Source: Phycisphaerales bacterium (GTDB lineage Bacteria > Planctomycetota > Phycisphaerae > Phycisphaerales > UBA1924). From it: a stretch of 64,000 bases of DNA. Under the pieces are notes generated by a model. It had not been told where the DNA came from. It searched no databases and worked only from the letters and a program-made list of their open reading frames with translations. The stretch spans positions 1-64,000 of the forward strand of contig JADYYE010000168.1 of the NCBI GenBank assembly GCA_020853815.1, given 5' to 3'. A program made the translations under genes and the position numbers. Shown one piece after another: positions 1 to 64,000 of the stretch (positions are counted from its first letter, which is position 1; the number at the start of each line of letters is the position of its first letter).

Positions 1-2
1 AG

Positions 3-125
3 AACCGCCGCGTCGGCACCCGCTACGACAAACTGGCCACCAGCTTCCTCGCCTTCGTCAACCTCGCCATCATCCGCCGATACCTCCGTATCCTCGCTCC
101 GGACGATCCGTCAAACAGAACCTAG
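3..125 (+). mobile_element. IS5-family transposase, C-terminal end (truncated by window edge)
   Basis: The first in-frame stop is TAG at 123-125. The 40 residues before it contain RYDKLATSFLAFVNLAIIRR, which matches the conserved tail of IS5-type DDE transposases (RY-KLA-NFLA-V-LA---W/LR). The start and the DDE catalytic residues lie outside the window, so whether the element is intact cannot be judged. No clear terminal inverted repeat was recognised just downstream. The next gene begins about 100 bp later. Confidence 0.7.
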
Positions 126-140
126 TGCCTATTTCTTCCT

Positions 141-172
141 ATCACCGCCTTGGTGCGCAAAATCGCGGTGAT
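141..172. repeat. 8-bp inverted repeat upstream of the first full gene
   Basis: ATCACCGC at 141-148 is complementary to GCGGTGAT at 165-172, with 16 bases between them. It lies between the transposase stop and the start of the gene at 222. It could be part of the insertion-sequence end, a weak terminator without a T-run, or an operator. Nothing in the sequence decides between these. Confidence 0.3.
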
Positions 173-221
173 GCGCCGCCGATCAGGAACTTGCCCCCGC
201 CCCGCGAGTACGCTCTGAGAG

Positions 222-2291
222 ATGACCATGCGACCCAACAGCACCCCAGCCCGTCTCGGCCTTTCGGCCCTCCTCGCGGCACTTGCGTTTGTGCCCGCTC
301 TCGCCCTCGCCCAACAGCAACCCCAACCCCCCGCCCAACCGCCCGCCCAACCCTCCGCCCAACCGCCCACCCAAACGTCGGATAACCCCGGGCGAACCCT
401 CGAATCGCTCCCGCCGCCCGTGCGTCTGGGCGTGCGTTCCGACCTGCTCCGCCGCCAGCGCCCGGTCGTCCCCGTGCTCGTTCTGGTCACGGACGAAGCG
501 TCGTACATCGAGGCCATCGCCGCCTGGTCGCCGCGCGCCATCTACCCCGTGCTCTTCGACGATGGGCAACTCGCGACCCGCGAGAACATCGCCCGCTTCG
601 TCCGCGCGTTCAGGCCCGACAAGATCGTTCGCTGGAAGGCCGGCGCGCCCGACCCCGCCGCCCCCGTGCAACGCACCGCGCGCGTCGACGCCGCCCTCCG
701 CCGCTCCTGGGGCGCGCCGCCGACCATCACCCAGACCGAGCTCGTCAACGCGTGGCGGCAGATGGGCCTGGCTCCGCCCGGCGTCGTCGTCGCCGACGAG
801 AACGATCCCGCCTGGACCGCCGCCCTTGCGCTCGCCGCCGCCCGCGCCCAACTCATCGCCTGGGTCGACGTGCGCAACGCCATCAACGACGCCATGCGCC
901 CCGACGAGGCCCGCGACTACGCCGCCAAGATCGAGGGCGTGCTCGAGCGTTCCGGCCTGTCGTGGCGCGCCCTGGGCGACAACCTCGACGCCATCACGAT
1001 CTGCCAGAACGCGCCGCCCAAGATCCTCGCCACGCAGGGCACGCCCGCGCCCGGCGATCCGCGCCGCCAGCCCGCCAAGCCGGGCGACGTCTTCGCGACC
1101 ACCGATTTCATCGGGCGCCACGACCCCGAGGGCGGCGCCGAGCGCTACGCCTGGACCTCCCAGATCTTCGGGAGCGAGGCCCAGGCCTCCTATCGCGCCA
1201 TGGCCGCGATCTTCACCATGCCCGATCGCGCCTGGCTCTTCGACGGCTACGAGGACAAGCAGCCCTGGAACGCCTGGGACGCCACCCGCGCCGGCGACAT
1301 CCTGAAAACCGCCAAGTTCACCGTCACGCTCGACGATACGCCCCGCCAGTCGCGCGACGACTGGCGCGCCCGGGCCGCCAAGCCACTCGACGCCGCGATC
1401 GTCTTCATCAACAGCAGCGGCAACTGCGATTTTTTCAATCTCCAGCCGGGCGTCGGCAAACCGGGCGACATCCCGATGCTCCTGCGCCCCGCCGCCGTCC
1501 ACATCGTTCACTCCTGGTCCGCGCAGTATCCCGCGGGGCGCGAGACCGTCTGCGGGCGCTGGCACGCCGCGGGCGCGTTCGCCTACTTCGGCTCGGTCCA
1601 GGAGCCCTACCTCGGCGCGTTCCTCCCCACGCCCGCCATCGCCGAGCGCCTGCTCGCCGGCGCGCCCTGGGCCGCCGCCGCACGCATCGACAACTACCCG
1701 ACCTGGCGCTTGAACAGCTTCGGCGATCCGCTCTTCACGCTCGGCGAGCCCGCGCCGCGCCTCACCGCCGACAAGCTTCCGCTGACCAACACCACCGACG
1801 TCGCCGATGACACCCGCGCCGCGCTCGCCTCCAAGAACATCGCGCTGGGATTGCGGGGGCTGACGCTGCAGGCCCGCGACGACGACGCGTCGCGCCTTGC
1901 GCTCGCCGCCCTCGGCAAACCAGAGACGGTCGACGCGAGCGTCGCGATGGAAGCGATCCTCCCGCTCTTCCGCGCCGGAAACTCCGACGCCGTCCGCCGC
2001 GCCTTTGAAAAGCTCGACGCCAACACCGCCAAGGACCCGCTGCTGCGCGACGCGCTCTGGCTCGTGTCGATCCCCGACCTTCGCAACGCGCCCGCGCGCG
2101 AGCTGCTGCTGGTCCTCATGGACAACCTGCGCGTGGGCCAGGAAGCCCAGGACGCCAAGGACCTGTTTGATCCGTGGGTCCGCGTCTTCGGCAAGGGCGA
2201 CGCGCTGGCCCGCCTCGAGAACGCCGCGGGCTCCGTCAAGGACCAGCGTCAGGCGGGCGAGATCCGCGAGTTCGCGGCCTCGAAGCGCTGA
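222..2291 (+). CDS. Secreted protein with weak resemblance to caspase/gingipain-fold (C25-like) proteins
   Basis: This 689-residue protein has a Sec signal peptide (about residues 1-30, ending ALALAQ). A Q/P-rich low-complexity linker with repeated QPPAQ units follows, to about residue 52. The rest is a large globular domain. Around residues 392-404 is FINSSGNCDFF, and near 427-447 an HIVHSW stretch. At about 450-505 the pattern AYFGSVQEPYLGAF ... SFGDPLF resembles the C-terminal signature of C25-fold and TIGR03790-like secreted proteins (GSV-EPY ... GDPL). That family link is tentative and I cannot assign catalytic residues. The start could be ATG 222 or the ATG at 228. Its 3' end overlaps the convergent ComEC-like gene by 56 bp. 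Confidence 0.75.
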   Translation: MTMRPNSTPARLGLSALLAALAFVPALALAQQQPQPPAQPPAQPSAQPPTQTSDNPGRTLESLPPPVRLGVRSDLLRRQRPVVPVLVLVTDEASYIEAIAAWSPRAIYPVLFDDGQLATRENIARFVRAFRPDKIVRWKAGAPDPAAPVQRTARVDAALRRSWGAPPTITQTELVNAWRQMGLAPPGVVVADENDPAWTAALALAAARAQLIAWVDVRNAINDAMRPDEARDYAAKIEGVLERSGLSWRALGDNLDAITICQNAPPKILATQGTPAPGDPRRQPAKPGDVFATTDFIGRHDPEGGAERYAWTSQIFGSEAQASYRAMAAIFTMPDRAWLFDGYEDKQPWNAWDATRAGDILKTAKFTVTLDDTPRQSRDDWRARAAKPLDAAIVFINSSGNCDFFNLQPGVGKPGDIPMLLRPAAVHIVHSWSAQYPAGRETVCGRWHAAGAFAYFGSVQEPYLGAFLPTPAIAERLLAGAPWAAAARIDNYPTWRLNSFGDPLFTLGEPAPRLTADKLPLTNTTDVADDTRAALASKNIALGLRGLTLQARDDDASRLALAALGKPETVDASVAMEAILPLFRAGNSDAVRRAFEKLDANTAKDPLLRDALWLVSIPDLRNAPARELLLVLMDNLRVGQEAQDAKDLFDPWVRVFGKGDALARLENAAGSVKDQRQAGEIREFAASKR

Positions 2292-5037
2292 ACCCCTCGG
2301 CCTTCAGCTCGCCGTCATCATCGCGCCGCACCAGCGCGCCTCCATCGAGCGCCGTTGCGATCCACGCCCGCCCTTCCTTCGCAGAGTTCCACTCCGGGTC
2401 GCGCGCCACGTGCGCCGGGTCGGTCTGGACCACCGCCTTCGCGCCCGATCGCTTCACCAGCTCCTTGCACTCGCGCCACACCCCCAGCGCGTGCGGCAGT
2501 TGCAGCACCTCCGCGCCCAGGTCCGCGTTCGAATCAAGCAACGCGCGCAGCTCGGGGCGCGTCAGCCCCGTCGCCAGCAGCACGCGCGTACCGCCGAACG
2601 TGAAGCGGACCGCCGCGCCGTCGCCGAGTTGCTCCCACGCCAACGGGTCACAACCGTCGATCCCCGACGCGATCCCCATCGTGCGCACGAGCGTCGGCAG
2701 CGGAGTCGTTTCTTCCTTCATCGACCGTTGGCAGAGGTCCGACGGCGTCCATGACTCGACCCGTCCTTGTCTCCAGAGTGCGTGGACCGCGCCGGCGTGC
2801 TCGAGGTCGGGGCGTGCCAGGATCACAAACTCCGCGCACTCGGTGCCGGTGCCCACCATGGCGCGTTCGATCGTTCGCGCGCCGCTCCACGCTTCGCCCG
2901 CGCCCGCGTTGAAGAGCACGCTCCGCCCGTCCAGCTTCACGATCGTGCACACGCCCTCGCGCAGCGCGAGCGTCTGCACGCTCCAGCGATCACTCCGCGT
3001 GTTCTCGATCCCTTTCTCGCCTCCCCAGCCGCCGGTCCCGCCCCGCGCGATCACGCTGCCCGCCGCGCCCCACGCGACCACCATCACCAGCGCCGTCCAC
3101 GTCCGCGCCGACCTCCAGCGCGCCGCCAGCAACATCCAGAGCGCCGTCAGCGTGGCCGCGATCGCCCACGCGGCACTCGGCGCCGCGATCGACACCGACG
3201 CGCCGGGCAAGCCCTCGAACCACGCCGTCGCTCGCACGCACCAGTGCGAGAGCGGCAGGAGGGCCGCGCCTAATCCTTCCGCCGCCCCGCTCGCGCCGCC
3301 GCCAATTCCGAGCGTCGCGATGACCATCACGAACCCCGCGATCAGTATCGCATAGCCCGCGTGCATGAGCAGCGCGACGAGCGGAAGCACCACGAGGGCC
3401 GCGGGGATCGCCGCCAGGCTGACGCGCCCGGTGTGCCACCAGATGAGGGGCAGGCTCACGATCGCGCAGAGGAGCGTGGTCGCCAGCATTCCGCGTGCCG
3501 CGCCCGCGGTCAGGCGCACCTGCCACGGGCGTTCGTCCACCACGCCCCTGATCCGCGGCATGAAGAGGCGGTCGCCGAACTCCGCCGAGCGCCACACGAG
3601 CAATGCCGAGAGCCCGACGCTGAGCTGATACCCGAGCGACCACACGTCCAGCGGGCGCCAGATCGCCAGCGCGACCGACGCCCACAAGAGCAGCGGGAGC
3701 GCGTCGTACCGGCGTCCGGCGAATCGCGCCAGCGTCAGCACGATCGCCAGCACCCCGGAGCGGACCACCGGGGCCTCCGCCGGCACGAGGATCAGGTACG
3801 CGAGCACCAGCAGCGCGGCGATCAGCGGCTCGATTCTTCCGGGCTCGCGCACCGCGCGCAACAGGAACAGTCCGACCGCGACGACCACGGCGACATGAAC
3901 GCCCGAGATCGCCAGGACATGGGACAGACCTGCGCGGGTAAACATGGCCGCCACCTCGCGCTCGCCCGACGGGTCTTCGCCCAGGAGCAGCGACAGGAGG
4001 AATGCGCGCGACATGGCGCGATCCTCGATCACTTGGTGCGTGGTCGGGCCCGCGGACGATCCATCGGCGCGTGCGGCGAGCGATTCGCCCGGGGTGTCGC
4101 CGGGCCCGGGGTCAAGAATCGACAGAGCCCGCGCGCGAACATCGGCCAGGGCCCGGCGGAGCGGCGCCATCGCGCGATCGACCGAGCCCTGGTGCACGAC
4201 GAGCGTGGCCAGCGACGCGTCGGGCACGACCATCGACCCCACGCGCGAATCCTGGTTCGCCAGGAGTTGCGGGTCGGCGGCCCATCGATCCTCGCCCGGG
4301 TTCATAGGCGGCGCGATCGGGTGGAACGCCCCGACCAGGCGCACGCGATCGCCCGCCTTGCACGGAAATCCGCCCAGGCCGGACGCGCCCGAAAACGTCG
4401 AGCCCGGCACGGAGACGCGCACGATTCCGCGTGCGGGCGTCATCACGCGAGCGGCGCGCCAATCGCTGGTGTCCGCGTTCACCTGCACGGCGCGCAGGGA
4501 CACGGAGCAGGTGCCCATCGCGCCGCGGCGTCGGAAGCGTTCGAGCGGATCGAGCGATGCCGGCGCTTGGCGGGGGTGGTCGAGCACCACGCCCTCGATC
4601 ATCACGCGCGGCGCGTCTCCCATCGCGTCGATGGCGCGCACGAACGCGGGGAGTGGGGGATCGACGACGCGCCAGACGCACCAGGCCGCCGCGAGCATCG
4701 CGAGCGCGCCGATCAGAAGCGAGTGGCGCACGAATGGCGTGCCGCGGTTGGACTTCCGCGCGGGCTCGATCTGGCTCGGCGCGTGCGGTCGGTCGTGTTC
4801 CGGGTGGCCCGGCGGTCCCGGCCGATCCGTGGAGTTTTCTGCATCCAGCCCGCGCGAGCCTCGCCACGTCGCGGCCAGCGCCGCGGCGGCGCACGCGCCG
4901 GCCCCGATGGCCCACGCCAGGGCGGGAACTCCCGCCGAGAGTCCGGCCGCGTATCCGATCACAAGCGCGCCCAGGGCGATCGCGGCGCGTGCTCGCGCGC
5001 CCGGCGCGACCCCGGATCTTTGAACCAGCGGCATCAC
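2236..5037 (-). CDS. comEC: ComEC/Rec2-family protein with degenerate C-terminal lactamase domain
   Basis: ComEC forms the inner-membrane channel for single-stranded DNA uptake. The 933-residue length is typical or slightly long. Hydrophobic N-terminal segments precede an OB-like region. The Competence domain carries GLSHVLAISGVHV near residues 365-380, close to the family hallmark. Many membrane helices follow to about 660. A metallo-beta-lactamase-like region lies at about 690-900. Its expected zinc motif (THxDxDH type) reads ARPDLEHAG, so the first histidine is missing, and the usual DTG reads NAG. Translation may begin at GTG 5037 or ATG 5034, with GAGAGG just upstream. No other competence gene is close by. 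Confidence 0.9.
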   Translation of the reverse strand: MMPLVQRSGVAPGARARAAIALGALVIGYAAGLSAGVPALAWAIGAGACAAAALAATWRGSRGLDAENSTDRPGPPGHPEHDRPHAPSQIEPARKSNRGTPFVRHSLLIGALAMLAAAWCVWRVVDPPLPAFVRAIDAMGDAPRVMIEGVVLDHPRQAPASLDPLERFRRRGAMGTCSVSLRAVQVNADTSDWRAARVMTPARGIVRVSVPGSTFSGASGLGGFPCKAGDRVRLVGAFHPIAPPMNPGEDRWAADPQLLANQDSRVGSMVVPDASLATLVVHQGSVDRAMAPLRRALADVRARALSILDPGPGDTPGESLAARADGSSAGPTTHQVIEDRAMSRAFLLSLLLGEDPSGEREVAAMFTRAGLSHVLAISGVHVAVVVAVGLFLLRAVREPGRIEPLIAALLVLAYLILVPAEAPVVRSGVLAIVLTLARFAGRRYDALPLLLWASVALAIWRPLDVWSLGYQLSVGLSALLVWRSAEFGDRLFMPRIRGVVDERPWQVRLTAGAARGMLATTLLCAIVSLPLIWWHTGRVSLAAIPAALVVLPLVALLMHAGYAILIAGFVMVIATLGIGGGASGAAEGLGAALLPLSHWCVRATAWFEGLPGASVSIAAPSAAWAIAATLTALWMLLAARWRSARTWTALVMVVAWGAAGSVIARGGTGGWGGEKGIENTRSDRWSVQTLALREGVCTIVKLDGRSVLFNAGAGEAWSGARTIERAMVGTGTECAEFVILARPDLEHAGAVHALWRQGRVESWTPSDLCQRSMKEETTPLPTLVRTMGIASGIDGCDPLAWEQLGDGAAVRFTFGGTRVLLATGLTRPELRALLDSNADLGAEVLQLPHALGVWRECKELVKRSGAKAVVQTDPAHVARDPEWNSAKEGRAWIATALDGGALVRRDDDGELKAEGFSASRPRTRGSRPPDAGP

Positions 5038-5209
5038 CTCTCGATGATCCCGCGCGAGGTGCGGTCACGCAACCGCCGGGCGTGGCGATGTGTTCACGGG
5101 CCGCTCCGTCATGGAAGGTGTTGACGGGGTGGGGTTTGGCGCGGGAAGTGCGGCGGGTGCGGCGACGGATTGTCGGGAGCGAGTGATTGGCGGGGCGTGA
5201 GGGGGCTTC

Positions 5210-6337
5210 TTACATCCCGGTCGCGTTGATGGAATCTTCGAAGAACTTCACGAGATCGATCGAGGCTGTTTTTCCCGAATCGTCGGTGCGCAGGGTGTTA
5301 CCGGTCGGGAGGACGAAGTTGTAGCCGTACATGAGGACGCGATCCTTGACCTGGCCCTGTCCTTTGGAGAGGGAAGAGAAGTAGACGCCGTCGGGGCTGG
5401 CGGCGTGCAGGACGAGCTTGTTGCGAGCGGAGGTGGGAAGGATGGAATCGGCCTTGATGTTGGAGGCGTCGATGGGGGTGGATTGGAAGGGGTTTCCGAG
5501 GATTCCGGTGAGGCTGGCTTCGCGGGCGTCGGTGGGCACGCCGTCGCCGATGAGGCTGTATTCCTGGGCGGCGCCCTTGACCTGGTCCTTGCCGAGTTTG
5601 CCGAGCGATGTGGCTTTCAGGAAAGCGGCGTTGGAGTTCCAGTAGAAGTGGGCGGGCTTCTGGGTGGATCCGATGCGTGCGAAGTTGTTGGGGCCGGAGG
5701 AGCCGGAATCGAACTCGATGGGCCCGGTGGCGGTTTCGTCTTCGCACCAGGCGAGGATCGGTGTGCCGTAGGCGTCGACGAGGTCGGGAAGGGCTTTCTT
5801 TCCGAGGGTTCCGAACTGCTTGAGGGCCTTGTCGGGCGACACCTGAGCCACATAGAACTTGGCTGGGGGGACGAAGTATCCCTTGTTCTGTTTGGCGGTG
5901 CCGTCGACGACGCCGATCTTGGAGGGATCGACCTGGAGCACTTCGTTGCGGCGTTTCATGGGGGCAAAGGGAGCGACGGCGATGGCGTTGGCGGAACCGG
6001 AGGAGGTCGGTCCGAACCCAGTCCCGACGATCCCGCCGGCCAGGTCGAGCATCAGGTTTTCCATGGCCGACATACCGACCGCGTTGCCGTTCTCGTTTTC
6101 TCCCAAGTCCTTGGCGGAAAAATAGCCGGGCATGCGTCGCTGGTCGGTGGAGAATGTCATGGAGGCCTGGTTCACCTGGGCGAGCAGCTGCTGCGTCGCG
6201 CTGGTCTTTGCGGAGCGGCGTGCCTTGGCCAGGGCCGGGACCGTGATGCTGATCACCACGGCGATGATAAAGATCACGACCATGAGCTCCACCAGCGTAA
6301 ACGCGCGGCGGGAAAGGCGGGCTCGGCGAACGTGCAT
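5210..6337 (-). CDS. Large isolated prepilin-like protein (class III leader)
   Basis: The 375-residue protein opens with a short basic leader and SRRAFTLVELMVVIFIIAVV, the classic prepilin cleavage/methylation motif with Glu at +5. The transmembrane helix spans roughly residues 13-35. The remaining ~340 residues are far longer than a GspG/H pilin and contain no repeat I recognise. The frame stays open upstream, but ATG 6337 has a good Shine-Dalgarno (GGAAGGAGA) and places the leader correctly. It is probably processed by a prepilin peptidase and exported by the type II system encoded at 43980-56807, but it stands alone. No H-X9-DG tail was seen. Function unknown. Confidence 0.85.
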   Translation of the reverse strand: MHVRRARLSRRAFTLVELMVVIFIIAVVISITVPALAKARRSAKTSATQQLLAQVNQASMTFSTDQRRMPGYFSAKDLGENENGNAVGMSAMENLMLDLAGGIVGTGFGPTSSGSANAIAVAPFAPMKRRNEVLQVDPSKIGVVDGTAKQNKGYFVPPAKFYVAQVSPDKALKQFGTLGKKALPDLVDAYGTPILAWCEDETATGPIEFDSGSSGPNNFARIGSTQKPAHFYWNSNAAFLKATSLGKLGKDQVKGAAQEYSLIGDGVPTDAREASLTGILGNPFQSTPIDASNIKADSILPTSARNKLVLHAASPDGVYFSSLSKGQGQVKDRVLMYGYNFVLPTGNTLRTDDSGKTASIDLVKFFEDSINATGM

Positions 6338-6692
6338 GCGCGTCTCCTTCCAAGGAACGGCGGGAACCGACCGACGGCGTGGCCCACTCGGGCGAACCGC
6401 CACCAACTCCGACACCCGGCCGGTGAACACCGACCCCTTGCGGAGGAAACCTCGGAACTGTTCGCTCAACCCAGTCCCTCGGGTTCCCGCCGTACGGATA
6501 AGTCTTGGTGATCGGCGCGCCAGAATGACGCGCCGAACCGGCGAAATGCCGCGAAAACAATAGCAGACACGCCCCAAGCACGCCGCAACGCCCCACCGCG
6601 ACCAGGCCGGAGCTCTCGTTCGGTGGCCGAACGGGTGCCGCGTCGCGCCTTGCGATTGTCCAACGCCCGCCGCCATCCGATACTTCTCTCCC
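6338..6692. other. 355-bp divergent intergenic region
   Basis: The region separates the minus-strand prepilin-like gene from the plus-strand YrdC/phosphatase fusion, so it should hold both promoters. I see one inverted repeat, CGGCGCG (6513-6519) with CGCGCCG (6529-6535). No convincing -35/-10 pair, RNA gene or coding signal was recognised. Confidence 0.5.
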
Positions 6693-7775
6693 GTGTCAAA
6701 GCACAAGGTCCAACCCCCGCCCGACGACGCCCGCGCCGCCACCGCCGCCGAGACCCTCCGCCAGGGCGGCCTGGTTCTCCTTCCCACCGAAACCGTCTAC
6801 GGCGTCGCCGCCTCCGCCGCCGATCCCGCCGCGGTGGCGAGGCTCCGCGCCATGGGTGCTCGCGGCCTACTGACTTGGCACGCCCCTTCCGCACAGGCCG
6901 TCATCGACGCCCTCAACATCACTGCACCCGTGCATCTGCGACTGATCGATCGCTGGCTCCCCGGCCCGGTGCGCCTGCTCGTCGAAGTCTCCGATGCCGC
7001 CGCCGTCGAGGCGCGCATCCACGCGGCGCCCGGCGCGCTGGCCTCGGCCGATCCCGTCGTCTCCGTCCGCGTTCCCGGCTACGAACCCGCCCGCCGCCTC
7101 ATCGAGCGCGCCGGCGTCCCCATCGTCGTCGCCGGCGTGCCCGCCATGGGCCTGGGCGATGGGCGAACTCCTCGCCCGATCAGCGGCGTCGACTTCACGA
7201 TCGACGACGGCCCGACCAAGCTGGGCCTGGCCTCCACCGGCGTTCGCCTCACGCGCGCGGGCGGTTACTCGGTCGAGTCCGCCGCCGCCGTGCCCGCCGC
7301 CGACATCCACAAATCCATGACCCGTCGCGTGCTCTTTGTCTGCACGGGCAACACTTGCCGCAGCCCGATGGCCGAAGCCATCGCACGCCAGCTCCTGGAA
7401 CGCGAAGGGGTCGCCGGCGAGTTCGCCAGCGCCGTCAGCGCCGGCGTCGGCGCGTCCGGCAGCTCGCCCGCCACGCCGGAAGCGATCGACGCGCTGGGGC
7501 GGCTCGGCGTCGCCGCGCCCGCGCACCGCTCGCGCCGCGTCACCCGCGACATGGTCGACGAGGCCGAGGCCGTCTACGCCATGACCGCCGCCCACCGCGA
7601 CGCCATCCTCAACATCGCCCCCGGCGCTCGCGACAAGATCGAACTCCTCGACCCCGAGGGCACCGACATCGAGGATCCCATCGGCATGGGCCAGACCGTC
7701 TACGACCGCACCGCCGAACGCATGCTCCGCCTCGTCCGCGATCGTCTCCGCGAACGCGGCCTGATCCGGGAGTGA
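6693..7775 (+). CDS. Fusion: degenerate YrdC/Sua5-like domain + low-molecular-weight tyrosine phosphatase
   Basis: Starts at GTG 6693; 360 residues. Residues ~15-200 resemble YrdC/Sua5 (GGLVLLPTETVYGVAASA; PGPVRLLVEVS; VSVRVPGYEPARRL), the fold of threonylcarbamoyl-AMP synthase. The family's KxR(S/T)...N motif is replaced by MGARGLLTWHA, and the SAN motif by VPA. From residue ~209 a complete LMW-PTP follows, with the P-loop CTGNTCRSP (C-X5-R) and a DPIGMG segment likely carrying the general-acid Asp. An internal ATG at 7317 could start the phosphatase alone but has no Shine-Dalgarno. rpiB follows, echoing the Bacillus ywlC-ywlE-ywlF order. Phosphatase activity is plausible; TC-AMP synthesis is doubtful. 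Confidence 0.88.
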   Translation: MSKHKVQPPPDDARAATAAETLRQGGLVLLPTETVYGVAASAADPAAVARLRAMGARGLLTWHAPSAQAVIDALNITAPVHLRLIDRWLPGPVRLLVEVSDAAAVEARIHAAPGALASADPVVSVRVPGYEPARRLIERAGVPIVVAGVPAMGLGDGRTPRPISGVDFTIDDGPTKLGLASTGVRLTRAGGYSVESAAAVPAADIHKSMTRRVLFVCTGNTCRSPMAEAIARQLLEREGVAGEFASAVSAGVGASGSSPATPEAIDALGRLGVAAPAHRSRRVTRDMVDEAEAVYAMTAAHRDAILNIAPGARDKIELLDPEGTDIEDPIGMGQTVYDRTAERMLRLVRDRLRERGLIRE

Positions 7776-8097
7776 AGAGGTGGTCGGGTGGTCACATGAT
7801 CTGTGTGCATGGACGACTTTGCGTGCCGCCCGACTCTCACATCCGAATGCCGAATGGAACCTCTGAACGATTCGAACCCTGGCGCGAAGAGCGTCTCTAC
7901 TTGATCCGGAGAACCCGCCTCGGAGAGGCGGGCCACCAAATACGCTGAGGTTTCGAATCACGAGTGCCGAACGTCGGGTGACTCGCCTACGCCCGACCAC
8001 TTCCTCCGATCTCCGCCACTTTTCGCCCTCCTCCGCTGGACTCCCGCCCGCGCGCCACTTTCAATCCCCGCGACCACCACCTCCACCGGAGTCCCTC
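7776..8097. other. 322-bp intergenic region carrying a heptamer tract and an inserted element
   Basis: The spacer between the fusion gene and rpiB is mostly repetitive. A CGARTGC-type heptamer tract is split by a 99-bp palindromic element (described separately, 7856-7954). After it the heptamers continue (CGAGTGC, CGAACGT, CGGGTGA, to about 7982). The Shine-Dalgarno of rpiB (CGGAGTCCCTC) is at the end. No gene is seen. Confidence 0.6.
7856..7954 (+). mobile_element. MITE-like 99-bp element, copy 1
   Basis: The left end is GGAACCTCTGA and the right end is CTGAGGTTTC, an imperfect terminal inverted repeat. Inside is the hairpin CCCGCCTC-GGA-GAGGCGGG followed by CCACCAA. It aligns over its whole length with the reverse complement of 39603-39699. 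GAAT flanks both sides. Removing the element plus one GAAT rejoins two heptamer units in register (CGAATGC CGAATCA). No open reading frame lies inside. Confidence 0.7.
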
Positions 8098-8559
8098 ATG
8101 AAGATCGGCATCGGCGCAGACCACCGCGGCGCTCCCGCCGCCAAGCTCCTGGCTGACAAGTTCCGGCGCGAAGGACACGACGTCCACGTCTACGGCGAGT
8201 GCTCGGGCGCTTCCTGCGATTACCCCGAATCCGCCTACCTCGTCGGCTCCGCCGTCAACGCCGGAAAGATCGACCGCGGCATCCTTATCTGTGGCACCGG
8301 CATCGGCATGAGCATCGCCGCCAACAAGGTCAAGGGCGTCCGCGCCGCCGTCGCCCACGATGAGCTCACCGCCGGCCTCTCGCGCTCCCACAACAACGCC
8401 AACGTCCTCTGCCTCTCCGCCGACCTCCTGGGCCAGCGCCTCATCGAGAAGATCTCCGAGACCTTCCTCGCCACCGAGTTCGAGGGCGGGCGCCACGCCC
8501 GGCGCGTCGAAAAGATCGCCGCCATCGAGCGCGGCGTCGAGCCCTCCAGCATCCAGTAG
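8098..8559 (+). CDS. rpiB: Ribose-5-phosphate isomerase B (LacAB/RpiB family)
   Basis: Interconverts ribose-5-phosphate and ribulose-5-phosphate in the cytosolic pentose phosphate pathway. The 153-residue length fits the family. Seen in sequence: the N-terminal MKIGIGADHRG, CDYPE around residue 41, the catalytic-loop motif CGTGIGMSIAANKVKGVRAA (about 64-83) and SRSHNNANVLCL. The frame is open further upstream, but ATG 8098 is preceded by CGGAG and gives the canonical N-terminus. Its placement after a YrdC/LMW-PTP gene matches a conserved Firmicutes-type neighbourhood. Related sugar-phosphate isomerases in the family make exact substrate choice slightly uncertain. Confidence 0.95.
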   Translation: MKIGIGADHRGAPAAKLLADKFRREGHDVHVYGECSGASCDYPESAYLVGSAVNAGKIDRGILICGTGIGMSIAANKVKGVRAAVAHDELTAGLSRSHNNANVLCLSADLLGQRLIEKISETFLATEFEGGRHARRVEKIAAIERGVEPSSIQ

Positions 8560-8902
8560 CCATCCCGCAGACCCATGGTTCGTTGCGAGTTCCGGCTCGC
8601 GCTTCAGGAGTGTGCTCGTTGTCTTGGGCGGCGCGGTGGCGCCCGGTCGCGAGCGGTGTCTGCCGTCACCCGCGTGATCGCGATCGGTGGGCTTCCCCTC
8701 ATCGAACCGTGGGTGGCGTGGGCCGAGCGGCCACGCAGGCGTTTTCGCGGCCGACACGGATTTCGGTTGGACGACGTATGAGCCATGGCCTTCTGCTCCG
8801 ACCCCGCCCCGCGGCTGGCCGCGGGTGAAGTTTCCGGGTCTCCGCCCCGGTTGCACGCCGCCTTCCGACTCTTTGTCTCGCCGGAGTCCCGACGCATTGG
8901 CT
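8560..8902. other. 343-bp convergent intergenic region
   Basis: The spacer separates rpiB from the minus-strand AsmA-like gene. At 8716-8736 there is a GC-rich hairpin (GCGTGG.CC / GG.CCACGC, loop about 4 nt, one bulged G) followed a few bases later by TTTT (8741-8744). It may act as a terminator for rpiB or be a dispersed palindrome. I see no gene or RNA family. Confidence 0.45.
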
Positions 8903-11900
8903 CTACTTCACCCTGCTTGCCGGCGTGCGCGTGCGATCGATGTCGCGACGCAGCCTTGATTCGATGTCCGACAGGCGCGTTTCCTGCTCCTGGTCTGACA
9001 GCCCGAAGATCTGCGCGAAGATCGATCCCGCCCGCGGGAGCGCCACCGGGTCCACCTTGGGCTTGGCGAGCGGCCCGGTCACGGTCGTCCCGATCAACTG
9101 ATCGCGGAACCCCTCCAGCACCGCCGTGAGCATCGGGATCCGCTTGAGGCTCCGGCTGTTGAAGCGCATGTCGAGCGTCATCTCGGGCATGGTCGCCGTT
9201 CCATAGCCGTACAGCTGCAGGCTCTCCGACGACGCCGTCATGCTCTCGAACACGATCGATGCGCCCTGGAAATAGAACGACGCCGTCGCGTGATTCAGCT
9301 GCTCATCGCTGGGGAGCTGGAAATTGCTGAACGAGATGAGGGGCATGACCAGCGGGAGCTGCACCACCGACCCGCCGCCGATCAGCACCTCGCCGCGCCC
9401 GCGCCGGGCCTCGGGCTTGCCCACCACGCCGGCGATCCCGAACCACCCATCGAGCACGCCGCGCGATGAATCCACGCCCGCCGGGGCGTCCGCGCGGGCA
9501 TCCGAAGCCGCGCCGCTCTCCAGCCCCTCGGGCCTGGGAGGGCCCTCGAGCTGCGCCGCCGCGTCCGCCGTCAGGTCGCGCAGCGTCGGCGCGAATCGCA
9601 CGCCCGAAAGCCAGGTGTTCGAGACGAACTCCGTACCCCGCGAGCCGGGGCTGCCCGGCGTGATCTCCGCGTCGCCGAAGACCCGCCCCCCGTAGCAATC
9701 CGCCGCGATGCTCGGCACCAAGATCCGCCCATCGGGCGTGGACACCGCCGTCACCGATGCGTCGCTCATCAGGATGTTCGACACGCGCACCCGCGGCAGC
9801 GTCGCGCGCAGCTCAAAGCTCGAAGGCGCGTCCCCCTGGCTCCGGGCCGCGATCGTCATCTCACCTTCGCACTCGCTCACTTCTCGTCCGATCAGGAACC
9901 GCGCGCCCTCGAAGTCCACGATTCCGTCGAACGACACCGCGGGCGTTTCCACGCCGGGCTTTCGTTCCACCCGCAATCTCGCATCCCCCAGGCGCACCGG
10001 CCCGTCGACACGCACCTCCATGGTCTCCAGCGCGCCCGCCACCGAAGGCGGGATGAATGTGAGCAGCGACGCCGGGATTCCGACCGAGTTCAGCGTGAGG
10101 TCCGCGCCCAGCGAGAGCCCGCCGGCTTGGTCGCGCGACCACCCGCCGTCGATCGCAAACGTGTAGCGCTCGCCCTCCCGCGCCGACCTTCCTTCCAAGC
10201 GCCGGATCGTCCCGCGCCCGTCCCGCAAAAACCGAACCTCGCCCGAGAGGTCCGTCAGCTCCGCGCTCCGCTGGTTCACCGTGATCGCCAGCTCGCGCGG
10301 CCTGAGCCACCCCTCCGCCCATACGCTCGCGCTCTCGCCCTCCTGCACCCCAAGCCGCGTGTCCAGGTCGAACAACCCGTGCGGCGAGACCGACTCATAC
10401 ACCTTCGCCGCCTCCGCGCCCAATCGCTCGCGCACGAACCACGCCACCGGCTCGCACTCCACCGGCGTCGACCAGAGCGCCACATGCCCATCGTCCGCGG
10501 GCGTCAGGGCGTCGTCCCCCGCGCGGAACGCGCCCGAAACCTCCGCACGGCCGATGTCGCGCCCGTCGAACTCCAGCGGCGCTGCGAACTTCTCGAACTC
10601 GATGATCGTCGCGTCCGCCCCCGAGTTCAGAATCCGCATCGCGCCCGTCGACGGCCCGAGCGCCAGGCGTCCGCCGAACGCGATCAGCGAAGCGTCCTTC
10701 AGCGGCCTCATGTCGATGAAGGAATGCGTCGCGTCGTCGTCACCCGCCAGCCGCACGCCCAAGAGCACCGACCCCGCGGGCTTCAGCCGTTCACGCGCCT
10801 CGCTCAGGCTCGCCGCCGCCTTGGGAGAGAACACATCGACGATGGACTCGAAGGGCTCCGCCATGTCCATCGATTCGGCGTCGATCGCCGCGTTCCAGCC
10901 GCTCCCCTCACCGCCCACCGCCACGCTGGCCCGCGCGCGAAGGTCCGCGCCCGCGTGCGTGCCCGACAGTTGCAGGTTGAGCCACTCGTCGCTCAGCGTG
11001 ATCGTCCCGGCGAGGTTGTCGAGCGGGAAGGGGCGCGGCTCGCCCTCGCCGCGCGGCTCGGCGCTCGCGCCGGCGAACGACACGCCCGCGTCCACGCCCG
11101 CCACGCCGTGCCCCCGGTCGCTGATGTGGACCGCCGCGTCGCACGCCCCGCTCAGCCGCAGCGCCAGGAGCGCCCGCTCCAGCCAGTCGCTGATCGCCAC
11201 GCCGTCGGAGTTCTTCTTCCCCCCTCGCCCCGCGGCCTGCGCCGCCGCGTGCGCCAGGTGCGCGTTGAACGGGATCCCGCGACCCGTCACCCGCACGTCG
11301 GGTACAAACTCCGCGCCGCTCGCGCTCAGCGCGTCGTACGGCATGGTCGCGGTCGCCGAAAACTCCCCGCCCGCCAGCCCCCGCCACGTCCCCCCGCGCA
11401 GCGTGATCGTCTTGGTGTCCATCCAGATGTTGATGCCTTGGGTCATGAGCGGCAAGGGGAACCGCGCCGGCAGCACGTTCACGTCATGCATCCGCACGTC
11501 GATCGTCTGGTCCCACTCGACCTCCATCCCCTCGGGCCGGTGGATGTCGAGGATCACGCCGAAGCGACCGCCCAGCTCGAACGCCGGCGCGGCGCCCTCG
11601 GGCCCCGATCGGATCAGGCCCGAACGCACCAGCTTCCCGTGCTGCTCGACCGAGAAGAGCTCGTCGAGCACGCGCCGCGAGTTTCCCATCGCCCGCGCCA
11701 GTGTCTCGTCGATCGGCGCATTGCGTACTTCCACGCGCAGGTCGACCTTCGCCGCGTCGGTCAGGGGCGCGATCAATCCCTTGGCGGTGATCGTCGCCCC
11801 GCTGGGCGCCCGCCCCGCCAGTTCCACGATCTCCAGCGAGTTCTCCGTGAACTTCACGAAGCCCTTCATCTCCCGGAACTCATACGGGAACCGATCGAAC

Positions 11901-13318
11901 GCCGCGACCGCGTCGTGGAAGCGCATCTCGCCCGCGAGCTTCACCTCCGTCGCCCGTCCGCCGGCGCGCTCCACCGTCAGCTTCGTGTTCACGATCCCCG
12001 TCGGGTTGTTGAATTGCCCGAGGCGCTGCTTCACCGTCGGGGCCGCGAAGCGCAAGAGCTCCGGGCGCTCGCGGAGCTGGAACCCCTCCGACTCCAGCAC
12101 CAAGGAGAAGGGCGCGTCGAGCGTCGTCCCCAGGTACGTCAGCGTCGCCCTGAAGGGGAAATCCTCGATCAATCCCGACAGGGTCGCGGACAGCGCGCCG
12201 CTCTTGCCGTCCGCGACGCCGCTGGTGTTCTCGAACCGGATCTCGCCGCTGGTCTTGCTCATGCGCAAGGGGCGCTCGCCGGCGCGCACCGGCCGCCCGT
12301 CCTCGCCGATCGGCAGGTTCACGGCGACGTCATCGAGCATCATCGACGCGCGCACCGTGCTCGCCGCCGCCGCGTAGTCGATCTGCACGTCCCGCGCCTG
12401 GCCCTCGAGCCCCAGCGACTCGTACACCTCGCGGAACCGCGACGGAATATCGCCCGCCGGCCAGTCCTTCACCGCCAGCCCGCCGAACGCCAGCGTGAAC
12501 CCCTCGGGCCCGACCTGCCCGCGCAGGTCCAGACCACGCGAGGGCGCCGGCGGGCCCATCTCCGACTCCGACTCCCACAGCGCCAAGAGCTGCGTCCCCG
12601 GCTTCTCGCCCGGCGCGGGCCTCATCCACCCCTGGAACGACAGCGAGCGCAGCAGCGTGTACTTCCCCGCCGACGAATCGTGCTCGCCCAGCTCGATCCT
12701 TCCATCGATCACTCGAAGCCGCGGCAACTCAAACGCCCCGGCGTCCCCCGCGCCCGATCCGCTCGCGCCCGACCCGCCCGCCACCATCGGCGGCCTCACC
12801 AGCGTCACGCTGAACACCCCGTCGTTCGACGCCTGGCTGAACCTCACGAACGGATGCAGCGCCTCCACCGTCCTCACCAGCGGCCCGACCTTCTTGATCC
12901 CCACCAGGCGCTTCAGGTCCACCGTCCCCGTCAGGTCCTCCCACCCAACCACCTCGCCGCCCGCTCCGCGCACGCCCGGCACCGCCAGCGTCATCGACTT
13001 CAGCGAGAACGCGCCCGTCGGCGAGAGCGCCACCGACCCGCCGCGCACCTCCAGCCCCGTCGCCTTCTCGATCTCTCGCACCACCACCCACCGCGTCACC
13101 GGCGAGCGCATCACCAGCCAATACAACACCACCGCGCCGAACGCCAAGAGCAGCCAGAACCGCCGCCGATTGTGCAACTGTTTCCTGGGCTTTCCGCTCA
13201 TCGAGCCCGCCGCGCCAGCAGCTATCGCGCCGCCGGAAACCACCGCCGCGGCAACACCCTCTGCGGCCTTCCTTCCGCTCGCTTCCTCGCCCCTGGTTGG
13301 TGGTGTGGTTTCGCCCAT
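8903..13318 (-). CDS. Very large AsmA/TamB/YhdP-like membrane-anchored protein
   Basis: About 1471 residues. A basic cytoplasmic N-terminus is followed by one transmembrane helix (FWLLLAFGAVVLYWLVM, near residues 54-70) and then EIEKATGLEVRGGSVALSP, typical of the AsmA N-terminal domain. The long beta-rich body ends with an AsmA-like C-terminal part (GVVGKPEARRGRGEVLIGGG ... LPLVMPLISFSNFQLP ... ATMPEMTLDMRFN). Relatives span the periplasm as grooves thought to carry phospholipids to the outer membrane. This role is inferred. Alternative start: ATG 13201. Divergent from radA, with 85 bp between the two starts. The very end (TRTPASRVK) is poorly conserved. Confidence 0.85.
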   Translation of the reverse strand: MGETTPPTRGEEASGRKAAEGVAAAVVSGGAIAAGAAGSMSGKPRKQLHNRRRFWLLLAFGAVVLYWLVMRSPVTRWVVVREIEKATGLEVRGGSVALSPTGAFSLKSMTLAVPGVRGAGGEVVGWEDLTGTVDLKRLVGIKKVGPLVRTVEALHPFVRFSQASNDGVFSVTLVRPPMVAGGSGASGSGAGDAGAFELPRLRVIDGRIELGEHDSSAGKYTLLRSLSFQGWMRPAPGEKPGTQLLALWESESEMGPPAPSRGLDLRGQVGPEGFTLAFGGLAVKDWPAGDIPSRFREVYESLGLEGQARDVQIDYAAAASTVRASMMLDDVAVNLPIGEDGRPVRAGERPLRMSKTSGEIRFENTSGVADGKSGALSATLSGLIEDFPFRATLTYLGTTLDAPFSLVLESEGFQLRERPELLRFAAPTVKQRLGQFNNPTGIVNTKLTVERAGGRATEVKLAGEMRFHDAVAAFDRFPYEFREMKGFVKFTENSLEIVELAGRAPSGATITAKGLIAPLTDAAKVDLRVEVRNAPIDETLARAMGNSRRVLDELFSVEQHGKLVRSGLIRSGPEGAAPAFELGGRFGVILDIHRPEGMEVEWDQTIDVRMHDVNVLPARFPLPLMTQGINIWMDTKTITLRGGTWRGLAGGEFSATATMPYDALSASGAEFVPDVRVTGRGIPFNAHLAHAAAQAAGRGGKKNSDGVAISDWLERALLALRLSGACDAAVHISDRGHGVAGVDAGVSFAGASAEPRGEGEPRPFPLDNLAGTITLSDEWLNLQLSGTHAGADLRARASVAVGGEGSGWNAAIDAESMDMAEPFESIVDVFSPKAAASLSEARERLKPAGSVLLGVRLAGDDDATHSFIDMRPLKDASLIAFGGRLALGPSTGAMRILNSGADATIIEFEKFAAPLEFDGRDIGRAEVSGAFRAGDDALTPADDGHVALWSTPVECEPVAWFVRERLGAEAAKVYESVSPHGLFDLDTRLGVQEGESASVWAEGWLRPRELAITVNQRSAELTDLSGEVRFLRDGRGTIRRLEGRSAREGERYTFAIDGGWSRDQAGGLSLGADLTLNSVGIPASLLTFIPPSVAGALETMEVRVDGPVRLGDARLRVERKPGVETPAVSFDGIVDFEGARFLIGREVSECEGEMTIAARSQGDAPSSFELRATLPRVRVSNILMSDASVTAVSTPDGRILVPSIAADCYGGRVFGDAEITPGSPGSRGTEFVSNTWLSGVRFAPTLRDLTADAAAQLEGPPRPEGLESGAASDARADAPAGVDSSRGVLDGWFGIAGVVGKPEARRGRGEVLIGGGSVVQLPLVMPLISFSNFQLPSDEQLNHATASFYFQGASIVFESMTASSESLQLYGYGTATMPEMTLDMRFNSRSLKRIPMLTAVLEGFRDQLIGTTVTGPLAKPKVDPVALPRAGSIFAQIFGLSDQEQETRLSDIESRLRRDIDRTRTPASRVK

Positions 13319-13403
13319 GCGGGTTCGGCGCGTCCGCGCGATGCGAAGTGTATATGACACTCGAACGTGACGCGGTAGGAGAACGTTCGTACCATCTCCC
13401 CCG

Positions 13404-14849
13404 GTGGCCAAGCCCAAACACATCTTCATCTGCCGCGCCTGCGGCAGCGCCCAGCCCCGATGGACCGGCAAGTGCCCCGACTGCGCCCAGTGGGACACCC
13501 TCGAAGAAGAAGTCGTCGAACTCTCCGCCACCAAGGACCCGCAACGCGGCCTCGTCCGCGCCTGGGCCGAGGCCCAGGACGCCTCGGGCGGACCCGCGCC
13601 CACCATCGCCGGCGTCGCCACCCCCATCGATCAGATCGACGCCGCCGGCGGACCTTCCATCCGCCTCGCCACCGGACTCGACGAGTTCGATCGCGTCCTC
13701 GGCGCGAGCAAAAACTCCGTCGGCCTGGTCCCCGGCTCGGCTGTCCTCATCGGCGGCGAACCCGGCATCGGCAAGTCAACCCTGATGCTCCAGGCCGCCC
13801 ACGCCTGGGCCTCCCGCGGCGTGCGCACGCTCTATGTCTCCAGCGAAGAGTCCGCCGAACAGATCAAGCTCCGCTCCCAGCGCCTCGCCCGCGACCACGC
13901 CGGCCCCGATCTTCTCGTGCTCGCCGACACCAACCTCGCGCGCATCGTCGAGCAGGCCCGCAAGACCACGCCGCGCGTGCTGGTCATCGATTCCATCCAG
14001 ATGATCTACAAGGCCGACCTCGACGCCGCCCCCGGCTCGATCGCCCAGCTCCGGCGCTGCTCCGCCGAACTCGTCTACCTCGCCAAGCTCTCCGGCATCG
14101 CGGTCGTCATGGTCGGGCACGTCACCAAGGACGGCCAGCTCGCCGGCCCGCGCCTCCTCGAGCACCTCGTCGACACCGTCCTCTACTTCGAGGGCGATCG
14201 ATACCACGCACACCGCATCGTCCGCGCCGTCAAAAACCGCTTCGGCACCACGCTCGAGCTCGGCCTGTTCGAGATGACCTCGGGCGGCCTGTCGCCCGTC
14301 GCCGACGGCGCGTCCGCACTCCCCGCCGCCGAGGCCAAGCCCCGCCCCGGCTCGGCCGTCTGCCCCGTCGTCGCCGGCACGCGCTGCCACATGGTCGAGG
14401 TCCAGGCCCTCACCGCCACCGGCTTCATCGGCGCCGCTAAGCGAAAGTCCTCCGGCCTCGACGCCAACCGCCTCGCCATGCTCATCGCCGTGCTCGAGCA
14501 GCACGCCGGCCTGCGCCTCGCCGACCGCGATGTTTTCGCCTCCGCCGTGGGCGGCATCCGCGTCGTCGAGCCCGCGTCTGATCTAGCGCTCGCGCTTGCC
14601 ATCGCCGGCGCGCACTTCAAGCGCGCCCTCCCCGCGTCCACCGCCGTCGTCGGCGAAGTGGGCCTGGGCGGCGAGGTCCGCCCCGTGTCGCACATGGAGC
14701 AGCGCTGCCTCGAGGCCGCCCGCCTCGGCTACACGACCATACTCGCCCCGCGCGTCAAGGGCCTCGACACCAAGCGCCTGGCGCAGAGCGCCAAGGGCAC
14801 CATCATCGAATGCCCCGACATCGGCAAGGCGATGGAAGCGCTCAGCTAA
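13404..14849 (+). CDS. radA: DNA repair protein RadA (Sms)
   Basis: RadA is a RecA-like ATPase that promotes branch migration during recombinational repair. The start is GTG 13404 (VAKPKHIFICRACG). Seen: an N-terminal C4 zinc finger (C10/C13 and C24/C27), Walker A GGEPGIGKST near residues 116-125, the RadA signature KNRFG near 276-281, and a C-terminal Lon-like domain with KRKSSGLDANRL and GLGGEVRPV. The 481-residue length is normal apart from a ~25-residue insert between the zinc finger and the ATPase. No other repair genes are adjacent. Confidence 0.97.
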   Translation: MAKPKHIFICRACGSAQPRWTGKCPDCAQWDTLEEEVVELSATKDPQRGLVRAWAEAQDASGGPAPTIAGVATPIDQIDAAGGPSIRLATGLDEFDRVLGASKNSVGLVPGSAVLIGGEPGIGKSTLMLQAAHAWASRGVRTLYVSSEESAEQIKLRSQRLARDHAGPDLLVLADTNLARIVEQARKTTPRVLVIDSIQMIYKADLDAAPGSIAQLRRCSAELVYLAKLSGIAVVMVGHVTKDGQLAGPRLLEHLVDTVLYFEGDRYHAHRIVRAVKNRFGTTLELGLFEMTSGGLSPVADGASALPAAEAKPRPGSAVCPVVAGTRCHMVEVQALTATGFIGAAKRKSSGLDANRLAMLIAVLEQHAGLRLADRDVFASAVGGIRVVEPASDLALALAIAGAHFKRALPASTAVVGEVGLGGEVRPVSHMEQRCLEAARLGYTTILAPRVKGLDTKRLAQSAKGTIIECPDIGKAMEALS

Positions 14850-14908
14850 TAGAATGTGCTGATTCTGGTCTGGCTTGACAGGCTGTTGAGCTTTGAGAGG
14901 GCTCATTC

Positions 14909-15715
14909 ATGAAGACCCTTGCTGGACTCCTCGCTCTACTGCTGGCAGTATCTCTTTTCGGTGTGTGGCGATTCCATCAGGATGCCGCCGCCGCTCAATC
15001 ACGCCTGGCGGAGATGGAACAGGCTGTAAGCGAAGCCGCACACCTCGCCGCAGAAGAGGTTTCTGAACTGAAGACCGCGTTGATCGAGCAGGAATCCAAG
15101 GCGACCGTCCGAATCGCAGCGATTCGAGGTGAACAAGAAGCACTCAGGCTCGAGCTCGAAACCGTGAAGCAAGACCTGGGGGCCAAGGCACGCAATGCGG
15201 AATCAGCATTGGCAGATCGCGATAGAGAAGTCGAGAACTTGCGCAAGACCGTCGACCAAGTGAGGACCTCCGCGGCCGAAGAACTCGACCGTGAGCGAAA
15301 AGGGCGGGTGGCCGCAGAAGAAGCTCTTCGAACAAGATTAGCGGAGCTTAAGTCGGCGCTCGACGTGATTCGTGATGAAGAGCTGCACAAAATCTATCCC
15401 GACCTAAGACCGCTTATTGGCGAAGTCGTTGAGGTCAACGAGAAGTATCTCTTGCGGTTCGAAGTCGCAACCAAGAGCACCAAGAGCGATCGGGGTGAGA
15501 TTCATCGAGTCACGTTGTGGTATCTGAATCAAGACAAGCAGGCAATAAAGCCACGGCTGGAGATTCAGTTTCTCAATGATCGAGGGATTGTGACGGGGTT
15601 TGTGTCTGACATCTGGGCCTTTGAGAGCATCTTGCCCGAAGAGCGAAGAGTTGAGGAATCAAGCGTTGTCTTTGAACACGGCACTCCGAAATACTGGCGA
15701 ATCGAGTTTAAGTAG
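14909..15715 (+). CDS. Membrane-anchored coiled-coil protein of unknown function, lower GC
   Basis: 268 residues. The N-terminal hydrophobic segment (TLAGLLALLLAVSLFGVW) is a signal anchor. A heptad-rich coiled coil covers about residues 25-160, and a ~100-residue beta-rich C-terminal domain (LRFEVATKST ... VTLWYLNQDKQ ... KYWRIEF) follows. ATG 14909 has a GAGAGG ribosome-binding site. The base composition is clearly less GC-rich than its neighbours, with many A/T-ending codons, which suggests recent transfer or relaxed selection. It stands alone between radA and the convergent thioesterase. I do not recognise the family. Confidence 0.8.
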   Translation: MKTLAGLLALLLAVSLFGVWRFHQDAAAAQSRLAEMEQAVSEAAHLAAEEVSELKTALIEQESKATVRIAAIRGEQEALRLELETVKQDLGAKARNAESALADRDREVENLRKTVDQVRTSAAEELDRERKGRVAAEEALRTRLAELKSALDVIRDEELHKIYPDLRPLIGEVVEVNEKYLLRFEVATKSTKSDRGEIHRVTLWYLNQDKQAIKPRLEIQFLNDRGIVTGFVSDIWAFESILPEERRVEESSVVFEHGTPKYWRIEFK

Positions 15716-15795
15716 TTCTCGTCTTCTTCGCTTCATCGCGCTCATTGAGTTCGCCCCGTCCTCCGCCGCTTCTCTATTTCCGCTCTCGTCTCTTC

Positions 15796-15822
15796 CTCTG
15801 CGCTCTCTGCGACCTCTGCGTT
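15796..15822. repeat. Tandem nonamer CTCTGCGNN x3
   Basis: Three perfect-register units, CTCTGCGCT, CTCTGCGAC and CTCTGCGTT, lie in the short spacer between the coiled-coil gene and the thioesterase gene, just before a heptamer tract. Confidence 0.7.
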
Positions 15823-15846
15823 GAGCGTCCCTGTCTTCTCTTCCCC

Positions 15847-15874
15847 CAGTGCCAAGTGCCTATTGCCCAGTGCC
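15847..15874. repeat. Heptamer tandem repeat, 4 units
   Basis: Units CAGTGCC, AAGTGCC, TATTGCC, CAGTGCC. The tract covers the stop codon and last four residues of the minus-strand thioesterase gene, so the repeat supplies the C-terminal GTGQ. Related heptamers occur at 19707, 22769 and 39585. Confidence 0.8.
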
Positions 15875-16324
15875 CTTCTCCGCCACCAACCACCCCGGCA
15901 GCTCCTTCACCCGTCCCTCACCATCCACGCAAGCCAGCGTCGTCGCCGCCGCGGCCACCGCTTCCTCCTTCGCCGCTCCGTCCCGCTCCACCACGACGAG
16001 TTCATACTCGTGCTCGATCTTCACGCGCGAGCCGCCCACCACCCTCGTCCTCACCTCCACCACGTCGTCATACCGGATCGGCCGCCGATACCGCACGTCC
16101 AACTTCACGATCACCAGGAACACGCCGTGCGCCTCCAGCGTTCGGTACGACACGCCCGTCGAGCGCAGCAGCTCCGTCCTCCCGATCTCAAGCCACGGCA
16201 CATAGCTCGCGTGGTGCGCCACGCCCATCGAATCACACTCGCAATACCTCACCCGCACCCGCGTCGCGCCCCGGCTCGGCGTGGGCGAGTTCGGCGCAGG
16301 AGAGTTTGGCGTTGCCCCGGTCAT
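15860..16324 (-). CDS. Acyl-CoA thioesterase, 4HBT/YbgC family
   Basis: A hot-dog-fold thioesterase expected to hydrolyse acyl-CoA, possibly linked with the Tol-Pal system as YbgC is. From ATG 16324 it has 154 residues. The signature VRYCECDSMGVAHHASYVPW contains the catalytic Asp of the YbgC class (CECD) and the following His pair. It continues into EIGRTELLRSTG and VEVRTRVVGGSRVKIEHEY. The frame is open further upstream but would run into the divergent acetyltransferase gene. GAGAGA precedes the ATG. The 3' end lies within a heptamer repeat. Confidence 0.85.
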   Translation of the reverse strand: MTGATPNSPAPNSPTPSRGATRVRVRYCECDSMGVAHHASYVPWLEIGRTELLRSTGVSYRTLEAHGVFLVIVKLDVRYRRPIRYDDVVEVRTRVVGGSRVKIEHEYELVVVERDGAAKEEAVAAAATTLACVDGEGRVKELPGWLVAEKGTGQ

Positions 16325-16415
16325 GGTCTCTCGCGTCGTTCCGCCGCCGCCCTCGCTCGTAAACACTCTGTTTTTGTCGGGATTGTTCACAGGAGACAGT
16401 GTAGAGTTGTTCCTC

Positions 16416-17048
16416 ATGACCGCCCCGACGCCGCCATCCGAGTCCCGCGCCGTCCCGCCGGGAAGCCCCGTGCGCGTGGCCGCGCCCATCTCGGCACCAG
16501 TCTCGGCGCCAACCTCCACATCCACCAGCGATGCCCCCGTCGTCCGCCGCCTGCGCGACGGCGACCCCATCCCCGAGATCACCAAGCTCCTCCACCGCGC
16601 CTACGCCGCGCAGGTCGCGATGGGCCTCGCGCCCCTCGCCGGCCGCCAGGACGACGCCACCACCGCGCGCCGCTGCAACTCCGGCGAGTGCTACGTCGCC
16701 ACCCTCAAGGACCCCGCCCATCCACGCGGCGAGCGCGTCGTCGGCATCATCCTCTTCCACGAAGAAGAGCCCGACCAGGGGCCGCCTTGGTTCCAGCAGC
16801 CCCACGTCGACAGCTTCTCCCAGTTCGCCGTCGACACCAACCTCCAAGGCCGCGGCATCGGTCAAGCCCTCCTCGACACCGTCGAGCGCCGCGCCCGCGA
16901 ATGCGGCTCGACCGAGCTGGCCCTCAGCATGGCCGACCCCGACACCGCGCTCAAGAACTTCTATCTCAAACGCGGCTACCGCTTCGTCGAGTTCTGGAAG
17001 TGGCCCTACACGAACTACACCAGCGCGATCCTGAGCAAGAAGCTGTAG
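16416..17048 (+). CDS. GNAT-family N-acetyltransferase
   Basis: 210 residues from ATG 16416. After a ~35-residue P/S/T-rich, probably disordered N-terminus comes a GNAT core. The acetyl-CoA motif A is FAVDTNLQGRGIGQALLDTV (around residues 135-155, with the Q/R-x-x-G-x-G/A loop). Motif B is SMADPDTALKNFYLKRGYRF. A long loop carrying GRQDDATTARRCNSGECY is of unknown role. The acceptor cannot be inferred. A possible upstream in-frame start at 16281 is disfavoured because it would encode the intergenic control region shared with the divergent thioesterase. Confidence 0.85.
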   Translation: MTAPTPPSESRAVPPGSPVRVAAPISAPVSAPTSTSTSDAPVVRRLRDGDPIPEITKLLHRAYAAQVAMGLAPLAGRQDDATTARRCNSGECYVATLKDPAHPRGERVVGIILFHEEEPDQGPPWFQQPHVDSFSQFAVDTNLQGRGIGQALLDTVERRARECGSTELALSMADPDTALKNFYLKRGYRFVEFWKWPYTNYTSAILSKKL

Positions 17049-17073
17049 CACGCCGCCACCTTCACCCGCCGCG

Positions 17074-17111
17074 TGCCACGGATGTCGGCCTTGCGGCATC
17101 GGTGCTCCTTG
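17074..17111 (+). repeat. 38-bp dispersed palindromic element, copy 1
   Basis: TGCCACGGATGTCGGCC... followed by a complementary arm (TTGCGGCATCGGTG) and CTCCTTG. It is almost identical to 61581-61618. The arms form a hairpin with the GGCCTT region in the loop. Both copies sit 25-40 bp after the stop codon of a plus-strand gene. Confidence 0.75.
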
Positions 17112-17162
17112 GGCCTCTTGTCCCGCCGCCGCCCACGCTCCACAGCACGCGCCCTTCCTCTT

Positions 17163-17202
17163 CATTTGGCAATTTGGCCATCTGGCGCTTTGGCATTTTG
17201 GC
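17163..17202. repeat. Tandem octamer, 5 units ending TTGGC/CTGGC
   Basis: Units CATTTGGC, AATTTGGC, CATCTGGC, GCTTTGGC, ATTTTGGC, directly upstream of the MFS transporter start (17223). This is AT-rich for the region. Confidence 0.7.
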
Positions 17203-17222
17203 CACTACCCTCCCTCCCGCCC

Positions 17223-18506
17223 ATGTCCCAGCTCCGGCACAATCTCAAGCACTCCGCCATCGACGGCACGGCGTATTCCGTCATGGTCGGGCTCGCGGAG
17301 AACCAGTTCCCCGCGTTTGTGCTGGCGATCGGCGCTACGCAGGTCACCAGCGGCCTGGTCGCGACGGTTCCCATCTGCCTGTGCGCGATTCTCCAGTTGC
17401 TGACGCCCTGGGGCGTGCGCAAGCTCGGGTCGTATCGACTGTGGACCGCCGGCAACGCGTATCTTCAGGCCGCGGCGCTGGTGCCGCTCATCGTGTGCGC
17501 CTGGCTGGGGCGTGTTCCGATCTGGCTGGTGTTTGCGGCTGGGACGGTGTACTGGTTCGGCTCGGTGTCGGGCGGGCCGGCGTGGACGACGTGGAAGTGC
17601 CTCATCTTCCCCGAGCGCCTCCGCGCCAAGTACTTCGCCAGGCGCTCCCGCTGGTGCAACGCCGGCGTCCTCCTCGGTCTCCTCCTGGGCGGCCTCTTCA
17701 TCGAGCAGATCCAGGCCGCCAACAACGAAAGCTCCCTCGCCGTCCTCCGCGCCTTCGCCGTCGTCTTCTCCATCGCCTGCATCGCCCGCATCGTCAGCGG
17801 CACCGAAATGCTCCGCATCAGCGAGCCGCGCCCCCTCGACATGAACGAGCGGGATGTCTCGTGGCGCGAGTTCGGGTCCAAGGCGCTGCACTCCTTTGAC
17901 GGGCGGTTCATTCTCTTTGCGGGCGCGACGGCGATCGCGGCGCAGATCGCCCAGCCGTTCTTCAACCCGTATGTTCTGAAGCAGGTGGGGCTTGAATCGG
18001 CGCGTCATCTTCACGCGGCGCTGCTGGCGGCGGCGTTCGCGGGGCGGATGGCGGCGCTGCCCCTGGCGGGCCGGATCGCGCACCGGCACGGGGCGCTGCG
18101 GCTGGCGTGGCTGAGCGCGATCGCGCTGGTGCCGCTGGCGCCGCTGTGGACGCTGTCGGACCACATCGGCGTGTTGTTCGCGGTGCAGGTGCTGGTGGGC
18201 GGGATGTGGGGCGCCTTTGAGCTGGCTTCGCTGCTGATGTTCTTTGACGCGCTGCACCCGCGCGAACGCACGAGCATCCTGACCAAATGGAATCTGGTGA
18301 ACTACGCCTGCATGACCGGCGGGTCGCTGATCGGCGGGCAGCTCCTGGCCGCCCTCGGCGAGAACCGCCGCACCTACCTCATCGTCTTCGCCTTCTCTTC
18401 CGTGGCGCGTTTCCTCGCCCTGGGTCTCCTGCTCCGCGCCCGCCAGCCCGATGACATCCGCGAAGAGCCGACCCTCACCCAGCGCGACGCCGCCCTTCCG
18501 CCGTAA
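17223..18506 (+). CDS. Major facilitator superfamily transporter
   Basis: 427 residues from ATG 17223, with about 11-12 hydrophobic segments typical of MFS. Recognisable landmarks are the N-terminal GLAENQFPAFVLAIGATQV (helix 1-2), a central amphipathic linker (SEPRPLDMNERDVSWREFGS, about 195-215) before the second half, and AGRMAALPLAGRIAHRHGAL in the second repeat's loop. It probably exports or imports a small solute, and the substrate is unknown. Upstream in-frame codons run through an octamer repeat and a palindromic element, so they are not part of the gene. Codons in the middle section are more C-ending than at either end, but the frame is continuous. Confidence 0.85.
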   Translation: MSQLRHNLKHSAIDGTAYSVMVGLAENQFPAFVLAIGATQVTSGLVATVPICLCAILQLLTPWGVRKLGSYRLWTAGNAYLQAAALVPLIVCAWLGRVPIWLVFAAGTVYWFGSVSGGPAWTTWKCLIFPERLRAKYFARRSRWCNAGVLLGLLLGGLFIEQIQAANNESSLAVLRAFAVVFSIACIARIVSGTEMLRISEPRPLDMNERDVSWREFGSKALHSFDGRFILFAGATAIAAQIAQPFFNPYVLKQVGLESARHLHAALLAAAFAGRMAALPLAGRIAHRHGALRLAWLSAIALVPLAPLWTLSDHIGVLFAVQVLVGGMWGAFELASLLMFFDALHPRERTSILTKWNLVNYACMTGGSLIGGQLLAALGENRRTYLIVFAFSSVARFLALGLLLRARQPDDIREEPTLTQRDAALPP

Positions 18507-18816
18507 CCAATCGTGCATGTGCCTTCGGTGGCCCGCGGTGCCCGCCGTCGTGCCCCTTCGAGGAGTCACCGCATTTCACTTCGCCACTGAACCGCTCCGC
18601 CACCCGATCACTACTTCCCTACCTCAACACCCACTCTGAAGCAAACGACCCATTTACCTATCGTTATCAGACCTTCCCACCCAGCCCTGCCCGTTTCCTC
18701 CCAGCTTCACCGAACTTTTTGCTCGTCAAACCACCCCTCTCCGTGTATCCTCTTTCCTGCCCGTCTGAGACACGGGCTCCGGTCGCAATTCCGCCGCCGG
18801 TAGAGGAGAGACGCAA
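18507..18816. other. 310-bp intergenic region upstream of a PEP-CTERM-like gene
   Basis: At 18520-18548 there is a degenerate palindromic element. Its reverse complement ends GGGCCACCGAAGGCAC, matching the tail of the element at 48195-48226 (GGGCCACCCAAGGCAC). The rest is unusually AT-rich for the window (about 18590-18760) and probably carries the promoter of the gene at 18817. The Shine-Dalgarno GAGGAGAG is at its end. No gene is seen. Confidence 0.55.
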
Positions 18817-19533
18817 ATGAACACCAAGATCGTGGCCGCTATCGCCCTCGTCGCGCTCGCCGGCAGCGCCAACGCCGAAACCGTCCTCGTCTGGGGCACG
18901 GGCAACGGCGGGTACGGCACCGACGACATCGCCGCCTGGCTCCAGGCCTCCGGCCGCTTCGACTCCGTCTCCTGGCTCGACCAGGACAACGGCGTCGACC
19001 TCGCCACCCTCAACGCCTACGACAAGGTCCTCTACTTCTCCAACTCCAGCTCCACCCAGGACCCCAATGAAATCGGCGACGTGCTCGCCGACTACGCCGA
19101 CACCGGCAAGCGCCTCGTCCTCGCCACCTTCGCCTGGGCCCAGCAGGGCGGCAACACCCTCGGCGGCCGCATCATGTCCGACGCCATCAGCCCCTTCACC
19201 ATCACCGGCAGCTCTTTCTACACCAACGTCTCCATCGGCTCCACCGACGGCTCGCTCTTCTGGGGCGGTGTCAACTCCATCGCCGGCTTCTTCCACGACA
19301 ACGTCGGCGTCGCCGCCGGCGCCACGCTCCGCGGCTCGTGGTCCGACGGCTCGCCCCTCCTGGCCACCAAGGGCAACGTCGTCGGCGTCAACCTCTTCCC
19401 CGATGACACCTGGGGCTGGGTCTCGGGCGACCACCAGCAACTCTTCATCAACGCCCTCGACGAAGTCCCCGCCCCCGGCACCGTCGGCGCGCTCTCGATC
19501 CTCGGCCTGGCCGCCCTCCGCCGCCGCCGCTGA
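18817..19533 (+). CDS. Secreted protein with PEP-CTERM-like sorting tail
   Basis: 238 residues. Signal peptide MNTKIVAAIALVALAGSANA; mature protein of about 218 residues. The C-terminus reads VPAPGTVGALSILGLAALRRRR: a PAPG motif, a hydrophobic helix and an Arg cluster. This is the tripartite layout of PEP-CTERM signals used by exosortase systems, in the PAPG form I associate with planctomycetes. The middle region (ETVLVWGTGNGGYGTDDIAAW..., many D/G/S) may adopt a flavodoxin/ThuA-like fold but has no clear motif. Strong ribosome-binding site GAGGAGAG. A repeat element and an intrinsic terminator follow. No exosortase gene is in the window. Confidence 0.88.
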   Translation: MNTKIVAAIALVALAGSANAETVLVWGTGNGGYGTDDIAAWLQASGRFDSVSWLDQDNGVDLATLNAYDKVLYFSNSSSTQDPNEIGDVLADYADTGKRLVLATFAWAQQGGNTLGGRIMSDAISPFTITGSSFYTNVSIGSTDGSLFWGGVNSIAGFFHDNVGVAAGATLRGSWSDGSPLLATKGNVVGVNLFPDDTWGWVSGDHQQLFINALDEVPAPGTVGALSILGLAALRRRR

Positions 19534-19539
19534 TCGCGC

Positions 19540-19590
19540 GTCTTCGGACGCCGGACCTGATGAGTCCGCGAGAAAGGTCCGGGTCGATCC
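19540..19590 (+). repeat. ~50-bp dispersed element (family C), copy 1
   Basis: Begins GTCTTCGGACGCCGGACC and ends GGTCCGGGTCGATCC. The arms GGACC and GGTCC pair around TGATGAGTCCGCGAGAAA. Other copies are at 49610-49656 and 59261-59309, both inverted. It starts 7 bp after the stop codon of the preceding gene. Confidence 0.7.
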
Positions 19591-19638
19591 GCCACGAACG
19601 GACTCACCCGCCGATCTCATCACGCTCCAAAGCGACAA

Positions 19639-19669
19639 GGGCCGTTCCCATCACGGGAGCGGCCCTTTT
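19639..19669 (+). terminator. Intrinsic terminator
   Basis: An 11-bp stem, GGGCCGTTCCC (19639-19649) paired with GGGAGCGGCCC (19655-19665, one G-U), with loop ATCAC and a following TTTT. It should end transcription of the PEP-CTERM-like gene at 18817. Confidence 0.85.
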
Positions 19670-19706
19670 CATTTCAACTTGCTCAGTCCGACCTTCGGTC
19701 TTTCCC

Positions 19707-19734
19707 CAGTGCCTCATGCCCAGTGCCCAGTGCC
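19707..19734. repeat. Heptamer tandem repeat, 4 units
   Basis: Units CAGTGCC, TCATGCC, CAGTGCC, CAGTGCC, ending 4 bp before the stop codon of the minus-strand lipoprotein gene. Same family as 15847. Confidence 0.8.
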
Positions 19735-19738
19735 TCCC

Positions 19739-20335
19739 TCAATACCTCACCACCAGCTCATCCCGCAGACGAACCTCCGTCATCTCCCCTTCCTTCGTCT
19801 GCGGCACATACTCCGCCCGCAAACGCATCGACCCCACCGTCGCCCGCTCCGTCCACGCCGGCAAGTCCAATTGCACCCGGTACGTCCGCGTCACCGGATC
19901 AAACCACCGCGCGTTGGCCTCCAGGTCCGTCAGGTCCACCGTCCACTTCGCCGCCTGCTCGTCCATCCCGGGCGTCGCGCTCCCGCGATACAGCTGCACC
20001 TCCATCACGCCGCACGCCTTCACCGAATCAAACCACCGATCCTGAAACTCCGCGTGGCACACCAGCCGCTTGGGAAGCCCCGCCTCGTCACGCTCCAGGT
20101 GCGACAACGGGTGCAGCCGCAACCTCACCGGCGCAAACGGCCCGACCGTCGCGTCCCCTTCCCACCGCTCCGCGCCGCCGATCACGCCGCACCCGGCGCC
20201 CGCCAGCCCCGCGCCCAGGAGAACGACGCACGCCAGCGATAGGCACGCGCACGCCGCCGCGCGAGTGGCCAACGAGCGAATCGATCGGTCCGGCGAGCCG
20301 CGCCCCCACGGCTTTCTGTACGCGGTGTGGTTCAC
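19739..20335 (-). CDS. Putative lipoprotein, unknown function
   Basis: About 198 residues if GTG 20335 is used; GTG 20341 is an alternative and no ATG fits. A basic N-terminus precedes a hydrophobic stretch ending LLGAGLAGAGCG, a good lipobox (Cys near residue 42), so the protein should be lipid-anchored. The mature part (~155 residues) is rich in aromatic and acidic residues (WEGDATVGPFAPVRLRLHPL, ARWFDPVTRTYRVQLDLPAW) and looks beta-rich. I do not recognise the family. The start is the weakest part of this call because no clear Shine-Dalgarno is present. Confidence 0.65.
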   Translation of the reverse strand: MNHTAYRKPWGRGSPDRSIRSLATRAAACACLSLACVVLLGAGLAGAGCGVIGGAERWEGDATVGPFAPVRLRLHPLSHLERDEAGLPKRLVCHAEFQDRWFDSVKACGVMEVQLYRGSATPGMDEQAAKWTVDLTDLEANARWFDPVTRTYRVQLDLPAWTERATVGSMRLRAEYVPQTKEGEMTEVRLRDELVVRY

Positions 20336-20537
20336 TCGCACAGTGTACACGCCGCTCCGGTCTTGCTCCGCGAGACCGCTTGGGGTGGTCGGGCCACGCC
20401 TTGGCATGGACGAGCCCGGAGCGCGAGCGAGGGACTCTGGCCACGGCGGGACGGCCCCGGCGCCCGCGCGGGATGCGAGATCCAAAGGGCGCGGGCTCGG
20501 TGTCGGCCTGGCGGCGCGCGGGCCGTCGCGCGTCCGC

Positions 20538-21527
20538 CTACGACCTCGTCTCTTCCTCGTACGCGTCGATCACGCGCTGCACCAGCGGGTGGCGCACCAC
20601 GTCCGAGCGATCGAGCGATACGAAGCCCACGCCGGACGTGCGCGCCAGGCGGGCGGCGGCGTCGACCAGGCCCGATTCGCGCGGCTCTTCGAGGTCGATC
20701 TGCGTCGTGTCGCCGGTCACGATCATCTTGCTCCCGTGGCCCATGCGGGTCAGGAACATCTTCATCTGGCCACGCGTCGCGTTCTGGGCCTCGTCGAGGA
20801 TGATGACGGCGTTGTTGAGCGTCCGCCCGCGCATGAACGCCAGCGGCACGACCTCGACCACGTCGTTCTCCATGAAGCGGCGCACGGTCGCGTAGTCCAT
20901 CATGTCGTGGAGCGCGTCGAGCAGGGGGCGCAGGTACGGGTTGACCTTGGCCTGCATGTCGCCGGGGAGGAAGCCGAGCTTTTCGCCCGCCTCGACCGCG
21001 GGGCGCGCCAGGATGACCTTGGTGACGCGCGAGGTCTTGAGCAGGTGGACGGCGGCGGCGACGGCGAGGTACGTCTTGCCCGTGCCCGCCGGCCCGATCG
21101 AGAAGACGAGGTCGTGGTCGCGGATGGAATCGAGGTAGCGCTGCTGGTTGGTGGTCTTGGCGCGGATCAGTTTGCCGCGCGAGTAGACGTCGAGCGAGCC
21201 GTCCCACGTGGCGGCCGAGTCAATGAACTGGCCGTCTTCATCGGAGACGTCGAGCGTCGGCATGGGGCGACCCGCCTGGTCGCTGATGATGTCGAGCACG
21301 TCCTGGCGCGTGAGCGATCGCTCGTCGACGGCGGCCTGGAGCAGGCGCTCGATGACGCGCCGGGCGGCGGCGACGGCGTCGCGCGGGCCCTTGAGCTGGA
21401 TCTCGCCGTCGCGCGACGTGATGTGCACGCCCAGCGCCTCGCGGATCAGCTTGAGGTTCCGCTCCGCGGGCCCCAGGACGGGCACGCTCCGGTCGGTCTT
21501 GCGTTGGATTCGGATGGTTGTTTCCAC
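20538..21527 (-). CDS. PhoH-like ATPase (YbeZ type)
   Basis: Cytoplasmic P-loop protein, in other bacteria linked to RNA metabolism and ribosome maturation with YbeY. About 329 residues from GTG 21527 (VETTIRIQRKTD). An N-terminal KH-like part (ERNLKLIREALGVHITSRDG) is followed by the PhoH core: Walker A GPAGTGKTYLA near residue 144, RPAVEAGEKLGFLPGD, and Walker B VIILDEAQN near residue 239. Then come MKMFLTRMG and GDTTQIDL. The C-terminus DVVRHPLVQRVIDAYEE is typical. The usual partner ybeY is not adjacent. It is divergent from the ROK kinase with 98 bp between starts. Confidence 0.93.
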   Translation of the reverse strand: METTIRIQRKTDRSVPVLGPAERNLKLIREALGVHITSRDGEIQLKGPRDAVAAARRVIERLLQAAVDERSLTRQDVLDIISDQAGRPMPTLDVSDEDGQFIDSAATWDGSLDVYSRGKLIRAKTTNQQRYLDSIRDHDLVFSIGPAGTGKTYLAVAAAVHLLKTSRVTKVILARPAVEAGEKLGFLPGDMQAKVNPYLRPLLDALHDMMDYATVRRFMENDVVEVVPLAFMRGRTLNNAVIILDEAQNATRGQMKMFLTRMGHGSKMIVTGDTTQIDLEEPRESGLVDAAARLARTSGVGFVSLDRSDVVRHPLVQRVIDAYEEETRS

Positions 21528-21625
21528 GACGTGACTATCGTAGGGCTTTCGGGACGAAAGTCGGCGGGCCCGATGGCCGACAGTTTTCTCTGGGACCATC
21601 GCGACCAGGACGGCAAGGAGAGACC

Positions 21626-22588
21626 ATGGCACAGAAGCCCGTGATCGGCATCGACCTCGGCGGCACCAACATGCAGATCGGCGTGGTGGGCGAGGGCGGC
21701 AAGGTGCTGGGCACCGCGCGCAAGAAGACCAAGGCCGCGGACGGCATGGACGCGGTGCTGTCGCGTCTCTCCGAGGGCGTGATCGAGGCGTGCGCCGAGG
21801 CGAAGCTGTCGCTCAAGGACATCGCCGCGGTGGGCATCGGCGCGCCCGGCGCAGTCGATCCCAACAAGGGCGTGGTGCTCGAGGCCGTCAACCTCCGCTG
21901 GTCCGACGTGGCGCTGGCGAACATCCTGACCAAGAAGCTGGGCGTGCCCACGTTCCTTGACAACGACGTGAACGTCGCGGTGTACGGCGAGAACAAGGTC
22001 GGCGCGGGCAAGAACGCCGCGGACCTGCTCGGCGTGTGGGTCGGCACGGGCATCGGCGGCGGGCTGATCCTGAACGGCGAGTTGTACTACGGCACGTTCA
22101 TGACGGCCGGCGAGATCGGGCACACGATCCTGATCCCCAACAACCCGCCGGGCCACCGCTCGCTCGAGCACAACTGCTCGCGCACCGCGGTGGTCGATCG
22201 GCTGGTGCGACTGATCGAGAGCAACCACCCCAGCTCGCTCTCGTCGATGGTCGACGGCGATTTCGAACGAATCAAGTCCAAGGTCGTCGCCAAGGCGTAT
22301 GAGGAGGGCGACGCGCTGACGGTCGAGGTCGTCGACGACGCGGCCAATTTCCTTGGCATCTCGATTTCCAATGTCGTCACGCTCCTCTCGATCGGCAAGG
22401 TCGTGCTGGGCGGCGGGCTGACCGAGGCGATCGGCGACGCGTTCGTCGAGAAGGTGGCGGAGAGCTGCCGCCGATTCGCGTTCCCTGACGTGTGCAAGAA
22501 GGTCGAGGTCGTGGCGAGCAAATTGCGCGACGACGCAGGCGTGATCGGGGCGGGGCTCATCGCGATGGAGAGGCTGAAGAAGAAGTAG
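21626..22588 (+). CDS. ROK-family sugar kinase (glucokinase-like) lacking the usual zinc-site cysteines
   Basis: 320 residues. An ATP-dependent sugar kinase of the ROK group, probably phosphorylating glucose or a related hexose. Seen: phosphate-1 motif IGIDLGGTNMQIGVV (7-21), GIGAPGAVD near residue 75, DNDVNVAVYGE with the catalytic Asp (about 112-122), GTGIGGGLILNG, and GEIGH near 162-166. The canonical zinc motif after GEIGH (CxCGxxGCxE) is replaced by SLEHNCSRTAV, so only one Cys remains. C-terminal VVLGGGLTEA fits the adenosine-binding region. Strong Shine-Dalgarno AAGGAGAG precedes ATG 21626. Substrate cannot be set from sequence. Confidence 0.88.
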   Translation: MAQKPVIGIDLGGTNMQIGVVGEGGKVLGTARKKTKAADGMDAVLSRLSEGVIEACAEAKLSLKDIAAVGIGAPGAVDPNKGVVLEAVNLRWSDVALANILTKKLGVPTFLDNDVNVAVYGENKVGAGKNAADLLGVWVGTGIGGGLILNGELYYGTFMTAGEIGHTILIPNNPPGHRSLEHNCSRTAVVDRLVRLIESNHPSSLSSMVDGDFERIKSKVVAKAYEEGDALTVEVVDDAANFLGISISNVVTLLSIGKVVLGGGLTEAIGDAFVEKVAESCRRFAFPDVCKKVEVVASKLRDDAGVIGAGLIAMERLKKK

Positions 22589-22623
22589 GGGGGGAGCGTC
22601 GGGCGTCAGGAACAGTGAAGGAT

Positions 22624-22652
22624 GGAAGAGACGCAGAGACGAAGTGAAGAGC
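22624..22652 (-). repeat. 29-bp dispersed repeat, copy 1
   Basis: On the minus strand it reads TGCTCTTCACTTCGTCTC then TGCGTCTCTTC. The copy at 47488-47516 differs at one position in the shared stretch (TTCGTCTCTTC). The internal period is about 8 bp (CTTCGTCT). Confidence 0.7.
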
Positions 22653-22768
22653 AAGGCAGAGACGACGCGATTGAGCCGTAAGCGCTGGTCGGTCGTGCGC
22701 GATGAAACCACCACGAGCTTTGCACTCGAGCGGATTCGCTTGGAGTCGGGCGTCATGTCGCACGCCCA

Positions 22769-22796
22769 GGCAATGGGCAATAGGGAATGGGCAATG
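22769..22796. repeat. Heptamer tandem repeat, 4 units (reverse orientation)
   Basis: Units GGCAATG, GGCAATA, GGGAATG, GGCAATG, which are reverse complements of CATTGCC-type units found at 39585 and 15847. Confidence 0.8.
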
Positions 22797-22859
22797 GGAA
22801 GACGCGCCACTTGAAGTGAAACCGATCTCGCCGGCGCTTCGGGCTCGTCAAGACTTCTG

Positions 22860-22995
22860 TCTGGCTGTCTGGCTGTCTGGCTGTCTGGCTGTCTCGCTGT
22901 CTCGCTGTCTGGCTGTCTGGCTGTCTGGCTGTCTCGCTGTCTCGCTGTCTCGCTGTCTCGCTGCCTCACTGCCTCGCTGTTTCGCTGCCCCGCTC
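22860..22995. repeat. Octamer microsatellite, 17 units of TCTSGCTG
   Basis: Thirteen exact TCTGGCTG or TCTCGCTG units are followed by four degenerate ones (CCTCACTG, CCTCGCTG, TTTCGCTG, CCCCGCTC). The G and C variants occur in blocks (4 GG, 2 CG, 3 GG, 4 CG), which suggests slippage and block duplication. The tract ends inside the stop codon (22994-22996) of the minus-strand CmcI-like gene. Confidence 0.92.
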
Positions 22996-23692
22996 AGGCC
23001 TTTCGGCGAAGATACCCGCTCGGGTTGAACGTCATCATGAATCGCTCGCGGCTCGCGTCGATCTCGAACCGGTCGTTCTCATTCATGAAGTCCGCGACCG
23101 CTTCGAACGGCCCGGGGCCCGCGTCGGGCTCGTAATCGGTCCACACCGGGTGCCCGTTGATGTTCGAGTCCTCAACGATGAGGTAGCAGCCGGGCGAGAC
23201 CATCGCCCAGTATGCGCGGAGCTCCGCGAACACATGATCTCGCGAGTGGAGCGAATCGAGGATCACCATCACGCGGTCGTCCGCGCGGACGCGTTCTCGC
23301 ACCCGCGCGACGACCGATTCATCGGTCGATGAGCCGAGCAGGTACTCGATCCGCGGGTGACGCGGCATGTTCGGGCGCTCGGCGATGTCGACCGAGACGA
23401 TGCGCGAGGTCTTTGCGGTGTCGCCCATCGTGTCGAACAGGTGGGCCATGTAGAGCGCCGTCCCGCCGTGGGCCGTCCCGCACTCGATGATGAGCGTGGG
23501 GCGCGTCTGGTGGATGATTTCCTGGTAGACCCAGAGGTCGAGCGGGCATTTCCAGGCGGGCACGCCCATCCACGTCGTGTTCCGCCACAGCCCGGCGTAG
23601 TAGTACGCCTCGTGGAACGCGTCGACGCGGCGCGACACTTCCTCGCGCGGATACATCGGATTCGGCCTGGCTCTTCCCTTGACCTGTGTCAC
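22994..23692 (-). CDS. CmcI/rhamnosyl O-methyltransferase-family SAM methyltransferase
   Basis: 232 residues from GTG 23692, whose GTGA overlaps the TGA of the upstream gene (4-bp overlap, likely translational coupling). Matches the cephalosporin-hydroxylase/CmcI family, class I methyltransferases often acting on sugars. Seen: TLIIECGTAHGGTALYMA (SAM-binding glycine motif), VSVDIAERPNMPRHPRI, LLGSSTD, VILDSLHSRDHVFAEL, YLIVEDSNINGHPV (metal-binding region) and the end TFNPSGYLRR. It closes the minus-strand polysaccharide operon and probably methylates the surface glycan or a precursor. Its 3' end abuts an octamer microsatellite. Confidence 0.88.
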   Translation of the reverse strand: MTQVKGRARPNPMYPREEVSRRVDAFHEAYYYAGLWRNTTWMGVPAWKCPLDLWVYQEIIHQTRPTLIIECGTAHGGTALYMAHLFDTMGDTAKTSRIVSVDIAERPNMPRHPRIEYLLGSSTDESVVARVRERVRADDRVMVILDSLHSRDHVFAELRAYWAMVSPGCYLIVEDSNINGHPVWTDYEPDAGPGPFEAVADFMNENDRFEIDASRERFMMTFNPSGYLRRKA

Positions 23693-26010
23693 CCACGCCC
23701 CCCATCGGCGCGGCGTCCCGCGCGATCGCCCCGCAGCGCGCGGTACACGCCCGAGTTCTTCAGCTCCGCGATGACACGGTACGCCCGGCTGGCGCGGATC
23801 CGCCCGAGTTCCTCCGCGGGGCTCGTCGCGGCCGGCCGGCGCAGCTCGGCCTCGCTGTATTTCAGGCGTGCCGCGGCGCGATAGATCGGCGTGCGCTTGG
23901 CGAACTGCACGAGCCGCCACGCGCGCGAGCCGGTCAGTTCGTCCAGCATCGCTTTCGATTCAATCCACGGCGCCGACGGGCGGCACAGCTCGTGGCGACG
24001 CTCGTCGTTGTATCGCAAGAGGAGGTCGGGCAGACCGAAGTGGACAAAGAAGCCCTGCGGCCAGCGTGAACGCCGCGCGTGCTCCTTCAGCCTGAGCCAC
24101 CCGCTGTTGCTCTGGAGCGCGTCGCGGAGTAGAGACGAGGGAAGCGAGGAGCGGAGATCGTGGAAACCGCCCACGCCGAACGTCTCGTTGTGCCGGAGCG
24201 AGAAGAACGCGTCGGCGACCTCGCGCGCTGGGTGTGTGAGTGCTTCGCGGATCAGCTCGAGCGCGGCGGTACGCATCTCGCTCGCGCACGCGCCGCGGAG
24301 CGCGATCCAGCGGGCGACGTGTGGAATCGCGTCGAGGACGCCCGCCTGGAAGAACCGGGTGTGAGTCTCGTGGACCGCGTCCTCGTCGGGGTTGGATTCG
24401 CGCATCGCGACCGGGCGGCCGCCGACCTTGGAATAGCCGATCACGCTCCCGCCCGGCGCGTTGCAGAGCATCTCGATGACCGCGACGTCGGAGAGCAGCG
24501 ACGCGGTGAGCGGTTCATCACGGCGCATGTCCGGGCCGAACGCGAGCTTGCTCGTGTTGGCGGGCTGCTCGTTGAGCGGGCGCTGCATGCCCAGGTAGAC
24601 GCCGGCGAGGTGCGTGCCGGGGAGGACGTACGCGAGGTTGTCCTGGATCGTGCCGCGCCAGCCGATGTCGACCAGGACGTGGGCGCGATCGCCGCGCGAG
24701 AGGCCGCGGGATTCGAGGTAGCCGAGGAGCAGCCCACGACGCCGGTCGCGCTGGCGCTCGAGCAGGCGCACGAACATCGGGTCCGCGAGGAGCGCGACGG
24801 CGCGCGGGTTCTGCCACGGGAACTTGATCGGGGTCGCGGGATCGATACCGTGCCGCGCGAGCAGGGGCTCGGCCGCGAACCGGTCGACTCCCAGCGTCGC
24901 GAGCAGCTGCCCGATCGATTGCGTCGAGTAGAGATTCCACACGCGCATGAACTCGCGCGCCGAGACCTCGCGCAGCGACGGGAAGAACGTCGCCAGGCGG
25001 CTGACCTCGATCACGCACTCCGCCGGCACCGGAAGTCCCAGCAGGCGCCCCTCGGGGCACGCGCCGGCCATGGCGCGATGGATGGCGGCGAAGAACTCGC
25101 CCTCGCGCGTGCAATAGTGGATCGTGCCGACGCCACGCTTCCACGCTTCCTCCATCGCGGCGAGGATGAATCCGGCGAAGAAGGGGGCGAGGCGCACGCC
25201 CAGCGCGTAGAGCGCCCGCTCGCGCGCGTTGAAGAGGTCAGGAGGCGTGAATCGATCCTCGAGCTCGCGCGAGAGCGACGCGACGTCCACCGAGCCGTGT
25301 TCGAGGCGATCGCGGAACCGGGCGGCGTGCGCGGCCCGCAGCGCTTCCTCGCGCGGATTGATGAAGTGAACCGCGCGAACACCCAGCGACGCCGCGGCGG
25401 CCACGTCGGAGTGGGGGTTGTCGCCCACGTGGACGTGGGCCGAGGGAGCGCCCGCGAGCTCCTGGTGCAGATGGCGGAAGAGGCGCCCGGAGCGCTTGTT
25501 GAGGTAGGGATCGCACGAGACCATGACGTCATTCAGCTTCACGCCGGGAGCCCGCAGCGACAGGAGGTGCTGCATGAGCGGCGCGCCCATGTAGAAATCC
25601 GAGAGCGCGACGACGCGGTCGGCCTTCAGGTCCGCCAGCACGCGCGGGAGCATGTCGTCGGCGTAGCAGACCTCGCATTCGCGCTCGAACTCGAACGCGA
25701 CGAGCTCCGCCGCGGTTTCCGCCGGGCCGTGGGGCATGGACTCGGCGCGCAACACCTCGCCCGCCCAGCGTTCCATCACTTCCTCGACGCGGTACTCGTC
25801 GTCGAGCCCGCGGGCGCGATTCGCCGTCGCGATGTCGTGCTCTGCCCGAACCCGCGCCTCCATCAGCACGCGCGGCGAGTTGAACGCGGGGCGGAGGTCG
25901 GCGCTTCGCCACAGCCACAGGAACCGCGCGGTCGCCAGCTTGACCTCGTCGGGGTGGCAACGACGCCGGAGAATGGTGTCCCAGATGTCGGTCGTGACGA
26001 GGGTGGGCAT
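23689..26010 (-). CDS. HAD-superfamily protein (COG5610-like) of the polysaccharide locus, with C-terminal tail module
   Basis: 773 residues. Residues ~1-230 form a HAD phosphohydrolase-like domain. Motif I TTDIWDTILRR has the D-x-W-D-T form of the COG5610 group, VVALSDFYMG carries motif II, and GDNPHSDVAAAASLG carries motif IV. A large second domain (~280-660) contains GTIHYCTREGEFF and DIGWRGTIQDNLA, typical of this group and of unknown activity. The last ~75 residues (SRAWRLVQFAKRTPIYRA ... SRAYRVIAELKNSGVYRA) are shared with the C-terminus of the adjacent glycosyltransferase. The start follows the stop of the upstream gene by 3 bp. Probably acts in glycan assembly or modification in the cytoplasm. 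Confidence 0.85.
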   Translation of the reverse strand: MPTLVTTDIWDTILRRRCHPDEVKLATARFLWLWRSADLRPAFNSPRVLMEARVRAEHDIATANRARGLDDEYRVEEVMERWAGEVLRAESMPHGPAETAAELVAFEFERECEVCYADDMLPRVLADLKADRVVALSDFYMGAPLMQHLLSLRAPGVKLNDVMVSCDPYLNKRSGRLFRHLHQELAGAPSAHVHVGDNPHSDVAAAASLGVRAVHFINPREEALRAAHAARFRDRLEHGSVDVASLSRELEDRFTPPDLFNARERALYALGVRLAPFFAGFILAAMEEAWKRGVGTIHYCTREGEFFAAIHRAMAGACPEGRLLGLPVPAECVIEVSRLATFFPSLREVSAREFMRVWNLYSTQSIGQLLATLGVDRFAAEPLLARHGIDPATPIKFPWQNPRAVALLADPMFVRLLERQRDRRRGLLLGYLESRGLSRGDRAHVLVDIGWRGTIQDNLAYVLPGTHLAGVYLGMQRPLNEQPANTSKLAFGPDMRRDEPLTASLLSDVAVIEMLCNAPGGSVIGYSKVGGRPVAMRESNPDEDAVHETHTRFFQAGVLDAIPHVARWIALRGACASEMRTAALELIREALTHPAREVADAFFSLRHNETFGVGGFHDLRSSLPSSLLRDALQSNSGWLRLKEHARRSRWPQGFFVHFGLPDLLLRYNDERRHELCRPSAPWIESKAMLDELTGSRAWRLVQFAKRTPIYRAAARLKYSEAELRRPAATSPAEELGRIRASRAYRVIAELKNSGVYRALRGDRAGRRADGGRG

Positions 26011-26013
26011 GGA

Positions 26014-27525
26014 TCAGTGCGTGCTTGCGGGTGGGTTGGCGGGCGGGTTGGTCGATTGGGGTGGGATGAACTCCGGGCCGTAGCGCCGCCGGGCGTACCA
26101 GCGGTACACGCCCGTGGACTTGGACTGCTGGATGAGCTTGTACGAGCGGCTGTTCTTGATGCGCCCAAGGCGTGCGAGCGGGTCCTCGTGCGGATCGACG
26201 CGGTCCCAGTCCTCGCCGAAGCGGAGGTGGGCCAGCGCGCGATACACCGCGGTTCGCTTGAAGGCCTGCACGGCACGCCAGCTCCGCGAGCCGTCGATGA
26301 ACGCCAGCTCGTGCTCGGCCTCGAGGCGTCGACGCATCGCCTGCTCCATGTCCGCGGCGGCGGCGAGTTCCTCGGGCGTGGCGTCGCCGGGCTTGGGCGG
26401 GAGCGTCCGCACCGGCGCCTGGCGATACATCGGCGCCAGCACGCGGTTCATCTCGCGGAACTCGCCCGCGCGATCGGCGAGCACCAGCTCAACGCCCGCG
26501 ACGAACTGGGCAAAGCCGCGCTCCAGCGTGCGGGGCTTCATGTACTCCACGCCGAACTTCGACATCGCGTCGCGCTTCGCCGGATCGTCGAGCAGCGACA
26601 TGATCGCGCGGGCGATCGCCTCGGGGCGCTGATCGGCCAGGAGCACGCCGCCCTCGGGCATGTCGTAGAGATTGTTCTCGCGGTGGATATCGACGACGGG
26701 CAGGCCCGCGGCCATCATCTCGAAGGGGATGCGGCTGGGGTTGCTCGAGCTGATGCACAGCCCGACCTGGCAGGTGTTGTACAGCTCGTTGCACTGCTCG
26801 ACGTTCACGAGCCCGAGGTTTGTGTGCTCAAACCAGGTGTTGGGCTTCTCGCGCGAGCCGTAGAGATACACCTTTACGTCCGGGCGATGGTGCTTGATGA
26901 TGCCCATGGTCTCGACGGAGAGCACGGGGCACCGGCGCGGCTTCTCGGGCTGGCAGATCACGCAGACCGCTCGCTCGCGCTGCCTGCCGAGCGGGCGGTA
27001 CACCCGCCCGTCGGCGCAGAACTCAAAGAACGTGCCGTAGGAATCGAAATCGCGCCGCATCTTGCTGGTGAGCCAGCGCCCGATGGTGAGCGGCGTGAGC
27101 CCCAGGCGGAAGGAGTTTTCCGCGATGAGGTAGCCGTCGCCCATGGGCATGAACAGCGCCTCGAAATCCTGCACGAAATAGGCCTTGCGCCGGATGGGCA
27201 GGCCCGCGACGAATCGCGCCGTGTACCACGCGGTGGCAAAGACAAGATCGAACTGGTCCTTGACATGCCAGCCCAGGTGAACATTGGGGCAGGCAAAGCC
27301 GAAGTAACCGCGCATCTGGTGGAGCACCTGCTCGTGCTCGGGCGTGCCCGGCGCGAATGCGCGGTTGCCCGGGGTCTCGACGAAGACGTGGCACTCGTGC
27401 CCGGCGTCGATCAGCGCCTGGATGTTCTGGAAGATCGTGCGATGCCCGCCCGAGCCCTCGATGAGCGAGGGAACGATCCAGGCGATCCGCGAGGGACGCG
27501 ACGATATAGGGACGTGGGTGCTCAT
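26014..27525 (-). CDS. Glycosyltransferase, WsaF (rhamnosyltransferase)-like, with C-terminal tail module
   Basis: 503 residues. N-terminal Rossmann half RIAWIVPSLIEGSGGHRTIF is followed by FVQDFEALFMPMGDGYLIAE (about 135-155), the signature of WsaF-type transferases. The C-terminal half holds VLSVETMGIIKHHRPDVKVYL and the donor-binding ISSSNPSRIPFEMMAAGLPV (E-x7-E-like region). Relatives transfer rhamnose or similar sugars during S-layer or O-chain glycan synthesis; the sugar here is not known. Residues ~415-490 repeat the tail found in the HAD protein (SRSWRAVQAFKRTAVYRA ... SRSYKLIQQSKSTGVYR). ATG 27525 overlaps the upstream stop as ATGA. Confidence 0.88.
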   Translation of the reverse strand: MSTHVPISSRPSRIAWIVPSLIEGSGGHRTIFQNIQALIDAGHECHVFVETPGNRAFAPGTPEHEQVLHQMRGYFGFACPNVHLGWHVKDQFDLVFATAWYTARFVAGLPIRRKAYFVQDFEALFMPMGDGYLIAENSFRLGLTPLTIGRWLTSKMRRDFDSYGTFFEFCADGRVYRPLGRQRERAVCVICQPEKPRRCPVLSVETMGIIKHHRPDVKVYLYGSREKPNTWFEHTNLGLVNVEQCNELYNTCQVGLCISSSNPSRIPFEMMAAGLPVVDIHRENNLYDMPEGGVLLADQRPEAIARAIMSLLDDPAKRDAMSKFGVEYMKPRTLERGFAQFVAGVELVLADRAGEFREMNRVLAPMYRQAPVRTLPPKPGDATPEELAAAADMEQAMRRRLEAEHELAFIDGSRSWRAVQAFKRTAVYRALAHLRFGEDWDRVDPHEDPLARLGRIKNSRSYKLIQQSKSTGVYRWYARRRYGPEFIPPQSTNPPANPPASTH

Positions 27526-29231
27526 GCCTTCCGATGACTTTCCGCCGAAGCCTTCACCGCGGTCGCTAGCCCGTTCTCCGCGTCATTCCCGCGCAGCGCC
27601 GCCAGGGCCCGCGCCCACGGCCCGCCACGGTCTTTGGCCGCCATCTGGATGATCTGCTCCAGCCGCTCGGTGCGCAGCTCGAGCAACTCGATGTCGGTAT
27701 TGAGCTTGCCCGTCAGGGCCCGCAGTTCCTCGATCATGGCGTTCTTCTCCTCGATCGTCCTGCGCAGCGACTCGATGACCTTCAGGCGGTCGCGGTGCTC
27801 TCGCTCGCGGGCGCCCAATTCGTTCCGCGAGGCATCGAGATCGCGCGTGAGCGCCGCCGACACGCCCCGGACCCGCTCGTGCTCGCCCCGCTCGCTCTGC
27901 CATTCCGCTTCGCGCTGGCGGAGCGTCGCCGCAAGCTCGGCGGCGTGCTGATCGAGCTCCGCGGCCCGCGCCCTCAGACGCTGGTTTTCCTCGCTCTGGG
28001 CCTTGGCCGCCATCGCCAGCGAACGCACCTCACCAAGGATCGCCTCGCGCTCGCGCTGCGCCTCGCCCAGCTGCGCTCGCACCGCCTCGTGCTCGGCCCG
28101 CATCGCCGCCAGCGACGCCATCGCGCGTTGAATCTCTTCGATCCGCGCGCGAAGTTCGCCCTCGGCCGCCTTGCGCGCCTCGCCCTCCTGCGCGAGCACA
28201 CGGGCCCGCTCGCCCAGCTCGATCTCCCGCGCGCGGAACTTCTGAATCTCCGCGTCGCGCGCCGCGATCATCTCGGATTGCTGCTTGATCGCGCCCAGAC
28301 GCTCGACCGCCAGCTCCGACGCGCTCTTCAGCTCACGCGAAGTCCTCTCGATCGTCGCCCGCGCGTCGCGCGGCTCGCCCGCGCGCGCCTCCGCGCTGGA
28401 CCTCGCCTCCGCCACGTCACGCTGTAACGACTTGATGAGGGCGTCACGCTCGCCGATCATCCGCGTCTGGTTCTCGATCGCCGCCAAGCGATCCACGGCC
28501 ATCTTCTTGTGGTCGTCCCGCTCGATCGCGGTCAGCTCGAAGCGAGCTCGAAACTCGTAGACCGCGGCTTTGTCGCCGATGTTCTGGTCCATGAGGCGTC
28601 GGTGGAGCGCGTCGCCCTTGGGGAACAGAACGCCGAGCCCCCACGAGTGCGTGAACGCCAGCGACGGGTGCTTCTTCGAAAGCTCGTTCCAGAACTTGGC
28701 CGAGCCGTAGCCCGTGTCGTCGGCCGTGTCGTGGAACAGCATCACGCCGTTCTCGGCGAGCTTGGGGAGCCACGTCTCAAAGTCGTGCGCGACGGCGTCG
28801 TAGGTGTGGAATCCGTCGATGTGGATCAGCTCCGCCGACGCGTCGTCAACGTGCGGCAGGGCCTCGTCGAAAGTCATGCGGAGCAGCCGCGTGCGCTCCG
28901 CCCCGAAGAACTTCGCGATGGTGTCGGTGACGTTCTTGTAGACGTCCTCGCCGTACGGCCCGGTGTGCCCGTCGCCGCGCCAGGTGTCGACGCCCACGCA
29001 CTCCCCGTCGATCTCCTCGTCGTGCATCGCCTGCAGGAACGCGAAGTAGCTGGTGCCCCAGTGGACGCCGAGCTCGACGAACCGCGACGGCCGCATGAAC
29101 CGCACCAGGTCATAGGCAAACCCGCGATGCCCCGCCCACGGATACACGCGCATGAGCGGGTGCAACTCGTCGGACGAGAACGTCGGCGTGGAGATCGTCC
29201 ACTCGCGCTGGAAGAGCGAGGCGTCGCTCAT
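27522..29231 (-). CDS. SAM methyltransferase fused to a ~310-residue coiled coil
   Basis: 569 residues from ATG 29231 (ATGA overlap with the Wzt stop). Residues ~30-215 are a class I methyltransferase: FVELGVHWGTSYFAFLQAM (SAM motif), GVDTWRGDGHTGPYGEDVY, and ELIHIDGFHTYDAVAHDFE ... MLFHDTADD. From about residue 225 to 535 the sequence is an almost uninterrupted charged coiled coil, before a short basic end. The adjacency to a Wzt with an extra C-terminal domain recalls E. coli WbdD, in which a methyltransferase-kinase carries a coiled-coil ruler that sets O-chain length. No kinase domain is visible here. The terminator role is an inference. Confidence 0.85.
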   Translation of the reverse strand: MSDASLFQREWTISTPTFSSDELHPLMRVYPWAGHRGFAYDLVRFMRPSRFVELGVHWGTSYFAFLQAMHDEEIDGECVGVDTWRGDGHTGPYGEDVYKNVTDTIAKFFGAERTRLLRMTFDEALPHVDDASAELIHIDGFHTYDAVAHDFETWLPKLAENGVMLFHDTADDTGYGSAKFWNELSKKHPSLAFTHSWGLGVLFPKGDALHRRLMDQNIGDKAAVYEFRARFELTAIERDDHKKMAVDRLAAIENQTRMIGERDALIKSLQRDVAEARSSAEARAGEPRDARATIERTSRELKSASELAVERLGAIKQQSEMIAARDAEIQKFRAREIELGERARVLAQEGEARKAAEGELRARIEEIQRAMASLAAMRAEHEAVRAQLGEAQREREAILGEVRSLAMAAKAQSEENQRLRARAAELDQHAAELAATLRQREAEWQSERGEHERVRGVSAALTRDLDASRNELGAREREHRDRLKVIESLRRTIEEKNAMIEELRALTGKLNTDIELLELRTERLEQIIQMAAKDRGGPWARALAALRGNDAENGLATAVKASAESHRKA

Positions 29232-30649
29232 GCAGCACCCTCCCGCGGCGCGCCGAAGTCGTCGCCCGGTTCGCCCCGGCGCGTGCCCGCGTCGCTCAGG
29301 ATCGCGAACTCGAATCCGCGCAGCGGGTTGGTGAACAGGCCGTGGATCGCCCGGCCCGGGCTGATGGCGCTGACCGCGGCGACGTTGTGGGCCCAGCACT
29401 GGATCGCGTGGTGCAGCGGGTCGTTCCCCTCGCCCACGCCGAAGGTGATCGTGTACTCGCCCGGATGAAGATCGGGCCAGCGATAGTCAAGTCGCGCGTG
29501 GTAGTGACCCGGGCCGGGCAGGTCGACGAGCTTGCCCGGAGATGACAGGCTGTTGTCGCCGCAGACGTTCTTCCCGAAGCGATCAACGACCATCGAGCCG
29601 AAGATGAGCTGTTTCTTGGCGCGATCCGTGCGGACCTGGATGTGACAGGAGAAGGGGTCGCCGGGCTTGAGGGCCTGGGCCGCTCGGCCTTTCTGGTCGG
29701 TGAGCGCGACGCGCTCGATCACAACTTCGCCCGCGCCGCCGCGATCGTCTGGGGCCACGTCAACCCACGGCAGGGTCTCGTCGGCGTGCTCGACCTTGAT
29801 CGTCTCCGGCGCGGGCGCCGCGCTCTTGGCCGCGGGCGCTCGCCCGCGCGAAAACTCCTCGGTGTGGACGAGCTTGGTGTAGAACTCGATCGCCTCGCCT
29901 GGCGGGCCGTCGAACATCTGCCTGCCCTTGTGGAGCACGATCGCGCGGTCGCACAGCGTGGCGACCGAATCCATCGAGTGCGTCACGAGGACTTTGGTCG
30001 CGTGCGCGAGCTCGTCGCGCATGAAGCGCACGCACTTCTGCTGGAAGAAAATGTCCCCCACCGCCAGCGCCTCGTCGACGATCAGGATGTCCGGGCGCAC
30101 CTGGGCCGCCACCGCGAAGGCCAGGCGCACGAACATGCCGCTGGAATAGGTCTTGACGGGCTGGTCGATGAAGTCGCCGATGTCGGCGAACTCCTCGATC
30201 GTCGGCATGAGGTCGCGGGTCTCCTGGCGCGACAGCCCGTGCAGCGCCGCCGCGAGGTACACATTCTCGCGCCCGGTGAACTCGTGGTTGAACCCCGCGC
30301 CCAACTCAAGCAACGCCGACAGGCGGCCTTCGACCCGCACCTGGCCCCGGGTCGGCGCCAGAATGCCCGCTACAACCTGCAGCAGCGTGGATTTCCCCGA
30401 GCCGTTCCGCCCGATGATGCCCACGGTTTCGCCACGCGCCACCTCAAACGAAATGTCGCGAAGGGCCCAGAAGTCCTGAAAGTACTGGCGCTTCCAACGG
30501 AAGAGCGCCTGCTTCAAGCGATCCACCGGGCGGGCGTATATCTGATAAGCCTTGCTCAATTCGCGCACCGAGATCGCCGGCGACGACGACGCGTCACCCC
30601 GGCCCATCGCGCGCGGGCCGCCCTGCTTTTCCCTTGTTGCAATCGACAT
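29228..30649 (-). CDS. wzt: Polysaccharide ABC transporter ATP-binding protein (Wzt/TagH type) with C-terminal glycan-recognition-like domain
   Basis: 473 residues. The ATPase (residues ~30-270) has Walker A GRNGSGKST near 78-86, signature YSSGMFVRLAFAVA near 170, Walker B ILIVDEALAVGD near 187 and the switch His in VTHSMDS. The Wzt-type insert KRQYFQDFWALRDISFEV is present. After a P/A-rich linker, residues ~310-460 form a beta-sandwich like the Wzt C-terminal domain that binds the capped glycan. It should pair with the Wzm permease at 32831, encoded on the opposite strand. A 4-bp overlap with the next gene and the compact layout suggest one operon. Confidence 0.93.
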   Translation of the reverse strand: MSIATREKQGGPRAMGRGDASSSPAISVRELSKAYQIYARPVDRLKQALFRWKRQYFQDFWALRDISFEVARGETVGIIGRNGSGKSTLLQVVAGILAPTRGQVRVEGRLSALLELGAGFNHEFTGRENVYLAAALHGLSRQETRDLMPTIEEFADIGDFIDQPVKTYSSGMFVRLAFAVAAQVRPDILIVDEALAVGDIFFQQKCVRFMRDELAHATKVLVTHSMDSVATLCDRAIVLHKGRQMFDGPPGEAIEFYTKLVHTEEFSRGRAPAAKSAAPAPETIKVEHADETLPWVDVAPDDRGGAGEVVIERVALTDQKGRAAQALKPGDPFSCHIQVRTDRAKKQLIFGSMVVDRFGKNVCGDNSLSSPGKLVDLPGPGHYHARLDYRWPDLHPGEYTITFGVGEGNDPLHHAIQCWAHNVAAVSAISPGRAIHGLFTNPLRGFEFAILSDAGTRRGEPGDDFGAPREGAA

Positions 30650-30718
30650 GCGACGGCCTCGGCGCTGGCCAAGCCCTGACCACAGAGCCCGGATTCTCCA
30701 ACATTTCAGGGTAGCGCC

Positions 30719-31555
30719 TCAGCCCTTCGCCATCCCCGCCTCGGCAGGCTTCTGTGCGGGTACCTTTACCTTGAGCGGCGCGTCGGGCGAGAGCGGCACG
30801 GGAACCTGCATCAGGCAGGCGCCGCACGAGTCCTTGTACACCTCGGTGCGCAGGTGGAGGGCGGCTCCGTTCACCACATTGATCGAGCTGACCTCCGGGT
30901 GCCGGGCGCGCCATTCGTCGAGGGCGCGAAGCACGCCGCCCTGGCCCGTCGCGTCGAACTGGCGGGCGAACTCCGACGAATCGTGGCAGAGGATGAATCC
31001 TCCCGGGCGCATCGCGGGGTACCACGAGTCGAGCTCGCGCACCGTGTGCTCGTAGATGTGCGACGAGTCGATGATGAGGAGCTCGGGCGCCCGCCCGAGG
31101 TACGCCTTGGCGAGCGTGGGCAGCTCGGCAGCCGCGGAATCACTGCACACGACCTTGACGACGTCGCCGAGGCGCGCGTGCTCGACCCACTTGCGGGTGA
31201 AGTCGCACATTCGCTTGTCGATGTCGATGGTGTAGAGCGCATGCTTGGCCCCCAGGTGCCGGAGCATGAAACCCGTCATGAGCGTCGAGTATCCCGCGTA
31301 GTGCCCGAGCTGCACCACCGATGTGATCCCGCTCCCCATGACCAGGGCTTGAATAAAGCTGAGAAACGGCACCTGGCACCCGCCGTGGTAGTTGTTGGCG
31401 TGCGAGTCGTGATACCACGCCGCCAGCGTGTCCCACTCGTCGTTGGTCATGAACGAATACACCGGGGGCACATAGTCCGCGTGGAACATGTGGTGCCACC
31501 AGAAGCGCTGGGGAGCATTCAACGATTTGATCAGGGACTGGATCCGGCTGCTCAT
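30719..31555 (-). CDS. Class I SAM-dependent methyltransferase (O-methyltransferase-like)
   Basis: 278 residues from ATG 31555 (MSSRIQSLIKSLNAPQ). The core includes SVVQLGHYAGYSTLMTGFML (degenerate SAM glycine motif, G-H-Y-A-G), ALYTIDIDKRMCDFTRKW, LLIIDSSHIYEHTVRELDSW and GGFILCHDSSEF. These resemble methyltransferases of the Methyltransf_24 group and the methyltransferase domain of the coiled-coil protein downstream. The C-terminal tail has two Cys close together (KDSCGACLMQ). It sits 69 bp upstream of wzt and is probably the first gene of the glycan operon. Target sugar unknown. Confidence 0.82.
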   Translation of the reverse strand: MSSRIQSLIKSLNAPQRFWWHHMFHADYVPPVYSFMTNDEWDTLAAWYHDSHANNYHGGCQVPFLSFIQALVMGSGITSVVQLGHYAGYSTLMTGFMLRHLGAKHALYTIDIDKRMCDFTRKWVEHARLGDVVKVVCSDSAAAELPTLAKAYLGRAPELLIIDSSHIYEHTVRELDSWYPAMRPGGFILCHDSSEFARQFDATGQGGVLRALDEWRARHPEVSSINVVNGAALHLRTEVYKDSCGACLMQVPVPLSPDAPLKVKVPAQKPAEAGMAKG

Positions 31556-31755
31556 GTGAACACAGTACCCCGCCCCGGCATTCCTTTCCAAAGTTCGTCG
31601 GGTCTGCCCAGATTCGCGCGCCGAACGCCCGCCAGGGGAATATCGTGCCTCAAAGGCAATTGTGAGTGTGCCGGTGCGTTCTTCACCGGCACGCCGTGCG
31701 AGGCGGCCGGGTCGCGCACCTCCACATCTCGCCCGATTCCCTCGAGAGGTTTCCC

Positions 31756-32754
31756 ATGGCACTGCTCGACGCCTCGGACCCGACCCACGCCGCTCCCGCC
31801 CTGTCGGCCCTCGACCTCGGCGACAAGCGCGAGCTGCGTATCCTCCGCGAAGGCCAGAAGAACACGGTGTGGGCCTTCGGGCGGACGCGGCGCCTCTTCT
31901 TCGTCACCGGGCACGCACGCTCGGGCACCAACTGGCTCGCCGCCCTCCTTATGCGCCACCCGTCGATCCACGTCGACGGCGAGTACTACTTCCAGGAACT
32001 CAAGCGCGGCTTCGATGCCTTCCGCCACGAGCCTTACCACCGCGCGATCCGCGAGCCCGTCCGAACCGTCGCCGAATCGTGCTTCCAGGACACAGTCCGC
32101 CTGTGTATCGCCGCGTGCGCCATCCGCCATCCCGACGCCGAGTGGGTGGGCGATCGCACGCCACGCCCGCTCGAGGTCTTCCTTCCCGGCGCGCCCCACT
32201 TTGTCATCACGCGCGACGGGCGGGACGTCCTCGTCAGCCTTTCGATCCTCGAAATCGCCGTGGGCGGGCCGGTTTACCAGCGATTCGCCTCCTGCCCCGC
32301 GCTCGCCCGCCTCCGCGAAGAGTTCCTCAACGACAAGGAGTTCTTCAAGAAGAACCCAGACCAACTGCTCACCTCCGAATCCTTCACCCGCGCGATCGCG
32401 CACGACTGGGCGGCCCAGGTCCGCCACGACTTCGACACCATCCAGAAGGTCCACGCCGGAGAAATCGACGCATCGGTTTTCTCCATCACCTACGAAGAAC
32501 TCCACGCCGACCCCGAGCGCCATCGCGCCCGCATGTACCAGTTCCTGGGCCTCGACCCCGCCAAGGCCATGCCACTCACGGTTGAATCCGAAACTCTCCC
32601 GGGCTTCCGGGGCGACAACCACTCCTCCGATCGGCGCAAGGGCGTCGTCGGCGATTGGCACACCTACTTCACCGACACCGCCAAGGCCTGGTTCAAGCAG
32701 GCCGCCGGCGCCGAGCTGATCCGCGCCGGCTACGAGTCTTCGAACGACTGGTGA
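31756..32754 (+). CDS. PAPS-dependent sulfotransferase
   Basis: 332 residues from ATG 31756, preceded by GAGAGG. Transfers sulfate from PAPS to an acceptor, here most likely a surface glycan given the neighbours. Seen: 5'-phosphosulfate loop GHARSGTNWLAALLMRHPS (about 52-70), 3'-phosphate motif ITRDGRDVLVS (about 150-160) and a near-complete RKGxxGDW motif as RKGVVGDWHTYFT (about 294-306). All the cofactor-binding elements of the family are intact. It is divergent from the methyltransferase at 30719 with 200 bp between starts, and 76 bp upstream of the Wzm gene. Confidence 0.92.
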   Translation: MALLDASDPTHAAPALSALDLGDKRELRILREGQKNTVWAFGRTRRLFFVTGHARSGTNWLAALLMRHPSIHVDGEYYFQELKRGFDAFRHEPYHRAIREPVRTVAESCFQDTVRLCIAACAIRHPDAEWVGDRTPRPLEVFLPGAPHFVITRDGRDVLVSLSILEIAVGGPVYQRFASCPALARLREEFLNDKEFFKKNPDQLLTSESFTRAIAHDWAAQVRHDFDTIQKVHAGEIDASVFSITYEELHADPERHRARMYQFLGLDPAKAMPLTVESETLPGFRGDNHSSDRRKGVVGDWHTYFTDTAKAWFKQAAGAELIRAGYESSNDW

Positions 32755-32830
32755 GGCTTGACATGAAGGCGGCCCGGACCCGCGCGTACCATCCGGCTCG
32801 CGCCGCGAACGCGCGCCGCCGGAAACACCC

Positions 32831-33688
32831 ATGCCCACCGCCGTATATAGCGATCGGCCCGCGTCCGTTCTCGCGCACCTCAACCCCGCGCGCATGCTCT
32901 CCACCCTCTGGGCCCATCGCGCCCTGGCCCTCCAGCTCGCGCGACGCGACATCGAGTCCCGCTACCAGGCCCAGCGCCTCGGCCTCCTCTGGGCCGTCCT
33001 CAACCCCCTCGTCCTCCTGGCCATCTACACCTTCGTCTTCGGCGTCGTCTTCCCCAACCGCTGGAACGCCGCCCGCGAGGAGCACCTCGGCCTCTTCGCC
33101 CTCAACGTCTTCCTCGGCCTGGTCACGTTCGGCCTCTTCCGCGACCTCTTCAACCACGCGCCGGGCCTCGTCGTCGCCAACCGAAACTACGTCAAGCGCG
33201 TCGTCTTCCCCCTCGAAGTTCTCTCCATCGCCGACTTCCTCTCCTGCCTCTTCACGCTGGCGATCGGCGTGGGTGTGTGGCTGGCCGGATACCTCGCGAT
33301 CGTGAGCCAGCTCCCGCCCCCCGAGGCTCTGCTCTTCCCCGTGCTGGTGCTCCCGGTCGCCCTGGCGGGGCTGGCGGCGAGCTGGTTCCTCTCGGCCCTC
33401 ACGGTCTTCGTGCGCGACCTCTCCAACGCCGTCGAGATGGTCTCGACCGTGCTCTTCTTCCTCACGCCGATCTTCTACAGCCTCGACCACGTGCCGCCCG
33501 GTTTCCGCGACGTGCTCCGCTACAGCCCGCTCACCCAGGCCGTCGAGAGCGCCCGGGCCGCCATGATCCGCGGCGAGCCGCCGGACTGGTTCGCCTGGGC
33601 CATCACGCTGGCCGCGTCGGGCCTGGCCGCCTTGTTCGCCTTCGCGTTCTTTACCAAGTCCCGGCGCGCCTTCGCGGACGTGCTGTAG
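32831..33688 (+). CDS. wzm: Polysaccharide ABC transporter permease (Wzm/TagG type)
   Basis: 285 residues with about six membrane helices and the ABC-2 layout. The cytoplasmic N-terminus RDIESRYQAQRLGLLWAVLN is the hallmark of polysaccharide permeases. It is followed by LVLLAIYTFVFGVVFP, NRNYVKRVVFPLEVL and the C-terminal LFFLTPIFYSLDHVPP ... YSPLTQAVESARAAM. Partner of the ATPase at 29228-30649, exporting lipid-linked glycan across the inner membrane. Unlike most Wzm/Wzt pairs, the two are not adjacent and lie on opposite strands. The gene ends 6 bp from the stop of the convergent peptidase gene. Confidence 0.93.
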   Translation: MPTAVYSDRPASVLAHLNPARMLSTLWAHRALALQLARRDIESRYQAQRLGLLWAVLNPLVLLAIYTFVFGVVFPNRWNAAREEHLGLFALNVFLGLVTFGLFRDLFNHAPGLVVANRNYVKRVVFPLEVLSIADFLSCLFTLAIGVGVWLAGYLAIVSQLPPPEALLFPVLVLPVALAGLAASWFLSALTVFVRDLSNAVEMVSTVLFFLTPIFYSLDHVPPGFRDVLRYSPLTQAVESARAAMIRGEPPDWFAWAITLAASGLAALFAFAFFTKSRRAFADVL

Positions 33689-33694
33689 CCGGCG

Positions 33695-34780
33695 TCATCG
33701 CCCCCCCGCCAGCTCCCGCACCGCACCCGCGATCCCCTCCACCGTCCGCGTCATTCGCTCAAGATCGAGCGTCTCGATCGTGTCCGTCGCTTTGTGATAG
33801 TTCGGATTGCGGAAGTTCGCCGTGTCCGTCACCATCACCGCCGGGACCCCCGCCAGCAGGAACGGCGCGTGGTCCGATCGCATCAGGTCGGGCAGCGGCA
33901 CGGGCGAAAAATCGGCACGAAAAACCTTCACGCCCGGAGCCGCCGCGAGCATCGCCGCCTCGACACGCTTGGTCAGCGGCTGGTGCGCCGAGGTCGTCAC
34001 CAGCACGATGTTGTCGCCCACGGTCGACGGCTCGAACACGCCCTTCACCGCCGGAAACGGAGACTTCTGACTCCCTTCCTTGTCGCTGTAATAGCCGAGA
34101 AGTTCCAGGCTGAGCATCGCGACGATCGTCTCATTTTCGCGCGGACCGCCGGGCTTGGTGTCGTCGCGCCACTGCCGGACGTACGCCGCCGAGCCGACCA
34201 AGCCGACTTCCTCGAACGTGAACAGCACCAGGCGCACCGTTCGCTCGAGCGGCCTGTCCTTCAGCACTCGCGCCAGCTCCATGACCCCCGCCACGCCGCT
34301 GGCGTCGTCGTCCGCGCCCGGGCTCCCAGGCACCGCGTCAAAGTGCGCGCTCACCAGCACGACCTCGTGAGGGAGCTTTGTTCCCTTGATCTCAACGACG
34401 ATGTTGTTCGACACGACCGGTGCCGCCGGCGGAGTCGCCCCGTCCTTGGCCCCATCCTTGCCCTTTTCCTTCGCTTGGCCTTCCTTCCAGTTCCGGGCCG
34501 GGATCGACCACTTCACCTCCTGGAACGACGGCTCGTAGCCGAGCGCCTTGAGCCGCGCCACCAGCACTTCCTCCGCCTTGGCGAGCCCCTCGCGATCCGT
34601 TCGCGCCGACCGCGCCTCGGGCAACGCCCGCATCACATCGACGAGCACAGCCTGGTCGATCGTGTCCGGTTGGGCCGCCGGCCGCGAGACCGGCTGGGAC
34701 GGAGCCTGACCCGGTGTCTGGTTTGGCGGCTCGGCGAGCGAGCTTGCGAAAATGGCGACGATCCCGGCAATCCACATCAT
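33695..34780 (-). CDS. M28-family zinc aminopeptidase, secreted
   Basis: 361 residues from ATG 34780. An N-terminal signal peptide (MMWIAGIVAIFASSLA) is followed by a P/Q-rich linker. The M28 core has all expected zinc ligands: SAHFDAVPGSPGADDDASG (His and bridging Asp), FTFEEVGLVGS (catalytic Glu pair), ML-SLELLGYY, and NPNYHKATDTIETLD (last His). A K/G-rich insert (KEGQAKEKGKDGAKDG) sits between the N-terminal strand region and the catalytic domain. It likely removes N-terminal residues from peptides in the periplasm. An alternative upstream start at 34855 would disrupt the signal peptide. Confidence 0.9.
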   Translation of the reverse strand: MMWIAGIVAIFASSLAEPPNQTPGQAPSQPVSRPAAQPDTIDQAVLVDVMRALPEARSARTDREGLAKAEEVLVARLKALGYEPSFQEVKWSIPARNWKEGQAKEKGKDGAKDGATPPAAPVVSNNIVVEIKGTKLPHEVVLVSAHFDAVPGSPGADDDASGVAGVMELARVLKDRPLERTVRLVLFTFEEVGLVGSAAYVRQWRDDTKPGGPRENETIVAMLSLELLGYYSDKEGSQKSPFPAVKGVFEPSTVGDNIVLVTTSAHQPLTKRVEAAMLAAAPGVKVFRADFSPVPLPDLMRSDHAPFLLAGVPAVMVTDTANFRNPNYHKATDTIETLDLERMTRTVEGIAGAVRELAGGR

Positions 34781-35124
34781 GTCCCGATGGTACCGAACGC
34801 AGACGCCGCCCCCACACCCGGCCAAGGACCGAATGCGGACCGGCTTGTGAACCACGAGTTGACCGAAGGCCCGCGATCAGGGAGGATGCTCGCCCTGAAG
34901 TGGGTCCGTGCCGCCAAACCCGCGGGACGGACCGGGGCATGGGGCGCGGTCCGTTCGGGAGGAAGTGGTGGCCTCGGGCAACCACGGGCGATCGGGCGGC
35001 GTAGGGTTTGGGCTCCGGTTTCGCGCGACTCGTCGGCGCCGGAGAAATGCGGGCAACCAAGGCCTGGTGCGATGCGGGCGGCCAATGCCGCGGCCTCGTG
35101 TCGGGCGTGTCGGGAGTGTGATTG
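34781..35124. other. 344-bp divergent intergenic region
   Basis: Lies between the minus-strand peptidase and the plus-strand coiled-coil protein and should contain both promoters. I see no clear promoter hexamers, no RNA family and no repeat from the families described elsewhere. The ribosome-binding site GGGAG is near its right end. Confidence 0.45.
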
Positions 35125-36510
35125 ATGGCAGGTCGGACCAGCACCAGCGTCGGAATGGGCATCGCGATCACGGTCCTCAGCGTCCTGGCGCTGGGCTTCT
35201 TCGTGCTCGCCACCGTGTTCTACGGCAAGTTCAACAAGACGCAGGGCGAGCTCAAGAGCCAGGCCGCCAACGTCGAGCAGTACGTCAAGGCCAGCGAGCA
35301 GCAGCGCGACGACATCCGCCAGATGCTCCAGCCCGCCAAGGCCAAGAACAAGTCGGTCGTCGGCTACCTCGCCGAGTCGATGCAGACCGCGATGCAGCGC
35401 GTGACCGGCAACAAGAACGACTCGCCCGAGGCCCTCACCGAGAAGCTCTCGAAGGTCCAGGGCGCTGATTCGGCGTCGCTCCTGGCGCTCATCGAGGATC
35501 GCGCCGCCCGCATCAAGGCGCTGGAAGACCAGGTCGCCGCCGCCGAAGCCGCCCGCGCCGCCGCCCTGGCCGACAAGCAGGCCGAGGTCGATCGCGTGAA
35601 GGGCATCGAGGATCGCCACGCCGCCACCCTCGCCGCCATCTCGGCCCAGGTCGAGGAATACAAGAAGGAAGTCGACACGTTCCGCGACGGCACCAACAAG
35701 GCCCGCGGCGACATGGAGGCCCGCGTCTCGTCCATCACTTCCGAGTTCGCCCAGCGCGAGCAGGAGCTCTCCGCCCGCATCAGCAAGCTCCAGGAAGAGA
35801 ACCTCGTCGCCGCCGGGCAGATCTCCAAGCTCCGCGGCGAGCGCAACCAGGAACTCTTCAAGGGACGCTCCGAGGAGAGCCTCGTCGACGCCAAGGTCGT
35901 CGCCCTCAAGCCCAATGAAAACGCGATCATCATCGGCATCGGGCGCAGGCAGAAGATCGACGTCGGCATGAGCTTCGCCGTCTACGCCGACGCCGCGTCC
36001 ATCAAGGCCGATCCGACGACCGGCGAGTACCCGCGCGGCAAGGCCAACGTCGAGGTCATCGCCGTCTCCGACACCACCTCCACCTGCCGCCTGCTCAGCG
36101 AGTCCAAGGGCAACCCCGTCGCCGTGGGTGATTCGGTCGCCAACGCCCTCTACGACCCGAGCAAGACCTACTCCTTCCTCATCTACGGCAACTTCGACGT
36201 GAACAACGACGGCATCGCCACGCCCACCGAGCAATCCGACCTCAAGGCCCTCATCGAGGGCTGGGGCGGCAAGAGCGTGGACGACCTGGGCGGCGACGTG
36301 GACTTCCTCGTGCTGGGCCAGCGCCCCATCCTCCCGCCCCGCCCGGGCGCCGACGCCCCGATCGAGATCCTGCAGGAGTACATCCGCCTGTCACGCATCG
36401 TCGATCGCTATGACACCCTGTACAAGCAGGCGATCTCCACCGGCCTCCCCGTGCTCAACGAGAACCGCCTGTACACGCTGATCGGGCGTGAGCGCGCCGG
36501 CGCTCGCTGA
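35125..36510 (+). CDS. Inner-membrane-anchored coiled-coil protein, unknown function
   Basis: 461 residues from ATG 35125 (GGGAG upstream); the in-frame TTG at 35122 is less likely. One transmembrane helix (GIAITVLSVLALGFFVLATVF, about 12-32) is followed by a long coiled coil to about residue 255. A C-terminal domain (~265-455) has strands such as AKVVALKPNENAIIIGIGRR and KANVEVIAVSDTTSTCRLL, possibly SH3-like, and then a Pro/Gly-rich DFLVLGQRPILPPRPGADAP. Topology suggests a periplasmic structural or scaffold protein. It is followed within 20 bp by the LpxL-like acyltransferase, so the two may be co-transcribed. Family not recognised. Confidence 0.82.
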   Translation: MAGRTSTSVGMGIAITVLSVLALGFFVLATVFYGKFNKTQGELKSQAANVEQYVKASEQQRDDIRQMLQPAKAKNKSVVGYLAESMQTAMQRVTGNKNDSPEALTEKLSKVQGADSASLLALIEDRAARIKALEDQVAAAEAARAAALADKQAEVDRVKGIEDRHAATLAAISAQVEEYKKEVDTFRDGTNKARGDMEARVSSITSEFAQREQELSARISKLQEENLVAAGQISKLRGERNQELFKGRSEESLVDAKVVALKPNENAIIIGIGRRQKIDVGMSFAVYADAASIKADPTTGEYPRGKANVEVIAVSDTTSTCRLLSESKGNPVAVGDSVANALYDPSKTYSFLIYGNFDVNNDGIATPTEQSDLKALIEGWGGKSVDDLGGDVDFLVLGQRPILPPRPGADAPIEILQEYIRLSRIVDRYDTLYKQAISTGLPVLNENRLYTLIGRERAGAR

Positions 36511-36529
36511 CCCGCGACCGGGCCCATCG

Positions 36530-37624
36530 ATGCCCAAGAAGCCCAAGCGCCCCATGCCCGCGTGGCTGCAGTCCGTCGCCGCCGCGGGGCTGCGCACCGC
36601 CATGACCCTCCCGCTCGCCGCCGGGATCGGGCCCAGCCTCGCCATCGCCGAACGTCTCGGGCGATGGTTCGGGGCGCTCCCGTTCAATCGCACGCGGCTC
36701 AATCGCGCCGTCGAACACCTGGCGTTTGCGTTCCCCGACTGGTCGGTCGAGCAGCGCCGCACCTGCGCCCTCGACGCATACTCGCACCTCTTCCGCCTCG
36801 CGGTCGAAGTGGCGTACACGCCGCGCCTTGTCGGCGTCGACAGCCTGCACGAGCACGTCGAGGTCGTGGGCATCGACCCCGCCACTCGCCACGACCCGTG
36901 CTCGGCCAAGGTCGCGCTCCAGCGCCTCATGGCCGGCCGCCCGGCCGTGATGATCACCGGGCACTGCGGCAACTGGGAAGTCCTGGGCTACGCCCTCGCT
37001 GTCCTTGGCTTCCAGGTCCACGCCCTCTACCGCCCGCTCGACAACCGCGCCCTCGACCGCTGGGTGCGCGAGGTCCGCCAACGCAAGGGACTCGTGCTCC
37101 TCGACAAGTTCGGCGCGACCGAGAACCTGCCGCGGCTTCTTTCGCGCGAGCATCCCGTGGCCTTCGTCGCCGACCAGAACGCCGGCGACCGCGGGCTCTT
37201 CGTGCCCTTCTTCGGAAGGCTCGCGTCGACCTACAAGACGATCGGGCTCCTGGCGATGCAGCACGACGCGCCGGTCATCTGCGCCATGGCCCGCCGCATC
37301 GACCCCGCCAACGCCGCCGGGCGAACGATGCCCTATCGCGTCGAGATCGCCGACGTCATCGAGCCCGCCGACTGGAAAGGCCAGCCCGACCCGCTTTTCT
37401 ACATCACCGCCCGATATCGCGCCGCAATCGAGCGCATGGTTCGATCCGCGCCGGAACAGTACCTCTGGATGCATCGCATCTGGAAGAGCCGCCCGCGCCA
37501 CGAACGCGACCACAAGCCCGTGCCCCCGGCGCTGGCGGCCAAGCTTCGGGCCCTGCCCTGGTTGAACGACGCCGACGTGGAGCGCATCGTCGAGCAGAGC
37601 CGCCGCGAGGCCGGCGCCGCGTAG
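36530..37624 (+). CDS. Lipid A acyltransferase, LpxL/HtrB family
   Basis: 364 residues from ATG 36530; an earlier GTG (36488) would overlap the upstream gene. Transfers an acyl chain onto a lipid A precursor at the cytoplasmic face of the inner membrane. Seen: the HX4E catalytic motif in ITGHCGNWEVLG (His near residue 145), YRPLDNRALDRWVREVR, FVADQNAGDRGLFVPFFGRL and the end PEQYLWMHRIWKSRP. These are standard family blocks, and the C-terminus is longer than in E. coli LpxL. Its presence supports an LPS-bearing outer membrane. Followed by a palindromic repeat and a response regulator. Confidence 0.92.
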   Translation: MPKKPKRPMPAWLQSVAAAGLRTAMTLPLAAGIGPSLAIAERLGRWFGALPFNRTRLNRAVEHLAFAFPDWSVEQRRTCALDAYSHLFRLAVEVAYTPRLVGVDSLHEHVEVVGIDPATRHDPCSAKVALQRLMAGRPAVMITGHCGNWEVLGYALAVLGFQVHALYRPLDNRALDRWVREVRQRKGLVLLDKFGATENLPRLLSREHPVAFVADQNAGDRGLFVPFFGRLASTYKTIGLLAMQHDAPVICAMARRIDPANAAGRTMPYRVEIADVIEPADWKGQPDPLFYITARYRAAIERMVRSAPEQYLWMHRIWKSRPRHERDHKPVPPALAAKLRALPWLNDADVERIVEQSRREAGAA

Positions 37625-37625
37625 C

Positions 37626-37680
37626 CCGCCTCTTGGTGGCCCACCTCTTGGTGGCCCGCCTCTCCGAGGCGGGTCTTGAA
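37626..37680 (-). repeat. REP-like core element with duplicated tail
   Basis: On the minus strand it reads ACCCGCCTC-GGA-GAGGCGGG CCACCAA, the same hairpin core and CCACCAA tail as the 97-99 bp elements at 7856 and 39603. The tail is then repeated in tandem (GAGGTGGGCCACCAA, GAGGCGGGCTAC). The GGAACCTCTGA terminal repeats are absent, so this is a core fragment or a separate unit. Confidence 0.75.
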
Positions 37681-37735
37681 AGTCCGGCCTCGAAATGCCG
37701 CCGACGCCCCGGACCTAACCTTGCGGAGACAAACG

Positions 37736-38209
37736 ATGCAGAGTCCGACGTCCACGCGGGAGAATCACGACATGTCCGACTCTTCCGACATCGAGCACGA
37801 CGACGAACAGGGCGGACGCCTCGACGGCGTGCGCGTGCTCATCGTCGACGACGACCGCGACGTGCTCGAAGCCATCGACGCCGCCTTCCAGGCCGAGGGC
37901 GCGCTCACCCAGCTCGCCACCGACGGCAACGAGGCCGTCCGCATCTGCCACGAGGACCCGCCCGACCTCGTCATCCTCGACATGATGCTCCCCAAACGCT
38001 CCGGCTTCCTCGTCCTCGAAAAAATCAAGGGCAACGAGGACAGCCCGCTGGTCATCATGGTGACCGCCAACGAGGGCCGCCGCCATCAGGCCTACGCCGA
38101 ATCGCTCGGCGTCGATCGATACATGCAGAAGCCCGTCCCGCTCGGAAAACTCCTCGAAGTCGCCGCCGAGCTGGTCGATCAGGAACTCGAAGACGACGAC
38201 CAGGAATAG
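37736..38209 (+). CDS. Single-domain response regulator (CheY-like receiver)
   Basis: 157 residues from ATG 37736, preceded by GCGGAGAC. A ~30-residue acidic N-terminus leads into a receiver domain: VLIVDDDRD (acidic pocket), phospho-acceptor Asp near residue 82 in VILDMMLP, the Thr of MVTAN and the Lys near residue 132 in MQKPVP. No output domain is present. The tail is highly acidic (DQELEDDDQE). Its histidine kinase is not nearby. An alternative start is the ATG at 37772. The small protein at 38231 follows by 21 bp. Confidence 0.9.
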   Translation: MQSPTSTRENHDMSDSSDIEHDDEQGGRLDGVRVLIVDDDRDVLEAIDAAFQAEGALTQLATDGNEAVRICHEDPPDLVILDMMLPKRSGFLVLEKIKGNEDSPLVIMVTANEGRRHQAYAESLGVDRYMQKPVPLGKLLEVAAELVDQELEDDDQE

Positions 38210-38230
38210 ACCACTCGCCAGGGGGTTTGG

Positions 38231-38551
38231 TTGGCCAAATCACGACAGCTCGCGCTCATGAAAGGCGGCCCGGCCTCCGGCGAAACCGCGCCCATCGGCA
38301 CCCGCCGCGAGGTCCGCGAACTCCTCGCACGCTTCAACACCGCCCCCGACGGCGCCGCCGCCAAGGGCATGGGCACCGAGCGCCTCTACGGCCCGGGCAT
38401 GGCCATCGACCTCTCCACCAGCACCGAACAGGTCAATCAGGCTCTCGTCTCCGTCAACGAAGACGACATCGCCTGGCCCGTCCTGCTCCGCATCTGCAAA
38501 GAGCTGAAATGGAAGATGGTTGATCTTGAAACGGGCCGCTCGTTCGGATAA
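38231..38551 (+). CDS. Small conserved-looking protein, unknown function
   Basis: 106 residues if TTG 38231 is the start (AGGGGG 7-8 bp upstream); ATG 38258 is an alternative. Composition is ordinary for the region and codon use fits a real gene. The second half (STEQVNQALVSVNEDDIAWPVLLRICKELKWKMVDLETG) looks like a compact alpha/beta fold. It has no signal peptide. Position after a receiver-only regulator suggests a shared transcript, perhaps a regulatory pair, but that is only context. Family not recognised. Confidence 0.7.
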   Translation: MAKSRQLALMKGGPASGETAPIGTRREVRELLARFNTAPDGAAAKGMGTERLYGPGMAIDLSTSTEQVNQALVSVNEDDIAWPVLLRICKELKWKMVDLETGRSFG

Positions 38552-38617
38552 ACCAGACCTTCTCGCGGGGTGGGCTTGAGCGATGGGGCCATCGGCCCGA
38601 TCGACACCAGAAGGGTG

Positions 38618-39547
38618 ATGATGCTTTATTCACAGACGAGCCCCTCGCCGCGCTCCCGCCGCGCCTTCACACTCATCGAGCTCCTGGTCGTCATTGCGGT
38701 GATCGCGCTCCTGATCGCCATCCTGCTCCCCGCGCTGGGCAAGGCCAAGGACTCGGGACGCCAGACCGTCTGCCTCACCCAACTCAAGCAGCTCCAGCTC
38801 GGCTGGGACCTCTACGCCGACGCCAATCAGGACGCCATCGTCCCCGGGCGTGCCCCCGACCTCCCGGGCGGCAAGAGCAACGCCGCCAACTGGTACGAGA
38901 TCGGCAACGGCAAGAAGTTCCGCCCCACCTGGATCTCGCGCATGGGCCAGTACGTCGGCATCTACCCCTTCGCCGAGCCCGCCGACGCCAGCCGCGCCGA
39001 CTACAACCGCCAGGACTACGACAACAAGTTCTTCCAATGCCCCGTCGCCGCCGACTGGAAGGACGAACGCAACCACTGCTACGGCTACAACTACCTTTTC
39101 CTGGGCAACTCCCGCGTCACCAACTCCAAGTTCCACAACTTCCCCGTGCGACGCGCCAAGGTCCAGACCTTCGACCGCACCGTCGTCGCCGCCGACAGCA
39201 TGGGCACCGCCGCCTCCTTCGCCGAATCCGATCGCACCCAATACGAAAATGATGGACGCACCGAGACCGCCTACGGAAACGAGGCCTTCTCCATCGACCC
39301 GCCCCGCCTCACCGCCGAGAGCGACCGCGCATCCTTCCCTGTCCGCAACGCCCCCCACGCACGCCACTCCAAGAAGGTCAACGTCACCTTCGCCGACAGC
39401 CATGCCAAAGTCCTGTCGCTCGACGAACTGGGATACGCGATGGAGCCCGATGGACGCTTCGTCGACGCCGACGACAAGACCCGCGTGAATAACTCGCTCT
39501 TCAGCGGCACGGGCGTCGACGACGACCCGCCGCCCATCCCGAACTAG
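38618..39547 (+). CDS. Prepilin-like protein with variant H-X9-D tail
   Basis: 309 residues from ATG 38618 (AGAAGGGTG upstream; ATG 38621 also possible). Leader SPRSRRAFTLIELLVVIAVIALLIAIL is a class III prepilin signal with Glu at +5. The body has planctomycete prepilin features: QLKQLQLGWDLYADAN after the helix, and near the end HARHSKKVNVTFADSHAK, which fits the 'processing-associated H-X9-DG' region with DS in place of DG. Probably exported by the T2SS or a dedicated pseudopilus. An Asp/Asn/Tyr-rich middle section (RADYNRQDYDNKF) may bind metal or glycan. Not linked to other pilin genes. Confidence 0.9.
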   Translation: MMLYSQTSPSPRSRRAFTLIELLVVIAVIALLIAILLPALGKAKDSGRQTVCLTQLKQLQLGWDLYADANQDAIVPGRAPDLPGGKSNAANWYEIGNGKKFRPTWISRMGQYVGIYPFAEPADASRADYNRQDYDNKFFQCPVAADWKDERNHCYGYNYLFLGNSRVTNSKFHNFPVRRAKVQTFDRTVVAADSMGTAASFAESDRTQYENDGRTETAYGNEAFSIDPPRLTAESDRASFPVRNAPHARHSKKVNVTFADSHAKVLSLDELGYAMEPDGRFVDADDKTRVNNSLFSGTGVDDDPPPIPN

Positions 39548-39584
39548 ACCGATTCCCTTTCAAGCGGCGCGCCTTCCAACTCAC

Positions 39585-39706
39585 CATTCCCCATTGCCCA
39601 TTGGAACCTCTGAGTAGTTGGTGGCCCGCCTCTCCGAGGCGGTTTTTCAGCCCACTGGAAGCGGACCTCGCGGCTGAACTCGAATTGTTCAGAGGTTCCC
39701 ATTGCC
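39585..39706. repeat. Heptamer tract interrupted by an inserted element
   Basis: CATTCCC (39585), CATTGCC (39592) and CATT (39599-39602) are followed by the 97-bp element. CATTGCC then resumes at 39700. Excision of the element with one CATT gives consecutive CATTGCC units. Confidence 0.85.
39603..39699 (-). mobile_element. MITE-like 97-bp element, copy 2
   Basis: Perfect 11-bp terminal inverted repeats: GGAACCTCTGA at the left and TCAGAGGTTCC at the right. The internal hairpin is GCCTC-TCC-GAGGC with the GTGGCCC arm preceded by TTGG. Flanking CATT on both sides is a candidate 4-bp target duplication. Reverse complement aligns throughout with 7856-7954. It has no coding capacity. Confidence 0.8.
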
Positions 39707-39760
39707 CACTCTTCTGCCGCGCGAATTGACGCCGCGCCCGCGCCACGGTCAACTACGAGC

Positions 39761-40501
39761 ATGAACATGGCTCCGCTTTGGCCCGCTCGTGTCGTCGCGC
39801 TCGCGCTCGCCGGCTTGCTCGCGGCCTGCGCAAACCGGGCCTCCAACACCCCGGAGCCCGCCCCAACTCCCACCACGTCCAAACCGCCCGCTCAGGCTCC
39901 CGCGCCCGAAGCCGTAAACCCCGGCGCGATCGCTCTCTTCAACGGCACAGACCTCTCCGGCTGGACCCAACGCGGCGGCAAGGCCGCCTACTTCGTCGAG
40001 GGCGACGCCATTGTCGGCGAAACTCGCCCCAACCAGCCCAACAGCTTCCTCTGCACCCAGCGCGAGTTCTCGGATTTCATCCTCGAACTCGAGTTCCTCG
40101 CCGACCCCGAAGCCAACAGCGGCATTCAGTTTCGCTCCGAAAGCCGCCCCGACTACAAGAACGGCATCGTCCACGGCTACCAGGCCGAGATCGACACCAC
40201 CCAGCGGGCCTGGAGCGCCGGAATCTACGACGAAGGACGCCGCGCGTGGCTCGCGCCCCTCGACAAAAACCCCGAAGCCCGGGGGGCCTTCAAGCAGGGC
40301 CAGTGGAACCACATGAAAATCGAATGCCGCGGAGCTCGCATCCGCACCTGGCTCAACGGCATTCCTTGCGCAGACCTTCAGGACGAACTGACCCCCAAGG
40401 GCTTCATCGCCCTCCAGGTCCATGGCGTGGGCGACCGCCAAACCCCGCTCCGTGTCCGCTGGAAAAACCTGCTCCTCACCGATCTCAGCGCACGCCGGTA
40501 A
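39761..40501 (+). CDS. DUF1080 (3-keto-disaccharide hydrolase-like) lipoprotein
   Basis: 246 residues. The signal peptide ends LALAGLLAAC, a clear lipobox (Cys about residue 23), then a P/A/T-rich tether leads to the domain at about 50-246. LFNGTDLSGW near its start and LEFLADPEANSGIQFRSES are DUF1080 hallmarks; the fold is a concanavalin-like jelly roll. Some relatives cleave 3-keto-glycosides, and planctomycetes carry many copies, probably for glycan breakdown. GQWNHMKIECRGARIRTWLNGIP is also typical. Starts at ATG 39761; ATG 39767 is possible. Confidence 0.92.
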   Translation: MNMAPLWPARVVALALAGLLAACANRASNTPEPAPTPTTSKPPAQAPAPEAVNPGAIALFNGTDLSGWTQRGGKAAYFVEGDAIVGETRPNQPNSFLCTQREFSDFILELEFLADPEANSGIQFRSESRPDYKNGIVHGYQAEIDTTQRAWSAGIYDEGRRAWLAPLDKNPEARGAFKQGQWNHMKIECRGARIRTWLNGIPCADLQDELTPKGFIALQVHGVGDRQTPLRVRWKNLLLTDLSARR

Positions 40502-40538
40502 GGACTCCGAATTTGTGTGGGTTTGGATTTTATCTGGG

Positions 40539-40544
40539 CATAAT
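40539..40544 (+). promoter_or_regulatory. Candidate -10 box (CATAAT) upstream of the secreted paralogue pair
   Basis: CATAAT sits in the only AT-rich patch of the 40502-40705 spacer (TTTGGATTTTATCTGGG precedes it). A -35-like TTGTGT lies 20 bp upstream, wider than the usual spacing. It would drive the gene at 40706. Weak evidence. Confidence 0.25.
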
Positions 40545-40705
40545 CTCGGCAATGCTCCGCGCTGATGTGCGTTCTACTCAATTGCACGCGCGGTAGGCTG
40601 GCCTCGCCGGAACAATCCTCCGGCCCGGCTACACGAGCACCCGATGGTCGCCAGCCTTCAACATCGCTGGTCACGCCTCCGGGTCTCAAAAAGGGGTATT
40701 CGATC

Positions 40706-42082
40706 ATGACTCGCTTCGGCACGCTGGTTTTCGCGGCCCGTCGTCTGACCCTTGCCACCGCGCTCGCCGCCGGAATGGCCTTGGGCCTCGGTCTCGTCGG
40801 TCCTTCGTCCGTCGCCTTTGCCCAGGGTGGCGGCGGTGGGGGCGGAGGAGGTGGTGATCGCGGCGGGGGCGGCGGATTCGGGGGCATGGGCGGCATGTTC
40901 GGCGGCGGCGGGGGCATGAACCTCCAGCCCACCCTTTCTTCGCGCGACCTCGATCGCGCCGTCAAAATGCTCGCGCTCGACAAGGACCAGGAAGACGCCG
41001 TCAAGGCCCTCCTCGAAAGCTACCAGCAGTCCTACCGCGACAAGGCCCAGCCCGTCCGCGACCGCATGGACAAGGCCCGCGAGGAGTTCCGCGAGACCCG
41101 CGACCCCTCCGTGTGGACAGAAGTCCGCACCGAAACCGAGAAGTTCCGCCCCGTGGGCGAGCAGCTCACGCAGACCTTCATGAACGACATGAAGTCCGTG
41201 CTCAACGAGCAGCAGGCCGCCAAGTTCCCGAGCTTCGAGCGCGCCCTCCGCCGCAACCAGACCATGAACCGCGGCCTCATGTCCGGCGAGCGAGTCGACC
41301 TGATCGCGCTCCTCGAAAAGCAGGAAATCCCCGAGCAGACCCGGGCCGAAATCGCCCCGATGCTCGAGTCGTATGAGATCGACCTCGACCGCGAGCTGCA
41401 GGCCCGGACCAAGCTCTGGGAGGAGCTGATGCCCAAGATGGGCGAGCTCATGCCGCAGATGTTCGGCGGCGGCGGGGCCTCCAAGGAACTCCAGGACATC
41501 ATGGACAAGGGTCGCGACGCCGGGATGCGCGTCCGCGACGTGAACCGGCGCTACGCCCGCCAGATCTCAGGCGTGCTCCCCGAGGGCGTCCGGGGCGCGT
41601 TCGACACGGAGTTCGAGAAGCAGAGCTATCCGATGGCGTTCCGCGACACGCGGATCTCGCGCCAGCTCACCGCCGTGCAGGGCTTCGCCGATCTTTCCGG
41701 CGAGCAGAAGGAGTCGATCGCGCAGCTCGGCGAAACCTTCAACAAGGAAAGCGAGTCGCTGACGCGCCAGCTCATCGAGGCGACCGACAAGATGGAGTCG
41801 ACCGTCACCGCCGATCAGCTCATGACCATGTTCCGACCGGGCGGGAACGACGACTCGCCGGTGGGGCAGATCAACCGCAAGCGTCGCGATCTCAATCGGA
41901 CGACGCAGGAAAAACTCGAGGCGATCCTCACCCCCGAGCAGGTGAAACGCCTGCCCCAGGACGAGGGGGGTCGCGGCGGGCGTGACCAGGGCGGCGACAA
42001 CCAGGGCCGCCAGCGCGGACGCCGCGGAAACAACGACGCCGGTGGCGACGCTCCGGCGCCCCCGACTCGCCGCCCGGATTGA
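40706..42082 (+). CDS. Secreted helical protein, paralogue 1 (Gly-rich N-terminus)
   Basis: 458 residues from ATG 40706 (AAAAAGGGG upstream). After a signal peptide ending VAFA comes a run of Gly with a few Met/Phe (about 34-72). A long alpha-helical, charged domain follows with 'LTPEQVKRLP'-type segments reminiscent of LTXXQ/Spy-like periplasmic proteins. The C-terminus is an R/G/D/Q-rich disordered tail. It aligns with the next gene over DLDRAVKMLALDKDQ, PMLESYEIDLDRELQ and VNRRYARQISGVLPEG, so the two arose by tandem duplication. Possible role as a periplasmic sensor or chaperone is speculative. Confidence 0.85.
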   Translation: MTRFGTLVFAARRLTLATALAAGMALGLGLVGPSSVAFAQGGGGGGGGGGDRGGGGGFGGMGGMFGGGGGMNLQPTLSSRDLDRAVKMLALDKDQEDAVKALLESYQQSYRDKAQPVRDRMDKAREEFRETRDPSVWTEVRTETEKFRPVGEQLTQTFMNDMKSVLNEQQAAKFPSFERALRRNQTMNRGLMSGERVDLIALLEKQEIPEQTRAEIAPMLESYEIDLDRELQARTKLWEELMPKMGELMPQMFGGGGASKELQDIMDKGRDAGMRVRDVNRRYARQISGVLPEGVRGAFDTEFEKQSYPMAFRDTRISRQLTAVQGFADLSGEQKESIAQLGETFNKESESLTRQLIEATDKMESTVTADQLMTMFRPGGNDDSPVGQINRKRRDLNRTTQEKLEAILTPEQVKRLPQDEGGRGGRDQGGDNQGRQRGRRGNNDAGGDAPAPPTRRPD

Positions 42083-42357
42083 GCGCAAGCGACGCCGATG
42101 AAACCAGCGACCCACCCCAACCGGCCACCCCGACCGGGGGGGTCGTTGTGTTGCCGGTCGGGGGAGGCCGGCATCGCGAGGTCGGCGTTGGGAAAAACCA
42201 TCCCCAAATTCCACGGATTCGGTGTTCTTCCGACGGATTCGCAACCGGCGTGCATCTGTGCGGGAATCAGGGGCTTCTCCCGTCGCGATGTCGGCGGGCG
42301 TCGTCCGGCCGAACCGCCCGGAACCACGCACGGGAACAGAAAAAGGGAACCAGCGTC

Positions 42358-43839
42358 ATGAACATCCGCCGCCGCTCGCTCGTCGCGTCCATCCTCGCTC
42401 TCGCCGGTTCGGCGGTGGCCACCGCGGGCTTGATCGCGGGCGCGGCTCTTGCGCTCACTCCCATCCAAAGCGCCTCGGCTCAGCTCAGCTTCCGCGGGCC
42501 GGGCTCCGACTCGTGGCAGTCCGAAGCGAGCATCAACAGCCGCTCGCTCGATCGCTACGCGAAGGTGCTGGGTTTCGATGACGACCAGAAGGCCGCGGCC
42601 AAGGCGCTGCTGGAGGGCTTCCAGGAGACCGAGCGCCAGCACAACAACACGATCCGCGAGGCGTTCCAGATCGACCGCGCCGAGGGCGAGGCCGCCGAGA
42701 AGGAGGGTGAGAAGCCCAAGGTCGAGCGGCGCGTGGTGAAGCGCGCCGAGGGCAAGCCCGCCGACGCCGGCGAGGTGCAGTTCAAGGGCCCGGACCCGGA
42801 GGCGATCGCCAAGTTCGAGGCGACCGCCAAGGCGACCGCCGAGAAGAAGGAGCAGTTCTTCGCCGACCTCAAGACGCTGCTCACGCCCGCGCAGGAAGGC
42901 AACTGGATCAGGCTCGAGCGGATGGCCAGGCGTGATTCGGGCCTTCGCTTCGCTTCGGTGTCAGGCGCGGGCGTCGATCTGGTCACGATGGTGGACAAGC
43001 TTGCCCTTCCCAGCGAGGCGGCGGCGGCGGCGCAGCCCCTGCTCGATCAGTACGAGAGCGAGATGGACGTGCTCCTGGTCGAGAAGAACAAGGCTCACGC
43101 CGAGGTCAAGCCCGGCGAAGGCCCGGACATGAACGCCATCAAGGCGATGATGGACAAACAGCACGAATCGGGCCTCAAGATCCGCGACCTCAACCGCGCC
43201 TACGCCAGCAAGATCGCCGGCGTGCTCCCCCCGGAGCACCAGGCCAAGTTCAACGAGACCTTCCGAACCACGAGCTTCAAGAAGGCTTACCGCGAAGGGC
43301 GGACCGACAAGCTCCTGACCAACGCGCAGAAATTGTCCAGCCTTGACGCCAACCAGAAGGACAAGCTGGCTCGGATCCAAGAGCAGTACGCCAAGGAGCG
43401 CCGAGCGGCCAACGACAAATACGCCGAGGCCATGGAAAAGGCCGAGAACGACGGACATCGCTCCGGCGTGATGAGCTTCGGCCCCATGGGCGGCGCGAAC
43501 GAGCCCAAGGAACTCGCCGAGGCCAAGGCGGCCCGCAAAGAGATCGACAACAAGTATCGGGATCAGGTGAACTCGCTGCTCACCGACCAGCAGCGGGCGG
43601 AGATGCCGCCCGAGCAGCAGATGGCCGGCATGGCCAACTTCGTGATCGACGACGGCAATGGCGGCCAGATCGAGCACTCGATCGACATCGATCCCGAAGA
43701 CATGATGCTGGATGTCGAAGAAGGTGGCGCGGTCATGATCATGGAAGCGCACAGCGACGGCGCGGAAACCACCACCACCGTGATCACCGGCGGCGGGCCG
43801 CTCGTGCCCCCGGCTCCCCCCGCCAAGAAGCCCGACTGA
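42358..43839 (+). CDS. Secreted helical protein, paralogue 2
   Basis: 493 residues from ATG 42358 (AAAAAGGGAACC upstream), with a signal peptide ending SASA. Shares with the preceding gene the blocks SLDRYAKVLGFDDDQKA, PLLDQYESEMDVLLVEK and LNRAYASKIAGVLPPEHQA, in the same order and spacing. It lacks the Gly-rich N-terminus and instead has E/K-rich insertions (EGEAAEKEGEKPKVERR). The C-terminus carries an acidic region (DIDPEDMMLDVEEGG) and a P/A-rich end. LTDQQRAEMPPEQQM resembles the LTXXQ motif. 275 bp separate the paralogues. Function unknown. The T2SS operon starts 140 bp downstream. Confidence 0.85.
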   Translation: MNIRRRSLVASILALAGSAVATAGLIAGAALALTPIQSASAQLSFRGPGSDSWQSEASINSRSLDRYAKVLGFDDDQKAAAKALLEGFQETERQHNNTIREAFQIDRAEGEAAEKEGEKPKVERRVVKRAEGKPADAGEVQFKGPDPEAIAKFEATAKATAEKKEQFFADLKTLLTPAQEGNWIRLERMARRDSGLRFASVSGAGVDLVTMVDKLALPSEAAAAAQPLLDQYESEMDVLLVEKNKAHAEVKPGEGPDMNAIKAMMDKQHESGLKIRDLNRAYASKIAGVLPPEHQAKFNETFRTTSFKKAYREGRTDKLLTNAQKLSSLDANQKDKLARIQEQYAKERRAANDKYAEAMEKAENDGHRSGVMSFGPMGGANEPKELAEAKAARKEIDNKYRDQVNSLLTDQQRAEMPPEQQMAGMANFVIDDGNGGQIEHSIDIDPEDMMLDVEEGGAVMIMEAHSDGAETTTTVITGGGPLVPPAPPAKKPD

Positions 43840-43979
43840 AATCCTCAGATTCGGCAATGCACATGGCGTCGTACCGTTGAGCCTGTACGGACGAAACGGC
43901 CCGGGCGCGGTAGGCTCGCGCACAGAGCGCCGAGAATCGAAGCCCCGGGGAACCTCGTCCAAGGAACGGCAAACGCGGC

Positions 43980-45560
43980 ATGGCAAGCGAAGGACTCAAC
44001 GGCACGGCATCGGCCCCGCTCCTGGAGCGGGCGCCGCAGGTGGACCTCGGGGTCGCCTCGGTCATCAGCGCCGAACAGGCGATCCGCCTCCGCGCGGTCC
44101 CGTACACGGTCGAGCACGGGCGCGTGCTGGTCGCGATGATGGACCCCGCGGATTTCGACGCGGCGGACGAGATCGCGGCCCACGCGCGCAAGCCCGTCAC
44201 GCCGATCGGCGCGCGACGCGACGTCTTTGACGAAATGATCCGCACCGCGTACTCCATTACCGCGGCGCAGATGGCGGCCAGGCTGGGCGGGCAGGCCGAC
44301 GCGGACGAGCTCGTCAACAATCTCGAGGCGGTGGAGGCGGCGGACCTGCACCGCATGGCCGAGCAGCCTTCGCTCATCAACCTCGTCAACCTGATCGTGC
44401 TCGAGGGAATCCGGGCCCGCGCGTCGGATATCCACGTCGAGCCCTTCGAGAAGAAGCTGACGGTCAAGTACCGGATCGACGGCGTGCTGGTCGAGCAGCC
44501 GCCCCCGCCCAAGAACCTGCAGCCGGCGATCACCAGCCGCGTGAAGATCATGGCGGGCATGAACATCGCGGAGCGCTACGCGCCCCAGGACGGGCACATC
44601 ACGCTGCGCTACGAGGGACGGAAGATCGACATCCGCGTGTCGACCGTGCCCACGCTGTACGGCGAGTCGGTCGTGCTCCGTATTCTCGACAAGGAGTCGG
44701 TGAGGCTCGACCTCGAGGCGCTCGGCATGCGCAAGGCCGACCGAGACGAGATGGACCGGTTGGTCGCGATCCCGCACGGGATGGTGCTGGTGACGGGCCC
44801 GACGGGCTCGGGCAAGACGACGACGCTCTACGCGGCGCTCACGAAGATCAGCGACCCCACCAAGAAGGTGCTCACGATCGAGGATCCCGTCGAGTACGAG
44901 CTCTCGGGCGTGAACCAGATCCCCGTCAACCCGAAGCGCGGCCTGTCGTTCGCGACCGGGCTCCGCTCGATCCTGCGCCAGGACCCCGACGTGATCATGG
45001 TCGGCGAAATCCGCGACGGCGAGACGGCCGAGATCGCGGTGCGCGCGGCGCTCACGGGCCACCTCATCTTCTCCACGCTCCACACCAACAACGCCGTCAG
45101 CGCGGTGGGACGCCTCATCGACATGAAGGTCGAGCCGTTCCTGCTCGCCAGTGTGCTCGAGGGAATCCTGGGTCAGCGGCTTGGGCGGCGGTTGTGCCAG
45201 TCGTGCAAGACGCCGGTGCCGCTGGCGGAAGAGGTGAGGCACCGACTGCTCCCCAGCGAGCGCGAGCTGTTCCCGGGGCTGATGGCGTACCGGGGCGCGG
45301 GCTGCGACGAGTGCGACGGCTCGGGGTTCAAGCGACGCCTGGGCTTCTATGAGCTGGTGAGCGTGACGCCGCAGATGCGTGCCGCGATCGGCCAGCGGCT
45401 CAGCTCGCAGGACCTGCTGAAGTCCGCGGGCGCTGGGTATCAGTCGATGCGCCGCGACGGGCTGGCCAAGGCCGCGGCGGGATTGACGGGCGTGTCGGAA
45501 GTGCTGCGGGCCACGCAGGACACCGAGAGCGAGATGGCGGCGGCGGAGACGATGCACTGA
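43980..45560 (+). CDS. gspE: Type II secretion ATPase GspE
   Basis: 526 residues. Cytoplasmic hexameric ATPase driving pseudopilus assembly. An N-terminal GspE/MshEN-like domain (ISAEQAIRLRAVPYTVEHGR) is followed by the ATPase with ASDIHVEPFEKKLTVKYRIDG, Walker A GPTGSGKTTTLYAAL near 272, the Asp box TIEDPVEYEL, Walker B DPDVIMVGEIRD and the His box THLIFSTLHTN-like GHLIFSTLHTNNA. The C-module keeps four cysteines (CQSC ... CDEC) for zinc. The TGA overlaps the start of gspF by one base (TGATG). First gene of an operon running to 56807. Confidence 0.97.
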   Translation: MASEGLNGTASAPLLERAPQVDLGVASVISAEQAIRLRAVPYTVEHGRVLVAMMDPADFDAADEIAAHARKPVTPIGARRDVFDEMIRTAYSITAAQMAARLGGQADADELVNNLEAVEAADLHRMAEQPSLINLVNLIVLEGIRARASDIHVEPFEKKLTVKYRIDGVLVEQPPPPKNLQPAITSRVKIMAGMNIAERYAPQDGHITLRYEGRKIDIRVSTVPTLYGESVVLRILDKESVRLDLEALGMRKADRDEMDRLVAIPHGMVLVTGPTGSGKTTTLYAALTKISDPTKKVLTIEDPVEYELSGVNQIPVNPKRGLSFATGLRSILRQDPDVIMVGEIRDGETAEIAVRAALTGHLIFSTLHTNNAVSAVGRLIDMKVEPFLLASVLEGILGQRLGRRLCQSCKTPVPLAEEVRHRLLPSERELFPGLMAYRGAGCDECDGSGFKRRLGFYELVSVTPQMRAAIGQRLSSQDLLKSAGAGYQSMRRDGLAKAAAGLTGVSEVLRATQDTESEMAAAETMH

Positions 45561-46957
45561 TGCCGACGTTCCGCTACCAATCCGCGGGCTCGAGCGCCAG
45601 CGCGACGATCGACGCGCCGGATCGCGCCAGCGCGGTGCGCGAACTGGTGCGCCGCGGCGTGACGCCGACCAAGATCGAGATCGACGCCGGGCACTCTGGG
45701 TTCACGGGGCACTCGGGATTCTCGGGGAATTCGGGATTCTCCGGGAATTCAGGATTCACGGGGTACACGGGGAATCCGGGACGATCCATCGGCTCGCGCC
45801 CCGCGTCGAACGGCAAGGCGCTCCGCACGGCGGGGATGGTCGCGGGCCACGTTGCCGACGAGGTCGTCACCGGCGGCGCGGTTGATATGGGCGTGTCGGC
45901 GGCCGCGCTGGTGGCGCGAGGCACGATGTCGCGCGCGGAGATGGCCGCGTTCATCCGCGAGCTGGCGACCGCGGTGCAGGCGGGCCTGCCCCTGGTGCAG
46001 GCGCTGCGCACGATCGCCAAGCAGGGGCGTTCCGATCGCCAGCGCGTCATGCTCGGGCGCATCATCGAAGAGGTCGAGCACGGTAAGTCGCTGGGCGACG
46101 CGATGGCGGCCCAGGGGCGGAGCTTCAGCGAACTGACGGTGAATCTTGTGCGGGCCGGCGAGGCGTCGGGCAAGCTCGACGAGGTGCTGACCCAGGCCGC
46201 GGACCTGCTGGATCGAGATGTAAAGCTGCGCCGGAGCGTGACGGCGGCGACGCTGTACCCGGCGATCTTGGCGGGGTTGATCGTGGTCGCGGTGATCGTG
46301 GTCGTGACGTTCATCGTTCCCAAGATTCTGAAGTCGATCGCGGGCCAGGTCGTGCAGATGCCCTGGCCCACGCGGGTGGTGCAGGGTGTCGCGGGGTTCT
46401 TTGCCGATTGGTGGTGGCTGATCATCCCGGCGGTGCTGGTGGGGTTCCTCGCGACGGTGCGGACGTTCCGCAAGCCCGGGCCGCGGATGTGGCTGGACAC
46501 GCACCTGCTGGGCGTGCCGATCCTGGGGCGCCTGCTGCGCGACGTGGCGGTGGCGCGGTTCACGCGCACGCTGGGCACGCTGGTGTCGGCGGGGATTCCG
46601 GCGGTGACGGCATTGCGCGTGACCAAAGGCACGCTGGGCAACAAGGCGATGGAGCGGGTGATCGACGACGTGTGCGACCAGGTGTCGGCGGGGCGCACGA
46701 TCGCGGACCCGATGGAGAAGAGCGGCTATTTCCCGCCCATGCTGGTGCAGATCGTGAACATGGGCGAGCGATCGGGGCGGCTGGACAAGCTGCTGAACCA
46801 GGCCGCGGGCGCGTTCGAGGACCGGACCGAGACGAGCGTGAAGTTGTTCACGACGGCGTTGCCGCCCTTGCTGGTGGTGATGCTGGCGTGCGTGGTGGGC
46901 TTCGTGGTGCTTTCGATTCTCCTGCCGCTGCTTGAGCTGCAGGAAGCGGTGAGGTGA
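45560..46957 (+). CDS. gspF: Type II secretion inner-membrane protein GspF with tripeptide-repeat linker
   Basis: 465 residues. The platform protein of the T2SS. Two copies of the T2SSF domain are present: EMAAFIRELATAVQAGLPLVQALRTIA (first) and VARFTRTLGTLVSAGIPAVTALRV (second). Each is followed by membrane helices (AILAGLIVVAVIVVVTFIVP; LPPLLVVMLACVVGFVVLSI). Unusual is the segment at residues 44-74, ten Gly-X-(S/T/P) triplets (GHSGFTGHSGFSGNSGFSG...) encoded by nonamer DNA repeats, between the N-terminal domain and the first T2SSF domain. GspF proteins normally have no such repeat. Confidence 0.95.
   Translation: MPTFRYQSAGSSASATIDAPDRASAVRELVRRGVTPTKIEIDAGHSGFTGHSGFSGNSGFSGNSGFTGYTGNPGRSIGSRPASNGKALRTAGMVAGHVADEVVTGGAVDMGVSAAALVARGTMSRAEMAAFIRELATAVQAGLPLVQALRTIAKQGRSDRQRVMLGRIIEEVEHGKSLGDAMAAQGRSFSELTVNLVRAGEASGKLDEVLTQAADLLDRDVKLRRSVTAATLYPAILAGLIVVAVIVVVTFIVPKILKSIAGQVVQMPWPTRVVQGVAGFFADWWWLIIPAVLVGFLATVRTFRKPGPRMWLDTHLLGVPILGRLLRDVAVARFTRTLGTLVSAGIPAVTALRVTKGTLGNKAMERVIDDVCDQVSAGRTIADPMEKSGYFPPMLVQIVNMGERSGRLDKLLNQAAGAFEDRTETSVKLFTTALPPLLVVMLACVVGFVVLSILLPLLELQEAVR
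45689..45781 (+). repeat. In-frame nonamer repeat within gspF
   Basis: About ten 9-bp units alternate GGATTCTCG-like and GGGAATTCG-like sequences, giving Gly-X-Ser/Thr triplets. The 9-bp period keeps the frame open. Confidence 0.85.
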
Positions 46958-46962
46958 AAAAC

Positions 46963-47412
46963 ATGAACACATCGGCACATTCGCACATGGCACATATCCG
47001 CGCTTCGCGCCGTGGCTTCACGATCATCGAGGTGATCGTGATCGTGGTGATCCTGGGCGTGATCGCGGCGTTGATCGCGCCGCGTCTCTTCTCGCGCGTG
47101 GGTCAGTCCAAGCAGGCGGTGGCGGCGGCGAACGCGGCGTCGCTGGCCAACCAGGTGCGCTTGTTCCTGGCCGACCACGGCAAGCCCGAGGCGGGCGCGT
47201 CGATCTCGATCCTGTGGGAGCGCCCCGCGAACATCGCGGAGGACAAGTGGCAGCCCTACGTCGAGAACGCCGACGCGCTCAAGGACCCCTGGGATCGTCC
47301 GTTCATGCTCGTGATCCCCGGCACCAAGAACGTGGATTTCGACATCGTGAGCTACGGCTCCGACGGGCAGCCCGGCGGCACGGGCGAGGACGCGGACGTG
47401 ATCAAGCCGTAG
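46963..47412 (+). CDS. gspG: Major pseudopilin GspG
   Basis: 149 residues from ATG 46963; GAGGTG (the end of gspF) is a suitable ribosome-binding site, while GTG 46954 would overlap gspF. Prepilin signal ASRRGFTIIEVIVIVVILGVIAALIAP with Glu at +5. The C-terminal region has the GspG signature: DALKDPWDRPF, PGTKNVDFDIVSYGSDGQPGG and TGEDADV, the calcium-binding end of major pseudopilins. The leader (MNTSAHSHMAHIRAS) is long and encoded by imperfect octamer repeats (ATCGGCAC, ATTCGCAC, ATGGCAC). Confidence 0.95.
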   Translation: MNTSAHSHMAHIRASRRGFTIIEVIVIVVILGVIAALIAPRLFSRVGQSKQAVAAANAASLANQVRLFLADHGKPEAGASISILWERPANIAEDKWQPYVENADALKDPWDRPFMLVIPGTKNVDFDIVSYGSDGQPGGTGEDADVIKP

Positions 47413-47487
47413 GAGCCTGTTTCCCCGCGGCGCATCATTTCGCCTCGCCGCTCTTGGATCGTGACCGGTTCCGATTCCTCCGTGTCG

Positions 47488-47516
47488 TGCTCTTCACTTC
47501 GTCTCTTCGTCTCTTC
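47488..47516 (+). repeat. 29-bp dispersed repeat, copy 2
   Basis: TGCTCTTCACTTCGTCTC followed by TTCGTCTCTTC. Nearly identical (one difference) to the reverse complement of 22624-22652. It sits in the 115-bp spacer just before gspH. Confidence 0.7.
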
Positions 47517-47526
47517 TGAATCCGCC

Positions 47527-48105
47527 ATGAACACCCGCCGCATTCAACTTCGCCCCGGCTTCACGATGATCGAGCTGATCGTCGTGGTGGTCATGCTGGG
47601 CGTGCTGGCGGGCGCGGTGATCCCGCGGATGATGCGGCGTTCGGATCGTGAGGCCGAGCAGAACGTCCGCGTGCTGGCGGACCTCTTCTCCACGGCCGCG
47701 GCCCGCTCGGCGATCGCCGGGCAGCACGTCGCGCTCTGGTACGACGCGAGCGGCGACGGCAGGATGTGGATGGAGACGTCGCGGGCGGGGAGCGCGTCGG
47801 ACTTTGAGACCAACCCCGCGTGGGCGCCGGACCCGATCGTGGGCGAGCAAAGGGCCGATCGCGTGACGTTCGTCTCTGGCGCCGTCGACGGGCGGGCGCT
47901 CGACACGCGCAAGTGGACGATCGAGATGATCCCCGGGCAGGAACGCGGCATGGTCGTCGCGTCGTTCCGCGATCGTGAGGGAACGCGCGCGTGGTCGATC
48001 GTGCTTTCGCCCGGCTCGTTGCGGGCGCGGGTGGTTGAGGGCGCGACGCCGCTCGATGAGAGCGTCGACCTCGACGCGACGGGGATGGGGGAGGTGTCGT
48101 GGTGA
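47527..48105 (+). CDS. gspH: Minor pseudopilin GspH
   Basis: 192 residues from ATG 47527. Prepilin signal LRPGFTMIELIVVVVMLGVLAGAVIP with Glu at +5, followed by RRSDREAEQNVRVLADLFSTAAARSAIAGQHVALWYD, the helix-to-strand transition of GspH-like pilins. The rest is beta-rich (WTIEMIPGQERGMVVASF). A minor pilin at the pseudopilus tip. Its TGA (48103-48105) overlaps the GTG start of the next gene. A 29-bp dispersed repeat precedes the start. Confidence 0.88.
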   Translation: MNTRRIQLRPGFTMIELIVVVVMLGVLAGAVIPRMMRRSDREAEQNVRVLADLFSTAAARSAIAGQHVALWYDASGDGRMWMETSRAGSASDFETNPAWAPDPIVGEQRADRVTFVSGAVDGRALDTRKWTIEMIPGQERGMVVASFRDREGTRAWSIVLSPGSLRARVVEGATPLDESVDLDATGMGEVSW

Positions 48106-48641
48106 CGTCACGCTCCAACCTTTCATGCTGTCGACGCGAGGCGGCGACTCCATTGCCGGCGATCGGGGCCCGCGGGGTCGCGTGCTGTGAGGAACCGGCG
48201 GGGACCGCCGGGCCACCCAAGGCACTTCGTCGCGGGAGCATTCTCGTCGACGTGATCGTGGGCTCGGTGATCCTGGGCCTGGCGCTGACGGCGATGATCG
48301 GGCTGGTGGGTCGCGCGATCTCGGAGCAGACCGGCGGAGAGCAGCTTCAGACGGCGGCAATGCTGATCGACGAGCAGCTGGCGCTGGTCTTGGCGCGCGG
48401 CCCGGACAACTACGCCTCGCGCTACGAGATTCAGGGCCCGTGCGACCCGCCGTTCGAGCAGTTTCGATACGAGCTGGACATCCAAGAGCAGGGGGGCGCG
48501 AACCCGTATTTCGTGCGCGCGACGGTCTTCTGGGAGGCGGGGGGAAGGACGCGATCGGCGAGCGTGGAGACGCTGATCGCGCCGCGCCCGGGCGAGGTCG
48601 AGGACCGCACGTTGGACCAGGGCGTGACGCGAACGCCGTAA
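48102..48641 (+). CDS. gspI: Minor pseudopilin GspI-like, long repeat-derived leader, Asp at +5
   Basis: 179 residues from GTG 48102 (GTGA overlap; GGGGGAGGTG upstream); GTG 48099 is possible. The prepilin signal is RRGSILVDVIVGSVILGLALTAMI, so position +5 is Asp instead of the nearly invariant Glu. The leader before the cleavage site is ~45 residues, and part of it (EPAGTAGPPKALRRG) is encoded by a palindromic element (48195-48220). No in-frame start lies after that element. The mature part (AMLIDEQLALVLARG ... YFVRATVFWE) fits the short GspI group. Confidence 0.82.
   Translation: MTSRSNLSCCRREAATPLPAIGARGVACCEEPAGTAGPPKALRRGSILVDVIVGSVILGLALTAMIGLVGRAISEQTGGEQLQTAAMLIDEQLALVLARGPDNYASRYEIQGPCDPPFEQFRYELDIQEQGGANPYFVRATVFWEAGGRTRSASVETLIAPRPGEVEDRTLDQGVTRTP
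48195..48226 (+). repeat. REP-like palindrome inside the gspI leader
   Basis: Stem CCGGCGG (48195-48201), loop GGA, stem CCGCCGG (48205-48211), tail GCCACCCAAGGCAC. The same loop and a near-identical tail (CCACCAA) occur in the elements at 7856, 37626 and 39603, and GGGCCACCGAAGGCAC at 18520-18548. Confidence 0.65.
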
Positions 48642-48656
48642 GGAAATTGAAACACG

Positions 48657-48690
48657 GAGAACACGGGGAAAGCACGGAGAGAATGCTGAA
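48657..48690. repeat. Imperfect tandem CACGGAGAA-type units
   Basis: CACGGAGAA, CACGGGGAAAG and CACGGAGAGAA in the 183-bp spacer between gspI and gspJ. This resembles the nonamer units in gspF. The rest of the spacer shows nothing else. Confidence 0.5.
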
Positions 48691-48824
48691 ACACGAGGGG
48701 ACGAAAGACAGACGAATCCGGGCGCGCGATGGCGGCGAGAGTCGATCACAACGGAGTAACGGTCGGACAGGAACGAGAGCCATCGCGAGTGGGGGCGAGT
48801 GAACACGGATCGCGACAGACCAAG

Positions 48825-49532
48825 ATGAGCACGCACGCGACCACAACCCGGGCCTTCACGATCGTCGAGCTGGTCGTTGCGCTGCTCGTCGGCGTGATCG
48901 TCGCGGGCGCGACAACCACCGCGCTCACGCAGTTTTCCCGGAGCAAGTCCCGCGCGACGGCCCGCCAGGAAGCGTTCGCCCGCGCCGAGGCCGCCGCATC
49001 GCTCATCGCGACCGACATCATCGAGGCCGCCCGCGATCAGGACCCGACATTTACGCGTCTGTCGATCGCCGACGGCGGCGAGCTCGGACTGGATGCGCGC
49101 GATTCGATCCTGATTCTCGCGCGTTCCATGCGCGTGCAGGCCCGCGACGCCGGCCTGCCCAGCGGCGGCGAGGGCGAGGTGCAGTATCGCGTGGACGCGA
49201 CGGCGCAGGGCCTCGCGCTCTGGCGACGCACCGACGCGCCCGCCGACGAGTTCCTCGACGCGGGCGGCCTGGCGCGGCCCGTGGTCCCCGGCGTGGTCGA
49301 GCTCTCGATCGAAGCCGACGATGGGACGCAGTGGGCCACGTCGTGGGACAGCGACGCCGACGGCGTGCCCTACGCGGTGCGGATCACGGTTGTCGCGTCC
49401 TCGGATGACAAGGCCGTGCAGGCCAAGGCCAGGCGAACGGTCGCGCTCGATCGCACGCCCGCGCCGATCACGCCGCCGATTGAGGACACGAGCGCCGACA
49501 CGAGCGCCGCGACCACGGGAGGTGGCGGATGA
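48825..49532 (+). CDS. gspJ: Minor pseudopilin GspJ-like
   Basis: 235 residues from ATG 48825; the frame is open upstream but this start gives a standard leader. Prepilin signal TTTRAFTIVELVVALLVGVIVAGATTTAL with Glu at +5. The body has the GspJ pattern: ARAEAAASLIATDIIEAARD, DSILILARSMRVQ, VQYRVDATAQGLALWRRTD, VVELSIEADDG. The C-terminus is a T/S/A-rich low-complexity tail ending in four Gly. ATGA overlap with gspK. Confidence 0.88.
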   Translation: MSTHATTTRAFTIVELVVALLVGVIVAGATTTALTQFSRSKSRATARQEAFARAEAAASLIATDIIEAARDQDPTFTRLSIADGGELGLDARDSILILARSMRVQARDAGLPSGGEGEVQYRVDATAQGLALWRRTDAPADEFLDAGGLARPVVPGVVELSIEADDGTQWATSWDSDADGVPYAVRITVVASSDDKAVQAKARRTVALDRTPAPITPPIEDTSADTSAATTGGGG

Positions 49533-51037
49533 AGCGCCCCGCTTTCTCTCGTGGCGAGATTGGTTTCGGAGTCGTTCCGCGGGCCGGGCGCGATGCTGGC
49601 GGCAGTGCCGGATCGACCCGGACGTTCGCGGGGCCTCGGGTCCGGGGTCCAAAGACGGAGTTTTCGAGCCGGGGCGCGGCGCGTCGGCGCGCGTTTGCGA
49701 CCATGCTGGTGTTGTGGGTGGTTGCGATCGGGGCGGTAATGCTGGCGGCGGTGCAGGCCGCGTCGTTCCGACAGGCCGCCGCGGGGCGCGAGGCGCTGGC
49801 GCGGGTGCGGGCCCACTGGGCGGCGCGTGCGGCGCTCGAGAACGTGCTCTCGAGCCTCGACGCGAGCACGCAGAGCCCGGACACCAGCGATGCCTATGCG
49901 GTCACCGACGACATCACGCAGGTGAGCGAGGGCCAGCTCGCCGGCTCGTTCTTCCGCGTGTCGTGGACCGACAACGGGCAGGAGCGCTTCGGCGCGATGG
50001 ACGAGCACTCGAAGCTCAACGTCAACCTGCTCACGCAGGCGGAGCTCATGCTGCTCCCCGACATGACCGAGGACGTCGCCGACAGCATCCTCGACTGGAT
50101 CGACAGCGACGACGACACACGCCCCTTGGGCGCGGAGATCGGCTACTACCTGACGCAGCCGGGCGCGACCGTGCCGCGGAATGCGTATGTCCGCTCGATC
50201 GCGGAGCTGGAGCTGATCAGCGGGGTGACGCCCGAGATCGTGCGCGGCGAGGACTGGAACCTGAACGGGCGGCTCGATCCCAACGAGAACGACGGGAACG
50301 CGTCGTGGCCCTGGGACAACGCCGACGGGCAGCTCGACGCGGGCTGGTCGGCGATCCTGACGGCGTCGAGCGTCGATGGCGGGCTGGCCGAGTCGGGGGA
50401 GGAGCGGCTGAATCTCTCGATCGCGACCGCCGACGAGGTCGCGCAGCGGATCAACGTGACCTCCGCGCAGGCTGACGCGATCGTCGCGTACGGGGCGAGT
50501 TCGAGCGCTGTCATGAGCGATTTCATCCGGCGAGACCTCGACCAGCTTGGGTCGACCGGTCAGCAGGGCGGGACGGGCGGCGCGCGGGTTGAGCCCCTCT
50601 CGACCGATCAGCTCGCGGCGCTCTTCGCCGAGGCGACCATCGACGCGGCGGCCGCCACCGCCACCGCCGAGACCACGAGCACGAGCGACGAGGCAACGCC
50701 AACGACCGCCGCGCGTCCGGGCAAGCTGAACATCAACACCTGCCAGGCCGAGACGCTGCAGTACCTGACCGACATCGACCCTTCGACGGCGGACGCGATC
50801 ATCGCGGAGCGCGAGGCTCGTCCCAAGGGATTCACGTCGATCGTGGACCTGCTCGACGTCGCGGGGATGACGCGCAACCGTCTCTCGCGCATCTCCAATG
50901 TTCTGGATGTGCGCTCGAACGTGTACCGCGTGGACTGCCGCGGGCGCGACGAGCAGACCGGCATCGAATGTGAACTGATCGTGACCATCGACCGTTCGAC
51001 CCTTCCCGCGACCATCACCGAGCTTCGGACCCGCTGA
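49529..51037 (+). CDS. gspK: Minor pseudopilin GspK with helix-hairpin-helix domain and long leader
   Basis: 502 residues from ATG 49529 (ATGA overlap with gspJ). The prepilin-like helix is ARRRAFATMLVLWVVAIGAVMLAAVQ. The leader before it is ~55 residues, unusually long, and includes a copy of a dispersed repeat (49610-49656). GspK features are EHSKLNVNLLTQAELMLLPDM, LDWIDSDDDTRPLGAE (SAM-like/T2SSK domain, calcium-binding Asp cluster) and a C-terminal ComEA-like helix-hairpin-helix (GKLNINTCQAETLQYL ... FTSIVDLLDVAGMT). A T/A/S-rich linker separates the two. Caps the pseudopilus with H, I and J. Confidence 0.9.
   Translation: MKRPAFSRGEIGFGVVPRAGRDAGGSAGSTRTFAGPRVRGPKTEFSSRGAARRRAFATMLVLWVVAIGAVMLAAVQAASFRQAAAGREALARVRAHWAARAALENVLSSLDASTQSPDTSDAYAVTDDITQVSEGQLAGSFFRVSWTDNGQERFGAMDEHSKLNVNLLTQAELMLLPDMTEDVADSILDWIDSDDDTRPLGAEIGYYLTQPGATVPRNAYVRSIAELELISGVTPEIVRGEDWNLNGRLDPNENDGNASWPWDNADGQLDAGWSAILTASSVDGGLAESGEERLNLSIATADEVAQRINVTSAQADAIVAYGASSSAVMSDFIRRDLDQLGSTGQQGGTGGARVEPLSTDQLAALFAEATIDAAAATATAETTSTSDEATPTTAARPGKLNINTCQAETLQYLTDIDPSTADAIIAEREARPKGFTSIVDLLDVAGMTRNRLSRISNVLDVRSNVYRVDCRGRDEQTGIECELIVTIDRSTLPATITELRTR
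49610..49656 (-). repeat. Dispersed element family C, copy inside the gspK leader
   Basis: On the minus strand it begins GTCTTTGGACCCCGGACC and ends TCCGGGTCGATCC, matching both ends of 19540-19590 with a diverged, slightly shorter centre. It is translated on the plus strand as part of the GspK leader. Confidence 0.65.
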
Positions 51038-51044
51038 GAAACGC

Positions 51045-52811
51045 ATGGCGACGACGACACCCACCACCGACACGCAACGCCTGGGCGCGCTCTTTGAGCT
51101 GGGCCTGGTCGTCGCCGAGCGCACGGCGCGCGGCGTGCGCGTGATCGAGGCCCGCACGCTCGGCGCGATCGCCGAGCTTCCCGCGGCGCTGGCCCAGCAC
51201 CGCGTCCACCACCTGGTCCGCGTGCTCCCCGCCGCCGACACCGTCTGCCGCGCCTCGCGCGTGGACAACGCACAGCCCGCCGAGCTGCTCTCGGCCCTGG
51301 CGCTCCTGGGCGAGGCCTCCCTCCCCGAGGACGCGCCGGCCCATCGGCGTGCCGGCGGCGTGGTGCCCGATCTCTCGGCCGACGGCAAGCGCGGCGCGAT
51401 CTTCACCGCGTGGATCACTCCCCCGCCCGAAGAGCCCGACCTTCCCGTCGAGGACGAGACGTTCATCGCCTCGGCGGCGGCGCTGGCCATGCTCCGCGCG
51501 CCATCGGGGCTCGCGGTGCTGTGCGACCGCGCGGGCGTGAGCATCGTCGCCTCGGGGCCCGATCGCCTGGCGGCCCGCGCGATCGTGGAAGACCCGACGA
51601 ATCCCGGCGCGATCGCGGCCCGCATCGCCGAGACGTGCCGGGCCGTGGGCGCGAACGCCGCGAGCGAGGTGGTCGATTCACGGGCGCACCTGCGGCTGGA
51701 CGCGGCCTCGCGCGCGGCGCTGGCCGCGCGCGTCGAGGGGCTGGTGCCCGAGCAACGCTGGCTGGATCAGTACGGCGTGGCGATCGGGGCGGCGCTGGCC
51801 GCGCTCTCGCCCGATGCCGTGACGCGCTCGCTGGCGCAGCTGCGTGACCAGCCCCCGGCCGAGCGGCGCACCGCGCCGGAGCGATTCGCGGAGTGGGTCT
51901 CCGTTCCGCGGAACGCGCTGGTGGCGGGCATCGCGGCGGCGGCGCTGGTGATCCTGGCGCCGCTGGGGATCGCCGCGGCGCGGAGCGCGGTGCTCAAGAG
52001 CAAATCGGCGAACCTGGCGCAGGTCGACGAGCAGCGGGCGGCGCTCTCCAAGCAGGCCGCCATGTATCAACAGCTCGAGACGATGCGCTGGCCCATGACC
52101 AAGTTGATTGGCGACATCTCGGCCGCCACGCCGCAGGGCGTGATCGTCGAGGTTCTCCGCCTCTCGCCCGAGCAGGGCATGATGATCAAGGGGACCGCCG
52201 ACAGCCAGGAGGCTTTGGGCAAGCTGCAGTCTCACCTGAACCAGACCGGGCTGTTCGACAAGCTCAAGATTGATCGCGCGGTGTCGGGCTCTTCGGGTGT
52301 GGAGTTCGATATCTCCGCTAACGTGCTGAACCCGACGATTTATGTGAAGCCCGTCGACGACTTCGCGGAAAAGCCCCTGGCGGTGCGTCTCTACGGCGAG
52401 GCGGCCCGCAACGCGCCGATCGTGGCGACCGAGTCCGGCTCGTCGGATCGGCCACGCGAGAACGGCTCGGGCAACGGCGCGAGCGGCTCGCGTGATTCCG
52501 GGCGTGATGTGGGGCGCGAGAGCGGGCGCGAGTCCTCGCGCGATTCACGTTCGCCCGCGCCGGCGGATTCGTCTCGTTCGTCGCGTCCGGCGTCGGGCTC
52601 GGGCCTGCCGAGCCTGTCCGACGTTCCGCCCGAGCTGACCGACGCGCAGATCGGCGCGATGGACCGGACCACCGCGATGAAGGAGATGGTGGCGCGCCGG
52701 CGCGCCTCGTCGGTGCAGGGGATCGATCCGGGCGTGAAGGCCCGCCTCGATACCGAGGTCACCAAGCTGCAGGAACGCATGAAGAACGCGGGAAGCGGGG
52801 GGACCACATGA
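51045..52811 (+). CDS. gspL: T2SS GspL / PilMN-like assembly protein
   Basis: 588 residues. Position after gspK and before a GspM-like gene, and architecture, argue for GspL. The cytoplasmic part (residues 1-~280) has a degenerate actin-like fold; its glycines are not well conserved. One membrane helix (ALVAGIAAAALVILAPLGIAAA) follows at about 287-310. A PilN-like periplasmic domain comes next (LETMRWPMTKLIGDISAATPQGVIVEVLRL ... NQTGLFDKLKIDRAVSG). The C-terminus has an R/S/G/D-rich low-complexity region (SGSRDSGRDVGRESGRES) and an acidic/basic helix. The ATGA at 52808 overlaps the next start. Confidence 0.8.
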   Translation: MATTTPTTDTQRLGALFELGLVVAERTARGVRVIEARTLGAIAELPAALAQHRVHHLVRVLPAADTVCRASRVDNAQPAELLSALALLGEASLPEDAPAHRRAGGVVPDLSADGKRGAIFTAWITPPPEEPDLPVEDETFIASAAALAMLRAPSGLAVLCDRAGVSIVASGPDRLAARAIVEDPTNPGAIAARIAETCRAVGANAASEVVDSRAHLRLDAASRAALAARVEGLVPEQRWLDQYGVAIGAALAALSPDAVTRSLAQLRDQPPAERRTAPERFAEWVSVPRNALVAGIAAAALVILAPLGIAAARSAVLKSKSANLAQVDEQRAALSKQAAMYQQLETMRWPMTKLIGDISAATPQGVIVEVLRLSPEQGMMIKGTADSQEALGKLQSHLNQTGLFDKLKIDRAVSGSSGVEFDISANVLNPTIYVKPVDDFAEKPLAVRLYGEAARNAPIVATESGSSDRPRENGSGNGASGSRDSGRDVGRESGRESSRDSRSPAPADSSRSSRPASGSGLPSLSDVPPELTDAQIGAMDRTTAMKEMVARRRASSVQGIDPGVKARLDTEVTKLQERMKNAGSGGTT

Positions 52812-53416
52812 GTCTTTGGGCTCGCTTCAACTCGTGGCCAAGGGCCGCACGCTGGCTGGTCGTGTTCGTCGCGGCGCTCGGGGCGTATTTCCTGGTGGTG
52901 GAGCCGGCGCTGGATTCCACGCTGCGCCTGGGCGGGTCGGCGGACGCGCTCGAGTCCCGCCTGCGCGGGGCGTCGTCCTCGGACCAGGGCTTTGTCTCCG
53001 CGCTCGGGCAGGTGGAGAGCGGCGTGCAGCGCTTCGGAGCCGTCAATCTTCCCGTCGAATCCACCGCCGGCTCGGAGGCCTTCAACCGGCGCGTCGCGGA
53101 GATTCTCAAGGCCCACGGCGTGCGCGACAGCACCGCTACCGACCGCGAGGTTCCGGTCGCGTCGGGCCCGCTCACGCAGGTCTACACCGCCCAGAACATG
53201 CGCCTCGACCGCCTTGTCAAGGACCTGCAGTTCGAGACCACGCCCGACAACGTCGCCCGGGTGATCGCCGACTTCGAGCGCGCCCCCGAGATCGTCGCGG
53301 TCTCGCGCGTGCAGATCACCAAGCTCCAGTCGGGGCGCGGCGTGCCGGCGGGCACGGTCCGCGCCAACATCACCGCCGAGGCGTGGAAGCTCTCCAGAAA
53401 GGGTCGTGGAAGGTGA
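52808..53416 (+). CDS. gspM: T2SS GspM / PilO-like protein
   Basis: 202 residues; ATG overlaps the preceding TGA. Short cytoplasmic start, one membrane helix (ARWLVVFVAALGAYFLVVEPAL), then a coiled segment and a ferredoxin-like periplasmic domain (RLDRLVKDLQFETTPDNVARVIADFERAPEIVAVSRVQI) as in PilO/GspM. Expected to link GspL to the secretin complex. Identification rests on topology, size and gene order, since sequence similarity in this family is low. GTGA overlap with the next gene. Confidence 0.78.
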   Translation: MSLWARFNSWPRAARWLVVFVAALGAYFLVVEPALDSTLRLGGSADALESRLRGASSSDQGFVSALGQVESGVQRFGAVNLPVESTAGSEAFNRRVAEILKAHGVRDSTATDREVPVASGPLTQVYTAQNMRLDRLVKDLQFETTPDNVARVIADFERAPEIVAVSRVQITKLQSGRGVPAGTVRANITAEAWKLSRKGRGR

Positions 53417-54168
53417 GCCCCGTTCGTCCACATCAGGTTTCGCTGGGCGTGCTCTGGTCGCGGATGTCGCGCGCCGGACAGGCCGCGCTGGTCGTCATCG
53501 TGCTCGCAGTCGCCGTGCTGGCGTTCCCGGTCATGGCGATGGTGGGCACGCTGCTGACGCCGGCGGCGTCGCCCTCCGCGGCACAGGACACGCGCCGGCA
53601 GGAGATGCTCAAGAAGTTCGAGGATTCGAGCGAGCGATCGCTGGCACAGACGAGCGGGCGATCGCTGTTCGTGATCCCCGCCGCCCCGCGCGCGCCGCGC
53701 AGCGACCCGCCGCCGACGGTGACGGACACGACGCCCAGGCCCCCCTCGAGCTACGGCGGGCCGGCGCTGGCGGCGATCATCAACGACACGGTGTGGTTCA
53801 GCGACGGCACGCGCCTGCGGGCGGGCCAGGACGCCGACAAGCCGCTGTCGGTCGTGAAGGTCGATCCGCCGTGGGGCGCGACGATCAAGTATCGCGGCGT
53901 GGATTTTCCGGTGACGCTGTTCGAGCGCGACAAGACGGTGATCCCGCCGCCGAAGCCCGTTGAGACCAAACCGGCTGAAGTCCCGCCCGGGGAAACCAAA
54001 CCCGGCGAGGCCAAACCCGGTGAAACCAAGCCGAGCGAGAGCAAGCCGAGCGAGAGCGCCGCGACGGACGCCAAACCCGAAGCCAAGCCCGAAACCAAGC
54101 CTGAAAGCAGCCCCGAGTCGACCCCCAACCAGCCCGCGCCCGCCACGCCGGCGACGACGCCCAAGTAA
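53413..54168 (+). CDS. T2SS GspC/GspB-like protein with Lys-Pro-Glu repeat tail
   Basis: 251 residues from GTG 53413 (GTGA overlap). One N-terminal membrane helix (ALVVIVLAVAVLAFPVMAMVGTL) is followed by a P/R/T-rich linker. A small beta domain (about 115-170: PALAAIINDTVWFSDGTRLRAGQ ... GATIKYRGVDFPVTLFER) resembles the homology region of GspC/GspB/PilP that binds the secretin N0 domain. The last ~85 residues are imperfect KPxE repeats (ETKPGEAKPGETKPSESK), probably disordered. It sits just upstream of gspD, where GspC-type partners are often found, though gspC is usually at the operon start. Confidence 0.65.
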   Translation: MSPVRPHQVSLGVLWSRMSRAGQAALVVIVLAVAVLAFPVMAMVGTLLTPAASPSAAQDTRRQEMLKKFEDSSERSLAQTSGRSLFVIPAAPRAPRSDPPPTVTDTTPRPPSSYGGPALAAIINDTVWFSDGTRLRAGQDADKPLSVVKVDPPWGATIKYRGVDFPVTLFERDKTVIPPPKPVETKPAEVPPGETKPGEAKPGETKPSESKPSESAATDAKPEAKPETKPESSPESTPNQPAPATPATTPK

Positions 54169-54203
54169 ACCCAAGCCCGCAGGTTCAACCCCATAGGTTC
54201 ATC

Positions 54204-56807
54204 ATGAATTCACGACCCATCGATCGTCGCATCCTGACCAAGGGCGTTGTCGTTCCCGCGCTGCTGGCGGCGTTGGCCGGCTCGGCCCTCGCGCAGGAGG
54301 CCCCGCCCGCCGCCGTTCCGGTTCCTGCAGCGCCAGCGCCGAGCGAGCCGCCCGTCGCGACGCCGCCCGCCGAACCCAAGCCCGAGAGAATCGACGCCGC
54401 CACCAACCGGCGCGTGCTCGACGGGCCGGACACCGTGCTGGCCTTCAAGAACGTAAAGGTGAGCGACGTGGTTCCGTTCATCGTGGAGGCGACGGGCAAG
54501 GTCGTGATGCCGCAGCCCGAGGTGATGACGCGCTCGATCACGGTGCTGAATGATCGACCGATCCCGCGCCAGCTGGCGCTGGACATGGTCATCATGGCGA
54601 TGCACCAGATCGGGGTGGCGGTGGTGGAGGGCCCGACGATCATCACCCTGCGCGACATCAACGAGATCACGCGCCAGGACGTGCCCGTCGTGCCGGGCGA
54701 CGAGTCGCTCCTGGAGCGCACCGACTATGGGTCGATCGTGCAGAAGGTCTACTCGATGCGCAATGCCAGCGCCAAAAACGTCGGCGAGCTCATCAAGGAC
54801 AACGTGCCCGACTTCGCCAAGATCATGGTCGACGAGCAGTCCAACCAGCTCGCCGTGCTGGGCAACATCGGGCTCCTGCAGCGGCTGGAGAAGCTGATCG
54901 CCTCGCTCGACATGCCCGCGGCGGCGTCGCTGGGGAGCGAGACCTTCCGCCTGCGCTACGCGGACGCCGAGCAGGTCGCGACCAACATCAAGGAGCTCTT
55001 CGCCGAGAGCCAGGCCCGCACCGGCAACCAGAACCAGCAACAGAACCCCTTCCAGAACTTCTTCAACCGCGGCGGCGGGAACAACAACCAGCAGGGCGGG
55101 CGCGGCACGCGCGGGAACCAGAACCAGCAGGGCGGCGGCGGCGCGACCGGCACCGACATCGCCACCAGCGCCAACCTCCGCGTCACCGCCAACACGCAGC
55201 AGAACTCGGTCACGGTGCTCGCGGAGCGACCGATCCTCGACCAGATCCGCACGCAGATCGACCAGTTCTGGGACAAGCCTCTTCCCGACGAGGCGGTCGT
55301 GCCGCGCGTCTACGACCTCAAGAACTCCGACCCGATCAAGGTCCGCGACCTGCTCGAGGGCCTCTTCGGCAAGGGCACGACGACCACGCAGGGCAACAAC
55401 ACCACGACGGCCCAGGGCGTGGGGCGGCTCGCGGGCCAGTTCTCGTTCCAGGCGATCCCGGAATCGGGGCGGCTCGTCGTGGTCGCCAAGAGCCCGGACA
55501 ACCTGGCCGTCATCGACAAGATCATCCAGGACCTCGACCAGCCGCAGTCGATCGGACTGCCCGAGGTCGTCGAGCTCAAGCACGCCAACGCCGAGGACCT
55601 GGCCGAGCAGCTCAACACGCTCCTGGCGCAGGACGGCACGCTGGCGCAGATCCGTCGCTCGGAGAGCGGCCTGTCGGAGAGCACGCTTACCACCAGCCCC
55701 TTCGCTCAGGACGCCGCCACGACGACGGCGAATCAGAACACCCAGAACAACGCGACGACCAGCGCGTCGAACATCCAGTTCTGGTGGCAGCGATCGCGCC
55801 CGCCGACCGACAAGGCCGGCGCGTCGAACCTGGTCGGCGCGATCCGCATCGTGCCGGTGTGGCGCCAGAACGCGCTGCTCGTGCTCGCGCCGCCGGAGTA
55901 TCGCGCGTCGGTCTCGCAGCTGATCGGGCAGCTGGATCGCCCCGGGCGTCAGGTGCTGATCTCGGCGGTGGTCGCGGAGATGTCCAGCGACGACGCGACG
56001 GCGCTGGGCCTGCGCTGGTCGAGCTCCGCCATCACGCCCACCAACCCCGACAACGCGATCCAGTTCGGCACCGACCAGGACCGCTCGGGCTTCATCGGAT
56101 CGCTCTTCAATTCGTCGGTGCTCGACGTCAACATGAACGTAAACGTGCTGCTCCAGGCGCTGTCGGAGAAGACCGACGTGCAGATCCTGTCCGAGCCCAA
56201 GATCTTCACCAGCGACAACCAGGAGGCCGAGTTCTTCGACGGGCAGGACATCCCGTTCGTCACCGACTCGCAGACCAACAACAACGGCAACCTGGTGCAG
56301 AGCTTCGACTACCGGGCCGTGGGCATCCAGCTCCGCATCAGGCCGCGCATCGCCAACAACAAGGACGTCGACGTCCGCGTCAATCTGGAGCTCTCGTCGA
56401 TCGTTCCGGGCGAGACGCTCTTCGGCGGGTTCGTGGTCGATCGGCGCGAGACGACCACGCAGCTCATCCTCCGCGACGGGCAGACCGTGGTGATCTCGGG
56501 CATCATCCGCAAGGAAGACTCCGACATCACGCGCAAGGTGCCGCTCCTGGGCGACATCCCGCTCCTGGGCGCGCTCTTCACGTCCAAGGAAAAGAGCGTC
56601 AAGAGCACGGAGCTCCTGGTCTTCATCACGCCGATCGTGGTCGAGAACCCCGAGGAGCGGCAGAAGCTCAACGAGCCGTACCAGGATCGCCTGAATCAGA
56701 TGCGACTGCGCCTGCAGGATCCCGAAAAGGAAGGCAAGGGCGCGGAAGAATCGGGCGAGAGCAAGCCCAAGAAGAAGACCGCGCAGGACTTCGGCTACGA
56801 CGGATGA
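54204..56807 (+). CDS. gspD: Type II secretion outer-membrane secretin GspD
   Basis: 867 residues with a signal peptide (ALAGSALA). An N0 domain (FKNVKVSDVVPFIVEATGK, ~80-155) is followed by N1 (YSMRNASAKNVGELIKDNVP, ~185-240) and N2 (FRLRYADAEQVATNIKELF, ~248-385), which carries an N/Q/G-rich insert. N3 (VYDLKNSDPIKVRDLLEGLFG, ~390-450) is followed by what looks like a further N-type repeat (VELKHANAEDLAEQLNTLL, ~455-600). The secretin core is intact: VLLQALSEKTDVQILSEPKI, FFDGQDIPFVTDSQ and VPLLGDIPLLGALF. Near the end, LLVFITPIVV is the usual last strand. Last T2SS gene. Confidence 0.96.
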   Translation: MNSRPIDRRILTKGVVVPALLAALAGSALAQEAPPAAVPVPAAPAPSEPPVATPPAEPKPERIDAATNRRVLDGPDTVLAFKNVKVSDVVPFIVEATGKVVMPQPEVMTRSITVLNDRPIPRQLALDMVIMAMHQIGVAVVEGPTIITLRDINEITRQDVPVVPGDESLLERTDYGSIVQKVYSMRNASAKNVGELIKDNVPDFAKIMVDEQSNQLAVLGNIGLLQRLEKLIASLDMPAAASLGSETFRLRYADAEQVATNIKELFAESQARTGNQNQQQNPFQNFFNRGGGNNNQQGGRGTRGNQNQQGGGGATGTDIATSANLRVTANTQQNSVTVLAERPILDQIRTQIDQFWDKPLPDEAVVPRVYDLKNSDPIKVRDLLEGLFGKGTTTTQGNNTTTAQGVGRLAGQFSFQAIPESGRLVVVAKSPDNLAVIDKIIQDLDQPQSIGLPEVVELKHANAEDLAEQLNTLLAQDGTLAQIRRSESGLSESTLTTSPFAQDAATTTANQNTQNNATTSASNIQFWWQRSRPPTDKAGASNLVGAIRIVPVWRQNALLVLAPPEYRASVSQLIGQLDRPGRQVLISAVVAEMSSDDATALGLRWSSSAITPTNPDNAIQFGTDQDRSGFIGSLFNSSVLDVNMNVNVLLQALSEKTDVQILSEPKIFTSDNQEAEFFDGQDIPFVTDSQTNNNGNLVQSFDYRAVGIQLRIRPRIANNKDVDVRVNLELSSIVPGETLFGGFVVDRRETTTQLILRDGQTVVISGIIRKEDSDITRKVPLLGDIPLLGALFTSKEKSVKSTELLVFITPIVVENPEERQKLNEPYQDRLNQMRLRLQDPEKEGKGAEESGESKPKKKTAQDFGYDG

Positions 56808-56814
56808 ACGCGTG

Positions 56815-58224
56815 ATGCGACGCTCCAACCAACCTCGACTTCCTCTCGTGGCCGCGCTGGCCGCGATGCAGACCGCCGTGGGGTGCGTGACGGTGCGCTC
56901 CGAGCCAACGCCCCGCGAGTCCACACTCCATCCGCGAATCGTTCCGGCATCGCCCGAGTCCAGCCAGCCCCCACCCAATCTGCCCACGGGAACAGAGCCG
57001 CCCGTCCAGCCGGGCGCGCCCGTCGCGCGCCCCGTGCCGCCCACCTCAAGCGCCATGCTTCGTTTCTCGATCTTCCCACTGGGCACGATCGAGTACGACG
57101 GGCAGGTGCTGCCGCTGGTGTCGCCCGACGCTCGCTTCGTTGTGGTCCAGGCGGGCCTGGCGCCGACGTGGCCGACGCTGCTGGCGCTCGACAACGCGGT
57201 CCCCGCGATCACGACCAGGCTCGTCGTGTACCAGGTGGAGAAGACCGGCCTGTCGCCCCTGCAACTCCCGGTGCTCCCCGAGGGCGCGATCCTCGGGCGC
57301 TCGTGCGACGCGGAGGGCTTCCTGATCGAGCAGCCGCGGGCCGACGGCACGCGCGCGATCGCCAAGGTCGCGTGGACCTCGGGACGCGTCGAGTGGCTCG
57401 CGGATTCGCCCGCGATCAACGCCCACGGCGTGCTGTCGCAGGCGGGCGACCTGGCCTACACCACGCGGAAGAAGGGGAGCCCAAAGGCCGACCTGGTGAT
57501 CCGCACGCGCGACGGCAAGCTCCGCGTTCGGCCCGCCGGCGACGTCGGATATCTCTTCCCGGTCTACGCGGGCGAGCCCAAGACGCTCTTCACGCTCGCG
57601 CGCTCGCAGGGCGGCATCGACCTTGTCGCGCTCCGCGACGCGCCCACTTCCGACGCCGACACCGCCATCGCCCCGGTGATCGCCACGCGCTCGCTCTCGC
57701 TCTCGTCCGATCCGGCGCTGGCGTATCAATGCACCGCGGCGTTGCAGGTTCCGCCGCCACACGCGATCGCGCTGCAAGCAAGCGGCGCGGGCTCCGCGTC
57801 CGATCCCGCGATTCCCTCCATGCCGGGCGCGATCGTCGGCGCGGGCGGCACGCCCCTCTCGCTCTTTGTGCCCGACCTTGGGCGCACGGCGGAGTTTGAC
57901 CTGGCGTCGGGCTCGTGGAACCCGCTGAGCGAGAAGTCGATCGCCGCGGTGCGCTCGCCGATCGCCGATCATCCCGGCCTGTTCGTCGCGGTCCCCGAGG
58001 GGCTGGTCTTCACGCCCACGGCGGACCATCGCGCGCCGGCGCCCGCTCGCCCCGCGATGGCGCGGCTGCTCGACACGCCGTATGTCCCACGCGCGACCGC
58101 GAACCCCGACCTGCCTCTGATCGTGTTCGGCCCGGCAGGCCCGACCAAGCTCACGGTGATGGGCGTCGGCCTCCCGCCCGCTGAAACCCCGGCGCCAGAG
58201 AACAAGCCGCCAGAGAACAAGTAG
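56815..58224 (+). CDS. Exported protein of unknown function downstream of gspD
   Basis: 469 residues from ATG 56815; GTG 56812 directly precedes it. A signal peptide-like start (LPLVAALAAMQTAVGCVTV) has a weak lipobox (AVGC), so it may be a lipoprotein. A P/S/T-rich tether runs to about residue 80. The rest is beta-rich with repeating short strand pairs (LPLVSPDARFVVVQAG, EGFLIEQPRADGTRAIAKV, GDLAYTTRKKGSPKADLVI), suggesting a beta-propeller. The last residues PENKPPENK are a short duplication. Only 7 bp from gspD, so probably co-transcribed. Possibly an accessory T2SS or pilotin-like protein, but no family was recognised. Confidence 0.78.
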   Translation: MRRSNQPRLPLVAALAAMQTAVGCVTVRSEPTPRESTLHPRIVPASPESSQPPPNLPTGTEPPVQPGAPVARPVPPTSSAMLRFSIFPLGTIEYDGQVLPLVSPDARFVVVQAGLAPTWPTLLALDNAVPAITTRLVVYQVEKTGLSPLQLPVLPEGAILGRSCDAEGFLIEQPRADGTRAIAKVAWTSGRVEWLADSPAINAHGVLSQAGDLAYTTRKKGSPKADLVIRTRDGKLRVRPAGDVGYLFPVYAGEPKTLFTLARSQGGIDLVALRDAPTSDADTAIAPVIATRSLSLSSDPALAYQCTAALQVPPPHAIALQASGAGSASDPAIPSMPGAIVGAGGTPLSLFVPDLGRTAEFDLASGSWNPLSEKSIAAVRSPIADHPGLFVAVPEGLVFTPTADHRAPAPARPAMARLLDTPYVPRATANPDLPLIVFGPAGPTKLTVMGVGLPPAETPAPENKPPENK

Positions 58225-58552
58225 ACCGCGCCACGGGGAATCGCGATTCCCGGTCCAGCCCGGGCACGCGCCGAGTTCATGCTTGATATTGGTCTCCGCG
58301 ATCCTTGCGAGCCGGCGGGGTGGAGGTTGACCTCGTTTGCCGTGGTCCTTGCTCTTTGTCGCTGCACCAGCGCCCAATAACGCGGAGCATCCTTCCGCCC
58401 GTGCCGCCTGTTCCGGCACAGGGCGCACACGCGGCGCGGCGCACGCGCACGCTCCCTGTTTTCATGGTGTTTGCCCCCGGTCAATCTCACGGTTGTGGTG
58501 AGTCGGTCGCTTTGGCCGGCTCGACACCATTACAGACTTGGAGGACAGAGAC
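58225..58552. other. 328-bp intergenic region with a perfect 16-bp palindrome
   Basis: GGGAATCG/CGATTCCC at 58236-58251 lies 12 bp after the preceding stop. It has no T-run, so it may be an operator or a weak terminator. The rest probably carries the promoter of the PEP-CTERM-like gene. The ribosome-binding site GGAGGACAG is at the end. No gene is seen. Confidence 0.5.
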
Positions 58553-59086
58553 ATGAACGCGATGATCAAGCTTGGCGTGGTTGGTGCGGCGGCGATGGCT
58601 TCGGCGGCGAGCGCGGCGATCTACATCGGTCAGCCGCTCTACGTCCCCGCCGGGCACGAGGCCGTCGTCACCTTCCACTCCTCCGACGCCGGCTGGACCG
58701 GTGACGTGTACTGGATGGGAGGTGATCAGGAGCGCGAGGGCCTCGGCCAGTGGCTCTTCAACAACCACGCGTCGTCGCCCGGCGACAGCATCAGCCTCGG
58801 CGTCTTCGAGAACCAGACACCCCTCTACTTCGCCTATGACATCACCAGCGGCGAGCTCAACACCTACCGCATGACCGACGAGGTTGAGATCATGCAGTTC
58901 GCCTACGAGGACATCGCCCCGGGTCACTTCCGCATGCGGATCGAGGACATCAAGCTCCCCAACGGCGATATGGACTACAACGACTGCATGTTTGACGTCC
59001 GCTTCTACAACACCCCCGCGCCCGGCGCTGTGACGCTTGGCGGCATGGGTCTTCTTCTCGGCTTCCGTCGCCGCCGCGCTTCGTAA
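58553..59086 (+). CDS. Secreted protein with PEP-CTERM-like tail, DUF4114-like core
   Basis: 177 residues from ATG 58553 (GGAGGACAG upstream); ATG 58562 is an alternative. Signal peptide ends ASAASAA. The core has acidic beta segments, including GDMDYNDCMFDVRF, close to the calcium-binding 'D-DYND--F' signature of DUF4114-type domains. The C-terminus TPAPGAVTLGGMGLLLGFRRRRAS is the PAPG/helix/Arg-cluster sorting tail seen also at 18817. Likely exported and anchored or processed at the cell surface. A strong terminator follows. Confidence 0.88.
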   Translation: MNAMIKLGVVGAAAMASAASAAIYIGQPLYVPAGHEAVVTFHSSDAGWTGDVYWMGGDQEREGLGQWLFNNHASSPGDSISLGVFENQTPLYFAYDITSGELNTYRMTDEVEIMQFAYEDIAPGHFRMRIEDIKLPNGDMDYNDCMFDVRFYNTPAPGAVTLGGMGLLLGFRRRRAS

Positions 59087-59108
59087 CGAGGCGTAGCGAG
59101 CGTGCCCG

Positions 59109-59149
59109 CGGCCTGTCCGACTCGACCCGGACGGGCCGTTTTCCTTTTT
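59109..59149 (+). terminator. Intrinsic terminator
   Basis: A 10-bp stem, CGGCCTGTCC (59109-59118) with GGACGGGCCG (59129-59138, one G-U), and a 10-nt loop, followed by TTTTCCTTTTT. Ends the PEP-CTERM-like gene at 58553. Confidence 0.88.
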
Positions 59150-59260
59150 GCATCGCGCGCCGTGCGAGGGATCCGCTCGCGGCACATCATCGAGAGATTC
59201 TCCATCGCGCAAGGTCGGATTCGCCCCGAGCCGCGCAACCTGGTTGGGCGCGCGGCGAGC

Positions 59261-59309
59261 TCCCGACCCGGGCCTTTCTCGCGGACTCGTCAGGTTCGGC
59301 GTCCAAACG
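59261..59309 (-). repeat. Dispersed element family C, copy 3
   Basis: On the minus strand it reads TTTGGACGCCGAACCTGACG followed by AGTCCGCGAGAAAGG and CCCGGGTCG, matching 19540-19590 nearly throughout. Like that copy it lies just downstream of a PEP-CTERM-like gene. Confidence 0.7.
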
Positions 59310-59344
59310 CGTGGACGCGAGAGTGACTCTCGTCGCACGGGTTG

Positions 59345-59950
59345 TTACTGGGCCGTCACGGCGTTCACGACCACAACAGCCGCCCGCGCCCGGCGCCGAC
59401 GCCGGATGATCGCGATCGTCATCGCGACGATCGCGATGAGCAGCAATCCCGCTGCGATCGGAACCACGATCGACAGAATCGAGAGGATCGTCGCGCCGAG
59501 TGTTTCCACGCTCGCGATGATGGGATTGCCCAGGCCCGCCGTGCTCGCGGTCGATGCGACGCGCGTCGTTGCGCCCAGCAGCTTTACGCCGCCGGCGATC
59601 GTTCCGCCCACCGCGCCGCCCGCGGCCAGCGTGCCCGCCCAGCCGATCAGGGGCTGCGCCGCGTCGAGCTGCGTCGCCATCGCCAGCGTTCCCACCGCGA
59701 TGGCGCACGGGGCGGCCAGCACATCGACCGCGTGATCGACCCACGGGATGTGTCCAGCGCCGACCTCGAGCACCGACGCCACGCCGAACGCCACCAGCGC
59801 CGGCCAACTGGAAACCCAGTCAAAGCCGTGCGCGAGATTGACCCAGCCGAACTTGGCGGCGGCGGATAGAAGCAGCATGGGCAGAAAGACCCGCAGCCCG
59901 CACGCCGCGGAAAGCCCCACACCCACGCATATCGCGATCACAAAGTCCAT
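59345..59950 (-). CDS. DUF4126-family inner-membrane protein
   Basis: 201 residues from ATG 59950 (GGAGCG upstream); the longer frame would add an unlikely N-terminus. Hydrophobic throughout, about five to six helices. The family pattern is clear: GVGLSAACGLRVFLPMLLLSAAAK, FGVASVLEVGAGHIPWVDHAVD, GGTIAGGVKLLGATTRVASTASTAGLGNPI and a last helix followed by RRRRRAR. DUF4126 members are widespread and uncharacterised. It is divergent from the hydrolase at 60091. Confidence 0.9.
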   Translation of the reverse strand: MDFVIAICVGVGLSAACGLRVFLPMLLLSAAAKFGWVNLAHGFDWVSSWPALVAFGVASVLEVGAGHIPWVDHAVDVLAAPCAIAVGTLAMATQLDAAQPLIGWAGTLAAGGAVGGTIAGGVKLLGATTRVASTASTAGLGNPIIASVETLGATILSILSIVVPIAAGLLLIAIVAMTIAIIRRRRRARAAVVVVNAVTAQ

Positions 59951-60090
59951 TCGACGCTCCTGCCCACTCATTGGGCTTGGGCGGGTCGGCGTTTCATGCA
60001 CCGATCGCGGGCCGAACGCGGTAAAGTGAATGCTCTTCGTGGCACGGACCCGTCTTCGGGTCCGTGTGCTTGTGCCCAAGGAAGGCGACG

Positions 60091-61020
60091 ATGTCCGAAA
60101 CACGAACCGACGCGACTCCTTCATCGCCCGCTTCCCGCAACGCCACGCCCTCGCCGCGCCCGCCCCTGCGCCGGCGCGTCGTGCGCCTCGTGTTCATCGC
60201 GCTCGTGCTGTACGCGGCGTATCTCGCCCTCATGTACCGCGCCCAGGACTCCATGATCTTCGTCGTTCAGCGCGTCCCCGAGGCCCAGGCGACGCTTCCG
60301 CCGCCGCCCGGCTTTGAGCGCGTGATGATCGACGGGCCCGGAGGCCTTCGGCACGAATCATGGTTCTTCGCCGCCCCTGGCGCCAGCGCCGAACACCCCG
60401 CGCCCGTCGTCATCTTCTTCCACGGCAACGCCGACATGATCGACTGGCTCGCCGATCGCGCCCGCGACTACGCCGCCCTCGGGTGCTCCGCGCTCCTGGT
60501 CGAGTATCCGGGCTATCGCGCCAACCACGGCAAGCCCTCCGAGCAATCAACCGTGGAAGAGGGCGTGCGGGCCGTCGAGCTCATGCGCGCCCGCCCCGGC
60601 GTCGACGCGAACCGGATCGTGCTCCACGGCATGTCGCTCGGTACGGGCGTGGCGGCCCAGGTCGCGGCGCGCACCTGGGACAGCGCGCAGGCCGGGCCCG
60701 CCGCCCTGATCCTCGACTCGCCGTTCACCAGTGTCGCGTCGTTCGCCGCACGCTATCTCGTCCCGCCGTCGATCGTGAAGCACCCATTCCACACCGATCG
60801 CGTGCTGGGTTCGCTCGCGTGCCCGATCCTCATCATCCATGGCACGCGCGACACCATCATCCCAATCGAGCACGGGCGAACACTCTCCACGCTCAACCCG
60901 CGCACGACGACGGTCGAGCTCGACGCCGGGCATCTTGATCTTGATCGCGTACACGAGGCGTACTGGGGACCGATCCGGCAGTTTCTCGCCAAGGCCGGCG
61001 TGATCAGTGGGGCGAACTGA
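60091..61020 (+). CDS. Alpha/beta hydrolase (BEM46/YfhR-like), membrane-anchored
   Basis: 309 residues from ATG 60091 (AAGGAAGG upstream). One N-terminal membrane helix (VVRLVFIALVLYAAYLALMY, about 36-55). The hydrolase core has the oxyanion HG motif FFHGNADMI, the nucleophile elbow HGMSLGTG (Ser near residue 193), the Asp in HGTRDTIIP and the His in DAGHLDLD, so the triad is intact. Similar to BEM46-type serine hydrolases of unknown substrate. Stands between a DUF4126 gene and dtd. Confidence 0.9.
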   Translation: MSETRTDATPSSPASRNATPSPRPPLRRRVVRLVFIALVLYAAYLALMYRAQDSMIFVVQRVPEAQATLPPPPGFERVMIDGPGGLRHESWFFAAPGASAEHPAPVVIFFHGNADMIDWLADRARDYAALGCSALLVEYPGYRANHGKPSEQSTVEEGVRAVELMRARPGVDANRIVLHGMSLGTGVAAQVAARTWDSAQAGPAALILDSPFTSVASFAARYLVPPSIVKHPFHTDRVLGSLACPILIIHGTRDTIIPIEHGRTLSTLNPRTTTVELDAGHLDLDRVHEAYWGPIRQFLAKAGVISGAN

Positions 61021-61043
61021 CGATCCGAGTCATATCGTCACGC

Positions 61044-61541
61044 ATGCGATGCGTCATCCAGCGTGTTTCAGAGGCGAGCGTCTCCAGCGTCGGCGGGATG
61101 TCGATGGACGGCGCCGCCCTTCCCGACGACGCGGCCGCCCACGCGGCGATCGAGCGCGGCCTGCTGGCGCTGATCGGCTTTGAGACCACCGACACCGACG
61201 ACGATCGACGCTGGATCGCCGAAAAAATCGCCAACCTCCGCGTCTTCGAGGACGAGCAGGGCAAATTGAACCTGAGCGTGCTCGACCTCCGCGGCTCGGT
61301 GCTGGTCGTGCCAAACTTCACGCTTGCGGGCGCGTGCGCCAAGGGCCGTCGCCCGAGCTTTGATCGCGCCATGCGCCCCGAGCACGCGGTCAAGCACTTC
61401 GCGGCGATCCTGGACGAGCTCCGCGCGACGGGACTGCGCGTGGAGAGCGGCGTGTTCCGCTCCATGATGAAGGTGTCGCTCGTGAACGACGGCCCGGTGA
61501 CACTCTGGCTCGATTCGAACGAGCGCGGCAAGGGAACATGA
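61044..61541 (+). CDS. dtd: D-aminoacyl-tRNA deacylase (DTD)
   Basis: 165 residues. DTD removes D-amino acids (and Gly) mischarged on tRNAs. The family ends are clear: MRCVIQRVSEASV at the start, KGRRPSFDRAMRPEHA and SMMKVSLVNDGPVTLWLDS with the Gly-cisPro motif (NDGPVT). The active-site motif, usually SQFTL, reads PNFTL here (about residue 90). An 8-residue insertion (GGMSMDGAALPDD) follows the first strand. Begins 23 bp after the hydrolase stop, so they are probably co-transcribed. Confidence 0.93.
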   Translation: MRCVIQRVSEASVSSVGGMSMDGAALPDDAAAHAAIERGLLALIGFETTDTDDDRRWIAEKIANLRVFEDEQGKLNLSVLDLRGSVLVVPNFTLAGACAKGRRPSFDRAMRPEHAVKHFAAILDELRATGLRVESGVFRSMMKVSLVNDGPVTLWLDSNERGKGT

Positions 61542-61580
61542 GCGGGGCGCGTGGCGCGCCGCCGACCGCGCCCGGAGGCG

Positions 61581-61618
61581 TGCCACCGATGTCGGCCTTG
61601 CGACATCGGTGCTTCTTG
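61581..61618 (+). repeat. 38-bp dispersed palindromic element, copy 2
   Basis: TGCCACCGATGTCGGCC, loop TTGC, then GACATCGGTG and CTTCTTG. Almost identical to 17074-17111. It lies 40 bp after dtd. Confidence 0.75.
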
Positions 61619-61674
61619 TTTCGCGCGACGTGCCCATCCCCGCGCCCACGGCGTCCACCCCACCCCAATACAAT

Positions 61675-62952
61675 GTGCTCGTGAGCCGGACGATCACCAG
61701 CCAGTTCGCGGAGACCCCGGGGCGCAAGGCCGCGGGCGAGATCATCGCGACGCTGCGCGACGCGGGACACATCGCGTATCTCGCGGGCGGGTGCGTGCGC
61801 GACGAGCTGCTCGGGCGCGTGCCGCAGGACTACGACGTCGCCACCGACGCCACGCCGCCCGTGCTCACCCGGCTCTTCCGCAAGACCAGCGAAGTCGGCG
61901 CGTCGTTCGGCGTCGTGCTCGTGAAGCTCCACGGCGTCGTCACCGAGGTCGCAACCTTCCGCGCCGACGGCACGTACAGCGACAAGCGCCGCCCCGACGA
62001 GGTGCGCTTCAGCACGCCGGAAGAGGATGCCGCCCGGCGCGATTTCACTGTCAACGCGCTCTTCCTCGATCCCGCCGACACCCGCGCCGGGCCGCACGGA
62101 CGTGTGATCGACTTTGTCGGCGGGCTGGCCGATCTGGAGAGAAGGGTGCTGCGCGCCGTGGGCGATCCCGACGCGCGCCTCGCGGAGGATCACCTGCGCG
62201 CGCTGCGGGCGGTGCGTCTCTCGGCCAAGCTCTCGTTCACAATCGACGACGCGACCCGGGCCGCCATCACACGCCACGCGCGCGACCTGGCGGGTGTGAG
62301 CCGCGAACGCATCGGCGATGAGCTCCGCGCCATGATGTCGCACGAGACGCGCGAGAGAGCCGTGGCGACGCTGGCCGAGTTGGGACTCGACGCGCCGGTG
62401 CTGGGCGAGACGCCCCGGACCACGCCGCCTCACATTCTCGCGCGCCTGCGTCCCGAGGCCGGCTTTGGCGCGTGCCTGGCCGCCTGGGCGCTCGATCGGG
62501 GCCTTGAGGTCGGCACCACCGACACCCAGCTCCTCGTGGCGCGTTGGCGATCCGCCCTCTGCCTTTCCAATGACGAGCGGGCTTCGCTAGCCAACATTCT
62601 CCAAACGATTCCAACTATCGAGCGGAAGTGGGATTCGTTGGGGGTGGCGGCCCGAAAGCGTCTCGCCTCGACCCTCGCGTTCTCGGACGCTCTTGATTTG
62701 GTCTTTGTTCGAAACACATCGCTCGCGGGCCGCGTATCGGACGACGTGGCATCGCTGCGCGCCACGGCCTCCGGGCTTTCGCCTGATCCGTTGGTGTCGG
62801 GCGATGACCTGATCGGGCTGGGGCTCTCGCCCGGGCCCGGTTTCAAGGTGCTGCTGGAGGCGTTGTACGACGCGCAGTTGGAGGAGCGGATCGTGTCGCG
62901 GGACGACGGCCTGAAATTGGCGATGGAACTCGCTGGCTCAGGGGGCGTCTAG
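61675..62952 (+). CDS. CCA-adding enzyme / poly(A) polymerase-family nucleotidyltransferase
   Basis: 425 residues from GTG 61675; GTG 61681 is also possible and no ATG fits. Adds or repairs the tRNA 3' CCA. The class II head is intact: YLAGGCVRDELLGRVPQDYDVATDATP contains the GG and the catalytic D-x-D pair (here YDVATD). RRDFTVNALFLDP is the neck motif, and DFVGGLADLERRVLRAVGDPDARLAEDHLRALRAVRL is typical. The C-terminal tail is more variable and uses less GC-biased codons around 62580-62700. It could instead be a poly(A) polymerase, which sequence alone cannot separate. No HD domain is obvious. Confidence 0.9.
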   Translation: MLVSRTITSQFAETPGRKAAGEIIATLRDAGHIAYLAGGCVRDELLGRVPQDYDVATDATPPVLTRLFRKTSEVGASFGVVLVKLHGVVTEVATFRADGTYSDKRRPDEVRFSTPEEDAARRDFTVNALFLDPADTRAGPHGRVIDFVGGLADLERRVLRAVGDPDARLAEDHLRALRAVRLSAKLSFTIDDATRAAITRHARDLAGVSRERIGDELRAMMSHETRERAVATLAELGLDAPVLGETPRTTPPHILARLRPEAGFGACLAAWALDRGLEVGTTDTQLLVARWRSALCLSNDERASLANILQTIPTIERKWDSLGVAARKRLASTLAFSDALDLVFVRNTSLAGRVSDDVASLRATASGLSPDPLVSGDDLIGLGLSPGPGFKVLLEALYDAQLEERIVSRDDGLKLAMELAGSGGV

Positions 62953-63123
62953 ATTGGTAATCTGTTGCGGGGTGGTTGCCGCGCGCCATGTCGGGCGCGG
63001 TTTCGGCCCCGATACAATCCGAGGCCCGGTGGGTGGTGGAGCGCCGGCAGGTGGTGGATCGGAAGTCTCGGCACGGCCGATGATTGGCCGCGCTTGAACG
63101 CGACGCGAGTCGGGAGGTTGGTC

Positions 63124-64000
63124 ATGGCGAAGATCAATGGACGTTGGTTGGCGACTCTGACGCTGGCGGCGCTGGCGTCGGTCGCGGGCACCTACGGCTC
63201 GGCACTCGCCGGCGCGCCCGCCGCACCGCGGGCCTCCTTCGTCTCGGCCGATGAGGACACGCTGATCTTCAAGGACGGCAAGGTCGTCACCGGCAAGATC
63301 GTCAAGGAGGACGCGAGCACGATCAAGTTCAAGGGCACGATCGGCGGCATCGAGTTCGAGGCCGACTACAAGAAGGACGACATCCTCGAAATCAAGCGCG
63401 CCAAGGTCGACCCCAAGGGCGACAAGCCCAAGGCCGCCGACCCCAAGGGCGACGACAAGAGCAAGACGCCCGACACCAAAGCGACCAAGGACGAAGCCGC
63501 GCCCGTGGAGGGCGGCGTGAAGTACTACACAATGGAGCTCTCCGGGCGTTTCGGCTGGGATATCTCGCAGACGCCCATCCGCGACTGCATGAAGGAAGCC
63601 GCCAAGGGCGGCGCGGAGTACATCATCGTCGTGATGAACAACGACTGGTCGATGGGCCCCAAGGAGCTGGGCCTGGAGCGGAGCCCCGAAGAGGCCGCCT
63701 TCGACGAGCTCTTCCGCGCCGAGGACATGGACGACATCTTCTCCAGCGAGCTTCGCACCTATGAGAAGCCGCCCAAGGTCGTCTTCTGGGTCAACCGCGC
63801 CATGGGCGGGGCGGCGTTCCTTCCCTTGGTCTGCCCCACGATGTACTTCAAGAGCGACGGCAAGCTGGGCGGCATCGGAAACCTGACCACCATGTTCGGC
63901 GGGACCGGCGATGAAGTCGTCCGCCAGAAGCAGTACTCGCTGCGCCTCAAGCACGCCGAGGGCATCGCCAACACCGGCGGCTACCCCGTCGAGCTCGTCC
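63124..64000 (+). CDS. Secreted ClpP/SppA-like protein (3' end beyond window)
   Basis: 292 codons are visible, and the frame is open at the window end. ATG 63124 follows GGGAGG. Signal peptide ends SALAGAPA. An SH3-like strand region (DTLIFKDGKVVTGKIVKED ... FEADYKKDDILEIKRAK) is followed by a K/D/P-rich linker. The next domain contains FWVNRAMGGAAFLPLVCPTMYFKSDGKLGGIG, resembling the ClpP/SppA/NfeD fold (Ala/Gly turn, then 'S-x-G-x-x-GGIG'). The catalytic Ser cannot be confirmed in the visible part. A periplasmic serine protease or protease-like binding protein is the best guess. Confidence 0.75.
   Translation, partial: MAKINGRWLATLTLAALASVAGTYGSALAGAPAAPRASFVSADEDTLIFKDGKVVTGKIVKEDASTIKFKGTIGGIEFEADYKKDDILEIKRAKVDPKGDKPKAADPKGDDKSKTPDTKATKDEAAPVEGGVKYYTMELSGRFGWDISQTPIRDCMKEAAKGGAEYIIVVMNNDWSMGPKELGLERSPEEAAFDELFRAEDMDDIFSSELRTYEKPPKVVFWVNRAMGGAAFLPLVCPTMYFKSDGKLGGIGNLTTMFGGTGDEVVRQKQYSLRLKHAEGIANTGGYPVELV

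Follow-up and report, generated by a model that had tools for sequence, protein, structure and literature searches.

The question at this locus

In a Phycisphaerales genome, a tract of CATTSCC heptamers is interrupted by a 97-bp sequence that has the same four bases on either side, and the question is whether this sequence arrived by transposition and, if so, what kind of enzyme could have moved it. Tract and element together span positions 39585-39706 of the window, that is, of the whole stretch of 64,000 nucleotides that was analysed. The element itself occupies positions 39603-39699 on the plus strand and belongs to a young subfamily, from whose consensus it differs by 1 substitution. It opens with the terminal inverted repeat (TIR) GGAACCTCTGA (39603-39613, plus strand) and closes with the exact reverse complement of that sequence (39689-39699, minus strand), so that the two TIRs are complementary at 11/11 positions. 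CATT is found directly before the element (39599-39602) and directly after it (39700-39703), as the two copies of a target duplication. The left part of the tract reads CATTCCC CATTGCC CATT (39585-39602, plus strand) and the tract resumes with CATTGCC (39700-39706, plus strand); excising the element together with one CATT restores CATTCCC CATTGCC CATTGCC, in register.

A sequence-only reading of this locus had already claimed the perfect 11-bp TIRs, the flanking CATT and the preserved register, all of which were confirmed, and had taken them as the transposition footprint of a tiny non-coding, MITE-like element with a 4-bp duplication, a view now supported by the other copies in the genome and by empty sites. 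Indeed, the element has what is expected of a MITE, being short, lacking a transposase gene and carrying perfect 11-bp TIRs, and its association with the CATT duplication is not due to chance. Very probably, the 97-bp sequence is a non-autonomous, non-coding MITE of the IS5 family that was moved in trans.

Copies in the genome and their age

With the 122-bp query, 50 matches were obtained in the genome to which the window belongs (G000; 4.5 Mb in 329 contigs, 93.7% complete), and 48 copies are listed with both ends. These represent at least 46 loci, as four entries located at contig ends share 127 bp and, judging from those contig ends, are probably two loci. The young subfamily comprises 39 copies of 97 bp, which are on average 0.82 substitutions per 97 bp away from their consensus, and 16 of them match it exactly. 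Older copies, diverged or of other length, account for 9/48: those of 98-99 bp mostly have a partly different core (contigs C183, C192, C256 and C163, and window positions 7856-7954), while the copy on C116 is diverged and still 97 bp long. The older copy within the window is 99 bp long, lies on the minus strand and is flanked by the 4-bp duplication ATTC (GAAT on the plus strand). More diverged relatives of the MITE are present in the genus-mates G001, G002 and G003. The picture is that of an older family that has recently undergone a new burst.

The same ends are also found with differing cores in MITEs of 97-99 bp from three other genomes, G017, G136 and G362 (L095-L098, L101, L106, L111 and L112), so that length is conserved despite changes in the core. 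Tandem arrays of the MITE in a single orientation, with a spacing of 108-109 bp, were observed at L034 (152-464), L024 and L035, and one copy on C163 resembles a chimera of the old and young subfamilies. Searches for the element in Rfam and in plasmids and phages gave no match. All IS and MITE sequences considered here come from draft or metagenome assemblies.

Target duplication and target preference

When young copies with distinct flanks are counted, the window's genome offers 35 sites. At 29 of them, the direct repeat measures exactly 4 bp, and repeats of 3 or of 5-9 bp were found at none of the 35. Perfect duplications are missing from the other six, two of which (C130 and C145) belong to tandem arrays in which the spacing is 108 bp. 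The sequence-only reading had pointed to the flanks of copies elsewhere as the place where its proposal could fail, and these copies do carry 4-bp duplications. More specifically, 18 of the 29 duplications lie outside a heptamer context (as defined by a script) and consist of varied 4-mers, including AAGT, GATT, TTCT, TCCT and AGAG; therefore, the tract does not explain the duplication away.

The duplication is preceded by C at 24/29 sites and followed by G at 28/29, and the target can be described as C-NNNN-G with an A/T-rich centre. The frequent G prompted consideration of a 5-bp duplication, NNNNG, which was rejected because the base next to the 4 bp is C, A or G in the full-length ISs, and at one MITE site it is A. 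Among the 44 distinct sites of all ages, 12 lie within or adjoin a run of at least two heptamers. Heptamer tracts supply GCC-CATT-GCC, which fits the C-NNNN-G target and makes such a tract a good one, so that the nesting follows from target choice.

The insertion target in the window is part of a dispersed heptamer-bearing repeat, a point absent from the sequence-only reading; one arm of this repeat, TTCAAGCGGCGCGCCTTCC, lies at positions 39559-39577 (plus strand). Heptamer tracts are often located within this repeat, whose arms are GGTTTCACTTCAAGTGGCGCGTCTTCC and TGGGCGTGCGACATGACGCCCGACTCCAAGCGAATCCGCTC and which was observed at window positions 22728-22825, at L200 and on contigs C9, C32, C242, C265 and C199; it is possibly a second MITE-like family. 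A 14-mer of the heptamer occurs 130 times in the genome when up to one mismatch is allowed.

Empty sites

An uninterrupted heptamer site, which the sequence-only reading had proposed to look for, exists in the same window for another filled heptamer repeat. The element-free copy (22728-22825, minus strand) has a single TATT where the filled C32/C265 site has two, and it is identical to the filled flanks over 47 bp to the left and 51 bp to the right of the insertion point; this comparison is paralogous, since the filled flanks come from two contigs sharing a 127-bp repeat. Nor are the sites always filled in relatives, which that reading had named as an outcome that would count against it: the site on C101 is empty in the genus-mate G003, with 86% identity across the joined flanks, and in G002 too, and the flanks of the C87 copy align without the element in both G002 and G003, although the junction itself carries small indels. 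The C79 copy was left out of the empty sites because its junction is not spanned by the aligned stretch. As for the insertion in the window itself, the upstream gene has a different neighbour downstream in G001 and G002, where both tract and element are missing. As the neighbouring genes of the relatives differ, we infer the empty state of this particular site from the preserved register of the tract rather than by comparison with an orthologous locus.

The terminator-like core

Inside the element, a hairpin with the consensus form of an intrinsic terminator, which the sequence-only reading had not mentioned, lies at positions 39626-39647 (plus strand), where a perfect stem, CCGCCTC/GAGGCGG, encloses TCC and is followed by TTTTT. 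Folded as RNA, the complete element scores better than shuffled versions of itself (z -4.2, plus strand). The hairpin also exists by itself: without MITE ends, TTGGTGGCCCGCCTCTCCGAGGCGGG was observed at window positions 37649-37673, directly behind a gene, as well as in several relatives, and may represent a terminator or a GTGG-tagged REP-like repeat.

Such a core invites the suggestion, compatible with the element being a MITE, that copies are kept as portable transcription terminators at gene ends. The perfect stem with its T5 run would fit this role, the hairpin is intact in 37/39 young copies (with at least four T in 36), and most copies are located between genes and after 3′ ends. However, intact hairpins are to be expected anyway in copies this young, terminator-like sites are common in shuffled sequence, and copy orientation with respect to the closest 3′ gene end, 18 sense and 12 antisense by gene calls that are codon-usage predictions (as are the positions), shows no significant bias; retention for this purpose therefore seems unlikely. 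A more elaborate version, in which an IS5-type element captured a lineage-specific terminator or REP hairpin, would thereby limit read-through from the neighbouring gene at each insertion, be tolerated or even favoured, and home to the heptamer tracts of another dispersed repeat, appears more doubtful still.

The likely mover

The full-length transposon with such ends that the sequence-only reading suggested looking for is present in relatives from the same taxonomic family, but was not found in the window's own genome. In that assembly, no long element with exact GGAACCTCTGA ends was detected, a search with the N-terminus of the transposase gave no match, and a search with PF01609 gave only two matches, both in elements with other ends, which makes these two transposases unlikely movers. 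A PF01609 match in G120 was likewise set aside, as it belongs to another IS. The absence of a partner applies to an assembly that is 93.7% complete and split into 329 contigs, and relatives show contigs that end in such ISs: five genomes of the same taxonomic family have contigs breaking off inside an element with such an end and a frame starting MAIRKN or MAVRKN.

Complete ISs of 1139-1175 bp were recovered by the N-terminus search from other genomes of the same taxonomic family. Their ends are GGAATCTCTGAACAAT / GGAACCTCTGATCAAT or similar, and 7 of the 8 ISs listed have perfect 4-bp duplications (TCAC, AGTT, TAGT, TATT, AAAC, ATCT and AAAT). They encode a protein of 321-323 amino acids that matches the IS5 family transposase model NF033581 with 252 and 267 bits (cut-off 140), as well as the Pfam families DDE_Tnp_1 (PF01609) and DUF772 (PF05598). 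These partner ISs match the MITE both in their ends (GGAAYCTCTGAWCAAT) and in the length of the duplication; in G017, where both kinds of element occur, the IS end GGAATCTCTGAACAATACCA and the MITE ends GGAACCTCTGAACAATACCA agree at 19/20 bases. Only about 10-17 terminal bases are common to the MITE and the known ISs, and the MITE thus did not simply arise from one of them by internal deletion. What places it in the IS5 family is its ends, the length of its duplication and its relatives, rather than a partner within its own genome.

If the MITE was moved in this way, an IS5-family DDE transposase provided in trans would recognise the GGAACCTCTGA ends, excise or copy the element, and join it to target DNA opened by a staggered cut of 4 nt at C^NNNN^G, with an A/T-rich centre; repair of the gaps would then yield the 4-bp duplication, which is CATT at the window insertion. 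The mover would presumably be the transposase of the relatives, or else a similar one that the window's genome has since lost or that its assembly lacks; an IS5-family element beginning with 20 bp that match GGAACCTCTGAGTATTTGGT or GGAACCTCTGAACAATTCGA would be a candidate.

It is improbable that the mover was a DDE transposase outside the IS5 family whose ends are alike by coincidence. Such a coincidence could draw on the missing partner in the assembly and on the limited terminal identity, yet the ends, the 4-bp duplication and the match in G017 all fit IS5-type elements, and ISEc68, a named member of the IS5 family, likewise has GGAA ends (GGAAGGTGCGA) with TTAA on each side. Hardly credible, and already refuted in large part by the diversity of the duplications and by the empty sites, is a repeat of the REP or terminator type whose copies were distributed through recombination, gene conversion or the action of a RAYT (HUH) enzyme, with CATT as a mere part of the heptamer, since exact 4-bp repeats of many sequences occur at the 18 non-heptamer sites and HUH enzymes are not known to make a target duplication. 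What recommends it is that the core hairpin TTGGTGGCCCGCCTCTCCGAGGCGG exists without TIRs at window position 37650 and in relatives, and that a GTGG tag ahead of the palindrome resembles GTAG-tagged REPs (PMC3733652).

Relation to known systems and significance

The IS5-family MITE proposed here has counterparts in several described systems. Its 4-bp duplication and GGAA ends are shared with IS5-family elements of the NF033581 type such as ISEc68, and its full-length relatives encode an IS5-family DDE transposase; it differs from them in being 97 bp long and geneless and in ending in GGAACCTCTGA rather than in the GGAAGGTGCGA of ISEc68, and its C-NNNN-G target with an A/T centre is not limited to TTAA or CTAG. 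Bacterial MITEs such as RUP, Nezha, Correia/NEMIS and QMITE (PMC10969869) are similarly short and intergenic, with TIRs and a target duplication, and are moved in trans, whereas the Phycisphaerales host, the sequence and the consensus intrinsic terminator in the core set the present element apart. The BrickBuilt MITE of Porphyromonas gingivalis (PMC4596501) also combines IS5-family-like TIRs with tandem repeats, but holds its minisatellite inside, while here the tandem tract is the target. In Streptococcus pneumoniae, SPRITE is a comparable terminator-like small repeat and RUP/BOX clusters are comparable nested elements (PMC10969869), unrelated to this MITE in sequence and host. A further MITE-like element, of 111 bp with ends GGAACCTCTGAACAATTCG / GGAAGGTCTGAACAATTG and a TTAA duplication, was noticed in the Proteobacteria MAG RGIG4413 (L088 1178-1288 and other contigs), in an unrelated phylum.

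Transposase-moved bacterial MITEs, IS5-family-like MITE ends, terminator-like repeats and nested elements have all been described already (PMC10969869, PMC4596501, PMC3733652). The literature on MITEs and transposases in Planctomycetes that was covered, in part and mostly as titles and abstracts, and including PMC3733652 and PMC9208149, holds nothing on this element, and no claim to a first report is made.

The element adds a clean new case, from an uncultured planctomycete lineage, to an already known class of parasite DNA. It belongs to a well-documented MITE family, in which duplications, empty sites and full-length relatives link a MITE to IS5-family transposases, and its C-NNNN-G preference explains why copies are nested in heptamer tracts. 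With its terminator-bearing core, the family also offers a testable case of insertions that could shape transcript ends.
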